Shown piece after piece: positions 1 to 64,000 of a stretch of DNA of 64,000 nt. The stretch comes from Arctopsyche grandis (Eukaryota; Arthropoda; Insecta; Trichoptera; Hydropsychidae), in assembly GCF_051622035.1 (NCBI RefSeq), contig NC_135355.1, forward strand, positions 41,829,486 to 41,893,485. The letters run 5' to 3'. The translations under genes and the position numbers were made by a program. Below the pieces are notes generated by a model. It saw only the letters and a list, made by a program, of their open reading frames with translations. It did no database searches and was not told the origin of the DNA. Numbering within the stretch: the stretch's first letter is position 1; every line of letters begins with the position of its first letter.

Positions 1-605
1 CTAACTAATTACAATGTGAAATCTTGAAAATTATTGATCAGCCAATGGTTTATATAATTATATTGTAAAATTGATGTCAAAAAGTTTCTTAAATTATTTT
101 TCACATTTGCTGTACATGTAAAAATATATTTTTTACTGACATCTTTTTATGAACGATAAAACTTATTAATAATTATTTCTATGTTTCGTACCAAAATGCA
201 CTCATGTAAATTTTAAACAAAAAGTATATTTTTTGATTACTAACCTCCTTTACGTTTCACACGGTCTTCGTTTAAGACGTCATTTTTTATATCTCTTATC
301 TCTTATCCGATCGTTTTCATACTTTGCCATATTGCTCATTTTGGTCATCAATATAAGTTAAGATATCATCCACCATTACGATGGTGAAAAAATATCGTAT
401 TAGACACGTTTGAAAATACTGCATCGTATTACAGGGTGACGTTTATCTGTCACATTCATCATTCACATCGGTAGTTTCATTACTTTTCGCCCTGCCATCT
501 CGCTGTCAAATTTTAATTATTTAAACGCCTATAACTTTTTTTTTTCACTCTCTATTTTATAAAATTTGCTTTATAGGTTCTCGTTATCTGTAATATATAA
601 ATATT
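1..605. repeat. Partial X block of unit A, cut by window edge
   Basis: Close match to 36,938-37,400 and, with a deletion, to 45,020-45,415. It starts in mid-block, so the peroxiredoxin array very likely extends left of the window. No coding signal is visible. The stretch holds AT-rich sequence shared by the units, including the segment with a run of short pyrimidine-rich words (Tctcttatctcttatccg) near 290-310. Units D and E lost the DNA that follows here (about 545-1,775), keeping only the flanks. Confidence 0.8.
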
Positions 606-1197
606 TATAGTTTTAACTCTCATATGTATATATAAATTTCAAAAGCATCGTGTAATGGCATATACCTACTACATATATATCGATTTACCGCCAAATGTGT
701 TAGATCGGACATTTCACTGTTAGAAGTACATCTCTTCACTGAGCGTTATCTGCGAGATAAGTATTCAATAAGATGTTATCTTGTATCTAATTGTTAATAT
801 CATTTACAATTAGTTTTCCACCAACTAACAAAGCTAGCTTTCCACCAACAACAAACGCCCCCCCATTGACGTTCAGCCTATAACCTCAATTTTCAGTTGT
901 TTCTTTTTCCAAAACCAACTTTCTAACCAATACAAGCTTAATACACAGATCAAACAGTGATAGTTGTATTTTTAGTTATCAGCTGATTTAATTTGTCAGA
1001 TGATTGAAAAGTTCATTTCTGTAAATATATAACCTCATTTATGGACAATCATACATTGATAAACTATTCTGAACTGTATGGATTACATTACAACTTCATT
1101 GTTATCATTAAAGCAATCGTAGTATTAATAAACTATTCTAAACTGTAAGGTTCCCGGCATAAATAGTTATTTTTAGTTATCAGCTGATTTAATTTAT
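606..1197. other. AT-rich spacer before the ORF remnant
   Basis: No recognisable gene. Words repeat within it: 'agttatcagctgattta' occurs at about 975 and again at about 1,175, and 'aaactattctgaactgta' resembles a second occurrence near 1,130, so it contains a local direct duplication about 60-200 bp long just upstream of the ORF remnant. Confidence 0.4.
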
Positions 1198-1812
1198 GTG
1201 AAGATCGTCAAATACGATGGTCTTTTTGGACTATATGGGTTCCGTGGACAGGCGGTAGTTTTTGCACAAGACATTTTTGAGGTAAGTGAGAAGCTTTCAG
1301 ATATGTTGCCAAGATCTACTGATAGCTCGGGACTCGTGGTGGTGACTGAGTGTCTCGAAAGCCTCGACATCACTCGGGAGTTCACCATATGTCGTACCAA
1401 GGTCATACATCACGATGTTCAGTTTCTACAAAGTGATTTTATTTGTGTGGCTGACCAACAACCTGTTGTTGATCCGTCTCAGCCTTCTTTTGTGAACTCT
1501 TACTTGCTATTAAATAATGTGGCAAAAATAGTACGGGCCTAATGGAATCAAGGTAATGGTAATATTTTCAATTCCGATTTTGCAGGTATTCAATGTTTTG
1601 CTATAATGTTCGCCAATATTGTCAGAGCTGCCTTTCTTCATCCTCGGGAATGGTGTACAAATAAACTCAACACGAATATGATTGAAGGCGATGGTTTGTA
1701 TGAGCATATACGATTCTTAACCTTAAATAATATATTAGCTCATCCTATTGGTGTTGATGGTCTCTTGGAGATGCGCAACTTCGATGTCATCAAGAATAAT
1801 ATACTATTATAA
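1198..1812 (+). pseudogene. Broken ORF resembling Helitron-associated DUF6570 / tegument-peptidase-like protein
   Basis: Two open segments follow each other in different frames. The first (1,198-1,542, 114 aa) has FGLYGFRGQAVVFAQDIFEV and a LPRSTDSSGLVVVTE stretch. The second (about 1,585-1,812) has GIQCFAIMFANIVRAAF followed by a W-x-N-x-L pattern. From memory of such families, the first part resembles the DUF6570-like region of large Helitron-associated polyproteins, and the second resembles the Cys-containing start of a C76/OTU-like peptidase. Words such as FFNSYFEK in the following 100 bp could be the same protein after further frameshifts. The joint between the segments and the stops make it non-functional. 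Units D and E have deleted most of it. The family call is inference and could be wrong; the coding relic itself is more secure. Confidence 0.4.
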
Positions 1813-2504
1813 GTTTCAAAACATTTTCCAGCCGGGCTGTCCACGTCGTCGCATTGAGTTATTATATTGCTATATACATATTAACTGAAGATCAATTCTT
1901 TAATAGCTATTTCGAAAAAAGGGAAGGATGCAATATTTAAATGTAATTGTCTATTCTGGTAAGTATAGATTTCGACAACTAATTTTAAGATATTCTAAAT
2001 CTATTTACAGCCTTGACATACCGTTTGTAAAAACAAACCTCCTTTTGGTTTTGTATATAATATTAAGATATATAAAAAAGTATAGTAAATGTTCCGACTT
2101 AAATTACTTTTAATTAATTAATTTAATTTAATTAATTAAAAAAAATATAGTAAATGTTCCGACTTAATTTGACGTATAGCAATAAGCTGTCGGGTCAATG
2201 CATTTGTTATATAGTAAAAAAAAAATGTATATAAAAAACTATAGTAAAAAAACTATATTAAAAAAACTAAAGTAAAATAAATGTATACAAAAAAATAATG
2301 TACTAAAATACAATAACCCATTATAAAATAAAATAATTAAATAAAATTAATTTATTAAAATAAAAAGGCAATTTAAACAATATTTTAACAACCAATGTAC
2401 AAATCTGTGGGATTAAAATTTCAATCAAAATGATTTCAATGATTGGGGTGTCAATGAAAAAGATTTCAATGATTGGGGTTTCAATCAAAATTATGATCCC
2501 GGCT
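1813..2504. repeat. X block continuation, AT-rich, with truncated LTR piece
   Basis: Matches 37,400-38,270 and 45,420-46,290. Around 2,144-2,205 it contains only the first ~60 bp of the LTR that is complete in units D and E, beginning TGTTCCGACTTAATTTGACG. The rest is A-rich low-complexity sequence and a short tandem repeat of GATTTCAATGATTGGGGT around 2,428-2,482. Confidence 0.65.
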
Positions 2505-3347
2505 TAAACTAATGTAATTAAATATATTACTAAGAGTTTTGGGCCGCCTAGGTACGTACATATGTGATAATCTAAAAGCGGCCCAATTTATTTGCCTTAC
2601 TTATTGTGCATAAATAATGTATATATATTAAAATTGGTTTTCCAATCATCAATATTAAAAGAAGGTGAGAAGAAAACGCATATATATAATAGACAGACTA
2701 CTACAATTTCCACGATTGACAATTCATAATAAATAATTAATAATTTTAAATATACGTAATGAATATAAATTATCATGAATACATAACAAATATAAATCAG
2801 TTAGTAATTTATACTACATGTGTATTGTAGATTGCAAAACACAATGAAATATAAACAATAATAACAAGACAACAAACAAGCAATACAATAAATAATAAAT
2901 AATTTATTAATCAAGTTCCAGAAATAAACCAATTTATATTACACATTTTCATATAATAAAAATACTGTGTGAAGTGTGTGAAGCTAGGGCTTCCAAGCCG
3001 GTTTAAACCGAAACCAAAAAGCCGGCTTTTTGACCATTTTAAAAAAAACCGAAAACCGGCTTTTTGGCTCGATCAACCGGCTTTTTAAGGTTTACTTTAA
3101 TTAATGCTTTTTTCCTCAAAATTAACAATTATGAATCTTAAATTTCTATGAAAGATCAAAATAAATGTGTATAAACGCTCTTAGGTAATAGCCAATAGGC
3201 GTGTATTTCTTTGAACAAAAAAAAAGCTACATTCCTTTTTTTCTTGAGCGGTTTCTTTGAGATTTAGTAAAGGAACAGGTCATAAACTAATGTAATTAAA
3301 TATATTACTAAGAGTTTTGGGCCGCCTAGGTACGTATGTGATGATCT
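2505..3347. repeat. Direct repeat pair flanking ~700 bp
   Basis: A segment of about 53 bp (2,505-2,557) recurs almost identically at 3,283-3,335. Both copies contain TTTTGGGCCGCCTAGGTACG. The first copy continues into a small palindrome, GGGCCGC ... GCGGCCC (2,541-2,585). The second runs directly into the tRNA-like head of the SINE at 3,348. One copy lies outside and one inside the hAT-like element that starts at 2,984. Confidence 0.7.
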
Positions 3348-4637
3348 AGCCAGCAGCGTGGCTCAGTAGTTAAGCTTCTGCTTAACACTGAGAGGCGCCG
3401 AGTTCGATCCCTTGAGCTGACCTCGATTGAAAAGAATTTTTCTGAGTATATCTGTAATGCTGCTGGTCAGACCAGGATTTGTGACTCCTGGTTGATCGTT
3501 TCCTATCAGAGTTTGCCAATTTTCTCTGATTTCATTGTTGAAACGATTCCCGATTAAAAATTGGCTAAAAATCCTTCCTACCCACTATGTCACCACTATT
3601 TGAGTATGATTAATGTAAATATTACAATAAAAATGTATGTACAATTCATAGATGTCTCGTTAATTGTCGAGTTTAAGTCAGTGTCTCGTAATTTAGCGAC
3701 TTATATAATAAAAAAAAAATGCTGTATTGTTTGTAATTTGGCCAGGAAGGCGCATTGGGGTTTACCTGTAATGCCTTCCTGGTATGAAATAAAAATAAAT
3801 AAAAAATAAATAAACCAATAAAATATTATTGAAAGTATGTAGTTTCAATGACCTACCCAACTTCAGGTATAGAAAGCATCCTTATCTATCGCAAATCCTT
3901 GTACTTGAAAACATCAAAAAAAGTAGTCAAATGATTTATGGCAAAATGCATAGGAATTTCCGAAATATAATTGATTTTTCTTCGAAGGAATTGCCCTTTA
4001 AATATTGAGGCCACATACCTACTTTTATTATGGATTTAAAATGTTCGTAATCAAATGAATTTGCCGTTTCAAATGAATTTGTTTCCGAAATTTGCAACGG
4101 TTGCTTTTGGATTTTTTAAGCTAAAACAGATGCGTAAAAACAACTTTGAAATCACTTTTTCTATAATATGTCTTTGAATCTCAGCAGCTCTTAATATTAA
4201 GTTCACGATTCCACAATTATAGTTTTTCTGAGAGGTTACACATTATTTTTTAAATAATATATTCTTGATAGTAACTTATTTAAATCATTTAATTATATGT
4301 GCGTATTTAGGATCTGCCATTTTACGACTGTGATATATGTACATATAATACAAATTGTATTATTTGTAATATTTGTAATAATAATATAAAGTAATGATCT
4401 TATGAAAGTTCATAATGTTTATAACTTAATTTAATTTATAAAAAACTATCTTTTTGCATAATATAGATATATATTATGCAAATATATACATATTTACATT
4501 TTTTTTTCGATATAAAAATTTTAAACTTAAAAAAATCGTATTTTTCTAAAACCGGTGAAAGCCGGCCAACTGGCTTTTTATTTGTAAAAAAACCGAAAAC
4601 CGGCTTTTTATTTTGGGCGGTTTTTTGGAACCCCTAG
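2984..4637. mobile_element. Non-autonomous hAT-like element with CCGGCTTTTT subterminal repeats
   Basis: Ends CTAGGGCTTCCAA (left) and TTGGAACCCCTAG (right) are inverted repeats with one mismatch. Flanks GTGTGAAG and GTGTGAAA look like an 8-bp target duplication with one change, as expected for hAT. Repeated CCGGCTTTTT words cluster inside both ends (about 3,020-3,090 and 4,560-4,610), a pattern typical of transposase-binding subterminal repeats. No transposase ORF is visible; the interior contains a SINE (3,348-3,813). Confidence 0.6.
3348..3813 (+). mobile_element. tRNA-derived SINE with CR1-like LINE tail
   Basis: The head has pol III internal promoter boxes: A box TGGCTCAGTAGTTAAGC (3,359-3,375) and B box GTTCGATCC (3,402-3,410), spaced as in tRNA genes. 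The anticodon arm cannot be assigned, so this is a tRNA-like SINE head and not a tRNA gene. The body ends in a stem-loop (3,741-3,783) followed by an AAATAAA-rich tail. The last ~45 bp plus the tail match the 3' end of the CR1-like LINE at 25,579-25,670, which implies mobilisation by that LINE family. The SINE sits inside the hAT-like element at 2,984-4,637. Confidence 0.8.
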
Positions 4638-4639
4638 TG

Positions 4640-5806
4640 TGAAAGAGCTTGCAATTTACCGTCAAATTACAATAACCGGTAAACGGTAAATAATTGTTCC
4701 CATTACCGGTTATTTACCGGCAAATGAAAAGCAAATAAATATAACAATTTATTGGTTTTTTGTTGGGTTTATTAAAAAATGTTCATTTTATTTGGTACAA
4801 TGAATTTTCAGAATTAAAATATGCTCTCAGGAAACAAATCATATCAATACTTTCGTATTTTAGACTTGACCTGAATTTCGTACATATGTATTTGTCCCGC
4901 AGATGAAATAGCTCGTTCTGATTCAACACTTCTTGGTCGGCAAGTCATAAAATGTTGAAATGCAATGTTTAAATATTTGTCACGAATTTTTTCGAGTTCC
5001 AAATATGACATTTCTCTCTGAATAACATTGTTTACATCTTTTTTCGTTTATCCACTTTATTTTTGTCGTTTAATTTCGTGTTAATATTTCGACTATTCTA
5101 TTTCATTTCCTTCTCTGTCTTTTTGTTCAGAAATTTTATAGCTCTCATCCCTCAAAAATTCATACTTAGTTATATCTATGATTTTTTCCATTATTGTAGT
5201 TTTATTCGTTATATTAAATATTCCATATTCATCAAAATCATTTATTGTATCAGGATCATTAAGATAATTAACCACGTCGGAATATATCGTTCTTCTTTCC
5301 TTTATTCGAATTATAAGCTCTTCTTTAAGTTCCATGGCTAAAAAAGAACTGTATTTAGACAGTTCATCAAGCATAAATTTCAATGTTATGTCGGCTGTAT
5401 ATAGATTTATGTCTTCACGACATAGAGCTTCTACAGCTATTTTTACCGGTTGTAATGCCAAGATTATGTCAGAGATGTTATCAAATTCAATATTATTGAT
5501 TTTTATCTCCGATTGTATATCAATCAAACTTTTTAAGATCGCATTTTTAATTTCATAAAATCGTTCCAGCATTTTCAGTAAGGAAGTTATTTAATTCATT
5601 CTGTGTTGCCAGAGTCGAAAAACAAAACTCCCCATTCCATTTGCATAACTATATTAAACTTACATTATAATATGCCTGTAGCTGTCCTTAATTCGCCAAA
5701 AAATCATTTCCGGTAATTTTCCAATTTACCGGTAATGACCAAGGGTGTTTTTTTGGCGATTTACCGGTTTACCGGTAAACCGGTAAACCGGTGATGCAAC
5801 CTCTAG
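4640..5806. mobile_element. hAT-like element with CCGGTAAA subterminal repeats
   Basis: Abuts the previous element. The ends contain dense CCGGTAAA/TTTACCGG words (4,675-4,735 left; 5,715-5,790 right). The terminal inverted repeat is weak (GAGCTTGCAAT left; ATGCAACCTCT right), and I see no clean target duplication. It encloses a minus-strand hAT transposase fragment (5,093-5,572), which supports the class assignment. Confidence 0.55.
5093..5572 (-). pseudogene. hAT transposase fragment (BED-type zinc-finger transposase interior)
   Basis: A 159-aa open segment with ALQPVKIAVEALCREDINLY followed by TADITLKFMLDEL. This matches the well-conserved interior of hAT/ZBED-type transposases, where a 'LxPxKxAxExLCRxD' motif precedes a helix. 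The N-terminal BED finger and the C-terminal dimerisation domain are missing, so it is a relic. It lies on the minus strand inside an element whose ends carry repeated CCGGTAAA words, probably the remains of its own transposon. The first Met may not be a true start. Confidence 0.65.
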
Positions 5807-6535
5807 TATCTATATAAGAAAAAGATTAACAAAGTACATACATAAGTATAGTAAAAGTGTATTTACCAGTTGTAATATATTTCGATTAGTCAAAATATGT
5901 TTCATCTATCCCATATATGTATAATAGTTATTTCATATGACAATGGATTTAAAATGTGACTTATCGGAATCAGTCGATATGTAAGTATTCACCAACGGAT
6001 AATCCGCTTGAAATACCTAAAATAGGTTTTTGAGCTCTTTTTCCTATTACGCTGTACATATTAACATTAGAATGAGATAATACTATGATTACTAACAAAC
6101 TTAAATTAAAATTGTTAAATCGAAAATGATCAGCAGACCAGTAGCTATTAAAATAGATATAAGATGTATTGCGAACATAATTTAGTAATAATAAAAAGCA
6201 TTTAGAAATCAAAAAAAAAATACCTAAAAAAGATGGTAAGTGCTCATCGAATGACATTTCTTCGCTGAATTCCGTTTCTTCTTTCTACTTTATGAGTGTG
6301 ATTTATAGTACCTAGGCTTTCAATGAATGTGGCACTTGACTTGCAATTCGAGTCGGCATGTCACTATAGACTATTAGTTTAATGTAAGTATACAATAGTT
6401 CCGAAAAAATGAATTGTGATTTGTATGTAATAAAAGGCTCGTTTCCAGTTTATAAAACAAGTTGATTATTAATTATTTGTGTCATATTGATTGAAGGAGT
6501 ATTCGACATACTGAGGCTAGGTAAATATGAATTTA
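5807..6535. repeat. X block of unit A, right part, single-arm state
   Basis: Matches 38,690-39,150 and 50,560-51,010. Here the segment of about 170 bp around 6,053-6,240 occurs once. Units D and E have the same segment as an inverted duplication plus a third copy, so unit A shows the simpler arrangement. No convincing gene: the 95-aa minus ORF is not conserved in the other units. Confidence 0.65.
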
Positions 6536-6540
6536 GGTAT

Positions 6541-6743
6541 TGTTCCGATTCGGTTTGACGTGTGGCACCACACCGTCGTATTAATGATGTGTCGGAACCG
6601 GACACTGTGAGCTAGTAGTCGCCAGTTAGTAGCGGGGGCTCATTCTAAGCACTTGTGCCCGAGAATGATGCGAGCTCATATTTCCCCACGTGTAAATTTT
6701 ATATATCAATAAAACTTCATCTAAACCAATTAACGAAGGTCCA
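6541..6743 (+). mobile_element. Solo LTR, 203 bp, TSD GGTAT
   Basis: Begins TGTTCCGA and ends GGTCCA (TG...CA), flanked by GGTAT on both sides (6,536-6,540 and 6,744-6,748). Units D (about 39,150) and E (about 51,003) have the unfilled site with a single GGTAT. A polyadenylation-like AATAAAA lies about 45 bp from the 3' end. Its ends resemble the 226-bp LTR at 37,822-38,047 (both with CCCCACGTGTAAATTTT), so they belong to one family. The 5-bp target duplication fits Bel-Pao or Copia types. No internal region remains. Confidence 0.85.
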
Positions 6744-6946
6744 GGTATGGTCGTCGTTCGAAATCTTGATATTCGACCTACTCGCTTCGGTATACTCCAG
6801 TGGCGGCTCGTCCTAATGGGCTGCCGGGCTGCAGCCCCTCCTATAAAATTCTAAAATATATGTTTAATAATACATTTAATATTTTATTTATTAATGATAT
6901 TTTTTTTATTAGTTGGATGGACGAACTATTGGGGCCTTCCTTAAAT

Positions 6947-6994
6947 ATTACTTACAATATCACCCATATCCAAAAGGGTGATATTGTAAGTAAT
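6947..6994. repeat. Hairpin with 19-bp perfect arms
   Basis: ATTACTTACAATATCACCC (6,947-6,965) is the exact reverse complement of 6,976-6,994, with a 10-nt loop. The outer 14 bp of the arm also end the unrelated palindromic MITEs at 9,186, 16,899 and 31,985 kb-scale positions described elsewhere. Confidence 0.85.
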
Positions 6995-7447
6995 GTTGAC
7001 CGTTTCGAAGACCCCACTAACTTGTATGGTAACAGATGAATTAAAATGTTGCTGTACTGGCTGTAAAGTTTTACAGCGCCGCCCTGAACGCCACGCAGCC
7101 CGGAGTCTCGGAACGAGAAAGAGAAAGAGCTATTTGCAACTGCAGATAGCTCTTTCTCTTTCACTCACTCTGCCGTTTTGGGCTGGATAGTCGGCAGCCT
7201 TCGCCTGTTAAACGACATTCATCTGTCAGTTTGTGTAAGATTTCGCGTGCTTGATCTTACATTTGATTAGTTGAATCGCACGATCACAGCTTTATTCGTT
7301 TTCGTTACTCTTAATTGGTTGTGTACGAGCCCTCATCAAATCTTCGGTGAGTCATTTTCATTTCGATAACAGCAAACTTTTTTCAAATCTGTTTAATTTT
7401 TTCTCGTAATTTTTATTTAAATATATTAAGATTTTTTTCTTTTAAAA

Positions 7448-7815
7448 ATGGAAGAAAAAAAGAATTCAGTAAAATATTTACAAAATTTGCACTTTTCGCG
7501 ACTAGAACTTACCGAAAAAGTCGCTATAAAAGCATTAGGCTGCCTCACGCCCAATTTAATTATTTCACAGCCTGCAACTAGTAGATCCTTTAGTTACTCG
7601 CGAAAATTTAATCCAGACATTTATTAAAAATAGAATTGGTTAACGGGATGTACAGAAAAAAACGCGTTATTTTGTTATCCGTGTCTTTTGTTTGGAGGCG
7701 AGTCGCCAGGCGAAGCATCTTGGACGAAAACAGGAGTTACAACATTTAAACGATAAAATTAAAAAACACGAGGGAAGTGTCGAAAACTTAAAAAATGTGT
7801 GTAATCCACGATTTT
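7448..7815 (+). pseudogene. TTF-type zinc-finger segment of a hAT (ZMYM1-like) transposase
   Basis: Starts MEEKKNSVKYLQNL and, with frameshifts, reads WLTGCTEKNALFCYPCLLFGG and then SWTKTGVTTFKRLNDKIKKHE. The 'W...CxxxxxFCxPCLLFGG...WxxxGV.D' pattern is the TTF-type zinc finger at the N-terminus of ZMYM1/hAT-like transposases. A frameshift with a stop near 7,625 and the missing DDE/dimerisation parts make it non-functional. It lies within, and in the same orientation as, the element at 6,798-7,984. Confidence 0.7.
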
Positions 7816-8060
7816 GGGATCGGTTAACATAAAACCCCATTTAAGCGAAACTTATCGGCGGGAAATAGATAAGCATAACGAAAACTTTTGTCCTGTTATG
7901 ACATGATAGAACAATTATGGTGACATGTTTTAGACATCTTTTCAGTGCAGCCCCGCCACTAAAACTTATCACGAGCCGCCACTGGTATACTCGTATTCGG
8001 CGAATTCAATTAGCCGAATTTACAGTGAATCGTATTCCTGCTTGTGTGAGTCCGCTTGTT

Positions 8061-8599
8061 GGCTCCGTCCACACTACCGATATCTACACCCGATATTTGC
8101 GAATTTTTCCATAACCAGTTCCTAAATAGCAACCACAGGTTGCAATATGGGAACTGGATATGGAAAATTCGAGAATATCGGTAGGGTTGCCATACGTCCC
8201 GTATATTCGGGACATGTCCCGTATTTCACTACTCGGTCCCGTATTACAATTTGTCACGTATTTGTCCCGTTTTCTCCCTAAACTCTAGATTTCTCCCTAA
8301 ACTCGAGAATATTTTCCCTGATGTCAACACAATGGTCGGATGAAAGAAATAAGCTGGCAGTTGAGACAGTTGAGGCAATTTTGGTTTGCCAGTATAATTT
8401 TAAAATGACTTGCGCTCAATTTGATCATGATGTAAAAGAGGAAAATGAATTAATTAAAAAAGTTAAATTATCGTCAAAATACGATTGGGCTAAAACAGAC
8501 TAATATTTTAAAATAAACTATTACGTACCTACTTTTCCATGTTTTATTTATGACATGACAATTATGGCAACCCTAGATATCGGTAGTGTCGACGTAGCC
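8061..8599. mobile_element. Foldback MITE with nested hAT-like element, unit A
   Basis: A palindromic element of about 150 bp begins GGCTCCGTCCACACTACC and ends GGTAGTGTCGACGTAGCC. A second element (8,182-8,575) sits in its right arm. Units B (16,257) and C (31,014) have the unfilled site (CGCTTGTTTACTTGG), and the filled sites show GTT on both sides. A 3-bp duplication suggests PIF/Harbinger-like transposition. The loop region holds the sequence CAGTTCCTAAATAGCAACC and its inverted partner. Confidence 0.75.
8182..8575 (+). mobile_element. 394-bp hAT-like element with 60-aa transposase tail, unit A
   Basis: Terminal inverted repeats TAGGGTTGCCAT / ATGGCAACCCTA, with GATATCGG as right flank and AATATCGG as left flank (exact GATATCGG pairs in units D and E). 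It contains a 60-codon ORF at 8,321-8,503, starting MSTQWSDERNKLAVETVEAI and ending SSKYDWAKTD. This looks like the last part of a hAT dimerisation region (W-S-D-E-R-N ... helix ... SSKY). Unit A carries two copies of the CTCCCTAAACTC word upstream of the ORF where other units have three. Only the C-terminal tail is present, so no transposition activity is expected from it. Confidence 0.75.
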
Positions 8600-9185
8600 G
8601 TTTACTTGGTCGATCGGTGCCAGACCGAGGGCCAATACTCGACAGGAGTCCGGCCTGGCCAGACACCTGCTCTCACGAAACCATCTCTGCTCGTCCTCAG
8701 CAGCTCCATACTCCAGTCTTTGCCGACCGGAAGCTTCCAATCTTCGCCATTCGAGTATTCATTTCGATCTTTCGCTATGGAGCTGTCCTGATGCTCGCCT
8801 TCTCGTCGTCAGCAGCTTAAGCGACGACGAAGGGCCGCAAATTACGCTTGAAAACTCAGGTTGGCCAACTCTCGTTTTAAAAATCTACTGCTTTGTTCTT
8901 TCATCTTTCAGGCTTTCGTTCCTTATTATTTAGATCTGGAATCCAGTCGGGGCGAAGCAGCTGCGGCATAATATTACTATATTAAACTACGACATGTAAT
9001 TTTTTTTTTCACTAGCCTCTTCTTACTTCGCTTTCGATTTTTTTTAATCATATAGCATCTCAATCCGTAAAAAATATAAAACTATTTTTTTCACCCTTGC
9101 CTTAAAGAGATAGCTGAAACGTACATGCTATCTCTTTCAGCACCTCTCGACCAATAGCATTTCGTATAGGAGCCGTCGACACCAG

Positions 9186-9217
9186 CAATATTACTTACAA
9201 TATTGTAAGTAATATTG
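9186..9217. repeat. Perfect 32-bp palindrome
   Basis: CAATATTACTTACAAT followed by its exact reverse complement. It is the loop-deleted version of the longer hairpins at 16,899-16,987 and around 31,950-32,005. Confidence 0.9.
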
Positions 9218-9311
9218 TCTTTGGCCCCATGGACATGTAAGAAATTCTATTAGTCGAAATGGGGTGAAAAGGACATATGCGTTTTACCCAAGTCTCATAT
9301 GTGGCGGATGG

Positions 9312-9490
9312 CATATAGTCATCACTAAGGGAAGGCGATCAAGTTGATTTTGCCCAAAAACAATGGTTAACTATTCTCAATTACTATTGTGCTGCATAGG
9401 AAGAGAGCAAAAAAAGGTTGACAATAGTGAACCCTTTTTTTGGAGAAAAAGGAACTCGACCGCCTTCCCTCAGTTATTACTAACGCTCGA
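9312..9490. mobile_element. MITE with AAGGGAAGGCGG ends, unit A
   Basis: Left end TAGTCATCACTAAGGGAAGG and right end CCTTCCCTCAGTTATTACTA form inverted repeats of about 30 bp. Related copies are at 17,236-17,400 and 32,110-32,285, and a truncated one is at about 31,715-31,860. No ORF. Confidence 0.6.
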
Positions 9491-11349
9491 CGCTCAGCGT
9501 GCAAAATGTGTTCACTTTTGTGAACCTTTTTTTCTCCTACTTTCTCGGACAATGGAGAGGTCTATTGTTATTTTATGGCAGCGAATCGACATCAGCTTGG
9601 GGCAGGTCAGTTGTTGATGAGCTGTATTGGCCGATTTCATAAATAAAATCTGAACGCTCTCTTCCTCCAATATCTACTAATATAGTACTATAAGCGATTA
9701 CCCGGTTTGGCCCTTGCGATTTTTTCCGTGCCCCATATCCATAAAATCCGATCTTCACTTATGTATAATTATTTTTTTATTGTTTTTAGCTTTTTGTATC
9801 AATTTTTTTGTATTATCGAGTATATTCATATGCAAAGGTATTGAGAAAGCTGGAGTTAATTTTGCGTCGTTCTTTTTTTAGCATATCCCACTCTTAATTG
9901 TTTTGGCTTAAAATTCTGCGTTTCGAATTTTAATATTATATTACTGTAAATTAGACGTAAACGTAAAATTTTCGTCTTTTCAAAATGGCGGAATTCCCTT
10001 CCATACGTGAAACATATTCCCTACCATATGTGAATCATAACATCGTAACATTTCAACTGTTCGCAACTGATTTATAATTTAAACTGCTCGAGGCGCTATT
10101 CATGATGTGTGAATTTATATTTGCTGATTTCGTATATTATTGACTGTCGACAGATTATCCAATCTACATACATACATATATCTGACCATTTTTGAATCCC
10201 ATTAGTACCGGATTGTTCAATTGGATTAAATTATTCCTAGCGGTCATTACCAATTTTATTTTTACCTACGTATCAATTTGTATTACTTATTATAAAAATA
10301 TGAAATATTTAATATAAAATGGCGAATCCTAGGTTATAGTCCCCAAAATATCCTTTGTCTCGATATTATTCGAATTTGTCGACTACGGGAGGATGGTTTT
10401 AATAAGATTAATCTCAATTTTTCAGAATTGACGAATTTGGAATGTATTTATAAGCTTTTTTTCAATATGTGCGCCTCCATTCCCCCGGGGAGATGCGTTC
10501 CGGGAAATCCGCCTTTTACACAATCTATATGCGATGCACAAAATCCATAAATCACAAGGTGATGCAAGGTCGGGATGACCTGGATGAGCCGTACCTTTGG
10601 CGAGTGAAATGTGCGCAGAAGCGGCCTTCGGTACAGTTTGGCGGCGCGCGCATCTTTTCCGGGGAGTGAGGGCGTCCATCACCTTGCTTATCGATTTTGT
10701 CTGCCGCCTGTTGCTACTTGCCTCTTCCCTCTTACCTCCTGCCTGTTGCGTATTGCGTATTGATTTCGCATATGGCCTACGCCCTACGACCAAACCCAGA
10801 CATTTAAATATTTTCGATTTTTCTCTTCTGATTACTGCTGACGTACCAGAGAAATGTAATAATAAGAAAAGTGGCTTTAGGCATCATAGTATTTAAAAAT
10901 TGTGGTATGGCTGTCGCCATACTTAATTAATTTCCACCACAGTCGTATTTTCTTAATATTTCCACATGCGAAAAATCAGGCCGAGTTACCTTATAAATAT
11001 ATGTACATACATATGTATGTACATACGACATAGCTGCTTTGTCCTGGTATCCAATTAGGACATGTTGAAGAATCTTAAACTGATTTTAGATTTTCCTTTA
11101 AATTTTTTATACCCTACCCTATGTATATTTTGATTTTTTTTTATCAATTGGGCAATTATTTAATTATTGTTTTGAAACGAAAGGTTTAAATTTTAACTTT
11201 ATTGATTTTTCGTAACATATGTAACATGGTTCGGTGATTACTGGTCACAAAGTCACTAAAATCTCTATAGCGGAACATCTGGCAGCCGAAAAGTCCATCA
11301 TACTAACGAGAACTTGAGATCTTTATTCGAGGTTACTATTTTATTGCAG

Positions 11350-12082
11350 AACATTCGTGTGTCCAACTGAAATCATAGCGTTCTCAGACCGTGTTGTCGA
11401 ATTCAAGAAGATAAACTGTGAAGTAGTAGCTGTTTCAACTGACAGTCACTTCAGCCACTTGGCATGGATAAACACTCCGAGGAAGGAAGGTAAAAATTGA
11501 TCCAAAGATATCACAGTCGATTTATCAATTACAATTATTATCACATTTACAATGTGACGTTTCATTTAATAACTATAGATAACGATTGCATATAGAGATA
11601 ACATACATCAACACCACGTGTAATTTAATGATGTATATTTACATTGATTGCCGTGTTATCTTTGCTTAAAGGTGGACTCGGAGAAATGAAAATACCATTA
11701 CTTGCCGATAAATCGACAAAAATTGCTCGCGACTATAACGTTCTCGATGTAGATTCCGGAATTCCCTTCCGAGGCTTGTATATATGTAATTGACGGCAAC
11801 CAAAAGCTTCGTCAAATTACAGTCAACGATCTGCCTGTAGGAAGGTAAGCTATTTTGTTATGTATTTAGGATTTTATGTAAAGTATGTGTGTGTGTGTGT
11901 GTGTGTGTAGGCGTTAATTTTTTTTATTTATTTTAGGGACGTCGATGAAACTTTGAGATTAGTGCAAGCTTTTCAACATCGACAAACATGGAGAGGTTTG
12001 CCCCGCGGGATAGAAACCTGGACAAAAAACGATGAAAGCTGATCCCAAAGGCTCCCAAGAATACTTTAATTCTGCTAATTAA
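11350..12082 (+). pseudogene. Peroxiredoxin (typical 2-Cys, Prx1/2 type) copy 1, exons 2-4, frameshifted
   Basis: Exons at 11,350-11,489, 11,672-11,844 and 11,937-12,082, each with AG acceptor and GT donor, give a peroxiredoxin lacking only its first coding exon. Such enzymes reduce H2O2 in the cytosol using thioredoxin. Exon 2 has the peroxidatic cysteine motif TFVCPTE and reads [18 protein letters not shown], the most family-like version in the array. The GGLG motif straddles exons 2 and 3. Exon 3 carries a +4-bp insertion after the RGLY codons (about 11,781), leading to a TGA. Exon 4 has a 2-bp deletion after LRLVQAF that puts the resolving-cysteine segment out of frame. A (GT)n tract lies in the last intron. 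Two independent frame lesions make this a pseudogene. Confidence 0.93.
11886..11910 (+). repeat. (GT)n microsatellite in last peroxiredoxin intron, copy 1
   Basis: A (GT)n tract, present in the same intron of all five copies with different lengths (19,701-19,731; 34,697-34,713; 42,583-42,600; 52,837-52,850). Confidence 0.9.
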
Positions 12083-12545
12083 AACAGTTGGTCCGATCTG
12101 TTTTTTAGTTTATTGTATTCGATGGAGCTCTTTGAATACCTTTCCATTTGAAAATTGATATATTCCCTAAATGAAACTTGCAATTCGGTAGTTTTTGAGT
12201 TGGGTCGGAAAAATGAGGTGAACGTAATTACTGTTGACTTTAATTCGCTTTTATTTGCCTTGGGAATGGATTGAATTTTTTCATTATCGTATAAAATTTA
12301 ATTTGTGGGATGTGTCACGAGATGCTTCATCTCCTGTCACCGACGCACAACAGATCGGAACAGTTAGCGAACGAGCTTAACTTTTCGACCTGTTCAACAT
12401 TTGGAAAGAGTCATCTTAACCGGGATGTGGGTTTATTAATGTGTTGATTTAAATAGGATGTTACTTTGAAACGGCCTTTAATTCGTTTTTAAAATTGCAC
12501 ATCTGTGTGAATTTGCGTTCAATGTGGGCTCATAGATGTGCAATT

Positions 12546-12640
12546 TTTATTTTATTTTATTTATTTATTTATTAATAGTTTTGGACCATTGTGGCATTAC
12601 AGGAAGAACCTAACGCCACAATGGCCTAAAATTTTAAAGT
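12546..12640 (-). mobile_element. 5'-truncated LINE/SINE 3' tail, minus strand, unit A
   Basis: On the minus strand a stem-loop with arms GCCATTGTGGC and GCCACAATGGT (12,585-12,625) is followed by an A-rich AATAAATAAAATAAAAT tail. The layout and loop (ending CCTGTAAT) are those of the SINE and CR1-like LINE tails at 3,741 and 25,579, with a different stem sequence. Copies are present at 20,355-20,460 and 43,235-43,335. Unit C lacks it. Confidence 0.7.
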
Positions 12641-12694
12641 TATCTTCCCGAATTTAACGGATTTGAAGGGACTACTCTGGTTACCATCAGTAAG

Positions 12695-12880
12695 GGTAAG
12701 GGCCGGGCCGCACCGTGCAACTTTGTCGGCCGACTAGTCGCGCGACACGAAAAAATGTATGGAAATGTGTACGAAAAACAAGTTGATGGGTGTGGCATGT
12801 CCCATCTACCTGCATGCATTGGTCTGGTCGCCCTCAACCAAGTTGTTCACGAGTTGAGCGGTGAGGCCTGGCCCTTAGAA
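12695..12880. mobile_element. PIF/Harbinger-like MITE, unit A
   Basis: Ends GGGCCGGGCCGCACCG and (reverse complement) GGGCCAGGCCTCACCG are inverted repeats with TAA and TTA flanks. Between them lies TCGGCCGACTAGTCGCGCGA. Copies are at 20,518-20,701, 43,395-43,575 and 53,285-53,445; it is missing from unit C. The short ORFs across it (65 and 85 aa) are by-products of its GC content. Confidence 0.65.
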
Positions 12881-14742
12881 AAGAACTTGTATATCCACTT
12901 TTCTGCTCTAGTTTTCTCTTCACGATCATGTTTGTACCGCCCGGAGCAGACATATCAAGTGCGATTGAGAAAAATCTATATTGAAGTTTGGGCGGCAACC
13001 GGTCATAATTGAATACACTCTATGTTAGTTTTGTATGCTGTTTGTCATCGAGGAAAATTTTCTCAAAGTTACCCCCATCCGATGTCTTATAGCGAAATTC
13101 TGCTCCCAATTAACATAGAATGCACTCACCCTTCTTCGGGAGAGCTAAGATTGCCGCCCACTTGAATAATCCTTTATAGCTGCTCTTTCGACCGTTTCCA
13201 TCCGTTCATCTTTTTCGCGTGAGAGGTATGGGTATTCGGGATGATACCGTTGCTAGCTTGTCACAGTAATGCACACATGTATTCGCCATATTTTTTCGAT
13301 TACAACTCGTAAACACACCGACTACCATAACATGAGTATTATTACATCGTGGCGAGTTTTAAATTCTTGCCATTTTCTGCGAATGTCTGCTTAGAATATA
13401 CATATATTAGACTTATATTTAATATATTGTATATAATAATTATATAATGTCTGCTGAGAATGTACATATATTATACTTGGGCTATTTCTAGTATGTAATG
13501 AATGTCTATTTAAACATCATGTGTACTTGTCGGTGCCTTTTATTAATTATTTAGTAAAGAGGTATCATTTCTTTAGTATAAGCTTTTGTGTAACGCAAAA
13601 TTGTTAGTATAGGTTGTTGATTAAGTTTCTTGAAACGTACATTCATTGGTTTGAACATACTATGTAAATATACCATCCTTTATAAAAAATAATAAAAAAA
13701 TTAAAAAATTATTTTGATTTTGTTTCAATTTTATTATTACCTCACAATTGTACATTTCGTCATTATGATTTTGATGAAGATTTATAACTGTTTAGATCTG
13801 AATAAATGCCTCCACCAGAATCTGGACCTACTTGGAATAAACATGGTCGGCTTTAAGTTGTAACTTCTAAAAATCCCATGGTGAGAATGAATACGTATTT
13901 TAAACAATACTTGAGTTCTGGATTTCCGCCGGAATGTCTAATATAGTAATTGTGATTCCGTATCCCGATATGCAATCTGTAATTCCCGATTTGTAGAGAA
14001 ATTCTTAAATCGATCTTATGACAGACATTATTAATATAATTGCAAATTTTGAATGCTTGCTTAGTAAGAACGGGACACTGAGAATTTTAAAGAGGCGTAT
14101 AGCGTTCTCAGATTTATTCGAAAACATATAAAAACTAAATTTATTAATGGAGATAATCTAAAACGAATTTATCAACATGGGATGATTCATTGTTTGCATC
14201 ATTTATTTATTTTTTCATTTGGACTTTGATATTTATATTAATTTTGCTTTCCGGTCTTACTTACTGTCAATAAAGTTTCTTAAATTATTTTTCACATTTG
14301 CTGTGCATGTAAAAATACATTTTTAGCTTGACTTGAAAAATAATACTTATTATTATTAATTCTAAGTTTCGTACCAAAATGCACTCATATAAATTTAAAA
14401 CAAAAAGTATATTTTTACTATAGATGTCACTTTATAATAATTATTATAATTTAATTATTGAAATTATTTCATCAGAATTATCATTAATTATAATTTCAAA
14501 GTTTCAATGAAAATTCATTGTACTTTTTACGTTTTGTATGTTACAGTAAGAGTGCAAATCTCGAATCAGTATACATGACATGTAAGTGTATGCACCATCA
14601 AAATCACCCAGTAACAGTAGGTATACACGGGAGAATGAATGAACACGATTAGTAGTAGATTCATACACTAGCTATCCGTACGCATATTATTAATGAAGAA
14701 ATAAAATGTAACCTAACCTAACCTTGCCAGAAACCGTAGGTA

Positions 14743-15935
14743 ATTGTAATCGTTAAACCCAATGAAGCAGAAGATGAATCCGAGGAAGAGATAGATAACT
14801 TTGTAAAAACAGATTTTCAGATGTGTAAACCCATGAAGAGCATAGCACCTAAAGAGATTATGAAACACATAAAAATGCGGTAATTTTAAAAGAACTACCG
14901 AGGAAAGGAATCGTGCTCTTAACTATGCTGTTCAACAGTATTTTAAGAACATCATATTTCCCAGCGCTCTGGAAAGTGTCTCAAACCATGATGATACCTA
15001 AGCCCGGCAAACCCCCAAACGAAGTATCCTCTTATAGACCGATAAGCTTACTGACCTTGAACTCAAAACTATTTGAGAAAATACTACTGACTAGAATCCT
15101 ACCTGTAGTGACGGAGGAAGGAATAATTCCAGAACACTAATTTGGGTTCAGAGCAAACCACTCCACAATCGAGCAGGTCCATAGAGTGGTCCAAAAAATC
15201 AGACAAACTCTGCAAGATAGAGAATACTGCTCTGCAGCCTTCTTAGACATACAACAGGCATTTGACAGAGTCTGGCACAAGGGGTTGCTTTATAAGGTCA
15301 AAAAGGAGCTACCACACACTCTATACAGAATTATTAAATCGTATATCGAGGACAGAATACTCCAAGTGAGACAAGGCGAGACGTTTTCAAAGCTATACAA
15401 AATCAGAGTGGGAGTACCACAGGGATCCATTTTAGGACCAATATTATACACGATCTACACCGCAGATATCCCAACACCAAACAAAAATGTCACAGTAGCA
15501 ACGTACGCCGATGACACAGCATTCGTAACAAGTAATAGCGACCCCACGCTCGCATCGGAAGTGCTACAGGATCAATTAAATGGCTTCCAAGAGTGGATGA
15601 AAAAATGGCGAGTGACGGCTAGCACTGGCAAATCTGTTCATGTCACATTCACACTTCGACGAGGGAACTGCCCAGTAGTCAGACTGAAAAACGATGAACT
15701 GACTGAAAGTACCGCAGCAAAATACCTGGGTTTCATCATTGACAGGAGACTAACATGGAAAGATCACATCAAAAGTAAAAGACAGGAACTCACGCAGTGG
15801 CTACACAAAATGAACTGGTTGATAGGAAGAAAATCCAGTCTAACATTAGAGAATAAAATTTGAGTATATAAGTAAGTCAATCCTAAAGCCAGTCTGGACA
15901 TATGGTATCCAACTATGGGGAACGAGTAGTAACTC
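14743..15935 (+). mobile_element. Jockey-like LINE fragment, unit A, internally deleted
   Basis: The sequence jumps from the unit flank (about 14,755) straight into the start of the reverse transcriptase part, with the endonuclease deleted. It is the same insertion as 22,700-23,042 + 28,206-30,205, sharing the stop in PEH*FGF (about 15,138) and near-identical DNA. A further gap of about 44 bp at 14,878 removes the NPKKAPG motif codons. It ends by junction to a hairpin-bearing insertion at about 15,938. Confidence 0.85.
14913..15863 (+). pseudogene. Jockey-like reverse transcriptase fragment
   Basis: Two open segments (14,913-15,140 and 15,186-15,863) are separated by a CAA-to-TAA stop. Motifs in order are SYRPISLLTLNSKLFEKIL (RT block 2), AAFLDIQQAFDRVWHKGLLY, GVPQGSILGPILYTIY and the catalytic YADDTAF, then the thumb region ending IGRKSSLTLENK. 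This is the reverse transcriptase of a jockey-clade non-LTR retrotransposon. The active-site YADD is intact here, while the copy in the B/C interval has YVDD. Truncation and stops make it inactive. Confidence 0.88.
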
Positions 15936-15937
15936 TA

Positions 15938-16208
15938 TGCCATTACGTATGCAGCCATCTCCTTCACAGACCGTCTGTTATCGGTGAAAAAAATGGCCTG
16001 TGAAAGAGATGGCTGTATACGTAATGTCTGGAGCGCATCATCGGCTTACGGAAAATCTGTGAATGAGTTGTCGTGTCACCCTAAAAATCTATCATGGATT
16101 TGTGATAAAAAAAACTATCCAAAAATGGTACAATTGCGACAGGAGTGGGATCCGCCAAGGGGGGGGGGGGTCCAGACCCCCGGACCCCCCCCCCTTCGCT
16201 ACGCTACT
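15938..16208. mobile_element. Hairpin plus hAT-like terminus with long G/C runs
   Basis: An inverted repeat (ATTACGTATGCAGCCATCTC at 15,942 and its partner ending 16,024) is followed by a G11 run, a short loop and a C9 run (16,157-16,195). The last bases, read on the minus strand, are CAGTAGCGTAGCGAAGGGG, the form of many hAT-type ends. Its left end is not clear and no ORF is present. The following AACAGTAT is also found at the same junction in unit C (about 30,968). Confidence 0.5.
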
Positions 16209-16898
16209 GAACAGTATATCCCGCGTGTAGTATTCCTGCTTGTGTGAGTGCGCTTGTTTACTTGGTCGATCAGTGCCAGACCGAAGGGCCAATACTCGAC
16301 AGGAGTCCGGCCTGGCCAGACACCTGCTCTCCCGAAACCATCTCTGCTCGTCCTCAGCAGCTCCATACTCCAGTCTTTGCCGACCGGAAGCTTCCAATCT
16401 TCGCCATTCGAGTATTCATTTCGATCTTTCGCTATGGAGCTGTCCTGATGCTCGCCTTCTCGTCGTCAGCAGCTTCAGCGACGACGAAGGGCCGCCAATT
16501 ACGCCCGAAAACTCAGGTTGGCCGACTCTCGTTTTACTCAAACTCACAATTGTTCCCAGGCTGCTGCTTTGTTCCGGCTTTTAGATTTTTTAATCTTTCA
16601 GGCTTTCGTTCCTTGTTATTTAGATCCGGAATGCAGTCGGGGCGGAGCAGCTGCGGCATAATATTACTATATTAAACTACGACTGTACTTTTTTTTCACT
16701 AGCCCCTTCTTACATCGCTTTCGATTTTTTTAATCATATAGCGTCTCAATCCGTAAAGAATATAAATTTTTTTTTCACCTTTGCCCCAACTGAAATCCGA
16801 TCCGCTGTAGGAAGAGACTTGATTAAAACGTACATGCAATCTCTTTCAGCACCTCTCGACCGATAGCATTTCGTATAGGAGCCGTCGACACCAGCAAT

Positions 16899-16987
16899 AT
16901 TACTTACAATATTTTCCGTATTCAGTTCCCAAATAGCCACCACAGGTGGCTATATAGGAACTGGATATGGAAAATATTGTAAGTAAT
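16899..16987. mobile_element. Palindromic MITE, 19-bp perfect outer arms
   Basis: ATTACTTACAATATTTTCC (16,899-16,917) pairs exactly with 16,969-16,987. Inner arms CAGTTCCCAAATAGCCACC and its partner form most of the remaining stem. Flanks GAGCCGTCGACA and TGTCGACGGACC extend the inverted repeat imperfectly. Related to the foldback element at 8,061. Confidence 0.8.
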
Positions 16988-17111
16988 ATAATATTGTCGA
17001 CGGACCCATGGACACGTACGAAATTCTATTAGTCAAAATGGGATGAAAAGAACAGCATATGCGTTTTACCCAAGTGTCATATATGGCGGATGGCTTATAG
17101 TTATCACTAGA

Positions 17112-17233
17112 GGTAGGATAGTCACAGTGCTATCCATTGTTCCATTGTTGTAAATCCTTTTAAAAAAGGTTCGACAAACCTTTAACAATGCATTTACAAC
17201 CTTTAAACAATACGCGGCACCTTCTGGGTCCGG
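17112..17233. mobile_element. Small insertion unique to unit B
   Basis: About 120 bp present here but not at the matching positions in units A (9,316) and C (32,115). It is flanked by similar 11-12-bp sequences (TAGTTATCACTA) that may be a target duplication. It contains AAACCTTTAACAATGC-type repeats. Class unknown. Confidence 0.45.
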
Positions 17234-18113
17234 TGACTAGTTATCACTAAGGGAAGCTGGTTAAGTTGCTTTTGCGGAAAAAAATGGTCAAATATTTTCC
17301 ATCATAGGAAGAGAGCAAAAAAAGGTTGACAATGGTGCACCATTTTTTGGGGCAAAAGCAACTCGACCGCCTTCCCTCAGTTATGACTAAGCTTCGACGC
17401 TCAGCGTGCAAAATGTGTTCACTTTTGTCGATATCTTTTGTCAACCTTTTTTTTCTCCTACTTTCTCGGACAATTGTTATTTTATGGCAGCGAATCAAAA
17501 TTAGCTTGGGGCGGTTCAGTTTCCGATGAGATGTATTGGCCCATTTCATATTATTATATTATTATTGGCCCATTTCATATAGATATTATTCAAATTCGTC
17601 GATTTCGGGTGGACGGAAATCCAAATCTCAATTTTTCAGAATTGACGAATTTGGAATGTATTTATTAGCTTTTTTTTCAATCTGTGTGCCTCCATTCCCG
17701 CGGGGAGATGCGTCCCGGGGATTCCGCCATTTGCAAAATCTATATGCGTTGCACAAAATCCATAAATCACAAGGTCGGTATGGCCTGGATGACCCGTCCT
17801 TGTGGCGAGTAAATTGTGCGCAGAAGCGGCCTTCGGTGCAGTTTGGCGGCGCGCGCATCTTTTCCGGGGAGTGGGGGCAAGCCGTCGCCAATGCAACGAC
17901 CTTCCATCACCTTGTTATGATTATCGATTTTGTCTGCCGCCTGTTCCTACTTGCCTCTTCCCTCTTACCTCCTGCCTGTTGCGTATTGCGTATTGTTTTC
18001 GCATATGGCCTACGCCCTACGACCGACCTAGACATTTAAATATTTTCGATTTTTACTAACTCTTCCGATTACTGTTATTAATTTCCGCCACAGTCGTTTT
18101 TCCTAATATTTCC

Positions 18114-18441
18114 CGTTTTCTCCCTAAACTCTAAATTTCTCCCTAAACTCTAGATTTTCTCCCTAAACTCGAGAATATTTTCCCTGATGTCAACACAATG
18201 GTCGGATGAAAAAAATAAGCTGACAGTTGAGACAGTTGAGGCAATTTTGGTTTGCCAGTATAATTTTAAAATGACTTGCGCCCAATTTTATCATGATGTA
18301 AAAGAGGAAAACGAATTAATTAAAAAAGTTAAATTATCGTCAAAATACGATTGGGCTAAAAAAGACTAATTTTTTAAAATAAACTATTACCTACCTACTT
18401 TTCCATGTTTTATTTATGACATGACAATTATGGCAACCCTA
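18114..18441 (+). mobile_element. 5'-truncated copy of the hAT-like element, unit B
   Basis: Right end ATGGCAACCCTA and following GATATCGG are intact. The left terminus is missing because the DNA switches at about 18,112 from C-like Y sequence into the element. It keeps the three CTCCCTAAACTC words and the 60-aa ORF (18,187-18,369, MSTQWSDEKNKLTVETVEAI...). Confidence 0.75.
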
Positions 18442-19248
18442 GATATCGGTAGTGTCGACGTAGCCGTTTACTTGGTCGATCGGTGCCAGACCGAGGGCCA
18501 ATACTCGACAGGAGTCCGGCCTGGCCAGACACCTGCTCTCCTGAAACCATCTCTGCTCGTCCTCAGCAGCTCCATACTACAGTCTTTGCCGACCGGAAGC
18601 TTCCAATCTTCGCCATTCTTCCATCCATCCCGTCCTTGTGGCGAGTAAATTGTGCGCAGAAGCGGCCTTCGATGCAGTTTGGCGGCGCGCGCATCTTTTC
18701 CGGGGAGTGGAAGCGGGCCGTCGCCAATGCATCGACCTTCCATCACCTTGTTACGATTATCGATTTTGTCTGCCGCCTGTTCCTACTTGCCTCTTCCCTC
18801 TTACCTCCTGCCTGTTGCGTATTGCGTATTGTTTTCTTAATATTTCCACATGCGAAAAATCAGGCCGAGTTACTTTATAAATATATGTACATACATATGT
18901 ACGTACGACATAGCTGCTTTGTCCTGGTATCCAATAAGGACATGTTGAAGAATCTTAAACTGATTTTAGATTCTCCTTTAAATTTTTTATACCCTACCCT
19001 ATGTATGTTTTGATTTTTTTTATCAATTGGGCAATTATTTAATTATTGTTTTTAATCGTAAGGTTTCAATTTTAACTCTTTATTGATTTTGCGTAGCATA
19101 TGTAACATGGTTCGGTTATTACTGGTCACAAAGTCACTAAAGTCTCTACAGCGGAACATCTGGCAGCCGAAAAGTCCATCATACTAACGATAACTTTCAT
19201 ACTAACGAGAACTTGAGATCTTTATTCGAGGTTACTATTTTATTGCAG
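18442..19248. repeat. Y block of unit B, second (short, D/E-like) version
   Basis: From 18,442 the unit repeats the Y block in the deleted form seen in D and E, joining CTTCGCCATTC directly to TTCCATCCATCCCGTCC (about 18,620), then continues to exon 2. Unit B therefore holds both versions of Y in tandem. Confidence 0.75.
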
Positions 19249-19699
19249 CACTTTCGTGTGTCCAACTGAAATCATAGCGTTCTCAGACCGTGTCGACGAA
19301 TTCATGAAGATAAACTGTGAAGTAGTTGCTGCTCCAACTGACAGTCACTTCAGCCACTTGGCATGGATAAACACTCCGAGGAAGGAAGGTAAAATTTGAT
19401 CCAAAGATAACACAGTCGATTTAGCAATTGCAATTATTATTACATTTACAATGTGACGTTCCATTTAATTGCCGTGTTATCTTTGCTTAAAGGTGGACTC
19501 GGAGAAATGAAAATACCATTACTTGCCGATAAATCAACAAAAATTGCTCGCGACTATAACGTTCTCAATGTAGATTCCGGAATTCCCTTCCGAGGCTTGT
19601 ACATAATTGACGGCAACTAAAAGCTTCGTCAAATTACAGTCAACGATCTGCCTGTAGGAAGGTAAGCTATTTTGTTATGTATTTAGGATTTTATGTAAA

Positions 19700-19734
<35 letters not shown>

Positions 19735-19905
19735 CGTTAATTTTTTTTATTTATTTTAGGGACGTCGATGAAACTTTGAGATTAGTGCAAGCTTTTCAAC
19801 ATCGACAAACATGGAGAGGTTTGCCCCGCGGGACGGAAACCTGGACACAAGACGATGAAAGCCGATCCCAAAGGCTCCCAAGAATACTTTAATTCTGCTA
19901 ATTAA
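19249..19905 (+). pseudogene. Peroxiredoxin copy 2, exons 2-4, nonsense and frameshift
   Basis: Exons 19,249-19,388, 19,493-19,661 and 19,760-19,905 with normal splice borders. Exon 2 keeps the peroxidatic FVCPTE motif and, like copies 4 and 5, has Pro instead of Ser in VAAPTDSHF. Exon 3 has a CAA-to-TAA stop just after IIDGN (about 19,618). Exon 4 shares the 2-bp deletion of copies 1 and 4, so the resolving-cysteine segment is read as [11 protein letters not shown]. Intron 2 is about 80-110 bp shorter than in the other copies. First exon not found. Certainly not a functional enzyme. Confidence 0.93.
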
Positions 19906-22699
19906 AACAGTTGGTCCGATCTGTTTTTTAGTTTATTGTATTCGATGGAGCTCTTTGGTTACCGTTTCAATTGAATATTGATATATTCCCTAAATGAAAC
20001 TTGCAATTCGGTAGTTTTTGAGTTGGGTCGGAAAAATGAGGTGAACGTAATTACTGTTGACTTTAATTCGCTTTTATTTGCCTTGGGAATGGATTGATTT
20101 TTTTCATTATCGTATAAAGTTTAATTTGTGGGACGTGTCAGGAGATGTATCATCTCCTGTCACCGACGCACAACAGATCGGAACAGTTAGCGAACGAGCT
20201 TAACTTTTCGACCTGTTCAACATTTGGAAAGAGTCATCTTAACCGGGATGAGGGCTTATTAATGTGTTGATTTAAATAGGATGTTACTTTGAAACAGCCT
20301 TTAATTCGTTTTTAAAATTGCACATCTGTGTGAATTTGCGTTCAATGTGGGCTCATAGATGTGCAATTTTTATTTTATTTTATTTATTTATTTATTAATA
20401 GTTTTGGACCATTGTGGCATTACAGGAAGAACCTAACGCCACAATGGCCTAAAATTTTAAAGTTATCTTCCCAAATTTAACGGATTTGAAGGGACTACTC
20501 TGGTTACCATCAGTACGGGTAAGGGCCGGGCCGCACCGTGCAACTTTGTCGGCCGACTAGTCGCGCGACACGAAAAAATGTATGGAAATGTGTACGAAAA
20601 ACAAGTTGATGGGTGTGGCATGTCCCATCTACCTGCATGCATTGGTCTGGTCGCCCTCAACCAAGTTGTTCACGAGTTGAGCGGTGAGGCCTGGCCCTTA
20701 GAAAAGAACTTGTATATCCACTTTTCTGCTCTAGTTTTCTCTTCACGCTCATGTTTGTACCGCCCGGAGCAGACATATCAAGTGCGATTGAGAAAAATCT
20801 ATATTGAAGTTTGGGCGGCAACCGGTCATAATTGAATACACTCTATGTTAGTTTTGTATGCTGTTTGTCATCGAGGAAAATTTTCTCAAAGTTACCCCCA
20901 TCCGATGTCTTATAGCGAAATTCTGCTCCCAATTAACATAGAATGCACTCACCCTTCTTCGGGAGAGCTAAGATTGCCGCCCACTTGAATAATTCTTTAT
21001 AGCTGCTCTTTCGACCGTTTCCATCCCTTCATCTTTTTCGCGTGAGAGGTATGGGTATTCGGGATGATACCGTTGCTAGCTTGTCACAGTAATGCACACA
21101 TGTATTCGCCATATTTTTTCGATTACAACTCGTAAACACACTGACTACCATAACATGGGTATTATTACATCGTGGCGAGTTTTAAATTCTTGCCATTTTC
21201 TGCGAATGTCTGCTTAGAATATACATATATTAGACATATTTAATATATTGTATATAATAATTATATAATGTCTGCTGAGAATGTACATATATTATACTTG
21301 GGCTATTTCTAGTATGTAATGAATGTCTATTTAAACATCATGTGTACTTGTCGGTGCCTTTTATTAATTCTTTAGTAAAGAGGTATCATTTCTTTAGTAT
21401 AAGCTTTTGTGTAACGCAAAATTGTTAGTATATGTTGTTGATTAAGTTTCTTGAAACGTACATACATTGGTTTGAACATACTATGTGAATATACCATCAT
21501 TTATAAAAAATAATAAAAAAATTAAAAAATTATTTTGATTTTGTTTCAATTTTATTATTACCTCACAATTGTACATTTCGTCATTGTGATTTTGATGAAG
21601 ATTTATAACTGATTAGATCTGAATAAATGCCTCCATCAGAATCTGGACCTACTTGGAATAAACATGGTCGGCTTTAAGTTGTAACTTCAAAAAAACCCAT
21701 GGTGAGAATGAATACGTATTTTAAACAATACTTGAGATCTGGATTTCGGCCGGAATGTCTGATATAGTAATTGTGATTCCGTATCCCGATATGCAATCTG
21801 TAATTCCCGATTCGTAGAGAAATTCTTAAATCGATCTTATGACAGACATTATTAATATAATTGCAAATTTTGAATGCTTGCTTAGTAAGAACGGGACACT
21901 GAGAATTTTAAAGAGGCGTATAGCGTTCTCAGATTTATTCGAAAACATATAAAAACTAAATTTATTAATGGAGATAATCTAAAACGAATTTATCAACATG
22001 GGATGATTCATTGTTTGCATCATTTATTTATTTTTTCATTTGGACTTTGATATTTATATTAATTTTGCTTTCCGGTCTTACTTACTGTTTCTTAAATTAT
22101 TTTTCACATTTGCTGTGCATGTAAAAATACATTTTTAGCTTGACTTGAATAATAATACTTATTATTATTAAGTTTCGTACCAAAATGCACTCATATAAAT
22201 TTAAAACAAAAAGTATATTTTTACTATAGATGTCACTTTATAATAATTATTATAATTTAATTATTGAAATTATTTCATCAGAATTATCATTAATTATAAT
22301 TTCAAAGTTTCAATGAAAATTCATTGTACTTTTTACGTTTTGTATATGTTACAGTAAGAGTGCAAATCTCGAATCAGTATACATGACATGTAAGTGTATG
22401 CACCATCAAAATCACCCAGTAACAGTAGGTATACACGGGAGAATGAATGAACACGATTAGTAGTAGATTCATACACTAGCTATCCGTACGCAGTAAATGT
22501 TTACGAAAAGAATAAGAAGTTGACATGCTTAACAAGTATATAGTTGGCTTTTGGCGGATTAAACTACAAACTGAAAGAATACGACATTATTTCGAAGAAC
22601 ATATAATTAATGAACAAAATAAAATGTAACCTAACCTAACCTTGCCAGAAACCGACGGTAATACAGATGTACATAATTGTAATCGTTGGCTTTTTAGCT
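19906..22699. repeat. Z block of unit B
   Basis: Nearly colinear with 12,083-14,742. It contains the LINE/SINE tail (20,355-20,460, hairpin 20,408-20,448) and the Harbinger-like MITE (20,518-20,701). From about 22,490 it includes a stretch missing in unit A (CGCAGTAAATGTTTACG ...) that is shared with unit E at 56,465. It leads directly into the jockey-like LINE. Confidence 0.75.
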
Positions 22700-23042
22700 T
22701 AATTATTGTCTGTTTGGTATCAATTCAATAATAATAATTGGGGCTCCAGAATTACACTACCAAGAGGCAGACAACTGAAAAATAGCATTGATATGAATTC
22801 TATGCAAACACTGTCGACAGGAGAACCTACATTCTGGCCAGCCGATGTAAACACAAACCCTGACCTGATTGACTTTTTTATAGTCAAGGGGATGTCTTCG
22901 CTGTATATGAATGTGGAAAATTGCATGGACGGTTCGTCTGATCACTGTCCTATCATAATAACATTGAGCACAACACTAATTCAAAAAGCAAAAATACAAA
23001 CACTGTGCAATAAACAAACAGACTGGGAAGCATTCAAAACAT
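22700..23042 (+). mobile_element. Jockey-like LINE, 5' part (endonuclease fragment)
   Basis: Starts 5'-truncated inside the endonuclease (WGSRITLPRGRQLKNSI ... LSTGEPTFWPADVNTNPDL IDF ... SSDHCPII), the C-terminal half of the apurinic-type endonuclease domain of jockey elements with its SDH motif. The coding sequence runs in phase to DWEAFKT and is then interrupted by an insertion. It resumes at 28,206 after the 11-bp target duplication ATTCAAAACAT (23,032-23,042 and 28,206-28,216). Confidence 0.88.
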
Positions 23043-23052
23043 CTTCTTATTG

Positions 23053-23613
23053 TTAATGCCTTGTCCGCATCCGGACGTTGGCGACCACCTCGTCGATTAT
23101 TTGAATATATCCGCATCGGTCTTCAGCGGCTCGGAACAACTCTTTGGCGCTCATATCGGTCCACATGCGCATGTTTCGAAGCCAAGATAACTTTTTCCTG
23201 CCAATCCATTTTTTTCCTTCTATTTTCCCCATGGTTATCAAACGGAGAAATTCGGATTTTGGACCCCGTATCATGTGTCCGAGGTACTCCATCTTTCTCC
23301 GCTTGATGACAGAAACAAGTTCCCTGCCTCTCCCCATCATGCCGAGGACAGCTTCGTTTGATATCTTTTTGGTCCACGGAATCTTCAGCATACGCCTATA
23401 GACCCACATCTCAAAAGCTTCAATGCGGCTGATCATTTTGGTTTTCAGAGTCCACGTCTCACATCCGTGTAGTAATACTGTCCAGACGTAGCTCTTCGCG
23501 AATCTCAACCGCGTATGAAGATTGAGATGCTTGTTTGTAAGCGCCGCCTTCATTTTTACAAATGCTGTTCTAGCCATCTCGATGCGGATTCTTAGATCTT
23601 CATCTGGGTCCAT
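23053..23613 (-). pseudogene. LINE reverse transcriptase, thumb and C-terminal part
   Basis: 186-aa open segment with RFAKSYVWTVLLHGCETWTL, FEMWVYRRMLKIPW and KMEYLGHMIRG, the standard C-terminal signature of endonuclease-reverse-transcriptase LINEs. On the minus strand the upstream DNA to 23,832 continues it (NLKKTKFMIVDRMQTE) with one stop at the RV*RFKYL position. Belongs to the antisense LINE. Confidence 0.85.
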
Positions 23614-23901
23614 CTCTTCATTCAGCCAGGTACACAGGTATTTGAATCTTTATACTCTTTCTATCAACTCTCCATCCAAGGTTAGATTCCCGGTTTCTGT
23701 TTGCATTCTATCTACTATCATAAATTTTGTCTTCTTTAGATTTATGCGCAGACCTCTTCGATTGCTTTCTTGATGTACACGGTCTAGAGATCTTTGCAGG
23801 TCTGCTAAATTTTCAGCGACTAGTGCCGTGTCATCAGTATTTTGTATTTTCAGTATTTTGTATTATCAGAATTTGTATTTTCGGTTATCAATAGTTTCAC
23901 A

Positions 23902-24738
23902 ATGTCTCGTTTTGAGTGCATTTACAGACTGTGTGACTCAATCAAAGATGTTCTATCTGGGGGAAATCTCCTTTCCAATTCCAGGATTTCTGATATATTG
24001 GTTGCCACCTCTCAAATTGTCACGGTCGCACGTTAGGAAGAGGAAGCGCATAACTCTCAGCGACTGATTGACCTCAAGCTAGCAATTGATGGTCTGGTGG
24101 AGGATTCGCGTGAGTTCAAGATATTCTTCGCAGATTCCTTACGTGCCCTGACTGCTCAAATGGAGGCTGTAAGGATGGTTTCTACTTTGTCTCCGACCCG
24201 TGCTCCACCTGCAGCGGCGCGGCCGGCCGATCAGGGCATAAGCAAACGTAAACGCCGTAACAACGTGTCAAAGAGCGCTTTGTTGTCCCGTCCAGACTTA
24301 GCTGCTTTTCTTGCTGCCGCTTCTCCTAAGACTGCTGTTCCTGCGGCCGTTCATAATGGAGCGTCGCATTCCAGCTTTCCATTAACTTCTCCATCACCTG
24401 CGCCAACTCCTGCACCACGGAAGGCTTCTCTGATAGATGCAGTTTCTAAGTCTCCAATTCAGTCTCAACGGTCTCAGAGGCAGTCTTTCATCCGTTGCTC
24501 GGGTATTGAAGATGAGCATCTAAAAGCTGTCTCTGATAAACGTTTTATTCATTTTAGGAAGTTGGGACGAATTGATCAGAACTTCACAGTTCAATCACTA
24601 TCAGCTAGGGGCAGTTATGCTTCATTCAAAATAGGAGTCTGCACAGCTGACTTTTCTGTGGTTTTTGATCCTGCTTTTTGGCCGCGGGGAGTCGGGTTGC
24701 GTCGGTGGCTTTTTCGGAAGACAAAGGCCGCAATTTAA
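23902..24738 (+). pseudogene. CR1-like LINE ORF1 with one internal stop
   Basis: Starts MSRFECIYRLCDSIKDVL, has one TAG at 24,034-24,036, then continues in the same frame to 24,738. The middle is a low-complexity Pro/Ala/Ser linker. The C-terminal part (SYASFKIGVCTADFSVVFDPAFWPRGVGLRRW, listed here only by its ends SYASFKI and FWPRGV) matches the esterase-less RNA-binding domain at the end of CR1/L2-type ORF1 proteins. It would bind element RNA. About 278 codons, near the usual length. Retired by the stop and by loss of ORF2. Confidence 0.72.
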
Positions 24739-25266
24739 TAAGACCCGAAAGGAACGGGCGTGCCTTTGTGAGTCCTTAAATATTTACTAGCAAAATGTAA
24801 AGGGACTTAATTCAAAGACCGACATTTGTTTATCTGCCGTTCTTGCTCAAGATCATGACTTAATTGCTTTTCTGAAACTTGGATTTGCGATTCTGTCTTA
24901 AATGGCGAACTTTTCGATGACCGCTATTTAGTTTTTCGGAGGGATCGTTGCAGCAGAGGCGGGGGGGTACTTCTCACTGTACGAGCTGCTAGTTTTCAAT
25001 CTGTTCGCCTTTTTGATCAGCTCAATACCATCGGTGAACATATTTGGGTTGAACTTCGCTTAAAGAATTTTTCTATTTTAATATGTGTACTGTATTTTCC
25101 TCCGAATTATAAATTCATTTTTTTTTCAAATTTGCAAAATAATTTTAATGCTTTGGCTGGCAGGAAAGTCATGATCTTGGGTGATTTTAATCCTAGGAGT
25201 TTGAATTTTGTTCCTAATGAATTAATTTTTATGTCAGAACTATTTAATATGAGTCAATTGAACTCA

Positions 25267-25355
25267 ATAACTAATTGTAATGATTTATGTGTTTATGTGT
25301 ATATGCATGTATAATGTTTGTATGTATATGGATGTATGTATTGTATGTGTATGTG

Positions 25356-25406
<51 letters not shown>

Positions 25407-25560
25407 GTATGTATATGTGAATATATATATGAATATATATATGTGTAGGTGTGTATGTATGTATATGTATATATGTGAATTTTTATATTTATGTATGTAT
25501 GAATGTGTACTTGTGTATACGTGGAAGTATTTGTGTATATTTGAATGGTGTACATATATG
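25267..25560. repeat. TG/TA microsatellite
   Basis: Alternating TGTATG and (AT)n, including about 50 bp of pure AT at 25,360-25,400. It replaces the reverse transcriptase region of the CR1-like LINE. Confidence 0.9.
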
Positions 25561-25849
25561 TTTATATAATTGTCTTTGGCCAGGAAGGCGCATTGGGTTT
25601 ACCTGTTAGGCCTTCTTGGTGTAAATTAAATAAAAAAATAAATAAACTAAATAAAAAAATAAAAAAATAAATCAGCATATCTTATATTGGTGATCGTCTC
25701 GCCGCCCACCTTGATGCCCTCCGCCTCTTGGAGAGCATCGTGGAAGATGGATTCGGTGTAGGTGTTAAAAAGAGTAGGTGATAGGATGCATCCTTGCCTG
25801 ACGCCCCGTTCTATAGGAATCTCATCAGTGAATTGATCATCGACACGTA

Positions 25850-27331
25850 CTACTGAATGTTTTTTCTGAATGATCCTGTTGCTTCTTTTAGTTTTTTATG
25901 TACTTTAAATTCGTCGTGTTTTTCTTGTAATTTTTCAATTTCGTTACATTTATTTTCCATCCATTTTTCTTTGATTTCTTTAATTTTCCTTTGAATTTGG
26001 CGGTGAATATTTTTATATTGTGTTGGATTATTATGTTTGTGTTTCCTGCGTTCTTCCATTAAATGTATAATTTCATCCGTCATCCAAGGTTGTTTTTTAT
26101 TAATTATTTGATTTGTTTCAAGAAACTTTTTCCCAGATTGGGTCATTGCTGATTTCATACCTTCCCACTTCCCACTTAAGTTTACATTACTATTTTCTTC
26201 AATACATTTTTGTTGAGATCTTTTGTTAATTGTTCGTGGATCGTAAGATTTTTAAGCAGCTCTAAATCCAATCTTGGTTTAGGTTTTGATGCTCTTAAAA
26301 TCTTTTTCAGTCTTATCTTCAATTTCCCACAAAGTAGATTATGATCGGATGCCACGTCTGCACCAGGGTAGGTTTTCACCGATTTTATACTATTTTTAAA
26401 TCTACTGTTTATCAAAATAAAGTCAATTTGGTTTCGCACAATATTATCAGGACAGTCCATCGGGGATTTCCATGTGTATAATCTTCTTTTAGGTAGCTTA
26501 AAGAAAGTATTCAAGATAACATACTGCTCTTCCTGGCAAAACTGAACTAGTCTGTCTCCTCTCTCATTTCTTTCTCCAAGTCCGAAGCGACCAATTATAT
26601 CCATTGTTTCTTCGTCTCCAACTTTGGCGTTGAAATCTCCCATTATAATGTTAACATCATGTTTTTTCGTATATGTCATCAATTCTTTGATTTGTTGATA
26701 AAATTCTTCAATCTCATTTTCTTCTTTATCGAAAGTGGGGGCATACACTTGTATTATGTTAACATTTATAGGTTTTCCTGCTAATTGTATCATCATGACT
26801 CGTTCAGATAACGGAATAAAGTTTCTCACACTTTTACTGATGTCGTCTTCCAGAATCACAGCAACACCATTCTTATGAGTGCCGTCAAGCGATCCCGAGT
26901 AGTAAGTCGTATATCCATTGCAATGCATCGTTTTTCCTGCTCCAGGCCATCTAGCTTCGCTTATGCCGAGCATCTGTATTTGGTTTTTTTTTCATTTCTA
27001 TTTGCAGATTTTCAATTTTACCTGCTTGATACATGGTCCTAACGTTCCATGTACCAATTTTTCGTATGTTCACCACTTTGAGTCCGGGGATTCTTAGCAC
27101 CCCTGTCCCATTGAAGGGACGCCGGAGACTCGGGGCCGTGGTTTTAGGTTTTCTCTTCATGGTGGTTATACTAGGGATATGAGAGCACAGTAGTTTTCCC
27201 CAAACCTTCTGCTCCGCAGAATTCAAACCGATTGAGTGGCTGCCACGTCGCTTTGAACCTTCCATCTTTTGCCTTTTTAGTATATTGCATATACTTCCGC
27301 CGTGGATGGTACTGACAGAGCTGCTGCCCAC
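25850..27331 (-). pseudogene. Antisense LINE endonuclease and linker
   Basis: On the minus strand the endonuclease starts IGTWNVRTMYQAGKIENL (about 27,065), loses frame at a T-run near 26,985, and continues LGISEARWPG ... NVIIMGDFNAKVGDE ... FILINSRF ... ASDHNLLCGKLKIRLKK. The GDFNAKVG and SDHxL motifs are catalytic signatures of the AP-endonuclease-like domain. A linker with QPWMTDEIIHLMEERRKHKH follows to about 25,858. An ORF fragment further upstream (27,331-27,070) may be 5' untranslated or ORF1 remnant. Confidence 0.85.
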
Positions 27332-27349
27332 TGCCAGGGAATTTTTTAT

Positions 27350-28205
27350 GGAGTTTCCTTCTCTATGAAAGGTGTTACGGTACCTTTCAAAACCGGGTTG
27401 AGCTTTTGTTAAGCGGCGGCACTTACTCGCCGCTGACCTGAGACCGTCATAGTGTTGTGTGACATTTTATAGAGTGAAACTTACCACGGATTCACTCATC
27501 ACCACTCTTATCTCAGCGTTCCTTGTCCAGGACCACCATGTCGCCATGGCAGTTGACTACAAGAGTCGTTCCCCTATTTGCAACTTGGGGACCTGAGCGG
27601 TTGCATGGAGCTCTGCTCTGAGCTTAGTAATTACTCCGTGCGGACGGACGTGTGTTTCCATTTATGATATATTTACATATATTGACAGTTTAATCACAAT
27701 CATAATATTTATGAAATTAGTACCAAACAATAACGTTAACGTTGAGTACAAGTACCCAATATAGTAAATTATCAACATTAAATAAAATTCACACTCAATA
27801 TTAAATAATCAATTATGAAATAATTCAACATTGAAATATAAACCATTCAACACTCAATATTAAATATGAAATAATTCAACGTAAAATATTATCAATACTA
27901 TCATTAATAAATCAATCGACGTTAATAATAAATTATTATCAAAAGAAATGTGATCGAAATTATGTGGGTAATTATGTAAATATGAAAATATTATAAATTT
28001 AAATTCCATTTAAAAAATATATGAAATCAAGCATAGGTAATGATTCTGAATATGTACTAACTTGCGAGGCGCCAGAAGAGCTAAATACTCATCCCAGCAC
28101 CTCCTCTTTAGCTCCAATTTAACACAAAATTCTACATACTTATCGGGACAACACATAAACGCACGTCCGCACCGAGCTCGCTCAACCCGCGAAAGATAAA
28201 GAAAG
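27350..28205. other. 5' region of antisense LINE with AT-rich insert
   Basis: No coding potential. GTGCGGACGGACGTGTGTTT (about 27,638) and AAACGCACGTCCGCACCGAG (about 28,158) are imperfect inverted repeats flanking about 480 bp of AT-rich sequence, so a further small element may lie inside. Confidence 0.4.
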
Positions 28206-30205
28206 ATTCAAAACATACTTGGAGGAAAATATTAACTTGAAAATACCACTTAAAACAGGAAATGAAATAGAAGATGCAACTAGATATATAACTAACTTAA
28301 TACAAATAGCAGCCTGGAAATCTACGCCCTGTCAAAAGGAGAACACCAAACAGAATCTTAACTACCCAAAGCAATAAAAATAAAAATACAAGAAAAACGA
28401 AGATTAAGAAGAATATGGATCTCAGGCCGATTATAAGCAGATCGCAAATCATTTCAAAAATCATCAAGAGAACTCAAAATAATGCTAAACGAAATTAAAA
28501 TCGAATCCTTCAACCAATATTTAAGCAACCTGACATTCAAAGCGAATGAATACTCACTTTGGAAAGCTACTGGGAACTTCAAGCGACCACAGCAGTCAGT
28601 TCCACCAATACGCAACCCAAATGGCGGATGGGGAAGAAATGACGATGAAAAAGACGAAATTTATGCAGAATTTCTTCAGGATGTATTTAAACCCAATGAA
28701 GCAGAAGATGGATCCGAGGAAGAGATAGATAACTTTTTAAAAACAGATTTTCAGATGTGTAAACCCATGAAGAGCATAACACCTAAAGAGATTATGAAAC
28801 ACATAAAAATGCTAAATCCTAAAAAAGCTCCTGGATTTGATCTAATCACTGAGGTAATTTTAAAAGAACTACCGAGGAAGGGAATCGTGTTCTTAACTAT
28901 GCTGTTCAACAGTATTTAAAGAACATCATATTTCCCAGCGCTCTGGAAAGTGTCTCAAATCATGATGATACCTAAGCCCGGCAAACCCCCAAACGAAGTA
29001 TCCTCTTATAGACCGATTAGTTTACTGACCTTGAACTCAAAACTATTTGAGAAGATACTACTGACTAGAATCCTACCTGTAGTGACGGAGGAAGGAATAA
29101 TTCCAGAACACTAATTTGGGTTCAGAGCAAACCACTCCACACTCGAGCAGGTCCATAGAGTGGTCCAAAAAATCAGACAAACTCTGCAAGATAGAGAATA
29201 CTGCTCTGCAGCCTTCTTAGACATACAACAGGCATTTGACAGAGTCTGGCACAAGGGGTTGCTATATAAGGTCAAAAAGGAGCTCCCACACACTCTATAC
29301 ACAATTATTAAATCGTATATCGAGGACAGAATACTCCAAGTGAGACAAAGCGAGGCGTTTTTAAAGCTATACAAAATCAGAGCGGTAGTACCACAGGGAT
29401 CCATTTTGGGACCAATATTTTACACGATCTACACAGCAGACATCCCAACACCAAACAAAAATGTCACAGTAGCAACGTATGTCGATGACACAGCATTCCT
29501 AACAAGTAGTAGCGACCCCACGCTCGCATCGGAAGTGTTACAGGATCAATTAAATGGCTTGCAAGAGTGGATGAAAAAATGGCGAGTGAACTGCCCAGTA
29601 GTCAGACTGAAAAACGATGAACTGTCTGAAAGTACCGCAGCAAAATACCTAGGTTTCACCATTGACAGGAGACTGACATGGAAAGATCACATCAAAAATA
29701 AAAGACAGAAACTCACCCAGAGGCTCCACAAAATGAACTGGTTGATAGGAAGAAAATCCAGTCTAACATTAGAGAATAAAATTTTAGTATATAAGTCAAT
29801 CCTAAAGCCAGTCTGGACATATGGTATCCAACTATGGGAAACGAGTATTAACTCTAACGTGGAAATCTTACAACGATTCCAAAATAAAGCCCTTAGAATA
29901 ATAACAAATTCCCCATGGTTTGCGAGACACTGAAATTCATCAACATGTATCAATTAAAACGGAAATAGAAAGTTATACAAAAAACTACAAGCGTAGACTC
30001 GAAACCCACTCAAACGAACTGGCAAAAGCTCTTATAAAGTCTAGTGCAAAAGACACTAGACAAAAGCGCCGCAGAGTGCTCGAGTAATGGATAAAAAGCT
30101 GGCAATTAATGAACTGCCAAAACTTCTGATAAATAAATTGTTGTAAAATCTGCTTATGACCAACGGGTCGATTGCAAATATCTTAAATAAAAAAATAAAT
30201 AAAAA
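28206..30205 (+). mobile_element. Jockey-like LINE, 3' part (reverse transcriptase and tail)
   Basis: Continues the LINE begun at 22,700. From FKTYLEENINLKIPL (28,209) it runs through the linker, RT motifs and C-terminal region to an A-rich tail (AAATAAAAAAATAAATAAA, 30,185-30,207). It joins the X-block sequence ATGGTTTATATAA. Several stops and a deletion (after KKWRV, 29,588) make it inactive. Confidence 0.88.
28482..29933 (+). pseudogene. Jockey-like reverse transcriptase, inactive
   Basis: Open segments at 28,482-28,919 (ends NSI, then a stop) and 29,160-29,933. Motifs: NPKKAPGFDLITEVILKELP, SYRPISLLTLNSKLFEKIL, AAFLDIQQAFDRVWHKGLLY, VVPQGSILGPIFYTIY and catalytic YVDDTAF (A to V in the usual YADD). 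The stop in PEH*FGF is shared with unit A (15,138), proving a common defective ancestor. About 18 codons are missing after KKWRV. The C-terminus has YGIQLWETSINSNVEILQRF, typical of the jockey clade. Confidence 0.88.
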
Positions 30206-30221
30206 AAATGGTTTATATAAT

Positions 30222-30581
30222 TGTAACGTATACTAAACAGAGCCGCCGAGTAATTGCGATCGGATTAGGCCGGGAAGCGTCCTGAGAGACCGTGTGACCG
30301 GGGTAAGTGGTTTTAAGGATAAGCGACAAGCTAAGTGCATGAAAGCTAAACAATGATTGCACTTCTCATACCGTGGTAATACATATCCGAATACGTGACT
30401 ATACAGTAGGTAAACAGATTAGACGTACTGAGAGATCTACCCCTTATAAGGCGGTATGTAGGCGATATCATGTCATTCTGGACTGAGCACTGGCAATGCG
30501 TGTATCTCCTTAATCATCAATAAATGCTGTGATACGACTGTTGGCCTTTTACTTGGATCCTCCACCCACCCCTACGCAACA
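30222..30581 (+). mobile_element. Solo LTR, 360 bp, TSD TAAT
   Basis: Begins TGTAACGTATAC and ends CTACGCAACA, flanked by TAAT (30,218-30,221 and 30,582-30,585). Removing it restores GTTTATATAATTATATTG as found at 37,000 and 54,885. A TATA-like CTTATAAGG (about 30,445) and an AATAAA (about 30,521) fit LTR promoter and polyadenylation signals. A 4-bp duplication suggests a Gypsy-type element; no internal part remains. Confidence 0.85.
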
Positions 30582-33500
30582 TAATTATATTGCAAAATTG
30601 ATGTCAAAAAGTTTCTTAAATTATTTTACATTTGCTGCATTTGCTGTACATGTAAAAATATATTTTTTACATGACATCTTTTGATAAAAGATAAAACTTA
30701 TTAATAATTATTTCTAAGTTTCGTACTAAAATGCACTCATATAAATTTTAAACAAAAAGTAAATTTTTAGATCAATAGATATCACTTTATAATTGAAATT
30801 ATTTCATCACAATAATTATCATTACAAACCTCCTTATTATTTTATAGTTTCAATGAAAATACATTGTAATTTTTACGTTTTGTATATGTACAGTAAGAGT
30901 GTAAATGTCGAATCAGTATACATGACTATATTATAGTAAGTGTATGCATCATCAAAATCACCAAGTAACAGTATATCCCGCGTGTAGTATTCCTGCTTGT
31001 GTGAGTGCGCTTGTTTACTTGGTCGATCGGTGCCAGACCGACGGCCAATACACGACGGGAGTCCGGCCTGGCCAGACACCTGCTCTCCCGAAACCATCTC
31101 TGCTCGTCCTCAGCAGCTCCATACTCCAGTCTTTGCCGACCGGAAGCTTCCAATCTTCGCCATTCGAGTATTCATTTCGATCTTTCGCTATGGAGCTGTC
31201 CTGATGCTCGCCTTCTCGTCGTCAGCAGTTTCAGCGACGACGAAGGGCCGCCAATTACGCCCGAAAACTCAGGTTGGCCGACTCTCGTTTTACTCAAACT
31301 CACAATTGCTTCTAGGCTGCTGCTTTGTTCCGGCTTTTAGATTTATAATATTTCAGGCTTTCGTCCCTTATTATTTAGATCCGGAATGCAGTCGGGGTGG
31401 AGCGGCTGCGGCATAATATTACTATATTCAACTACGACATGTACTTTTTTTTCACTAGCCTCTTCTTACATCGCTTTCGATTTTTTTTAATCATATAGCG
31501 TCTCAATCCGTAAAGAATATAAATTTTTTTTTTCACCTTTGCCCCAACTGAAATCCGATCCGCTATAGGAAGAGACTTGATTAGAACGTACATGCAATCT
31601 CTTTCAGCACCTCTCGACCGATAGCATTTCGTATAAGAGCCGTCGACACCAGCAATATTACTTACAATATTTTCCGTATTCAGTTCCCAAATAGCCACCA
31701 CAGGTGGCTATATAGGAAAGCCGGTTAAGTTGCTTTTGCGCAAAAAAATGGTCAACTATTGTCCTTCATAGGAAGAGAGCAAAAAAAGGTTGACAATGGT
31801 GAACCATTTTTTGGGGAAAAAGCAACTCGACCGCCTTCCCTCAGTTATGACTAAGCTTCGACGCTCAGCGTGCAAAATGTGTTCACTTTTGTCGATTTCT
31901 TTTGTCAACCTTTTTTTTCTCCTACTTTCTCGGACAATGGAAATCCAGTTCCCAAATAGCCACCACAGGTGGATATATGGGAACTGGATATGGAAAATAT
32001 TGTAAGTAATATTGTCGTCGGCCCCATGGACATGTTCGAAATTCTATTAGTCGAAATGGGGTGAAAAGGACATATGCGTTTAACCCAAGTCTCATATGTG
32101 GCGGATGGCATATAGTCATCACTAAGGGAAGGCGGTCAAGTTGATTTTGCCCAAAAACAATGGTTAACTATTCTCAATTACTATTGTCCTTCATAGGAAG
32201 AGAGCAAAAAAAGGTTGACAATAGTGAACCATTTTTTTGGGGAAAAAGCAACTCGACCGCCTTCCCTCAGTTATGACTAAGCTTCGACGCTCAGCGTGCA
32301 AAATGTGTTCACTTTTGTGAACCTTTTTTTCTCCTACTTTCTCGGACAATGGAGAGGTCTATTGTTATTTTATGGCAGCGAATCGAAATCAGCTTGGGGC
32401 GGGTCAGTTGTCGATGAGCTGTATTGGCCCATTTCATAAATAAAATCTGAACGCTCTCTTCCTCCAATATCTACTAATATAGTACTATTTCTTAAAAATA
32501 TAAAGCGACTACCCGGTTTGACCCTTGCGATTTTTTCCGTGCCCCATTTCCATAAAGTCCGATCTTCACTTATGTATAATTATTTTTTTATTGTTTTTAG
32601 CTTTTTGTATCAATTTTGCTGTACTTTCGAGTATATTCATATGCAAAGGTATTGACAAAGCTGGAGTTAATTTTGCTGAGTCGTTCTTTTTTTTCGCATA
32701 TCCCACTCTTAATTGTTTTGACGTAAATTTCTGCGTTTCGAATTTTAATATTATATTACTATAAATTAGACGAAAACGTTGAATTTTGTCGTCTTTTCAA
32801 AATGGCGGAATTCCCTTCCATACGTGAAACATATTCCCTACCATATGTGACATGTTAACGTTTCAAATGTTCGCAACTGATTTATGATTTAAACTGCTCG
32901 AGGCGCTAATCATGATATGAATTTATCTTTGCTGATTTTGTTTATTATTGTTGTATTATTGCAATATTATCGTTCGTTGCGTATATTCAACCGCCGACAG
33001 ATTATCCTATCTATGTACATAAATACGTATATTTGACCATTTTTGAATCCCATTAGTACCGGATTGTTCAATTGGATTAAATTATTACTAGCGGTCACTT
33101 TGAAGGTCTTATCGCTTTTCGATACCAATTTTATTTTTACCTACGTATCAATTTGTATTACTTATTATAAAAATATGAAATATTTAATATAAAATGGCGA
33201 ATCCTAGGTCATAGTCCCCGAAATATCCTTTGTCTCGATATTATTCAAATTCGTCAATTTCGGGTGGACGGTTTTAAAAAGAGAAATCTCAATTTTTCAG
33301 AATTGACGAATTTGGAATGTCTTTATTAGCTGTTTTTTTCAATTTGTGAGCCTCCATTCCGGCGGGGAGATGCGTCCCGGGGATTCCGCCATTTGCAAAA
33401 TCTAAATGCGTTGCACAAAATCCATAAATCAAAAGTTGATGCAAGGTCGGTATGGCCTGGATGACCCGTCCTTGTGGCGAGTAAAATGTGCGCAGAAGCG

Positions 33501-33780
33501 GCCTTCGGTACAGTTTGGCGGCGCGCGCATCTTTTCCGGGGAGTGGGGGCAAGCCGTCGCCAATGCAACGACCTTCCATCACCTTGTTATGATTATCGAT
33601 TTTGTGTGCCGCCTGTTCCTACTTGCCTCTTCCCTCTTACCTCCTGCCTGTTGCGTATTGCGTATTGTTTTCGCATATGGCCTACGCCCTACGACCAACC
33701 TAGACATTTAAATATTTTCAATTTTTACTAACTCTTCCGATTACTGTTATTAATTTCCGCCACAGTCGTGTTTTCTCAAT
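30582..33780. repeat. X remnant and Y block of unit C
   Basis: 30,582-30,967 is X/Z-type sequence (compare 54,890-55,230). 30,968-33,780 is the long Y version. It contains truncated and complete palindromic MITEs (about 31,655-31,720 and 31,945-32,016) and two AAGGGAAGGCGG MITEs (about 31,715-31,860, truncated, and 32,110-32,285). The foldback/hAT pair is absent, as seen from the unfilled site at 31,014. No protein-coding gene is supported. Confidence 0.7.
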
Positions 33781-34183
33781 ATTACCACATGCGAAAAATC
33801 AGGCCGAGTTACTTTATAAATATACATACATACGTACGTACGACATAGCTGCTTTGTCCTGGTATCCAATTAGGACATGTTGAAGAATCTTAAACTGATT
33901 TTAGATTCTCCTTTAAATTTTTTATACCCTACGCTACGTATGTTTTGATTTTTTTTATCAATTGGGCAATTATTTAATTATTGTTTTTAAACGTAAGGTT
34001 TCAATTTTAACTTTTTATTGATTTTGCGTAGCATATGTAACATGGTTCGGTTATTACTGGTCACAAAGTCACTAAAATCTCTATAGCGGAACATCTGGCA
34101 GCTGAAAAGTCCATCATACTAACGATAACTATCATACTAACGAGAACTTGAGATCTTTATTCGAGGTTACTATTTTATTGCAG

Positions 34184-34886
34184 CACTTTCGTGTGTCCAA
34201 CTGAAATCATAGCGTTCTCAGACCGTGTCGACGAATTCATGACGATAAACTGTGAAGTAGTTGCTGCTTCAACTGACAGTCACTTCAGCCACTTGGCATG
34301 GATAAACACTCCGAGGAAGGAAGGTAAAATTTGATCCAAAGATAACACAGTCGATTAAGCAATTGCAATTATTGTCACATTTACAATGTGACGTTCCATT
34401 TAATAACTATAGATAACGACTGCATATAGAGATAACATATATCAACACCACGTGTCATTTTATGATGCATATTTACATTAATTGCCGTGTTATCTTTGCT
34501 TAAAGGTGGACTCGGAGAAATGAAAATACCATTACTTGCCGATAAATCGACAAAAATTGCTCGCGACTATAACGTTCTCAATGTAGATTCCGGAATTCAA
34601 AGGCAACCAAAAGCTTCGTCAAATTACAGTCAACGATCTGCCTGTAGGAAGGTAAGCTATTTTGTTATGTATTTAGGATTTTTTTATAAAGTATTTGTGT
34701 GTGTGTGTGTGTGCATTTATTTTTTTTTTTAATTTTAGGGATGTCGATGAAACTTTGAGATTAGTGCAAGCTTTTCAATACACCGACAAACATGGAGAGG
34801 TTTGCCCCACTGGATGGAAACCTGGACAAATGACGATGAAAGCTGATCCCAAAGGCTCCCAAGAATACTTTAATTCTGCTAATTAA
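34184..34886 (+). pseudogene. Peroxiredoxin copy 3, exons 2-4, exon 3 deletion
   Basis: Exons 34,184-34,323, 34,506-34,651 and 34,739-34,886. Exon 2 keeps FVCPTE and Ser in AASTDSHF. Exon 3 has lost a net 23 bp, removing most of PFRGLYIID and shifting frame. Exon 4 is the only one in the array with the full, ancestral length: [19 protein letters not shown] with the resolving cysteine, and the C-terminal EYFNSAN holding the YF motif associated with sensitivity to over-oxidation in eukaryotic Prx1/2. First exon not found. Inactivated by the exon 3 lesion alone. Confidence 0.93.
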
Positions 34887-36937
34887 AACAGTTGGTCCGA
34901 TCTGTTTTTTAGTTTATTGTATTCGATGGAGCTCTTTGGATACCTTTCCATTTGAAGATTGATCTATTACCTAAATGAATCTTGTAATTCGGTAGTTTTG
35001 AGTTGGGTCGGAAAAATGAGGTGAACGTAATTACTGTTGACTTTAATTCGCTTTTATTTGCCTTGGGAATGGATTGAATTTTTTCATTATCGTATAAAAT
35101 TTAATTTGTGGGACGTGTCACGAGATGCTTCATCTCCTGTCACCGACGCACAACAGATCGAAACAGTTAGCGAACGAGCTTAACTTTTCGACCTGTTCAA
35201 CATTTGGAAAGAGTCATCTTAACTGGGACGTGGGTTTATTAATGTGTTGATTTAAATAGTATGTTACTTTGAAACAGTTTTTATTTCGTTTTTAAAATTG
35301 CACATCTGTATGATTTTGCGTTCCTGGTGGACTCATTGATGTGCATTTTTTTAAACCAATCTTCCCGAATTTAACGGATTTGAAGGGACTGCTCTGGGAC
35401 TGCTCAGTACGGGTAAACGAGAGCTTAGAAAAGAACATGTATATAAAACTTTTCTGCTCAAGTTTTCTCTTCACGGCTAATGTTTGTACTGCCTGGAGCA
35501 GACCTATCATGTGCGATTGAGAAAAATCTATATTGAAGTTTGGTCGGCAACCGGTCATAATTGAGTACCTTCTATGTTAGTTTTGTATGCTGTTTGTCAT
35601 CGAGGAAAATTGCAACCTCCAAGATATTCTACTCCCAATTAACATATAATGCACTCACCCTTCTTCGGGAGAGTTAAGATTGCCGCCCACTTGAATAATC
35701 CTTTATAGCTGCTCTTTCGACCGTTTCCACCCGTTCATCTTTTTCACGTGAGAGGTATGGGTATTCGGGATGATACCGTTGCTAGCTTGTCACAGTAATG
35801 CACACATGTATTCGCCATATTTTTTCGATTACAACTCGTAAACACACTGACTACCATAACATGAGTATTATTACATCGAGGCGAGTTTTAAATTCTTGCC
35901 ATTTCCTGCGAATGTCTTCTGAGACAATCCATATATTATACTTCGTTTATTTCTAGTATGTAATGAATGTCTATTTAAACATCATATTTCTGAGACAATA
36001 CTTATATTATACTTCGTTTATTTCTAGTATGTAATGAATGTCTATTTAAACATCATGTGTACTTGTCGGTGCCTTTTAATAATTCAAGAGGTGTAATTTC
36101 TTTAGTATAAGCGTTTGTTTCTGCAAGCTTTTGTATAACGCCAAATTGTTAGTATAGGTTGTTGATTAATTTAGATTGAACATACGTTGATCTTTACACA
36201 CAAGGTGAATATAACATAATAATATAACATCATTTATAAAAAATAATAAAAAAATTTGTCGATTAATTTTTATGTAACGTACATACATTGATTTCAACAT
36301 ACTATGTGAATATACCATCCTTTATAAAAAATAATAAAAAAATTAAAAAATTATTTTGATTTTGTTTCAATTTAATTATTACCTCACAATTGTACATTTC
36401 CTCATTTTGATTTTGATGAAGATTTATAACTGTTTAGATCTGAATAAATGCCTCCACCAGAATCTGGACCTACTTGGAATAAACATGGTCGGCTTTAAGT
36501 TGTAACATCTAAAAATCCCATGGTGAGAATGAATACGTATTTTAAACAATACTTGAGATATGGATTTCCCCCGGAATGTCTGATATAGTAATTGTGATTC
36601 CGTATCCCGATATGCAATCTGTATTTCCCGATTTGTAGAGAAATTCTTAAATCGATCTTATGACAGACATTATTAATATAATTGCAAATTTTGAATGCTT
36701 GCTTAGTAAGAACGGGATACTGAGAATTTTAAAGAGGCGTTCAGCGTTCTCAGATTTATTCGAAAGCATATAAAAATTAAATTTATTTATGGAGATAATC
36801 TAAAACGAATTTATCAATATGAGATGATGTATTGTTTGCATCATTTTATTTCTTTTTTAATTTAGACTTCGATATTTATATTAATTTCGCTGTCCGGTCT
36901 TACTTTATGATAATATTAGATAGAAGAAGTAGGCGTC
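34887..36937. repeat. Z block of unit C
   Basis: Shorter than in A/B: the LINE/SINE tail and Harbinger-like MITE are missing (junction at about 35,345-35,430, where a TGCTCTGGGACTGCTC mini-duplication sits). A segment of about 55 bp (TCTGAGACAATxCxTATATT ... ATTTAAACATCAT) is tandemly duplicated at 35,918-36,055. No gene. Confidence 0.7.
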
Positions 36938-37821
36938 TAACTAATTACAATGTGAAATCTTGAAAATTATCGATCAGCCAATGGTTTATATAATTATATT
37001 GTAAAATTGATGTCAAAAAGTTTCTTAAATTATTTTTCACATTTGCTGTACATGTAAAAATATATTTTTTACTGACATTTTTTTATGAACGATAAAACTT
37101 ATTAATAATTATTTCTAAGTTTCGTACCAAAATGCACTCATGTAAATTTTAAACAAAAAGTATATTTTTTGATTACTAACCTCCTTTACGTTTCACACGG
37201 TCTTTGTTTAAGACGTCATTTTTTTATCTTTATCTCTTATCCGATCGTTTTCATACTTTGCCATATTGCTCATTTTGGTCATCAATATAAGTTAAGATAT
37301 AATCCGCCATTACGATGGTGAAAAAATATCGTATTGGACACGTTTGAAAATACTGCATCGTATTACAGGGTGACGTTTATCTGTCACATTCATCAAGAAT
37401 AATATACTATTATAAGTTTCAAAACATTTTCCAGCCGGGCTGTCCACGTCGTCGCATTGAGTTATTATATTGCTATATACATATTTACTGAAGATCAATT
37501 CTATAATAGCTATTTCGAAAAAAGGTAAGGATGCAATATTTAAATGTTGTTGTCTATTCTGGTAAGTATAGATTTCGACCACTAATTTTAAGATATTCTA
37601 AATCTATTTACAGCCTGGACATAGTTTTTTCACAAACAAGCCTCTTCCATATTTTATATAGGAAATTATGACAATGTATAAATAATTTAATGAAATTCAG
37701 CCAAAATAATAATAAAAATAAAATTCTGTTACACTAAAAAGTATCAAATAAAAAAAACCGTAGTAAAAAAAACTTTTTTAAAAACAAACCTCCTTTTGGT
37801 TTTGTATATAATATTAAGATA

Positions 37822-38047
37822 TGTTCCGACTTAATTTGACGTATAGCAATAAGCTGTTTGGTCAATGCATTTGTTAGATGGTAACACTGATGAATCGAGC
37901 ACCGGAAGCATGAGTGCGTCGTCGTCAGAACGCGCTTGGCCTCTTTCGATGACAATTGTGTCTGAGAATGGCGCGTGCTCATATTCCCCACGTGTAAATT
38001 TTCTATCTCAATAAATCTTCATCAAAACCAATTACCGAAGGCCACCA
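37822..38047 (+). mobile_element. Solo LTR, 226 bp, TSD AGATA, unit D side
   Basis: Begins TGTTCCGACTT and ends AGGCCACCA, flanked by AGATA (37,817-37,821 and 38,048-38,052). An identical-length copy with the same target duplication is at 45,846-46,071, so it was present before the D/E duplication. Same family as the LTR at 6,541. Confidence 0.85.
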
Positions 38048-38282
38048 AGATATATAAAAAACTATAGTAAAAAAACTATATAAAAAAAACTCAAGTAAAA
38101 TAAATGTATACAAAAAAATAATGTACTAAAATACAATAACTCATTATAAAATAAAATAATTAAATAATAAATAAAATAAAATAAATTTATTAAAATAAAA
38201 AGGCTATTTAAACAATATTTTAACAACTAATGTACAAATTTGTGGGATTAAAATCAAAATGATTTCAATGATTGCTGTACAT

Positions 38283-38840
38283 ATTAACATTAGAATAAGA
38301 TAATACTATGATTACTATCAAAATTAAATTAAAATTGTAAAATCGAAATTATAAGCAGATCAGTAGCTATTAAAATATATATATATAAGATGTATTGCGA
38401 ACATAATTTAGTAATAATAAAAAGCATTTAAAAATCAAAAAAAAAAATCAAATACCTAAAAAAAATTGATTTTGATTTTTAAATGCTTTTTATTATTACG
38501 AAATTATGTTCATAATGCATCTTATATCTATTTTAATAGCTACTGATCTACTGATCATTTTCTATTTTACAATTTAATTTAATTTGGTTAGTAATCACAG
38601 TATTATATTATTCTAATGTTAATCTAAAGCATAATAGGAAAGAGCTCAAAAACCTATTTACAATCCTTATAAATGTTCTTAATACATCTAATACTATTAA
38701 AATTAAATTAAAATTGTAAAATCGAAATGATCAGCAGATCAGTAGCTATTAAAATATATATAAGATGTATTGCGAACATAATTTAGTAATAATAAAAAGC
38801 ATTTAAAAATCAAAAAAAAAATCAAATACCTAAAAAAAAT
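38283..38840. repeat. Foldback cluster: inverted ~160-bp arms plus a third arm
   Basis: About 38,285-38,452 and 38,466-38,622 are inverted copies of one AT-rich segment (end AACATTAGAAT / ATTCTAATGTT), and 38,693-38,840 is a further copy in the first orientation. Unit A has the segment once (6,053-6,240). The same cluster recurs at 46,300-46,690 and 50,118-50,690. Confidence 0.85.
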
Positions 38841-39271
38841 GGTAAGTGCTCATCGTACGACATTTCTTCGCTGAATTCCATTTCTTCTTTCTACTTTATG
38901 AATATGATTTATAGTACCTAGGCTTTCAATGAATGTGGCACTTGACTTGCAATTCGAGTCGGCATGTCACAATCGACTATTAGTTTAATGTAAGTATACA
39001 ATAGTTCCGAAAAAATGAATTGTGATTTGTATGTAATAAAAGGCTCGTTTCCGGTTTATAAAACTCGTTGATTATTAATTATTTATGTCATATTGATTGA
39101 AGGACTATTCGACATTATTCGACATACTGAGGTTAGGTAAATATGAATTTAGGTATGCTCGTCGTTCGAAATCTTGATATTCGACCTACTCGAATACGAG
39201 TATGCTTCGGTAAACTCGTATTCGGCGAATTGAATTAGGCGAATTTACAGTGAATCGTATTCCTGCTTGTG

Positions 39272-40698
39272 GGGACACGGACAATTGGGCGCCCAGGACG
39301 ATTGGTCGACCAGTGCTACTCGCCACTGCGACAACTGGACGACGAGACTGGCGGACACTGCGTCAATTGGGCCCTGCGTCAATTGGGCGCCCATCGCACT
39401 GGGCGATCGTCGACTGGGCGATGGCGACTGGGCGACCTGGGCGCGTGGGCGACCGCCGACACGGCCCGCTGGTGAAGTGGTCGCCAAGCTTACGTAAACT
39501 CTGCGTTTTGCAAGGAACGACCGCGACCGTCTCCGTTATAGGAATTTCCGATGCACTGACAAATATTCTACCTACATACATATGCTTTATACCGCTTTAT
39601 TTTTCGTTTCAGTTTTACCAATTTTTCGTAACAACACGAATCATACTATTAATATCTCGTAAACGATCACCAACCAGCAAAAATCAATATCATATTCGAA
39701 TTCAGTGGGTCAAAGTTAGTAAAGATTGGTTAGTCTCCGCTCTGGCAACTAAAAAACGTGATTTTTTGTGGCTCAATGTAATTTTCAACAATAACCATAG
39801 AACGTGAGATGTTTAAAATTGCTTTAAAAAGCTATTTTTTTCGAGAATTGCCTCTGCGAATCGTAAACGATGTAATAATTTAATTATGGGAAAAGCCGAA
39901 AAAAATTATTCGAGCTCCGCGAACGAATTTAAGTATGCGCTTTTTTTTCGTAAACGTATTTCATCATTGAAAAAAAAATATAATCTTGAAAACTTTGAGA
40001 ATCGCTACTAGAAAATATTTTGTAATTATGTATAACTAATACAGTGTTGAGAAAATTGAGAATAGAGTGTGAATTTATCCAATTGATAAAACTGAAATAT
40101 AATTTATCCATTTAAAAGAAAAAAAAGTGTGTCCATTTGAAAACAAACTAAAAGCACTGCGCGAAAGATTCAATCGATCATTTTTCTTTTATATTACATA
40201 TTTTGGAGAATATGTAGGTACATATGATTTGTCATCTAACAATTATTTTTTGTGAAAAGGTGCTACACATGTATTTATAAAAGTACGTTTAATATAAAAT
40301 TCCAGCAAATGTAATATAATATAGCGAAAAAAATTAATAGTATGATTCGTGTTGTTACGAAAAATTGGTAAAACTGAAACGAAAAATAAAGCGGTATAAA
40401 GCATATGTATGTAGGTAGAATATTTGTCAGTGCATCGGAAATTCCTATAACGGAGACGGTTGCGGTCGTTCCTTGCAAAACGCAGAGTTTACGTAAGCTT
40501 GGCGACCACTTCACCAGCGGGCCGTGTCGGCGGTCGCCCACGCGCCCAGGTCGCCCAGTCGCCATCGCCCAGTCGACGATCGCCCAGTGCGATGGGCGCC
40601 CAATTGACGCAGTGTCCGCCAGTCTCGTCGTCCAGTTGTCGCAGTGGCGAGTAACACTGGTCGACCAATCGTCCTGGGCGCCCAATCGTCGCGTACCG
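39272..40698. mobile_element. 1,427-bp element with ~370-bp GC-rich terminal inverted repeats
   Basis: Left arm 39,272-39,653 and right arm 40,333-40,698 are near-identical inverted repeats; they differ mainly by a 16-bp tandem duplication in the left arm (GCGTCAATTGGG word twice). The flank TGCTTGTG occurs on both sides (39,264-39,271 and 40,699-40,706), and units A and E have the empty site with one copy. CTGGGCGA words repeat at least five times within each arm. The outermost ~18 bp match poorly between arms. The AT-rich centre has no ORF of note. The 8-bp duplication would fit hAT or a related superfamily. The ORFs in the arms (up to 185 aa) read through the repeats and are not conserved domains. 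Confidence 0.88.
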
Positions 40699-40720
40699 TG
40701 CTTGTGTGAGTCCGCTTGTT

Positions 40721-41272
40721 GGCTCCGTCCACACTACCGATATCTACACCCGATATTTGCGAATTTTTCCATAACCAGTTCCTAAATAGCAACCACAGGT
40801 TGCAATATGGGAACTGGATATGGAAAATTCGAGAATATCGGGTGTAGATATCGGTAGGGTTGCCATACGTCCCGTATTTCACTACTCGGTCCCGTATTAC
40901 AATTTGTCACGTATTTGTCCCGTTTTCTCCCTAAACTCTAAATTTCTCCCTAAACTCTAGATTTTCTCCCTAAACTCGAGAATATTTTCCCTGATGTCAA
41001 CACAATCGTCGGATGAAAGAAATAAGCTGACAGTTGAGACAGTTGAGGCAATTTTGGTTTGCCAGTATAATTTTAAAATGACTTGCGCCCAATTTTATCA
41101 TGATGTAAAAGAGGAAAACGAATTAATTAAAAAAGTTAAATTATCGTCAAAATACGATTGGGCTAAAAAAGACTAATTTTTTAAAATAAACTATTACCTA
41201 CCTACTTTTCCATGTTTTATTTATGGCATGACAATTATGGCAACCCTAGATATCGGTAGTTTCGACGTAGCC
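40721..41272. mobile_element. Foldback MITE with nested hAT-like element, unit D
   Basis: Same composite as in unit A. Here both arms around the loop (CTACCGATATCTACACCCGA and its partner) are complete, and the inserted element lies in the right arm at 40,855-41,248. Confidence 0.8.
40855..41248 (+). mobile_element. 394-bp hAT-like element with 60-aa transposase tail, unit D
   Basis: Exact 8-bp duplication GATATCGG (40,847-40,854 and 41,249-41,256) and inverted ends TAGGGTTGCCAT / ATGGCAACCCTA. ORF 40,994-41,176 reads MSTQSSDERNKLTVETVEAI...KKD, a hAT dimerisation-tail-like segment. Trp of the WSDE motif is changed to Ser here and in unit E. Confidence 0.82.
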
Positions 41273-42051
41273 ATTTACTTGGTCGATCGGTGCCAGACCG
41301 AGGGCCAATACTCGACAGGAGTCCGGCCTGGCCAGACACCTGCTCTCCTGAAACCATCTCTGCTCGTCCTCAGCAGCTCCATACTACAGTCTTTGCCGAC
41401 CGGAAGCTTCCAATCTTCGCCATTCTTCCATCCATCCCGTCCTTGTGGCGAGTAAATTGTGCGCAGAAGCGGCCTTCGATGCAGTTTGGCGGCGCGCGCA
41501 TCTTTTCCGGGGAGTGGAAGCGGGCCGTCGCCAATGCATCGACCTTCCATCACCTTGTTACGATTATCGATTTTGTCTGCCGCCTGTTCCTACTTGCCTC
41601 TTCCCTCTTACCTCCTGCCTGTTGCGTATTGCGTATTGTTTTCTTAATATTTCCACATGCGAAAAATCAGGCCGAGTTACTTTATAAATATACATACATA
41701 TGTACGTACGACATAGCTGCTTTGTCCTGGTATCCAATTAGGACATGTTGAAGAATCTTAAACTGATTATAGATTCTCCTTTAAATTTTTTATACCCTAC
41801 CCTATGTATGTTTCGATTTTTTTTATCAATTGGGCAATTATTTAATTATTGTTTTTAATCGTAAGGTTTCAATTTTAACTTTTTATTGATTTTGCGTAGC
41901 ATATGTAACATGGTTCGGTTATTACTGGTCACAAAGTCACTAAAGTCTCTACAGCGGAACATCTGGCAGCCGAAAAGTCCATCATACTAACGATAACTAT
42001 CATACTAACGAGAACTTGAGATCTTTATTCGAGGTTACTTTTTTATTGCAG
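41273..42051. repeat. Y block of unit D, short version
   Basis: Lacks about 1.8 kb relative to units A and C, with junction TTCGCCATTC|TTCCATCC (about 41,425). Continues with the GGCGCGCGCATC segment and the upstream flank of exon 2. No first peroxiredoxin exon seen. Confidence 0.75.
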
Positions 42052-42774
42052 CACTTTCGTGTGTCCAACTGAAATAATAGCGTTCTCAGACCGTGTCGAC
42101 GAATTCATGAAGATAAACTGTGATGTAGTTGCTGCTCCAACTGACAGTCACTTCAGCCACTTGGCATGGATAAACACTCCGAGGAAGGAAGGTAAAATTT
42201 GATCCAAAGATAACACAGTCGATTTAGCAATTGCAATTATTATCACATTTACAATGTGACGTTCCATTTAATAACTATAGATAACGATTGCATATAGAGA
42301 TAACATACATCAACACCACGTGTAATTATATGATGCATATTTACATTAATTGCCGTGTTATCTTTGCTTAAAGGTGGACTCGGAGAAATGAAAATACCAT
42401 TACTTGCCGATAAATCGACAAAAATTGCTCGCGACTATAACGTTCTCGATGTAGATTCCGGAATTCCCTTCCGAGGCTTGTACATAATTGACGGCAACCA
42501 AAAGCTTCGTCAAATTACAGTCAACGATCTGCCTGTAGGAAGGTAAGCTATTTTGTTATGTATTTAGGATTTTTTGTAAAGTATGTGTGTGTGTGTGTGT
42601 ATGCGTTAATTTTTTTTATTTATTTTAGGGACGTCGATGAAACTTTGAGATTAGTGCAAGCTTTTCAACATCGACAAACATGGAGAGGTTTGCCCCGCGG
42701 GATGGAAACCTGGACAAAAGACGATGAAAGCTGATCCCAAAGGCTCCCAAGAGTACTTTAATTCTGCTAATTAA
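42052..42774 (+). pseudogene. Peroxiredoxin copy 4, exons 2-4, frameshift in exon 4 only
   Basis: Exons 42,052-42,191, 42,374-42,542 and 42,629-42,774. Exons 2 and 3 are open: FVCPTEI, then [17 protein letters not shown] ... [18 protein letters not shown]. Exon 4 has the 2-bp deletion after LVQAF shared with copies 1 and 2; beyond it the original frame ([16 protein letters not shown]) is undamaged, so the lesion is recent or was the first to occur. Pro replaces Ser in AAPTDSHF, and D replaces E in CDVVAAP. First exon not found. Confidence 0.93.
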
Positions 42775-45014
42775 AACAGTTGGTCCGATCTGTTTTTTAG
42801 TTTATTGTATTCGATGGAGCTCTTTGGATACCTTTCCTATTGAACATTGATATATAACCTAAATGAAACTTGCAATTCGGTAGTTTTTGAGTTGGGTCGG
42901 AAAAATGAGGTGAACGTAATTACTGTTGACTTTAATTCGCTTTTATTTGCCTTGGGAATGGATTGAATTTTTTCATTATCGTATAAAATTTAATTTGTGG
43001 GACGTGTCAGGAGATGTTTCTATCTTCTGTCACCGACGCACAACAGATCGGAACAGTTAGCGAACGAGCTTAACTTTTCGACCTGTTCAACATTTGGAAA
43101 GAGTCATCTTAACCGGGATGAGGGCTTATTAATGTGTTGATTTAAATAGGATGTTACTTTGAAACAGCCTTTAATTCGTTTTTAAAATTGCACATCTGTG
43201 TGAATTTGCGTTCAATGTGGGCTCATACATAGATGTGCAATTTTTATTTTATTTTATTTATTTATTTATTAATAGTTTTGGACCATTGTGGCATTACAGG
43301 AAGAACCTAACGCCACAATGGCCTACAATTTTAAAGTTATCTTCCCGAATTTAACGGATTTGAAAGGACTACTCTTGTTTCCATCAGTACGGGTAAGGGC
43401 CGGGCCGCACCGTGCAACTTTGTCGGCCGACTAGTCGCGCGACACGAAAAAATGTATGGAAATGTGTACGAAAAACAAGTTGATGGGTGTGGCATGTCCC
43501 ATCTACCTGCATGCATTGGTCTGGTCGCCCTCAACCAAGTTGTTCACGAGTTGAGCGGTGAGGCCCGGCCCTTAGAAACTTGAATATCCACTATTAGAAC
43601 TTGTATATCCACTAATAGAACTTGTATATCCACTTTTCTGCTCAAGTTTTCTCTTCACCGCGCAAGTTTGTACCGCCCGGAGCAGACATATCAAGTGCGA
43701 TTGAGAAAAATCTATATTGAAGTTTGGGCGGCAACCGGTCATAATTGAGTACACTCTATGTTAGTTTTGTATGCTGTTTGTCATCGAGGAAAATTTTCTC
43801 AAAGTTACCCCCATCCGATGTCTTATAGCGAAATTCTGCTCCCAATTAACATAGAATGCACTCACCCTTCTTCGGGAGAGTTAAGATTGCCGCCCACTTG
43901 AATAATCCTTTATAGCTGCTCTTTCGACCGTTTCCATCCGTTCATCTTTTTCGCGTGAGAGGTATGGGTATTCGGGATGATACCGTTGCTAGCTTGTCAC
44001 AGTAATGCACACATGTATTCGCCATATTTTTTCGATTACAACTCGTAAACACACTGACTACCATAACATCGTATTATTACATCGAGGCGAGTTTTAAATT
44101 CTTGCCATTTTCTGCGAATATCTGCTGAGAATATACATATATTATACTTATATATAATAATTATATAATGTCCGCTGAGAATGTACATATATTATACTTG
44201 GGCTATTTCTAGTATGTAATGAATGTCTATTTAAACATCATGTGTACTTGTCGGTGCCTTTTACTAATTCTTTAGTAAAGAGGTATCATTTCTTTAGTAT
44301 AAGCTTTTGTGTAACGCCAAATTGTTAGTATAGGTTGTTGATTAATTTAGATTGAACATACGTTGATCTTTACATACAAGGTGAATATAACATATAATAA
44401 TATAATAATATAATATAACATCATTTATAAAAAATAAATTATTTTGATTTTGTTTCAATTTTATTATTACCTCACAATTTTACATTTCGTCATTATGATT
44501 TCGATGAAGATTTATAACTGTTTAGATCTGAATAAATGCCTCCACCAGAATCTGGACCTACTTGGAATAAACATGGTCGGCTTTAAGTTGTAACTTCTAA
44601 AATTCCCATGGTGAGAATGAATACGTATTTTAAACAATACTTGAGATCTGGATTTCCGCCGGAATGTCTGATATAGTAATTGTGATTCCGTATCCCGATA
44701 TGCAATCTGTAATTCCCGATTTGTAGAGAAATTCTTAAATCGATCTTATGACAGACATTATTAATATAATTGCAAATTTTGAATGCTTGCTTAGTAAGAA
44801 CGGGACACTGAGAATTTTATAGAGGCGTATAGCGTTCTCAGATTTATTCGAAAACATATAATAAATAAATTTATTTATGGAGATAATCTCAAACGAATTT
44901 ATCAACATGGGATGATGTATTGTTTGCATCATTTTATTTCTTTTTTCATTTGTACTTCGATATTTATATTAATTTTGCTGTCCGGTCTTACTTTATGATA
45001 ATATTAGATAGAAG
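42775..45014. repeat. Z block of unit D
   Basis: Contains the LINE/SINE tail (43,235-43,335, hairpin 43,282-43,322) and the Harbinger-like MITE (43,395-43,575), followed by a local triplication of ACTTGTATATCCACT (43,580-43,640). The remainder is AT-rich unit sequence. No gene. Confidence 0.75.
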
Positions 45015-46714
45015 AAGTAGGCGGATAACTAATTACAATGTGAAATCTTGAAAATTATTATTATATATTTTATTAAATTATTATATTTTTTGATTACTAA
45101 CCTCCTTTACGTTTCACACGGTCTTTGTTAAAGACGTCATTTTTTATATCTCTTATCTCTTATCCGATCGTTTTCATACTTTGCCATATTGCTCATTTTG
45201 GTCATCAATATAAGTTAAGATATCATCCGCCATTACGATGGTGAAAAAATATCGTATTGGACACGTTTGAAAATACTGCATCGTATTACAGGGTGACGTT
45301 TATCTGTCACATTCATCATTCACATCGGTAGTTTCATTACTTTTCGCCCTGCCATCTCGCTGTCAAATTTTAATTATTTAAACGCTTATAACTTTTTCTT
45401 TTTGTCATCGATGTCATCAAGAATAATATACTATTATAAGTTTCAAAACATTTTCCAGCCGGGCTGTCCACGTCGTCGCATTGAGTTATTATATTGCTAT
45501 ATACATATTTACTGAAGATCAATTCTATAATAGCTATTTCGAAAAAAGGGAAGGATGCAATATTTAAATGTTGTTGTCTATTCTGGTAAGTATAGATTTC
45601 GACCACTAATTTTAAGATATTCTAAATCTATTTACAGCCTGGACATAGTTTTTTCACAAACAAGCCTCTTCCATATTTTATATAAGAAATTATGACAATG
45701 TATAAATAATTTAATGAAATTCAGCCAAAATAATAATAAAAATAAAATTCTGTTACACTAAAAAGTATCAAATAAAAAAAACCGTAGTAAAAAAAACTTT
45801 TTTAAAAACAAACCTCCTTTTGGTTTTGTATATAATATTAAGATATGTTCCGACTTAATTTGACGTATAGCAATAAGCTGTTGGGTCAATGCATTTGTTA
45901 GATGGTAACACTGATGAATCGAGCACCGGAAGCATGAGTGCGTCGTCGTCAGAACGCGCTTGGCCTATTTCGATGACAATTGTGTCTGAGAATGGCGCGT
46001 GCTCATATTCCCCACGTGTAAATTTTCTATCTCAATAAATCTTCATCAAAACCAATTACCGAAGGCCACCAAGATATATAAAAAACTATAGTAAAAAAAC
46101 TATATTAAAAAAAACTCAAGTAAAATAAATGTATACAAAAAAATAATGTACTAAAATACAATAACTCTTTATAAAATAAAATAATTAAATAATAAATAAA
46201 ATAAAATAAATTTATTAAAATAAAAAGGCTATTTAAACAATATTTTAACAACTAATGTACAAATTTGTGGGATTAAAATCAAAATGATTTCAATGATTGC
46301 TGTACATATTAACATTAGAATAAGATAATACTATGATTACTATCAAAATTAAATTAAAATTGTAAAATTGAAATTATCAGCAGATCAGTAGATATTAAAA
46401 TATATATAAGATGTATTTCGAACATAATTTAGTAATAATAAAAAGCATTTAAAAATCAAAAGAAAAAATCAAATACCTAAAAAAAATTGATTTTGATTTT
46501 TAAATGCTTTTTATTATTACGAAATTATGTTCACAATACATCTTATATCTATTTTAATAGCTACTGATCTACTGATCATTTTCTATTTTACAATTTAATT
46601 TAATTTGGTTAGTAATCACAGTATTATATTATTCTAATGTTAATCTAAAGCATAATAGGAAAGAGCTCAAAAACCTATTTACAATCCTTATAAATGTTCT
46701 TAATACATCTAATA
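45015..46714. repeat. X block of unit E, left part
   Basis: Matches 36,938-38,690 with a deletion after CTTGAAAATTATT (about 45,058). It contains the 226-bp solo LTR (45,846-46,071, TSD AGATA at 45,841 and 46,072) and a foldback (about 46,300-46,690). It is interrupted at about 46,715 by an antisense LINE. Confidence 0.75.
45846..46071 (+). mobile_element. Solo LTR, 226 bp, TSD AGATA, unit E
   Basis: Paralogous copy of 37,822-38,047, with the same ends and the same AGATA flanks. It arrived by segmental duplication and not by a new insertion. Confidence 0.85.
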
Positions 46715-46750
46715 CATAATATTAATTAAAGACTCTCTAAATTCGATGAC

Positions 46751-48485
46751 CTAAAGCAGATTGTGTTTAGGTAATCTGTGTTTATACCTGAAGGGTATAG
46801 ACATTTTGTTGTAATCACCGAGACTCTTCACAAGTGTGTTAGTATGGTTATTAGTGATTCTGTCATAGAATCTACTGGTTAGTTTGTTAGTAATGTCTGT
46901 AACAAACGGAATATTATATATGGCATGCAGTTTTTTCATTTTAGTATATATGGGTGTATTATAAATTATTTTTAGGGATTTATTTTGTATTACTTGGAGC
47001 TTGGAAAGGTTAGTATTCGAGGCGTTATTCCATACAGGTGAAGCATAGGTTAATAATGGTAATATGAGCGCGCGATATAATTTTATTTTATTTAGCGTTG
47101 ATAAAGAACTATGGCGATTAAATATTGGATATATTGAGGGTATACCCCGCATCGTCTTGCATTTCGCTGCCTCAATGTGAGGTGCCCATCTCATTCTTTT
47201 ATCAAACGTTACTCCTAAATATTTTATTACTGACTGCCATTTCAGACTTTCTCCAGAGGGGATTTTCAGATCTGAACTTGGCTTTTGCTTTCTAACACTA
47301 AAGAATATGGCGTCTGTTTTTTTGATTAATTTGAATTTTCCACTTAGTGAAGTGTTCAGTCATAGTTTTAATTGCAAATTCAATATTTTTAAGAATAGTG
47401 TCTGGTTTTTTGCTACTTGTGAAGCAAGCTGTATCATCTGCATATAGGGCTATGTGACAGTTTTTTGGAATAGGTATGTCATTTATATATATGGAGAACA
47501 AGAGTGGGCCAAGCAAGCTCGCCTGCGGAACGCCAGCTGCGATTATTTTTGGAGACGATAATTCATTATTTACGCTAACCACTAGCTTTCTACGAGTTAA
47601 GTACGATTTGATGATGAGAATTAGGTAGTTTGGTATTTTGTTAATAAGGAGCTTATGAATGAGTCCATCGTGCCAAACCGTGTCGAAGGCCTTTTCTATG
47701 TCGAGACATACCATTCCGGTACTTCTCTTAATATTAAAGTTCTTCGTCACGTGTTCAGTTAATCTTGTTAGTTGTTGGGTCGTGGAATGTCCAGTGCGAA
47801 ATCCAAATTGTTCATTTATTAATTTCTTATTTACGACTTTAAGTAAACGAGTGTAGATTATTTTATCTAGAATTTTTGAAAGCCTGCATAGTAAGCTAAT
47901 GGGTCGATAATTGGCCGGGTTTTTTGAGCTTTTATCGGGCTTAAGTATGGGAATTACGTTGGCTGTTTTACAGTATTCTGGGAAATACCCGGTGAGTAAA
48001 CATGCGTTGAATATTTTAGATAGTGAGACTAAAGCTTTAAACGGAAGTTGTTTGATTATGATGTTATCTATTGAATCTCGCCCAGGTGCCTTTTTATTTT
48101 TTAAATTACGTATTATATTTTGGATTTCACACGGATGCACCAATTTTATATTTTTAGTACTGTTAGTGGGAGTTTTTGTGATGATTTTAATGCACCGGTT
48201 GACTTTATTATGCGTTGGTATGTGATTGTAATGTTGTGTGAGTGTGTGATGTTTTTGGAAAGATTTTGATAATAGTTCTGCGTTGTCGCAATCACGCGTC
48301 ACTGAGATTCCTGCATCATCTAAAGGAGGAATCGAGTTTTTTGTCCTGCGAATCGCTTTAGCTAATTTCCATAGAGAGCTATCGACTGAGCTTAATTTTT
48401 CTAATTTTTTAGACCAATCTTCATTTTTGATTTCTTTGATTCTAATTTTAATTTGATATGTGAGCTTATTAATTAATGTTTTCAA
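46751..48485 (-). pseudogene. Jockey-like reverse transcriptase
   Basis: ORF 48,485-47,298 (395 aa) has LKNKKAPGRDSIDNIIIKQL, NYRPISLLCRLSKILDKIIY, MVCLDIEKAFDTVWHDGLIH, GVPQASLLGPLLFSIYINDI and the catalytic YADDTACF. All canonical palm motifs are present. A frameshift at about 47,340 is followed by the thumb/C-terminal segment 47,194-46,751 (RMRWAPHIEAAKCK ... LLTYASPVWNNAS). Upstream, the same frame extends back through LRKIWQTSKNPAL with a small shift near 48,487. It is the best preserved RT in the window but cannot work alone because the endonuclease is gone. Confidence 0.9.
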
Positions 48486-48793
48486 TGCTGGATTTTTTGA
48501 TGTTTGCCAAATTTTACGGAGTTTATTTTTACTTTTAATTAGATTTGCAACAAAGTCAGTTATCTCTAGTTTGTGTTCAATGTATTGTGTCTTAGGTATG
48601 TGAAGGTGTTTGGATCGAGTTATTGATTCCGTCAGGTGTATTATGGAGCTGTCGATTTCTGTTTTGTTTGTGAGTGTGGTAGAAGTTAGAATAGTTTGGT
48701 CATTTATGTACGACTTGAACTCTCGCCAGTTAGCTCTCCCGTAATCCCAACTATGCTTGATGATTTCCTCGGGTTTCCCGTCGATTGAGAAGA

Positions 48794-49852
48794 TTATCGG
48801 GAGATGATCAGACGACAGGGTTTGAAGGGCATTTGGTGTCGATATTTTTGGGCAGTTGTTAGGTCTGTTGTTGGTTGAATGTTGGGATTGGTTGGTTGTT
48901 GGGGTTTTATAGGGATATTTGGGATATTTGGTGAAGGAGATTTAATGGTCAGTAGCTTTGGGAAGTTATGATCGTTAACGACCGGGATATTTTGTGACTG
49001 CACCACTGGGAGTTTCCAAGGGTTGGCTTTGACAATTGATGCTCGATTCTTCCTCAATTCCAGCATTTTCAGATAGCTCTGTCTTTTTGGACAGTCTTTG
49101 AAGTTAGCGAGGTGAGATCCTGAACAGCATGAGCAGACAGCAGGGGTAACTATCCCTTGATTGCATTGTGCGGTGAGGTGAGCGCCGGCACATTTGACGC
49201 ACTTGGCTTGCCGATTGCAGTTTTTCGCAGCGTGTCCATATTCTTGGCATCTGAAACATTGAGTAATATTTTGAGATTTACTAGTATATTTAACGACACT
49301 GACCTTTGTGTAACAGATGTACCGGATTTCTTTAATCTTCTTTGCCAATACCGATGGCTCGAAGAACACCAAGTATAGCTCGGTGGCGTTGCTCCTAGGC
49401 TCCTTCGTCTTCATCTGTATGACTTTGGTTACTGGGAATCCCTGTCTGATGATGTCATCTTTAATATCAGCTTCCGGCAATTTCGACAAGCCACGTACGA
49501 CACTTTTTATTTCCTTTTCCTCCTTCCTGGAAATAGTATGGAATTGTCGGTCCAGTGTCAATCCATCCCGAAGTTTTTTAAAGTCTTCAAGACTTTTACA
49601 TTGTATCTTGACACTATTTTGACCAATGTAAGTCAGTGTGAAGTCTTTTACAAACTTCTTGATCGACTCAATCATGCTGCCGTGAGTGCCAGTAGCTGTC
49701 ATGATGATGGGCGGGATTCTTCCACCGCTTCTGGGGACATCGGAAACTTCCGAGAGCCCTTCAAATTTGTTTTTCTCCTGAATTTTAAATTCAGGAGCAA
49801 CATCTTTCACGTTCTTTGCCGTAGGTTTTGGAAACTGCCACTCGGTCTCCAT
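48794..49852 (-). pseudogene. Jockey-like LINE ORF1 (gag-like, CCHC knuckles)
   Basis: 352 codons from METEWQFPKPTAKNV. A central RNA-recognition-like region (FVKDFTLTYIGQNSVKIQC ... RGLSKLPEADIKDDI) is followed by zinc knuckles CFRCQEYGHAAKNC and CVKCAGAHLTAQC and a third CSCCSGSHLANFKDC, then a Pro/Asn/Ile-rich tail. This is the gag-like nucleic-acid-binding protein of jockey/I-type LINEs, which packages element RNA. The last ~10 residues come from read-through into the deletion junction with ORF2. The ORF is otherwise intact, so protein could in principle still be made. Confidence 0.9.
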
Positions 49853-50112
49853 CTGAGCGGTCTGAGATCAGCCTGGTTGAGGAGCTTCGGTTGAAGTTAT
49901 CAGTGACTTCTTCAGTCGCTTTTTCAGGATGGATCCTCACATGGTGCCAACATGTGTTCTTTTGGTGTTCGTTTTGTGGGAGGTGTTTGTTGTGTATGTT
50001 AAAAGGTGTGGGTTTTTTGACGGTATGGCGTATCGCTGTATTATGAGCGCTCGCACAGAGAGTACGTCTTCGATACGTCCGTTCGCACGGAGCGTCAAGA
50101 GACGAGCTTTTT

Positions 50113-51137
50113 TTCTTATTACGCTGTACATATTAACATTAGAATAAGATAATACTATGATTACTATCAAAATTAAATTAAAATTGTAAAATCGAAATTA
50201 TAAGCAGATCAGTAGCTATTAAAATATATATATATATAAGATGTATTGCGAACATAATTTAGTAATAATAAAAAGCATTTAAAAATCAAAAAAAAAAAAT
50301 CAAATACCTAAAAAAAATTGATTTTGATTTTTAAATGCTTTTTATTATTACGAAATTATGTTCATAATGCATCTTATATCTATTTTAATAGCTACTGATC
50401 TACTGATCATTTTCTATTTTACAATTTAATTTAATTTGGTTAGTAATCACAGTATTATATTATTCTAATGTTAATCTAAAGCATAATAGGAAAGAGCTCA
50501 AAAACCTATTTACAATCCTTATAAATGTTCTTAATACATCTAATACTATTAAAATTAAATTAAAATTGTAAAATCGAAATGATCAGCAGATCAGTAGCTA
50601 TTAAAATATATATAAGATGTATTGCGAACATAATTTAGTAATAATAAAAAGCATTTAAAAATCAAAAAAAAAATCAAATACCTAAAAAAAATGGTAAGTG
50701 CTCATCGTACGAAATTTCTTCGCTGAATTCCATTTCTTCTTTCTACTTTATGAATATGATTTATAGTACCTAGGCTTTCAATGAATGTGGCACTTGACTT
50801 GCAATTCGAGTCGGCATGTCACAATCGACTATTAGTTTAATGTAAGTATACAATAGTTCCGAAAAAATTAATTGTGATTTGTATGTAATAAAAGGCTCGT
50901 TTCCGGTTTATAAAACTCGTTGATTATTAATTATTTATGTCATATTGATTGAAGGACTATTCGACATTATTTGACATACTGAGGTTAGGTAAATATGAAT
51001 TTAGGTATGCTCGTCGTTCGAAATCTTGATATTCGACCTACTCGAATACGAGTATGCTTCGGTATACTCGTATTCGGCGAATTGAATTAGGCGAATTTAC
51101 AGTGAATCGTATTCCTGCTTGTGTGAGTCCGCTTGTT
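50113..51137. repeat. X block of unit E, right part, with second foldback
   Basis: Resumes at TTATTACGCTGTACAT. The foldback arms lie at about 50,130-50,300 and 50,315-50,480 with a third arm at about 50,550-50,690, as in unit D. It then runs as 38,840-39,263 to the CCTGCTTGTG site, which is empty here and filled by the 1,427-bp element in unit D. The GGTATACTCG site at about 51,061 is the empty site for the hAT-like element of unit A. No gene. Confidence 0.75.
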
Positions 51138-51689
51138 GGCTCCGTCCACACTACCGATATCTACACCCGATATTTGCGAATTTTTCCATAACCAGTTCCT
51201 AAATAGCAACCACAGGTTGCAATATGGGAACTGGATATGGAAAATTCGAGAATATCGGGTGTAGATATCGGTAGGGTTGCCATACGTCCCGTATTTCACT
51301 ACTCGGTCCCGTATTACAATTTGTCACGTATTTGTCCCGTTTTCTCCCTAAACCCTAAATTTCTCCCTAAACTCTAGATTTTCTCCCTAAACTCGAGAAT
51401 ATTTTCCCTGATGTCAACACAATCGTCGGATGAAAGAAATAAGCTGACAGTTGAGACAGTTGAGGCAATTTTGGTTTGCCAGTATAATTTTAAAATGACT
51501 TGCGCCCAATTTTATCATGATGTAAAAGAGGAAAACGAATTAATTAAAAAAGTTAAATTATCGTCAAAATACGATTGGGCTAAAAAAGACTAATTTTTTA
51601 AAATAAACTATTACCTACCTACTTTTCCATGTTTTATTTATGACATGACAATTATGGCAACCCTAGATATCGGTAGTGTCGACGTAGCC
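51138..51689. mobile_element. Foldback MITE with nested hAT-like element, unit E
   Basis: Same composite as at 40,721-41,272. The right flank keeps GTT, matching the left flank GTT. Confidence 0.8.
51272..51665 (+). mobile_element. 394-bp hAT-like element with 60-aa transposase tail, unit E
   Basis: Duplication GATATCGG at 51,264-51,271 and 51,666-51,673. The ORF at 51,411-51,593 is identical in protein sequence to that of unit D (MSTQSSDERNKLTVETVEAI...). Confidence 0.82.
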
Positions 51690-52305
51690 GTTTACTTGGT
51701 CGATCGGTGCCAGACCGAGGGCCAATACTCGACAGGAGTCCGGCCTGGGCAGACACCTGCTCTCCCGAAACCATATCTGCTCGTCCTCAGCAGCTCCATA
51801 CTCCAGTCTTTGCCGACCGGAAGCTTCCAATCTTCGCCATTCTTCCATCCATCCCGTCCTTGTGGCGAGTAAATTGTGCGCAGAAGTGGCCTTCGATGCA
51901 GTTTGGCGGCGCGCGCATCTTTTCCGGGAGTGGAAGCGGGCCGTCGCCAATGCAACGACCTTCAATCACCTTGTTATGCTTATCGATTTTGTCTGCCGCC
52001 TGTTCCTACTTGCCTCTTCCCTCTTACCTCCTGCCTGTTGCGTATTGCGTATTGTTTTCTTAATATTTCCACATGCGAAAAATCAGGCCGAGTTACTTTA
52101 TAAATATACATACATATGTACGTACGACATAGCTGCTTTGTCCTGGTATCCAATTAGGACATGTTGAAGAACCTTAAACTGATTTTAGATTCTCCTTTAA
52201 ATTTTTTATACCCTATCTGGCAGCCGAAAAGTCCATCATACTAACGATAACTATCATACTAACGAGAATTTGAGATCTTTATTCGAGGTTACTATTTTAT
52301 TGCAG
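51690..52305. repeat. Y block of unit E, short version with extra deletion
   Basis: Short Y version as in D, with a further deletion at about 52,213 (ACCCTA|TCTGGCAGCC) that removes about 180 bp lying just upstream of exon 2 in the other units. Confidence 0.7.
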
Positions 52306-53023
52306 CACTTTCGTGTGTCCAACTGAAATCATAGCGTTCTCAGACCGTCTCGACGAATTCATGAAGATAAACTGTGAAGTAGTTGCTGCTCCAACTGACA
52401 GTCTCTTCAGCCACTTGGCATGGATAAACACTCCGAGGAAGGAAGGTAAAATTTGATCCAAAGATAACACAGTCGATTTAGCAATTGCAATTATTATCAC
52501 ATTTACAATGTGACGTTCCATTTAATAACTATAGATAACGATTGCATATAGAGATAACATACATCAACACCACGTGTAATTTTATGATGCATATTTACAT
52601 TAATTGCCGTGTTATCTTTGCTTAAAGGTGGACTCGGAGAAATGAAAATACCATTACTTGCCGATAAATCGACAAAAATTGCTCGCGACTATAACGTTCT
52701 CGATGTAGATTCCGGAATTCCCTTCCGAGGCTTGTACATAATTGACGGCAGCCAAAAGCTTCGTCAAATTACAGTCAACGATCTGCCTGTAGGAAGGTAA
52801 GCTATTTTGTTATATATTTAGGATTTTTTGTAAAGTATGTGTGTGTGTGTATGCGTTAATTTTTTTTATTTATTTTAGGGACGTCGATGAAACTTTGAGA
52901 TTAGTGCAAGCTTTGAACATCGACAAACATGGAGAGGTTTGCCCCGTGGGATGGAAACCTGGACAAAAGACGATGAAAGCTGATCCCAAAGGCTCCCAAG
53001 AATGCTTTAATTCTGCTAATTAA
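52306..53023 (+). CDS. Peroxiredoxin (typical 2-Cys, Prx1/2 type) copy 5, exons 2-4 open; first exon not found
   Basis: Exons 52,306-52,445, 52,628-52,796 and 52,879-53,023 have consensus splice borders and join in one open frame to the TAA. The protein part keeps the peroxidatic FVCPTEI, the GGLG motif, [13 protein letters not shown] and the resolving cysteine in [13 protein letters not shown]. Compared with copy 3, exon 4 is shorter by one codon (AFQYTDK becomes ALNIDK). Odd points: H to L in TDSLFSHL, S to P before it, and EYF to ECF at the C-terminus, which removes the Tyr of the YF motif. No exon encoding the N-terminal ~45 residues (usually ending YPLDF) was seen upstream, and about 180 bp before exon 2 are deleted, so expression is doubtful. 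If a distant first exon is used, this is the only copy able to give a full enzyme. Confidence 0.8.
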
Positions 53024-55235
53024 AACAGTTGGTCCGATCTGTTTTTTAGTTTATTGTATTCGATGGAGCTCTTTGGATACCTTTCCTATTGAATATTGAT
53101 ATATTACCTAAATGAAACTTGCAATTCGGTAGTTTTTGAGTTGTGTCGGAAAAATGAGGTGAACGTAATTACTGTTGACTTTAATTCGTTTTTATTTGCT
53201 TTGGGAATGGATTTATTTTTTTCATTATCGTATAAAATTTAATTTGTGGGACGTGTCAGGAGATGTTTCATCTCCTGTCACCGACGTGCAACTTTGTCGG
53301 CCGACTAGTCGCGCGACACGAAAAAATGTATGGAAATGTGTACGAAAAACAAGTTGACGGGTGTGGCGTGTCTCATCTACCTGCATGCATTGGTCTGGTC
53401 GCCCTCAAAGTTGTTCACGAGTTGAGCGGTGAGGCCCGGCCCTTAGAAAAGAACTTGTATATCCACTTTTCTCTTCACCGCGCAAGTTTGTACCGCCCGG
53501 AGCAGACATATCAAGTGCGATTGAGAAAAATCTATATTGAAGTTTGGGCGGCAACCGGTCATAATTGAGTACACTCTATGTTAGTTTTGTATGCTGTTTG
53601 TCATCGAGGAAAATTTTCTCAAAGTTACCCCCATCCGATGTCTTATAGCGAAATTCTGCTCCCAATTAACATAGAATGCACTCACCCTTCTTCGGGAACG
53701 CTAAGATTGCCGCCCACTTGAATAATCCTTTATAGCTGCTCTTTCGACCGTTTCCATCCGTTCATCTTTTTCGCGTGAGAGGTATGGGTATTCGGGATGA
53801 TACCGTTGCTAGCTTGTCACAGTAATGCACACATGTATTCGCCATATTTTTTCGATTACAACTCGTAAACACACTGACTACCATAACATCGTATTATTAC
53901 ATCGAGGCGAGTTTTAAATTCTTGCCATTTTCTGCGAATATCTGCTGAGAATATACATATATTATACTTATATATAATAATTATATAATGTCCGCTGAGA
54001 ATGTACATATATTATACTTGGGCTATTTCTAGTATGTAATGAATGTCTATTTAAACATCATGTGTACTTGTCGGTGCCTTTTACTAATTCTTTAGTAAAG
54101 AGGTATCATTTCTTTAGTATAAGCTTTTGTGTAACGCCAAATTGTTAGTATAGGTTGTTGATTAAGTTTCTTGAAACGTACATACATTGATTTGAACATA
54201 CTATGTGAATATACCATCATTTATAAAAAATAATAAAAAAATTAAAAAATTATTTTGATTTTGTTTCAATTTTATTATTACCTCACAATTGTTCATTTCG
54301 TCATTATGATTTTGATGAAGATTTATAACTGTTTAGATCTGAATAAATGCCTCCACCAGAATCTGGACCTACTTGGAATAAAAATGGTCGGCTTTAAGTT
54401 GTAACTTCTAAAAATCCCATGGTGAGAATGAATACGTATTTTAAACAATACTTGAGATCTGGATTTCCGCCGGAATGTCTGATATAGTAATTGTGATTCC
54501 GTATCCCGATATGCAATCTGTAATTCCCGATTTGTAGAGAAATTCTTAAATCGATCTTATGACAGACATTATTAATATAATTGCAAATTTTGAATGCTTG
54601 CTTAGTAAGAACGGGACACTGAGAATTTTATAGAGGCGTATAGCGTTCTCAGATTTATTCGAAAACATATAATAAATAAATTTATTTATGGAGATAATCT
54701 CAAACGAATTTATCAACATGGGATGATGTATTGTTTGCATCATTTTATTTCTTTTTTCATTTGTACTTCGATATTTATATTAATTTTGCTGTCCGGTCTT
54801 ACTTTATGATAATATTAGATAGAAGAAGTAGGCGGATAACTAATTACAATGTGAAATCTTGAAAATTATTGATCAGCCAATGGTTTATATAATTATATTG
54901 TAAAATTGATGTCAAAAAGTTTCTTTAAATTATTTTTCACATTTGCTGTACATGTAAAAATATATTTTTTACTGACATCTTTTTATGAACGATGAAACTT
55001 ATTAATAATTATTTCTAAGTTTCATACCAAAATGCACTCATATAAATTTTAAACAAAAAGTATATTTTTACATCAATAGATGTCACTTTATAATAATTAT
55101 TATAATTCAATTATTGAAATTATTTCATCAGAATTATCATAAATTATAATTTCATAGTTTCAATGAAAATTCATTGTTATTTTTACGTTTTGTATATGTT
55201 ACAGTAAGAGTGTAAATCTCGAATCAGTATTTTAT
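53024..55235. repeat. Z block of unit E
   Basis: A deletion of about 370 bp (at about 53,285, between CACCGAC and GTGCAACTTTG) removes the LINE/SINE tail and the left end of the Harbinger-like MITE. From 54,838 it continues with X-type sequence (CTAATTACAATGTGAAATC) as at 36,940. No gene. Confidence 0.7.
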
Positions 55236-56355
55236 TTTATTTAAATAGGCACACATACAGAATAAAATATAAAAAGAAAGTTGTATAATGAGACAAAAAA
55301 TAATAATAAACATAAATAAAAATATAATATTCCATTTACAGTGAGCACCACATGGTGATATAAAAAAGTAAAATTACAAAAACATCAAGATTTAAAAAAA
55401 AAGAAAAGAAACAGATAAAGAAAAAGATACAGATAAAGTAAAAAAGAAAAAGAAATACTATAAGGGTGAAGAAGCAAATCAAGCACATATTATTTTCTTC
55501 ACCTTTGTCCTAAAAATACTAAAAGAGTCACTAAAGAGGTCAGGACAATCATCTAAGCTATCGTAAATACGGCATATACGAACGATTGCACTATTGAAAG
55601 AGGTGTTGCTTTGACAAATTGGTGGATAAAAAAGATTTGTGCATCTGGTGAATCGGGCATTAACGTTAAAATTAATCTCGCTTAAAACAGATGTGTCAAG
55701 AATACCATTAGCAATCTTATATAAAATTAACAAATCAGAAACCCTTCTACGCTGAGACAAACTTGCAATATGGAAAAAAGAAAGTCTGTCATTATAAGAT
55801 GGTAACAGTTTTTTAAGACCAGTCTTATAGGATAAATGGCGCAAAAAACGCTTCTGGATTGTTTCTAAATGCTCAATGTGAGTTTGGTAATAGGGAGACC
55901 ATATGATTGAGGCATACTCCATATTACTACGAACTAAACTGTAATAGAGTAGAGTATGGGGATTCTTAAAGGGCTTCGCAACTCGGCAAATAAATCCCAA
56001 GAGTTTATAAGATTTAGTAACAATTTGATTCATATGTTCATTAAATGATAGTTTGGAATCTATAAGTATACCTAAGTCTCTGGCACAATTTTTTGCTTTT
56101 AGATCTACGTTATTAATATTGTAAGTAAAGTCAATTAGGTTACGATTTCTGGAAAGTGTCATTGAGAAGCATTTAGAAATATTGAGATGCATAAGGTTTA
56201 CATTACACCATTCAGATATTATATCAATGTCGGATTGTAATTTTAAGCAATCCGACTCACTAGTGATAGGATGGAAAACCTTAAGATCATCGGCATAAAG
56301 TCAGCATTGACACTTCAGTAGGGGGATTAGGTCATTAATAAAAATAATAAACAGA
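55236..56355 (-). mobile_element. 5'-truncated LINE inserted in unit E
   Basis: Units A and B have the unfilled sequence AATCAGTATACATGAC (14,570; 22,373). Here AATCAGTAT is followed by a T-rich tail (minus-strand poly(A)-like end), and ATTCATGAC resumes at about 56,357. The element keeps only the end of its reverse transcriptase, starting near YADDLKVFHPITSESD. Confidence 0.85.
55479..56305 (-). pseudogene. LINE reverse transcriptase C-terminal half
   Basis: On the minus strand YADDLKVFHPITSESDCLKL (about 56,300) leads in one frame into the 237-aa segment MHLNISKCFSMTLSRNRNLI ... KARDLGILIDSKL-like thumb (NCARDLGILIDSKLSFNEHM), SLVRSNMEYASIIWSPYYQT and IEHLETIQKRFLRHL, ending KVKKIICA. The pattern is that of jockey/CR1-group LINEs. 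The frame is open to its natural end, so the only lesion is the 5' truncation. This suggests a recent insertion. Confidence 0.87.
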
Positions 56356-56810
56356 ATTCATGACTAGTAAGTGTATGCACCATCAAAATCACCCAGTAAC
56401 AGTAGGTATACACGGGTGAATGAATGAACACGATTAGTAGTAGATTCATACACTAGCTATCCGTACGCAGTAAATGTTTACGAAAAGAATAACAAGTTGA
56501 CATGCTTAACAAATATATAGTTGGCTTTTGGCGGATTAAACTAAAAACGGAAAGAATACGACATTATTTCGATGAACATATTATTAATGAACAAAATAAA
56601 ATGTAACCTAACCTAACCTTGTCAGAAACCGTAGGTAATACGGATGTACATAATTGTAATCGTTGACTTTTTAGCTTAATTATTGTCTGTTTGGTATCAA
56701 TTCAATAATAATAATTGGGGCTCCAGAATTACACTACCAAGAGGCAGACAACTGAAAAATAGCATTGATATGAATTCTATGCAAACACTGTCGACAGGAG
56801 AACCTATTTG
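56356..56810. repeat. End of unit E with jockey endonuclease stub
   Basis: Matches 22,375-22,825. It contains TAACCTAACCTAACC (about 56,604) and the first ~110 bp of the jockey-like LINE (WGSRITLPRGRQLKNSID ... LSTGEP), cut at 56,808. The array homology ends here. The shared LINE start in A, B and E shows that this insertion is older than the duplications. Confidence 0.8.
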
Positions 56811-57300
56811 AACACAAGCAGTTATATTCTTGAGCATCAAATTCATTGAAAGAGCATCATCAAACTTTAATCACCTGTCAAACCACTCAAACTTCATTCG
56901 TTAGCAGATTTACTTGTGCATAGCAGCAAGTGCATGAATTTGCGCGTCAGTGTATACTTTGTCTAGTAATAGTATCTGCGGAATCTAGCATCGTAAGCTT
57001 TAGTAGCATAGCTAGTGTACACACTTCCTAGTCAGTAACATAACACATAGATTTATGCTTTTGAAAAATCAGAACATCATATCACAATATTTTTTAAAAA
57101 TACACTATTTTATTTTCAATATTCAACTTTTTTTTTCCTCTATCTATGTACGTAATAACAATAGATGAAGTTTTGTGATCATGCGAAAATTCGAACTCGA
57201 GATTTTGACTGATTCGAACTCAGAATCGATCACTGATCACGTTTTAATTATCTAGAAAAAATGTGTTTGTGTCTGTGTATTTTGGGGATTTTTTGAACAC
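56811..57300. other. Unique AT-rich sequence, no gene seen
   Basis: No array homology and no ORF of note. A partial palindrome (GAACTCGAGATTTTGACTGATTCGAACTCAGAATCGATCACTGATCACG region, 57,190-57,240) is the only structure noticed. Confidence 0.4.
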
Positions 57301-57309
57301 CGTTAGTCC

Positions 57310-58080
57310 TATCGAACTGAAACTTGATATCGGTTACTGAAATTCTTATCGATATGATGTAAATTTTTTTCAAATTTTTAAGTTGACCGGAAATGGTACC
57401 TCCCCTTATAGGTGTCCTGTTAGTTTCAAGTTTTTGAATTCAATTATCTCCCAAACCGCCAATGAAATCGGACTGATAATTTTTTGCATATAATAGAAAT
57501 TATAAATTTTATACCCGAATATTTTTTTCTAAACCAGAAGTAGTACTTTTACTCTAGAGGTGAATCGAAGTTTTTTCTCTCAGAAACCCATTTGTTTATT
57601 GAACTGAAAATTATAAGCTTACATATGTTTAAAATTTGGTAAGCATCCGTCAACCGGAAATTGCAGTTCACTCTAGTTCGATTCTTCTCCTGCTATTTTT
57701 GTCAACCCCTTAAACATATGTACTCTTCACGAAAAAATTCAAGTATAATTCTTGTATCAATTTTCTGAAAATAAAAAAAAAAATCACTAAATTTAATAAA
57801 CCCGAAGTCAAAAATGTTGGGACCACGATTCTTTCCACACCCTTGGACGCATCAAGCTGAAAATTTATATTTGTAATCTTTATGCACCAACTTAGAGCTG
57901 ATAAGGTTTTGGTCAGAATTCGTAAACCGGAAGTAGTAATTTTTTTTAAAACAATATTTCATTATTTTATTTCGACCTTTTAAATTATTTTTATCTTCTT
58001 GATATTTATTGTGCATAATACTTATATTGATTTTAAGTAATAAAAAAATTTTGAACAAAATCTGACAACCGGAAGTAGAA
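57310..58080. repeat. Diverged tandem repeat, ~136-bp spacing
   Basis: The word CCGGAAGT or a close variant recurs at 57,387, 57,535, 57,654, 57,802, 57,927 and 58,069, giving spacings of 148, 119, 148, 125 and 142. It is usually preceded 60-80 bp earlier by a GAACTGAAA-like word (57,313; 57,462; 57,598; 57,853). No long ORF. Probably an old satellite or part of an unrecognised mobile element. Confidence 0.5.
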
Positions 58081-58766
58081 CTTTTGTCTTGTGTAAATAT
58101 CCCTACATTTGCGCTCAATTTGTATCGAAAACACTCCCATAACCGGTATGTGTGAACGTGTATGTAATTATGTTTAATGATCGAATTTTGTTTTGTGACC
58201 TTCTTATATTCCTCATGCTTGGTCACATCAAAATTTATTTATTTTTTATTCATTTATGTATATTAAAATTTTTGATTGAACTGTTGAACCGCAACGCGCG
58301 GGTTGCATGGCACAGTTACCACCACGAGCTTTCTTCCTACGTGATCTCAGTCTCTTCAAAATGTTACAAATGACTACCATTGTCTGTGCTATTAATAGGT
58401 GGAGCAGCACTTCAACAAGTACATATAATCCAACATAGGAATTAACGGTAAACGCACATTATCCTCAATGCGTGGATTTAAGTTCACACACCCATACATC
58501 ATGCTCGTTTCTTAAATCTACATATTACAGATATCCGTAATGATGGACTATAATGTGCTCCACCCAAGATTTGGACACCAGCTAACGACCCTCACGGGTG
58601 GTTGAAGAAAACAGTAATGCCAGTCGCCGGCTGGTGCGGTGACCACTTGTTGCAAACACCAAAGTTGCCCAACAATTGCACGTCGCAGTGCTGAAACTTT
58701 TTTTTGCGTCAACAAACAATGCGATTCGACACACTCATAAAGTCATAATTCAAGAGAACAAGATGT
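58081..58766. other. Unique sequence, no gene recognised
   Basis: Mixed composition with GC-richer patches around 58,275-58,345 and 58,590-58,690. Open frames are short (at most 124 aa on the minus strand, running through the low-complexity repeat) and have no recognisable motif. Confidence 0.35.
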
Positions 58767-59114
58767 ATGTATGCCACAGTGAAAGATCGTTTGAATGCTT
58801 CGGTATATGTTGGTCTAACGGGCGACTCAATGAAGAAGTTTGCTAATGAACCGTTCAAGACAAATAAAATAAAACAGGGCAGTGCTTCACTGATTGCATA
58901 CAATTTGTCCAGAGGTGGAGATGTGGTAAGCACTCTAGTGCAGAGCAACAATGTTCAAGCTGCCAATCAGACCAAAACAGAACTAGTGCTTCAATGGCAA
59001 TTACATTTACAAAATCATCTAAGAAAATTATACACCCTTTTGTTGCGTGCTTTCAATCGTAATGACATTATATCAGCCTTTCAAATTCCGATCCAACATA
59101 TTCTACTTACATAG
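58767..59114 (+). CDS. Hypothetical 115-aa ORF, unrecognised
   Basis: Begins MYATVKDRLNASVYVGLTGD and ends FQIPIQHILLT. Amino-acid composition is protein-like in the first 75 residues (KKFANEPFKTNKIKQGSASL, NLSRGGDVVSTLVQ), less so at the end. A possible donor GTGGTAAGC at about 58,920 would end an exon there. No signal peptide, no known motif. It may be chance; there is no second copy in the window for comparison. Confidence 0.22.
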   Translation: MYATVKDRLNASVYVGLTGDSMKKFANEPFKTNKIKQGSASLIAYNLSRGGDVVSTLVQSNNVQAANQTKTELVLQWQLHLQNHLRKLYTLLLRAFNRNDIISAFQIPIQHILLT

Positions 59115-59315
59115 ATAGTTTGATTTGGTGGAAAATTTTACAACATTCTTCTTATGTTGTCAGGTATGTATGTAAGTCAGAAACTGTAAGAAACTACCGA
59201 GGGGCATATTTCACAACAATTTAAATGTGAATAATAATTTACCTGCAAAATGGTTATCGACGATAGAAATTTGAAAGGGTTCAAAGTTTGCAAAACAATT
59301 TCTATTTTGAAATAC

Positions 59316-59760
59316 AGTACGCTCTCGATTATTTGGGCTAATGCTGGGGAGGAAGGGCACGGATAATCCGAAGAATCAAATTTTGACTTGGTTTCGAATA
59401 TAATATCATATTTACAACACAAATTTTTGTTTCATCGTTTTAATTCTCATTGTTTATTAAGAAAAACACTCATAGTTAAGCAGATGATATGTGGCCGTTA
59501 GTAGTTAGTACTAGTGTTGCCAAAATATAAAATAAATGTATACGAGTATAAAGTCGTTTCATTGATGATATAAAACCTTGGTCCATGGGCTGAATCAAAG
59601 ATGTCACATTAGGGGGCAAAAATTTTGTAAACATACATAATACCATCGTTTGTTTTTAGTATTCTTTCGTTGGGATGAGAAGGAGCATTATCAAATAAGT
59701 AATAACCTAATAATAATACTGCTTTCTCTGGAAATCTCTTATTTTTTCAAAAATCTTGCA
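59316..59760 (-). pseudogene. Tigger/pogo transposase relic with terminus
   Basis: The left edge TA|CAGTACGCTCTCGATTATTTGG has the form of a Tigger/pogo end with a TA target site. On the minus strand the interior reads [20 protein letters not shown] and, after a frameshift, [20 protein letters not shown]. 'DNAPSHP ... [14 protein letters not shown]' is the second catalytic-Asp region and downstream signature of the DDE domain of pogo-group transposases. The first Asp region and the N-terminal DNA-binding domain are missing, and the other terminus was not found. Confidence 0.85.
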
Positions 59761-60584
59761 CCTCTGGTACCCATCTTCAAAAATCTCCCTGTCCTCTCCC
59801 ATGCCCCTTTCTAATCATAATAAAATTAATAAGTTGTTATCTATTGATAACTGGCTTACCTCGATAAAATAAACGAATTTTTGTTATAAATCCACAAGAA
59901 TAGACGAAATATGATGAAAAGTGGAATTTTATTTAATTCTCATATAAAGACAATTTAATATATTATCCCTATTAATTCAATTCAGATTCATGTTAATACG
60001 AGTAAATAATAGTACGAGTTTTTAGCTCGAAATTTTACCGATTTAAAATTCAGCACACTACCAATTAACCCTTTTAAACGAAAAAAAAATAGTGTGGCCA
60101 GAACACTATTTCAATAAACATGTTTCAATATAAAATAGTATTAACAGTGGGAAAAAATCCCAAGTTAAAATACGTACTTTTGACTTTTGATTTGAACTGG
60201 ACGACTACTTAGAGAGATTTGAAAATTGAAAAGTACTACAAATGAAAGATAAAATACCCGACTATAGATTTCAATTTTCATTTTGATCAGAAAATTGACA
60301 GATTTTGAGACATCGACCGAACAACACCAATATATAGAAAAATCGCGCGATTTAAAAGACACATATATCTCCGAATCTCGAGCCAATCAACATTTTTTAT
60401 TACAATATTCGTATTTACTGGGCATATATCTATAAGAAAAGTCATATCTCGTCTCTGAACCATTTTTCGTGTCGAACAGTGTAATCGACGGAATGATTTT
60501 CCATTTCAGTTCCCTTAAAAGATCGAGGTTTATTTATTTTCCCAATCACCAAAAGTTTCATTTTATGAGTTCTTAACGCGTTTC
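59761..60584. other. AT-rich sequence, no gene seen
   Basis: No conserved motif on either strand. The minus ORF of 73 aa (60,165-60,386) has no protein-like features. Confidence 0.35.
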
Positions 60585-60890
60585 CGCAACACATGACAGT
60601 TCATCATCCACTGCTGGATGAAGGCCTCTCCAACACGCTTCCATTCGTCTCTGTTTTGTGCAACTCTCATTCATCTCACCCCACACATTTTCCTAATTTC
60701 GTCTACCCATCTTACTGCAGTCTTCTTTTTAACCTCTTGCATTCTCTCGGGTACCATTCTAGCACTTATTTTGTTCACCTTTCATCCATTCTTCTAGCCA
60801 CTTGGCCCGCCCATTGCCAATTAAATCTCTTTCTTTTCATATATGCCAACTTAATCATTGATACTTGCATTATTTTACATATGTAGGTTA
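60585..60890 (-). pseudogene. LINE reverse transcriptase C-terminal relic
   Basis: On the minus strand, with small frame breaks: FNWQWAGQVARRMDERW, then KTAVRWVDEIRKMCGVR and RVAQNRDEWKRVGEAFIQQW ending near 60,590. This is the common C-terminal end of endonuclease-reverse-transcriptase LINEs. The plus-strand ORF here (MTVHHPLLDEGLSNTLPF...) is its antisense shadow. Confidence 0.75.
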
Positions 60891-61855
60891 GAAAACTAAA
60901 TCCCACACTCTATGTTAGTTAATAAATGTCCACTACCCTTGTCATAATTCTCACCCACGTATTCCACTTCCTGTCTTTCCTTGTTATGCCGAGTATACAG
61001 CTTTCCATACATCAACATTACATTCTTGCTAATAGATAGAACATGAATTTCTAGTATTTTATGATAGATGCTAAAAATTCACAAAAAAATTTACGTGCTT
61101 TTTATAAACTTCACTCTGTTATTTCGAAATTTATTTGTGTATGTATTTTCTCATGTAAATCTTAATAATTTTCATTTATACTATTTTTTGTTTATTACGC
61201 TAGGTTTAAATTGTATGCATTTCATGAATTGTGTTACAAAGTATTGAAATTGATATGTATTTTGAAAATAAATGCTAAAAATACTAAGTGTCTACTAATA
61301 GACTTTAAACTGTTCTTCAAAATACAAATGTACCAAACAATGAGATCAAATTCACAATAAAATCCTCGTCATCTGCAAACAAAAAATTCGTCACATGTTC
61401 AAGAGAATATGTGTGTGAGTTTTGACATTGAAAAGAAAAAAATTATTACACAACATGGTGCAAATTGTTTCAATTCTTTCAATGTCCTTTTCTGGTCATT
61501 AGTACGCGTGTAAGATTACTTTCAGTAATAGATTTTTAAATTGCTTTCTTTCTTGAGAGTTTCGGCAATCCTGCGCCGTCAATTGCTTTTACCCAGAAAA
61601 AGACAATGCTCTCGGGTCCAAATGTTTACCCATAGCAATCCCACAAAACGTTAAAATCGTAACTGTAAACTTAAACAAGTGCCCGACAATAAATCAAACA
61701 CATCGAGGGCACCGCTTCCTGGAAGAAGCGCATTTGTATCCATTCCTTTTAAGTAGATAGCGATAGGCCCGTTTAAAAATATATCGCCGATTAATAAAAA
61801 TGTGTTTTAAAACATTCAAATAAATATAAATAAATTGCAATGGGTAAATGGGAAT
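60891..61855. other. Unique sequence, no gene recognised
   Basis: No ORF above 60 aa and no repeat shared with the array. GC-richer patch at 61,560-61,740 without a readable frame. Confidence 0.35.
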
Positions 61856-62161
61856 AATGCAAAGTCACACAATGACAAGGCGACAATGCGACTCTGCAGG
61901 TGAGTTGCTCTTATTTGTAGGAGGTATTGGAAACAATGAGATCTATATTTCAATGGCGAATGTTTTTGGTTTCTTTTGATTCAGGTGCTTTTTGGCAGAG
62001 CCGTGATGAAATTGGACACAATGACGTGTCGGAACACCTTCTCGGTGGGAGAGCTTTTCAACATTCAAACAAACGGTAGCCGAAGATTAAAACAGAAATA
62101 CTTAAGAAAATGTATGTATTATAAATCACCTTTACTTCAAATTCTAGTTAAGCACACGTAA
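61856..62161 (+). other. Possible small spliced exon pair, unrecognised
   Basis: A strong donor-like CTGCAG|GTGAGT (61,900) is followed 84 bp later by an acceptor-like TTTGATTCAG (61,984). Joining them gives a frame TMTRRQCDSAGAFWQSRDEI ... HLLGGRAFQHSNKR and then a stop. Without splicing, another frame (61,976-62,161) reads VLFGRAVMKLDTMTCRNTFSVGELFNI, which weakly recalls the KL...TVGEIVN segment of ABCC transporters. The two readings exclude each other, and neither is supported elsewhere in the window. Confidence 0.2.
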
Positions 62162-62478
62162 GAACCTTTACATCGACTTATCAGTCCAAATGTGATATTC
62201 AAGCTGGACTACACGCGGTTTATGATTATTTAGGCTTATAATATAATATGCAAACTAATTGCGTTTGTGCTATATAAATCAGGGTTAATTAAATGTCAAT
62301 ATTATTCAAAGAATATTATTGAAGAATAATCTGATCAATGATGTTTATTAATAATAAATTATTACAGAAAATCGCATCATATTTTATGAATTGTTTTATT
62401 ATATTTTTAATCATCGTCATGTTAAGTGTGTGCATTCAATATGGGAAAGGACCACTTTTCAACACAATATCCATATTC

Positions 62479-62525
62479 ATATATCATCTCTAGTTATAAC
62501 TTACATATAACTAGAGATGATATAT
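62479..62525. repeat. Perfect 20-bp hairpin, 7-nt loop
   Basis: ATATATCATCTCTAGTTATA (62,479-62,498), loop ACTTACA, then the exact reverse complement (62,506-62,525). ATCC and GGAT extend the pairing after a few unpaired bases. It could be a small MITE, a local inverted duplication or a structured RNA. Confidence 0.85.
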
Positions 62526-63500
62526 GGATTGCAGAAGTATCCAAAATGATCTCACAAAATTGTCTCTGTGTATTGGACTTATAATATATTTTAAAGTTAT
62601 AATGTGTCAAAAATACAATAAAGGAAAATATGTCAACGAAAAGCGTTTCAAATTAAAAAAAAACTGTTTGTTTTATTCGTATTTTTGGAAGAAGTATAAA
62701 TTGGTTGGATTTATATAAGTATAATATATAAATATTTTATAACAATTTTTTGAAACGTATTAAGTAATTGCCAAGTTCCGTTTTGCAAATTCGATTAAAT
62801 GACAATTAGAATCCGATCATTAAAAATGTATCGACAACAGACGATTGAATTAACCATAAAGTATCGGAATTGAATTAAAATATCCCGGATAAACTGAGTT
62901 TTTCGAAAATAAAATAATAAAATTAGCAATCTAAACAATATTAACATTGTGTTGAGTAAATTTAAATTTTCATCGTCTTGTTTTTATCATTTTTGAATAT
63001 TTACTGTCATCAATGAATCAATTCTCCAGAATTTTCTTCATTAAGAAAGTCTTTAAATCTTTATATTGAACGTTATTTATAAGTAAAATATGTATTTTTT
63101 TTTTTAAATCTAAATATTTTGATTTGAGATTAAGCTTGATCAAAAGATTAGCCCGTAATACGTACAAAAAAATAAAAAGTACACTAAAAAAATTATACCT
63201 GCTTTTAACCAGCGTTGTCAACTCGATAAGTATGTTGTGATCAAAAAAGCCTCAACAAAATTCAACAATTTCAACGACATTTATTTCTTAAAAAATAATA
63301 TAACATAAATACCTGCTAAAATAAACAACCCAACGCATAATAATACTTGAGCCGAGGGCTATCAAAACGACTCAATTTGTCAATACCGACTACGATTTCG
63401 TACAAAACAAACCAAACCTTCAAAAGCTTAAATCCGGCATCGCTCAATAGCATTTTTTTCTGTCGAAACTTTACTTGTTACCTTTCCAATTAGCGACGCT
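62526..63500. other. AT-rich sequence, no gene seen
   Basis: Low-complexity AT-rich DNA on both strands. The 64-67-aa ORFs are rich in Lys, Ile and Phe as expected from composition. Confidence 0.35.
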
Positions 63501-63516
63501 TACCTGAAAACCTGCA

Positions 63517-63775
63517 ATGAAATATTGTTATCAATGCATCGTCTCGCTTGATTTACGACATGTGCATGAATGCGACGAATGTTTTGGTGCACCGCAGTGT
63601 CAGTTGCCATTGGCGATTGTTTTATTGCACCTCGAAGACGTTATCCTTGTAATCCTGACAAATATTTTGGCTTTTCTAACAATACACCTTTGGATACGAC
63701 CTGTCTTACCTGTCCGTCGGTAGCTACACTCGCCGCGGGAAGTCTCCAAATTGTGTAATTTTTTTTAGCCATCGT
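63517..63775. other. GC-richer open segment, possible exon, strand unclear
   Basis: On the plus strand 63,570-63,758 encodes FIAPRRRYPCNPDKYFGFSN followed by LDTTCLTCPSV, a Cys-containing 62-aa frame. On the minus strand an ATG at about 63,772 (MAKKNYTIWRLPAASVATDG) is followed by CAG|GTAAGA at about 63,709, a good splice donor, and a second acceptor/donor-like pair lies at about 63,505-63,515. Either could be a real first exon of a gene running out of the window. No family recognised. Confidence 0.25.
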
Positions 63776-64000
63776 TGAAACATAAAATATGTAGGTTTGC
63801 TATGCATTGGAATAAGCAAGTATCCCTGATTTTTATAAAAATATTAGGCAAATTTCCCGTCGTTGCTCAGGTGAGAAAAGCTAAAAATAAAAGCGAATCC
63901 TTACAATACTAGAGATCGGATTTGAAAAATTGAACCTGATATAGAGCCAAACGAAGAAAATGTTTCATATTTTTCACATAGGTTTAGGAGCTCTTTTTTC
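63776..64000. other. Right window edge, no gene seen
   Basis: AT-rich, no open frame of note. Confidence 0.35.

Follow-up and report, generated by a model that had tools for sequence, protein, structure and literature searches.

A LINE/SINE 3' hairpin with a conserved loop and covarying stems in the genome of Arctopsyche grandis

The SINE and the LINEs described here have a common 3' end, a hairpin with a conserved loop and a covarying stem; different LINE families have different stems, and one insertion of such a tail is accompanied by its empty site. We interpret the hairpin, with high confidence, as the 3' recognition element of a set of related non-LTR retrotransposons, shared by a probably tRNA-type SINE that took its 3' end from LINE family 1. 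On our best inference it would be the recognition site of the reverse transcriptase. The hairpin is best read as a stringent-type LINE/SINE 3' hairpin, a new member of a kind already known, and a series this varied within a single genome makes a good natural test of recognition.

Hairpin tails in the window

The window is the whole stretch of 64,000 nucleotides that was analysed, located on contig C1 of the host genome (475.7 Mb, 189 contigs). It contains hairpin tails of two stem versions, A and B, as well as a site lacking the B insertion:

3738-3786, plus strand: stem-loop version A of the SINE; AATAAA-rich tail downstream; fold -26.5 kcal/mol (z -4.5)
25576-25623, plus strand: stem-loop version A of the LINE; AATAAA-rich tail downstream; fold -22.2 kcal/mol (z -3.1)
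12582-12629, minus strand: stem-loop version B; insertion of a LINE-type 3' end on its own; fold z -6.7; (TAAA)n-type tail at about 12544-12577
20405-20452, minus strand: stem-loop version B, copied with the repeat unit; identical insertion event to 12582
43279-43325, minus strand: stem-loop version B, copied with the repeat unit; identical insertion event to 12582
35340-35360: empty site, repeat unit 3 (34-36 kb) without the B insertion, from multiple and pairwise alignment

The fold z values of the five tails are -4.5, -3.1, -6.7, -6.7 and -6.3, and for each tail none of 200 shuffles was equally stable. The outer stem of the SINE hairpin consists of 12 pairs and has a G-U at either end; above it stand a small internal loop, a 4-pair apical helix (UGGG/CCUG), absent from the initial annotation, and a loop of 5 nt. 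The stem and loop words that this annotation had placed in the window are present, and the SINE and the LINE end in one stem-loop as it had stated, except that the words given for the LINE copy, GCCTTCCTGGT and CCTGTAAT, actually read GCCTTCTTGGT and CCTGTTAG. The loop side CCTGTAATGCC is common to the SINE tail and the minus-strand B tails, and the stems differ. From version A to version B, each of the four middle pairs is altered on both sides (GC, GC, AU, AU to UA, UA, GC, UA), which bears out the claim that both stem sides changed together while the loop was kept.

Arm A has six one-mismatch matches in the window, four of them within the two A tails, a number that none of 100 shuffles reached; the six matches of arm B all lie inside the three B tails, and 2 of 100 shuffles likewise reach six. 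A covariance model built from the three distinct tails (filters off) recovers the five tails by construction, along with their antisense images, and beyond these it finds nothing below E 0.3 in the whole 64 kb. An Rfam scan of the window at the gathering score found no family. The alignment of the A and B loop sequences is bettered by only 6 of 20000 shuffles. Covariation in the window comprises four pairs altered on both sides, a number reached by 5 of 500 shuffles, and random changes at four plus four positions retain all pairs with a probability of 3.8e-4, or 0.039 when the positions are taken as given. The covariation statistics of the window are modest, and the genome copies carry the case.

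The tails near 12,585, 20,408 and 43,282 do possess the second stem attributed to them by the initial annotation, but they are copies of one insertion and not three events. The repeat unit in which they lie occurs five times (about 8,200-54,700) at spacings of about 7.8, 15, 8 and 10 kb. All three B tails occupy one point of this unit: units 1, 2 and 4 are filled, unit 3 has the empty site, and unit 5 (53 kb) is rearranged at the insertion point. Independence of the three B tails is accordingly rejected in favour of a single insertion copied inside the larger repeat. B therefore entered once, which leaves the window with three tails that are independent and a single event of covariation. The insertion consists of the 3' end only and is truncated directly before the stem; truncation to the 3' end is often left by target-primed reverse transcription. 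In the genome, 40 matches of the B tail were scored of 445 candidates, on contigs C1, C3, C4 and C6-C13.

The insertions and rearrangements of the repeat units date each other. An imperfect inverted repeat, read by eye as TTGCACATCTGTG ... CATAGATGTGCAA, adjoins the B insertion (12495-12543 and copies) and possibly reflects either a target preference or chance. Clusters of inverted repeats are also found at 38283-38839, 46308-46644 and 50132-50691, with arms of about 60-154 nt that are 84-95% complementary.

Stem versions and the elements that carry them

The DNA read amounts to 364 kb, including the window and loci L063-L120, and a quarter of it was picked for SINE tails. The loci comprise 30 stretches of 3 kb at SINE-tail matches, 20 evenly spaced samples of 10 kb and eight small stretches. 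The 200 kb of even samples contain 16 sense-strand tails at E <=0.01 (model R2), or about one per 12.5 kb, a count that leaves out antisense images and includes six tails that are themselves members of model R2. By extrapolation from these 200 kb we estimate tens of thousands of hairpin tails genome-wide. The 364 kb contain seven versions of the stem, combined with one apical motif; they are listed here by their 5' arms together with one remnant:

Version A, CCAGGAAGGC: SINE and LINE family 1
Version B, CCATTGTGGC: window, L094:6314 and L103:1187; L102:7025 with one change
Version C, TCACAGTGAC: L089:650
Version D, CCGGTGTGAC: L088:1433; variants L094:2254 and L089:2865
Version E, CTATAGTGAC: L099:2734
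Version F, CCACAGTGTC: L114 and L116
Version G, TACACTCGTC: L110:8915; variant L101:7600 (E 0.064)
Remnant H, CCATAGTGAC: L095:7909 (E 0.03), no apical part

The 3' arm complements the 5' arm in every version, the exceptions being one mismatch in E, one mismatch in the F copy L114 and two absent bases in the F copy L116. The apical motif is roughly UNGR-loop-YCUGUNA, with UCUAUAA in version E.

Two LINE families with long open frames end in the hairpin. Family 1 ends in stem A (L113 and L115, the latter fetched as a possible further LINE end and found to be family 1 again). Of the 150 genome matches of its endonuclease (EN) piece that were scored from 1384 candidates, 13 lie in an open frame of 979 aa; the EN is at 93% to the window copy, and the reverse transcriptase (RT) matches RVT_1 at E 7e-28. 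Family 2 ends in stem F (L114, and L116 as a more broken copy assigned by its 3' region), with 14 scored matches in an open frame of 965 aa, and is at 52% (EN) and 59% (RT) to family 1. A third LINE, L103 on the minus strand, carries stem B. Its RT frame (1489-2808) has an open frame of 439 aa, with RVT_1 at E 4e-24 and 44% to the family 1 RT, and tail B starts at 1234, 254 nt past the stop at 1489. The LINE with the second stem version that the initial annotation had anticipated is thereby at hand, and the third tail, for which an unrelated origin had been considered, belongs to a related element. The loop interior of L103 is AATT as against TTCTT in the window B tail, so L103 counts as a relative and is at most a candidate source of that tail.

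Remnants of an ORF2 C-terminus stand ahead of stem E (L099) and of remnant H (L095). In the 364 kb read no LINE is tied to versions C, D and G, and two loci fetched as candidate LINE ends (L117 and L118) bear no tail. Pfam gives RVT_1 only for the RTs of these LINEs, and the label 'CR1-like' is a guess.

The SINE and the family 1 copy of the window are composed as follows:

3340-3830, plus strand: SINE, limits approximate and by eye; apparent tRNA-like head, body and LINE-shared 3' tail
3359-3369, plus strand: A-box-like word TGGCTCAGTAG, read by eye
3401-3411, plus strand: B-box-like word AGTTCGATCCC, read by eye
23838-25670, plus strand: LINE family 1 copy, internally deleted, without RT; flanks GTGTCATCAG / ATCAGCATATC
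23833-23837, plus strand: possible target-site duplication ATCAG, left; by eye, 5 bp only
25671-25675, plus strand: possible target-site duplication ATCAG, right; by eye, 5 bp only
23902-24738, plus strand: ORF1-like frame of the LINE, interrupted by a stop codon at 24034-24036
24859-25314, plus strand: endonuclease portion of ORF2, which extends into the junction of the deletion; PF14529 matches weakly (E 0.029, short of the curated cut-off)

The SINE words TGGCTCAGTAG and AGTTCGATCCC were named after the A-box and B-box consensus; ARAGORN found no tRNA gene in the window. The final 87 nt or so of the SINE align with the LINE at 85% (E 1e-20), and the remaining matches between the two are short (best E 0.026). 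This is the composition of a stringent-type pair: the 3' end is common to SINE and LINE and the body is not, and a LINE with EN (weak by Pfam) and RT ends in the shared hairpin. Genome matches of the SINE 3' end were scored for 40 of 1055 first-look candidates. By script, no target-site duplication of at least 9 bp was detected for the SINE and no exact one of at least 7 bp for the LINE copy.

The LINE copy passes from the ORF1-like frame, of which 24037-24738 has no Pfam match, through the first endonuclease part, and then jumps to the 3' untranslated region. The internal deletion is deduced from comparison with L113, an intact family 1 3' end, whose 3' region is microsatellite-rich and hairpin-bearing like that of the window copy. 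Among the 150 scored EN matches, 25 span residues 3 to 151, of which 15 are located on C2 at 31-34 Mb. The EN residues after 143 appear to lie past the deletion junction, because the matches in long open frames end there; with 25 scored matches extending past the apparent junction, the deleted form (ORF1, part of EN and 3' tail, no RT) therefore looks multi-copy.

Covariation and its possible causes

In the alignment with one copy per version (7 rows), 111 of 119 cells pair, and 10 of 17 pairs as well as 25 cells are altered on both sides; the versions are partly alike and therefore do not represent seven independent draws. None of 5000 shuffles, which like all the shuffle controls ignore the relatedness of the rows, reaches the observed number of paired cells, two-sided pairs or two-sided cells, and only 35-54 paired cells remain when the partners are slid by 1-3 columns. 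The apical pair (columns 24/30) swaps G-C and A-U.

Larger sets, chosen by the analyst and mostly obtained with models that reward pairing, were compared with shuffles that ignore the relatedness of the copies. Among 13 copies picked from those then known, 91.4% of the cells pair, with 33 two-sided cells against 10.3 in shuffles (0/500) and 8 two-sided pairs against 5.2 (4/500); 'further pair types' are not raised, as 468 of 500 shuffles reach the value. In a set of 27 copies, picked from model searches and LINE ends, 83.7% of the cells pair as aligned and 60 two-sided cells stand against 20.0 in shuffles (0/500); the number of two-sided pairs was reached in 51 of 500 shuffles and that of further types, not raised, in 60 of 500. 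After one misplaced MAFFT gap was removed by hand in the two rows of version G, the 27 copies have 68 two-sided cells (0/5000) and 10 such pairs (63/5000). Left out of this set are copies that repeat the SINE tail exactly (L063-L092, L104), antisense matches, two of the window's three B tails, L115 (its hairpin equals that of L113), the remnant L095, and three A copies that are poor or truncated (L091:2040, L097:295 and L097:9763).

A search with the loop words only, in which the arms were ignored, gave 59 matches in the 364 kb, or 25 distinct loops once identical contexts were merged. Of these 25, 20 form 8 or more of the 10 arm pairs and 13 form all 10; the first of these numbers fell to a mean of 7.2 (maximum 15 in 2000 rounds) when the arms were re-dealt among the matches, and 13.7% of random places reach 8 arm pairs as the best of 18 registers. 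The remaining five are two truncated tails (A and F) and three loops that look like chance. The search recovers versions A, B, C, D, F and G, while E mismatches the loop words on which it was based. Independently of the pairing models, version F was moreover found at the end of a LINE that was reached via its protein. Chance as a source of the hairpins is ruled out by the shuffle folds, the seven-version covariation and the arm-blind search. The compensatory changes among genome copies in the 364-kb sample thus exceed the controls, and the selected RNA structure proposed in the initial annotation is well supported by the seven-version covariation and by the contrast within and between versions given below.

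Two processes could leave paired arms without selection for an RNA structure. Descent from one ancestral hairpin whose arms are as yet undecayed would accord with the pairs common to all seven versions (G13-C40 and C15-G38). However, columns 9/44 and 10/43 present GC, CG, AU and UA among the same seven versions, and versions G and A have just 2 of 10 core pairs in common, the other 8 being altered on both sides with all of them still pairing, which contradicts shared descent as the sole cause and renders it extremely improbable. Template switching at a DNA palindrome, by contrast, rewrites one arm from the other and so restores pairing; multi-base compensations of this origin are described in part of PMC8794818, and the four altered pairs of the window are contiguous, as a single switch would leave them. 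Such switching should repair dead copies too. Yet within versions (25 copies of five versions, compared with their own consensus over ten core pairs) 38 of 39 altered cells are one-sided and 1 is two-sided, and 17 of the 38 break the pair. Between versions, 89 of 112 altered cells are two-sided and paired; the 112 cells come from comparing seven rows two by two (21 comparisons) and are hence not independent. It is thus the copy-producing lineages that maintain pairing, and not the copies themselves. As template switching also leaves the conserved apical loop and the link to LINE 3' ends unexplained, we consider it a very unlikely explanation, which may nevertheless have supplied part of the raw changes.

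A selected hairpin might also act outside reverse transcription, in stability, nuclear export or transcription end, and its position at the very 3' end, adjoining A-rich sequence, would suit such a role. Against this, the hairpin occurs in LINEs as well as in a SINE that is presumably of Pol III origin, and the LINEs with ends of this sort that have been tested require it for retrotransposition, as reported in parts of PMC4176376 and PMC5135761. We regard a function of this kind as highly improbable and favour recognition by the reverse transcriptase. The LINE protein would then bind its RNA through the terminal hairpin, bring the (TAAA)n-type end to the nicked target and begin reverse transcription at that point, and a SINE with an identical hairpin would be copied by the same protein. 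Shape and apical motif would remain constant and the stem would only have to pair, so that its sequence could shift by paired changes as LINE families diverge. Evolution has preserved pairing more than stem sequence.

It is conceivable, though unlikely, that owing to the conserved loop each of these LINE proteins could in principle use every one of the tails and that the stem is a family mark, perhaps one that sheds SINE parasites or rival LINEs. If so, the genome would contain a natural stem-swap experiment, in which cross-mobilisation is legible from insertion histories.

Known hairpins and neighbouring elements

The closest functional parallel comes from the zebrafish LINEs ZfL2-1 and ZfL2-2 (L2 clade). 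In the relevant part of PMC4176376, the loop of their 3' stem-loop is recognised and needed, and the stem can be replaced by another one that pairs; stem changes did lower retrotransposition in UnaL2. The same pattern, a conserved loop on a free but pairing stem, is found here at the level of sequence, with at least seven stems that bear one loop motif across several families, whereas two LINEs with their own loops were tested in zebrafish. The hairpin of plant L1-clade LINEs and SINEs is similar in its shared 3' end, its variable stem with compensatory changes and its conserved loop nucleotides, but belongs to a different LINE group and has a different loop (part of PMC3747384). The stringent-type pairs covered in part of PMC5135761 (turtle CR1/SINE, eel UnaL2, silkworm SART1, bivalve SINEs with CR1-clade LINEs) likewise involve a SINE that takes the 3' end of its partner, with a hairpin near the end; they differ in the particular sequence, and the terminal repeat of our elements is of the TAAA type. 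Among insects, the lepidopteran SINE PxSE5 shares its 3' tail with PxLINE1, but the word 'stem' is absent from the main text of PMC8010984, and the part of it considered here describes neither a hairpin nor covariation.

According to part of PMC5135761, the choice of RNA by LINEs and its hijacking by SINEs have been tested in a handful of elements. A. grandis offers at least seven stems on one loop motif, together with two LINE families that have many long open frames, so that the notion of a loop that is read and a stem that is only shaped can be tested by comparison of families and by simple swaps.

The hairpin pattern has 62 matches in virus and prokaryote collections (2 and 60), none of which is followed by a TAAA-type tail, and we take them as chance. 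In viral contigs the tail-anchored pattern has 0 matches and two protein scans gave no relative. Six sequence words of the two hairpins are unmatched in the paper texts searched, which is weak evidence as such sequences mostly stand in figures or supplements.

By eye, the family 1 copy of the window sits within the antisense RT gene of another LINE (23053-27466, minus strand), inserted in the ADDT stretch of the RT; the EN part of this antisense LINE matches PF14529 at E 2e-9. A second RT fragment of a LINE is located at 55479-56300 on the minus strand and has 39% identity to family 1 over 148 aa. Its 3' end, at about 55,350, shows by eye a weak CCAT/ATGG hairpin with CACTGTAA, which is absent from the model reports and is perhaps a more distant tail.
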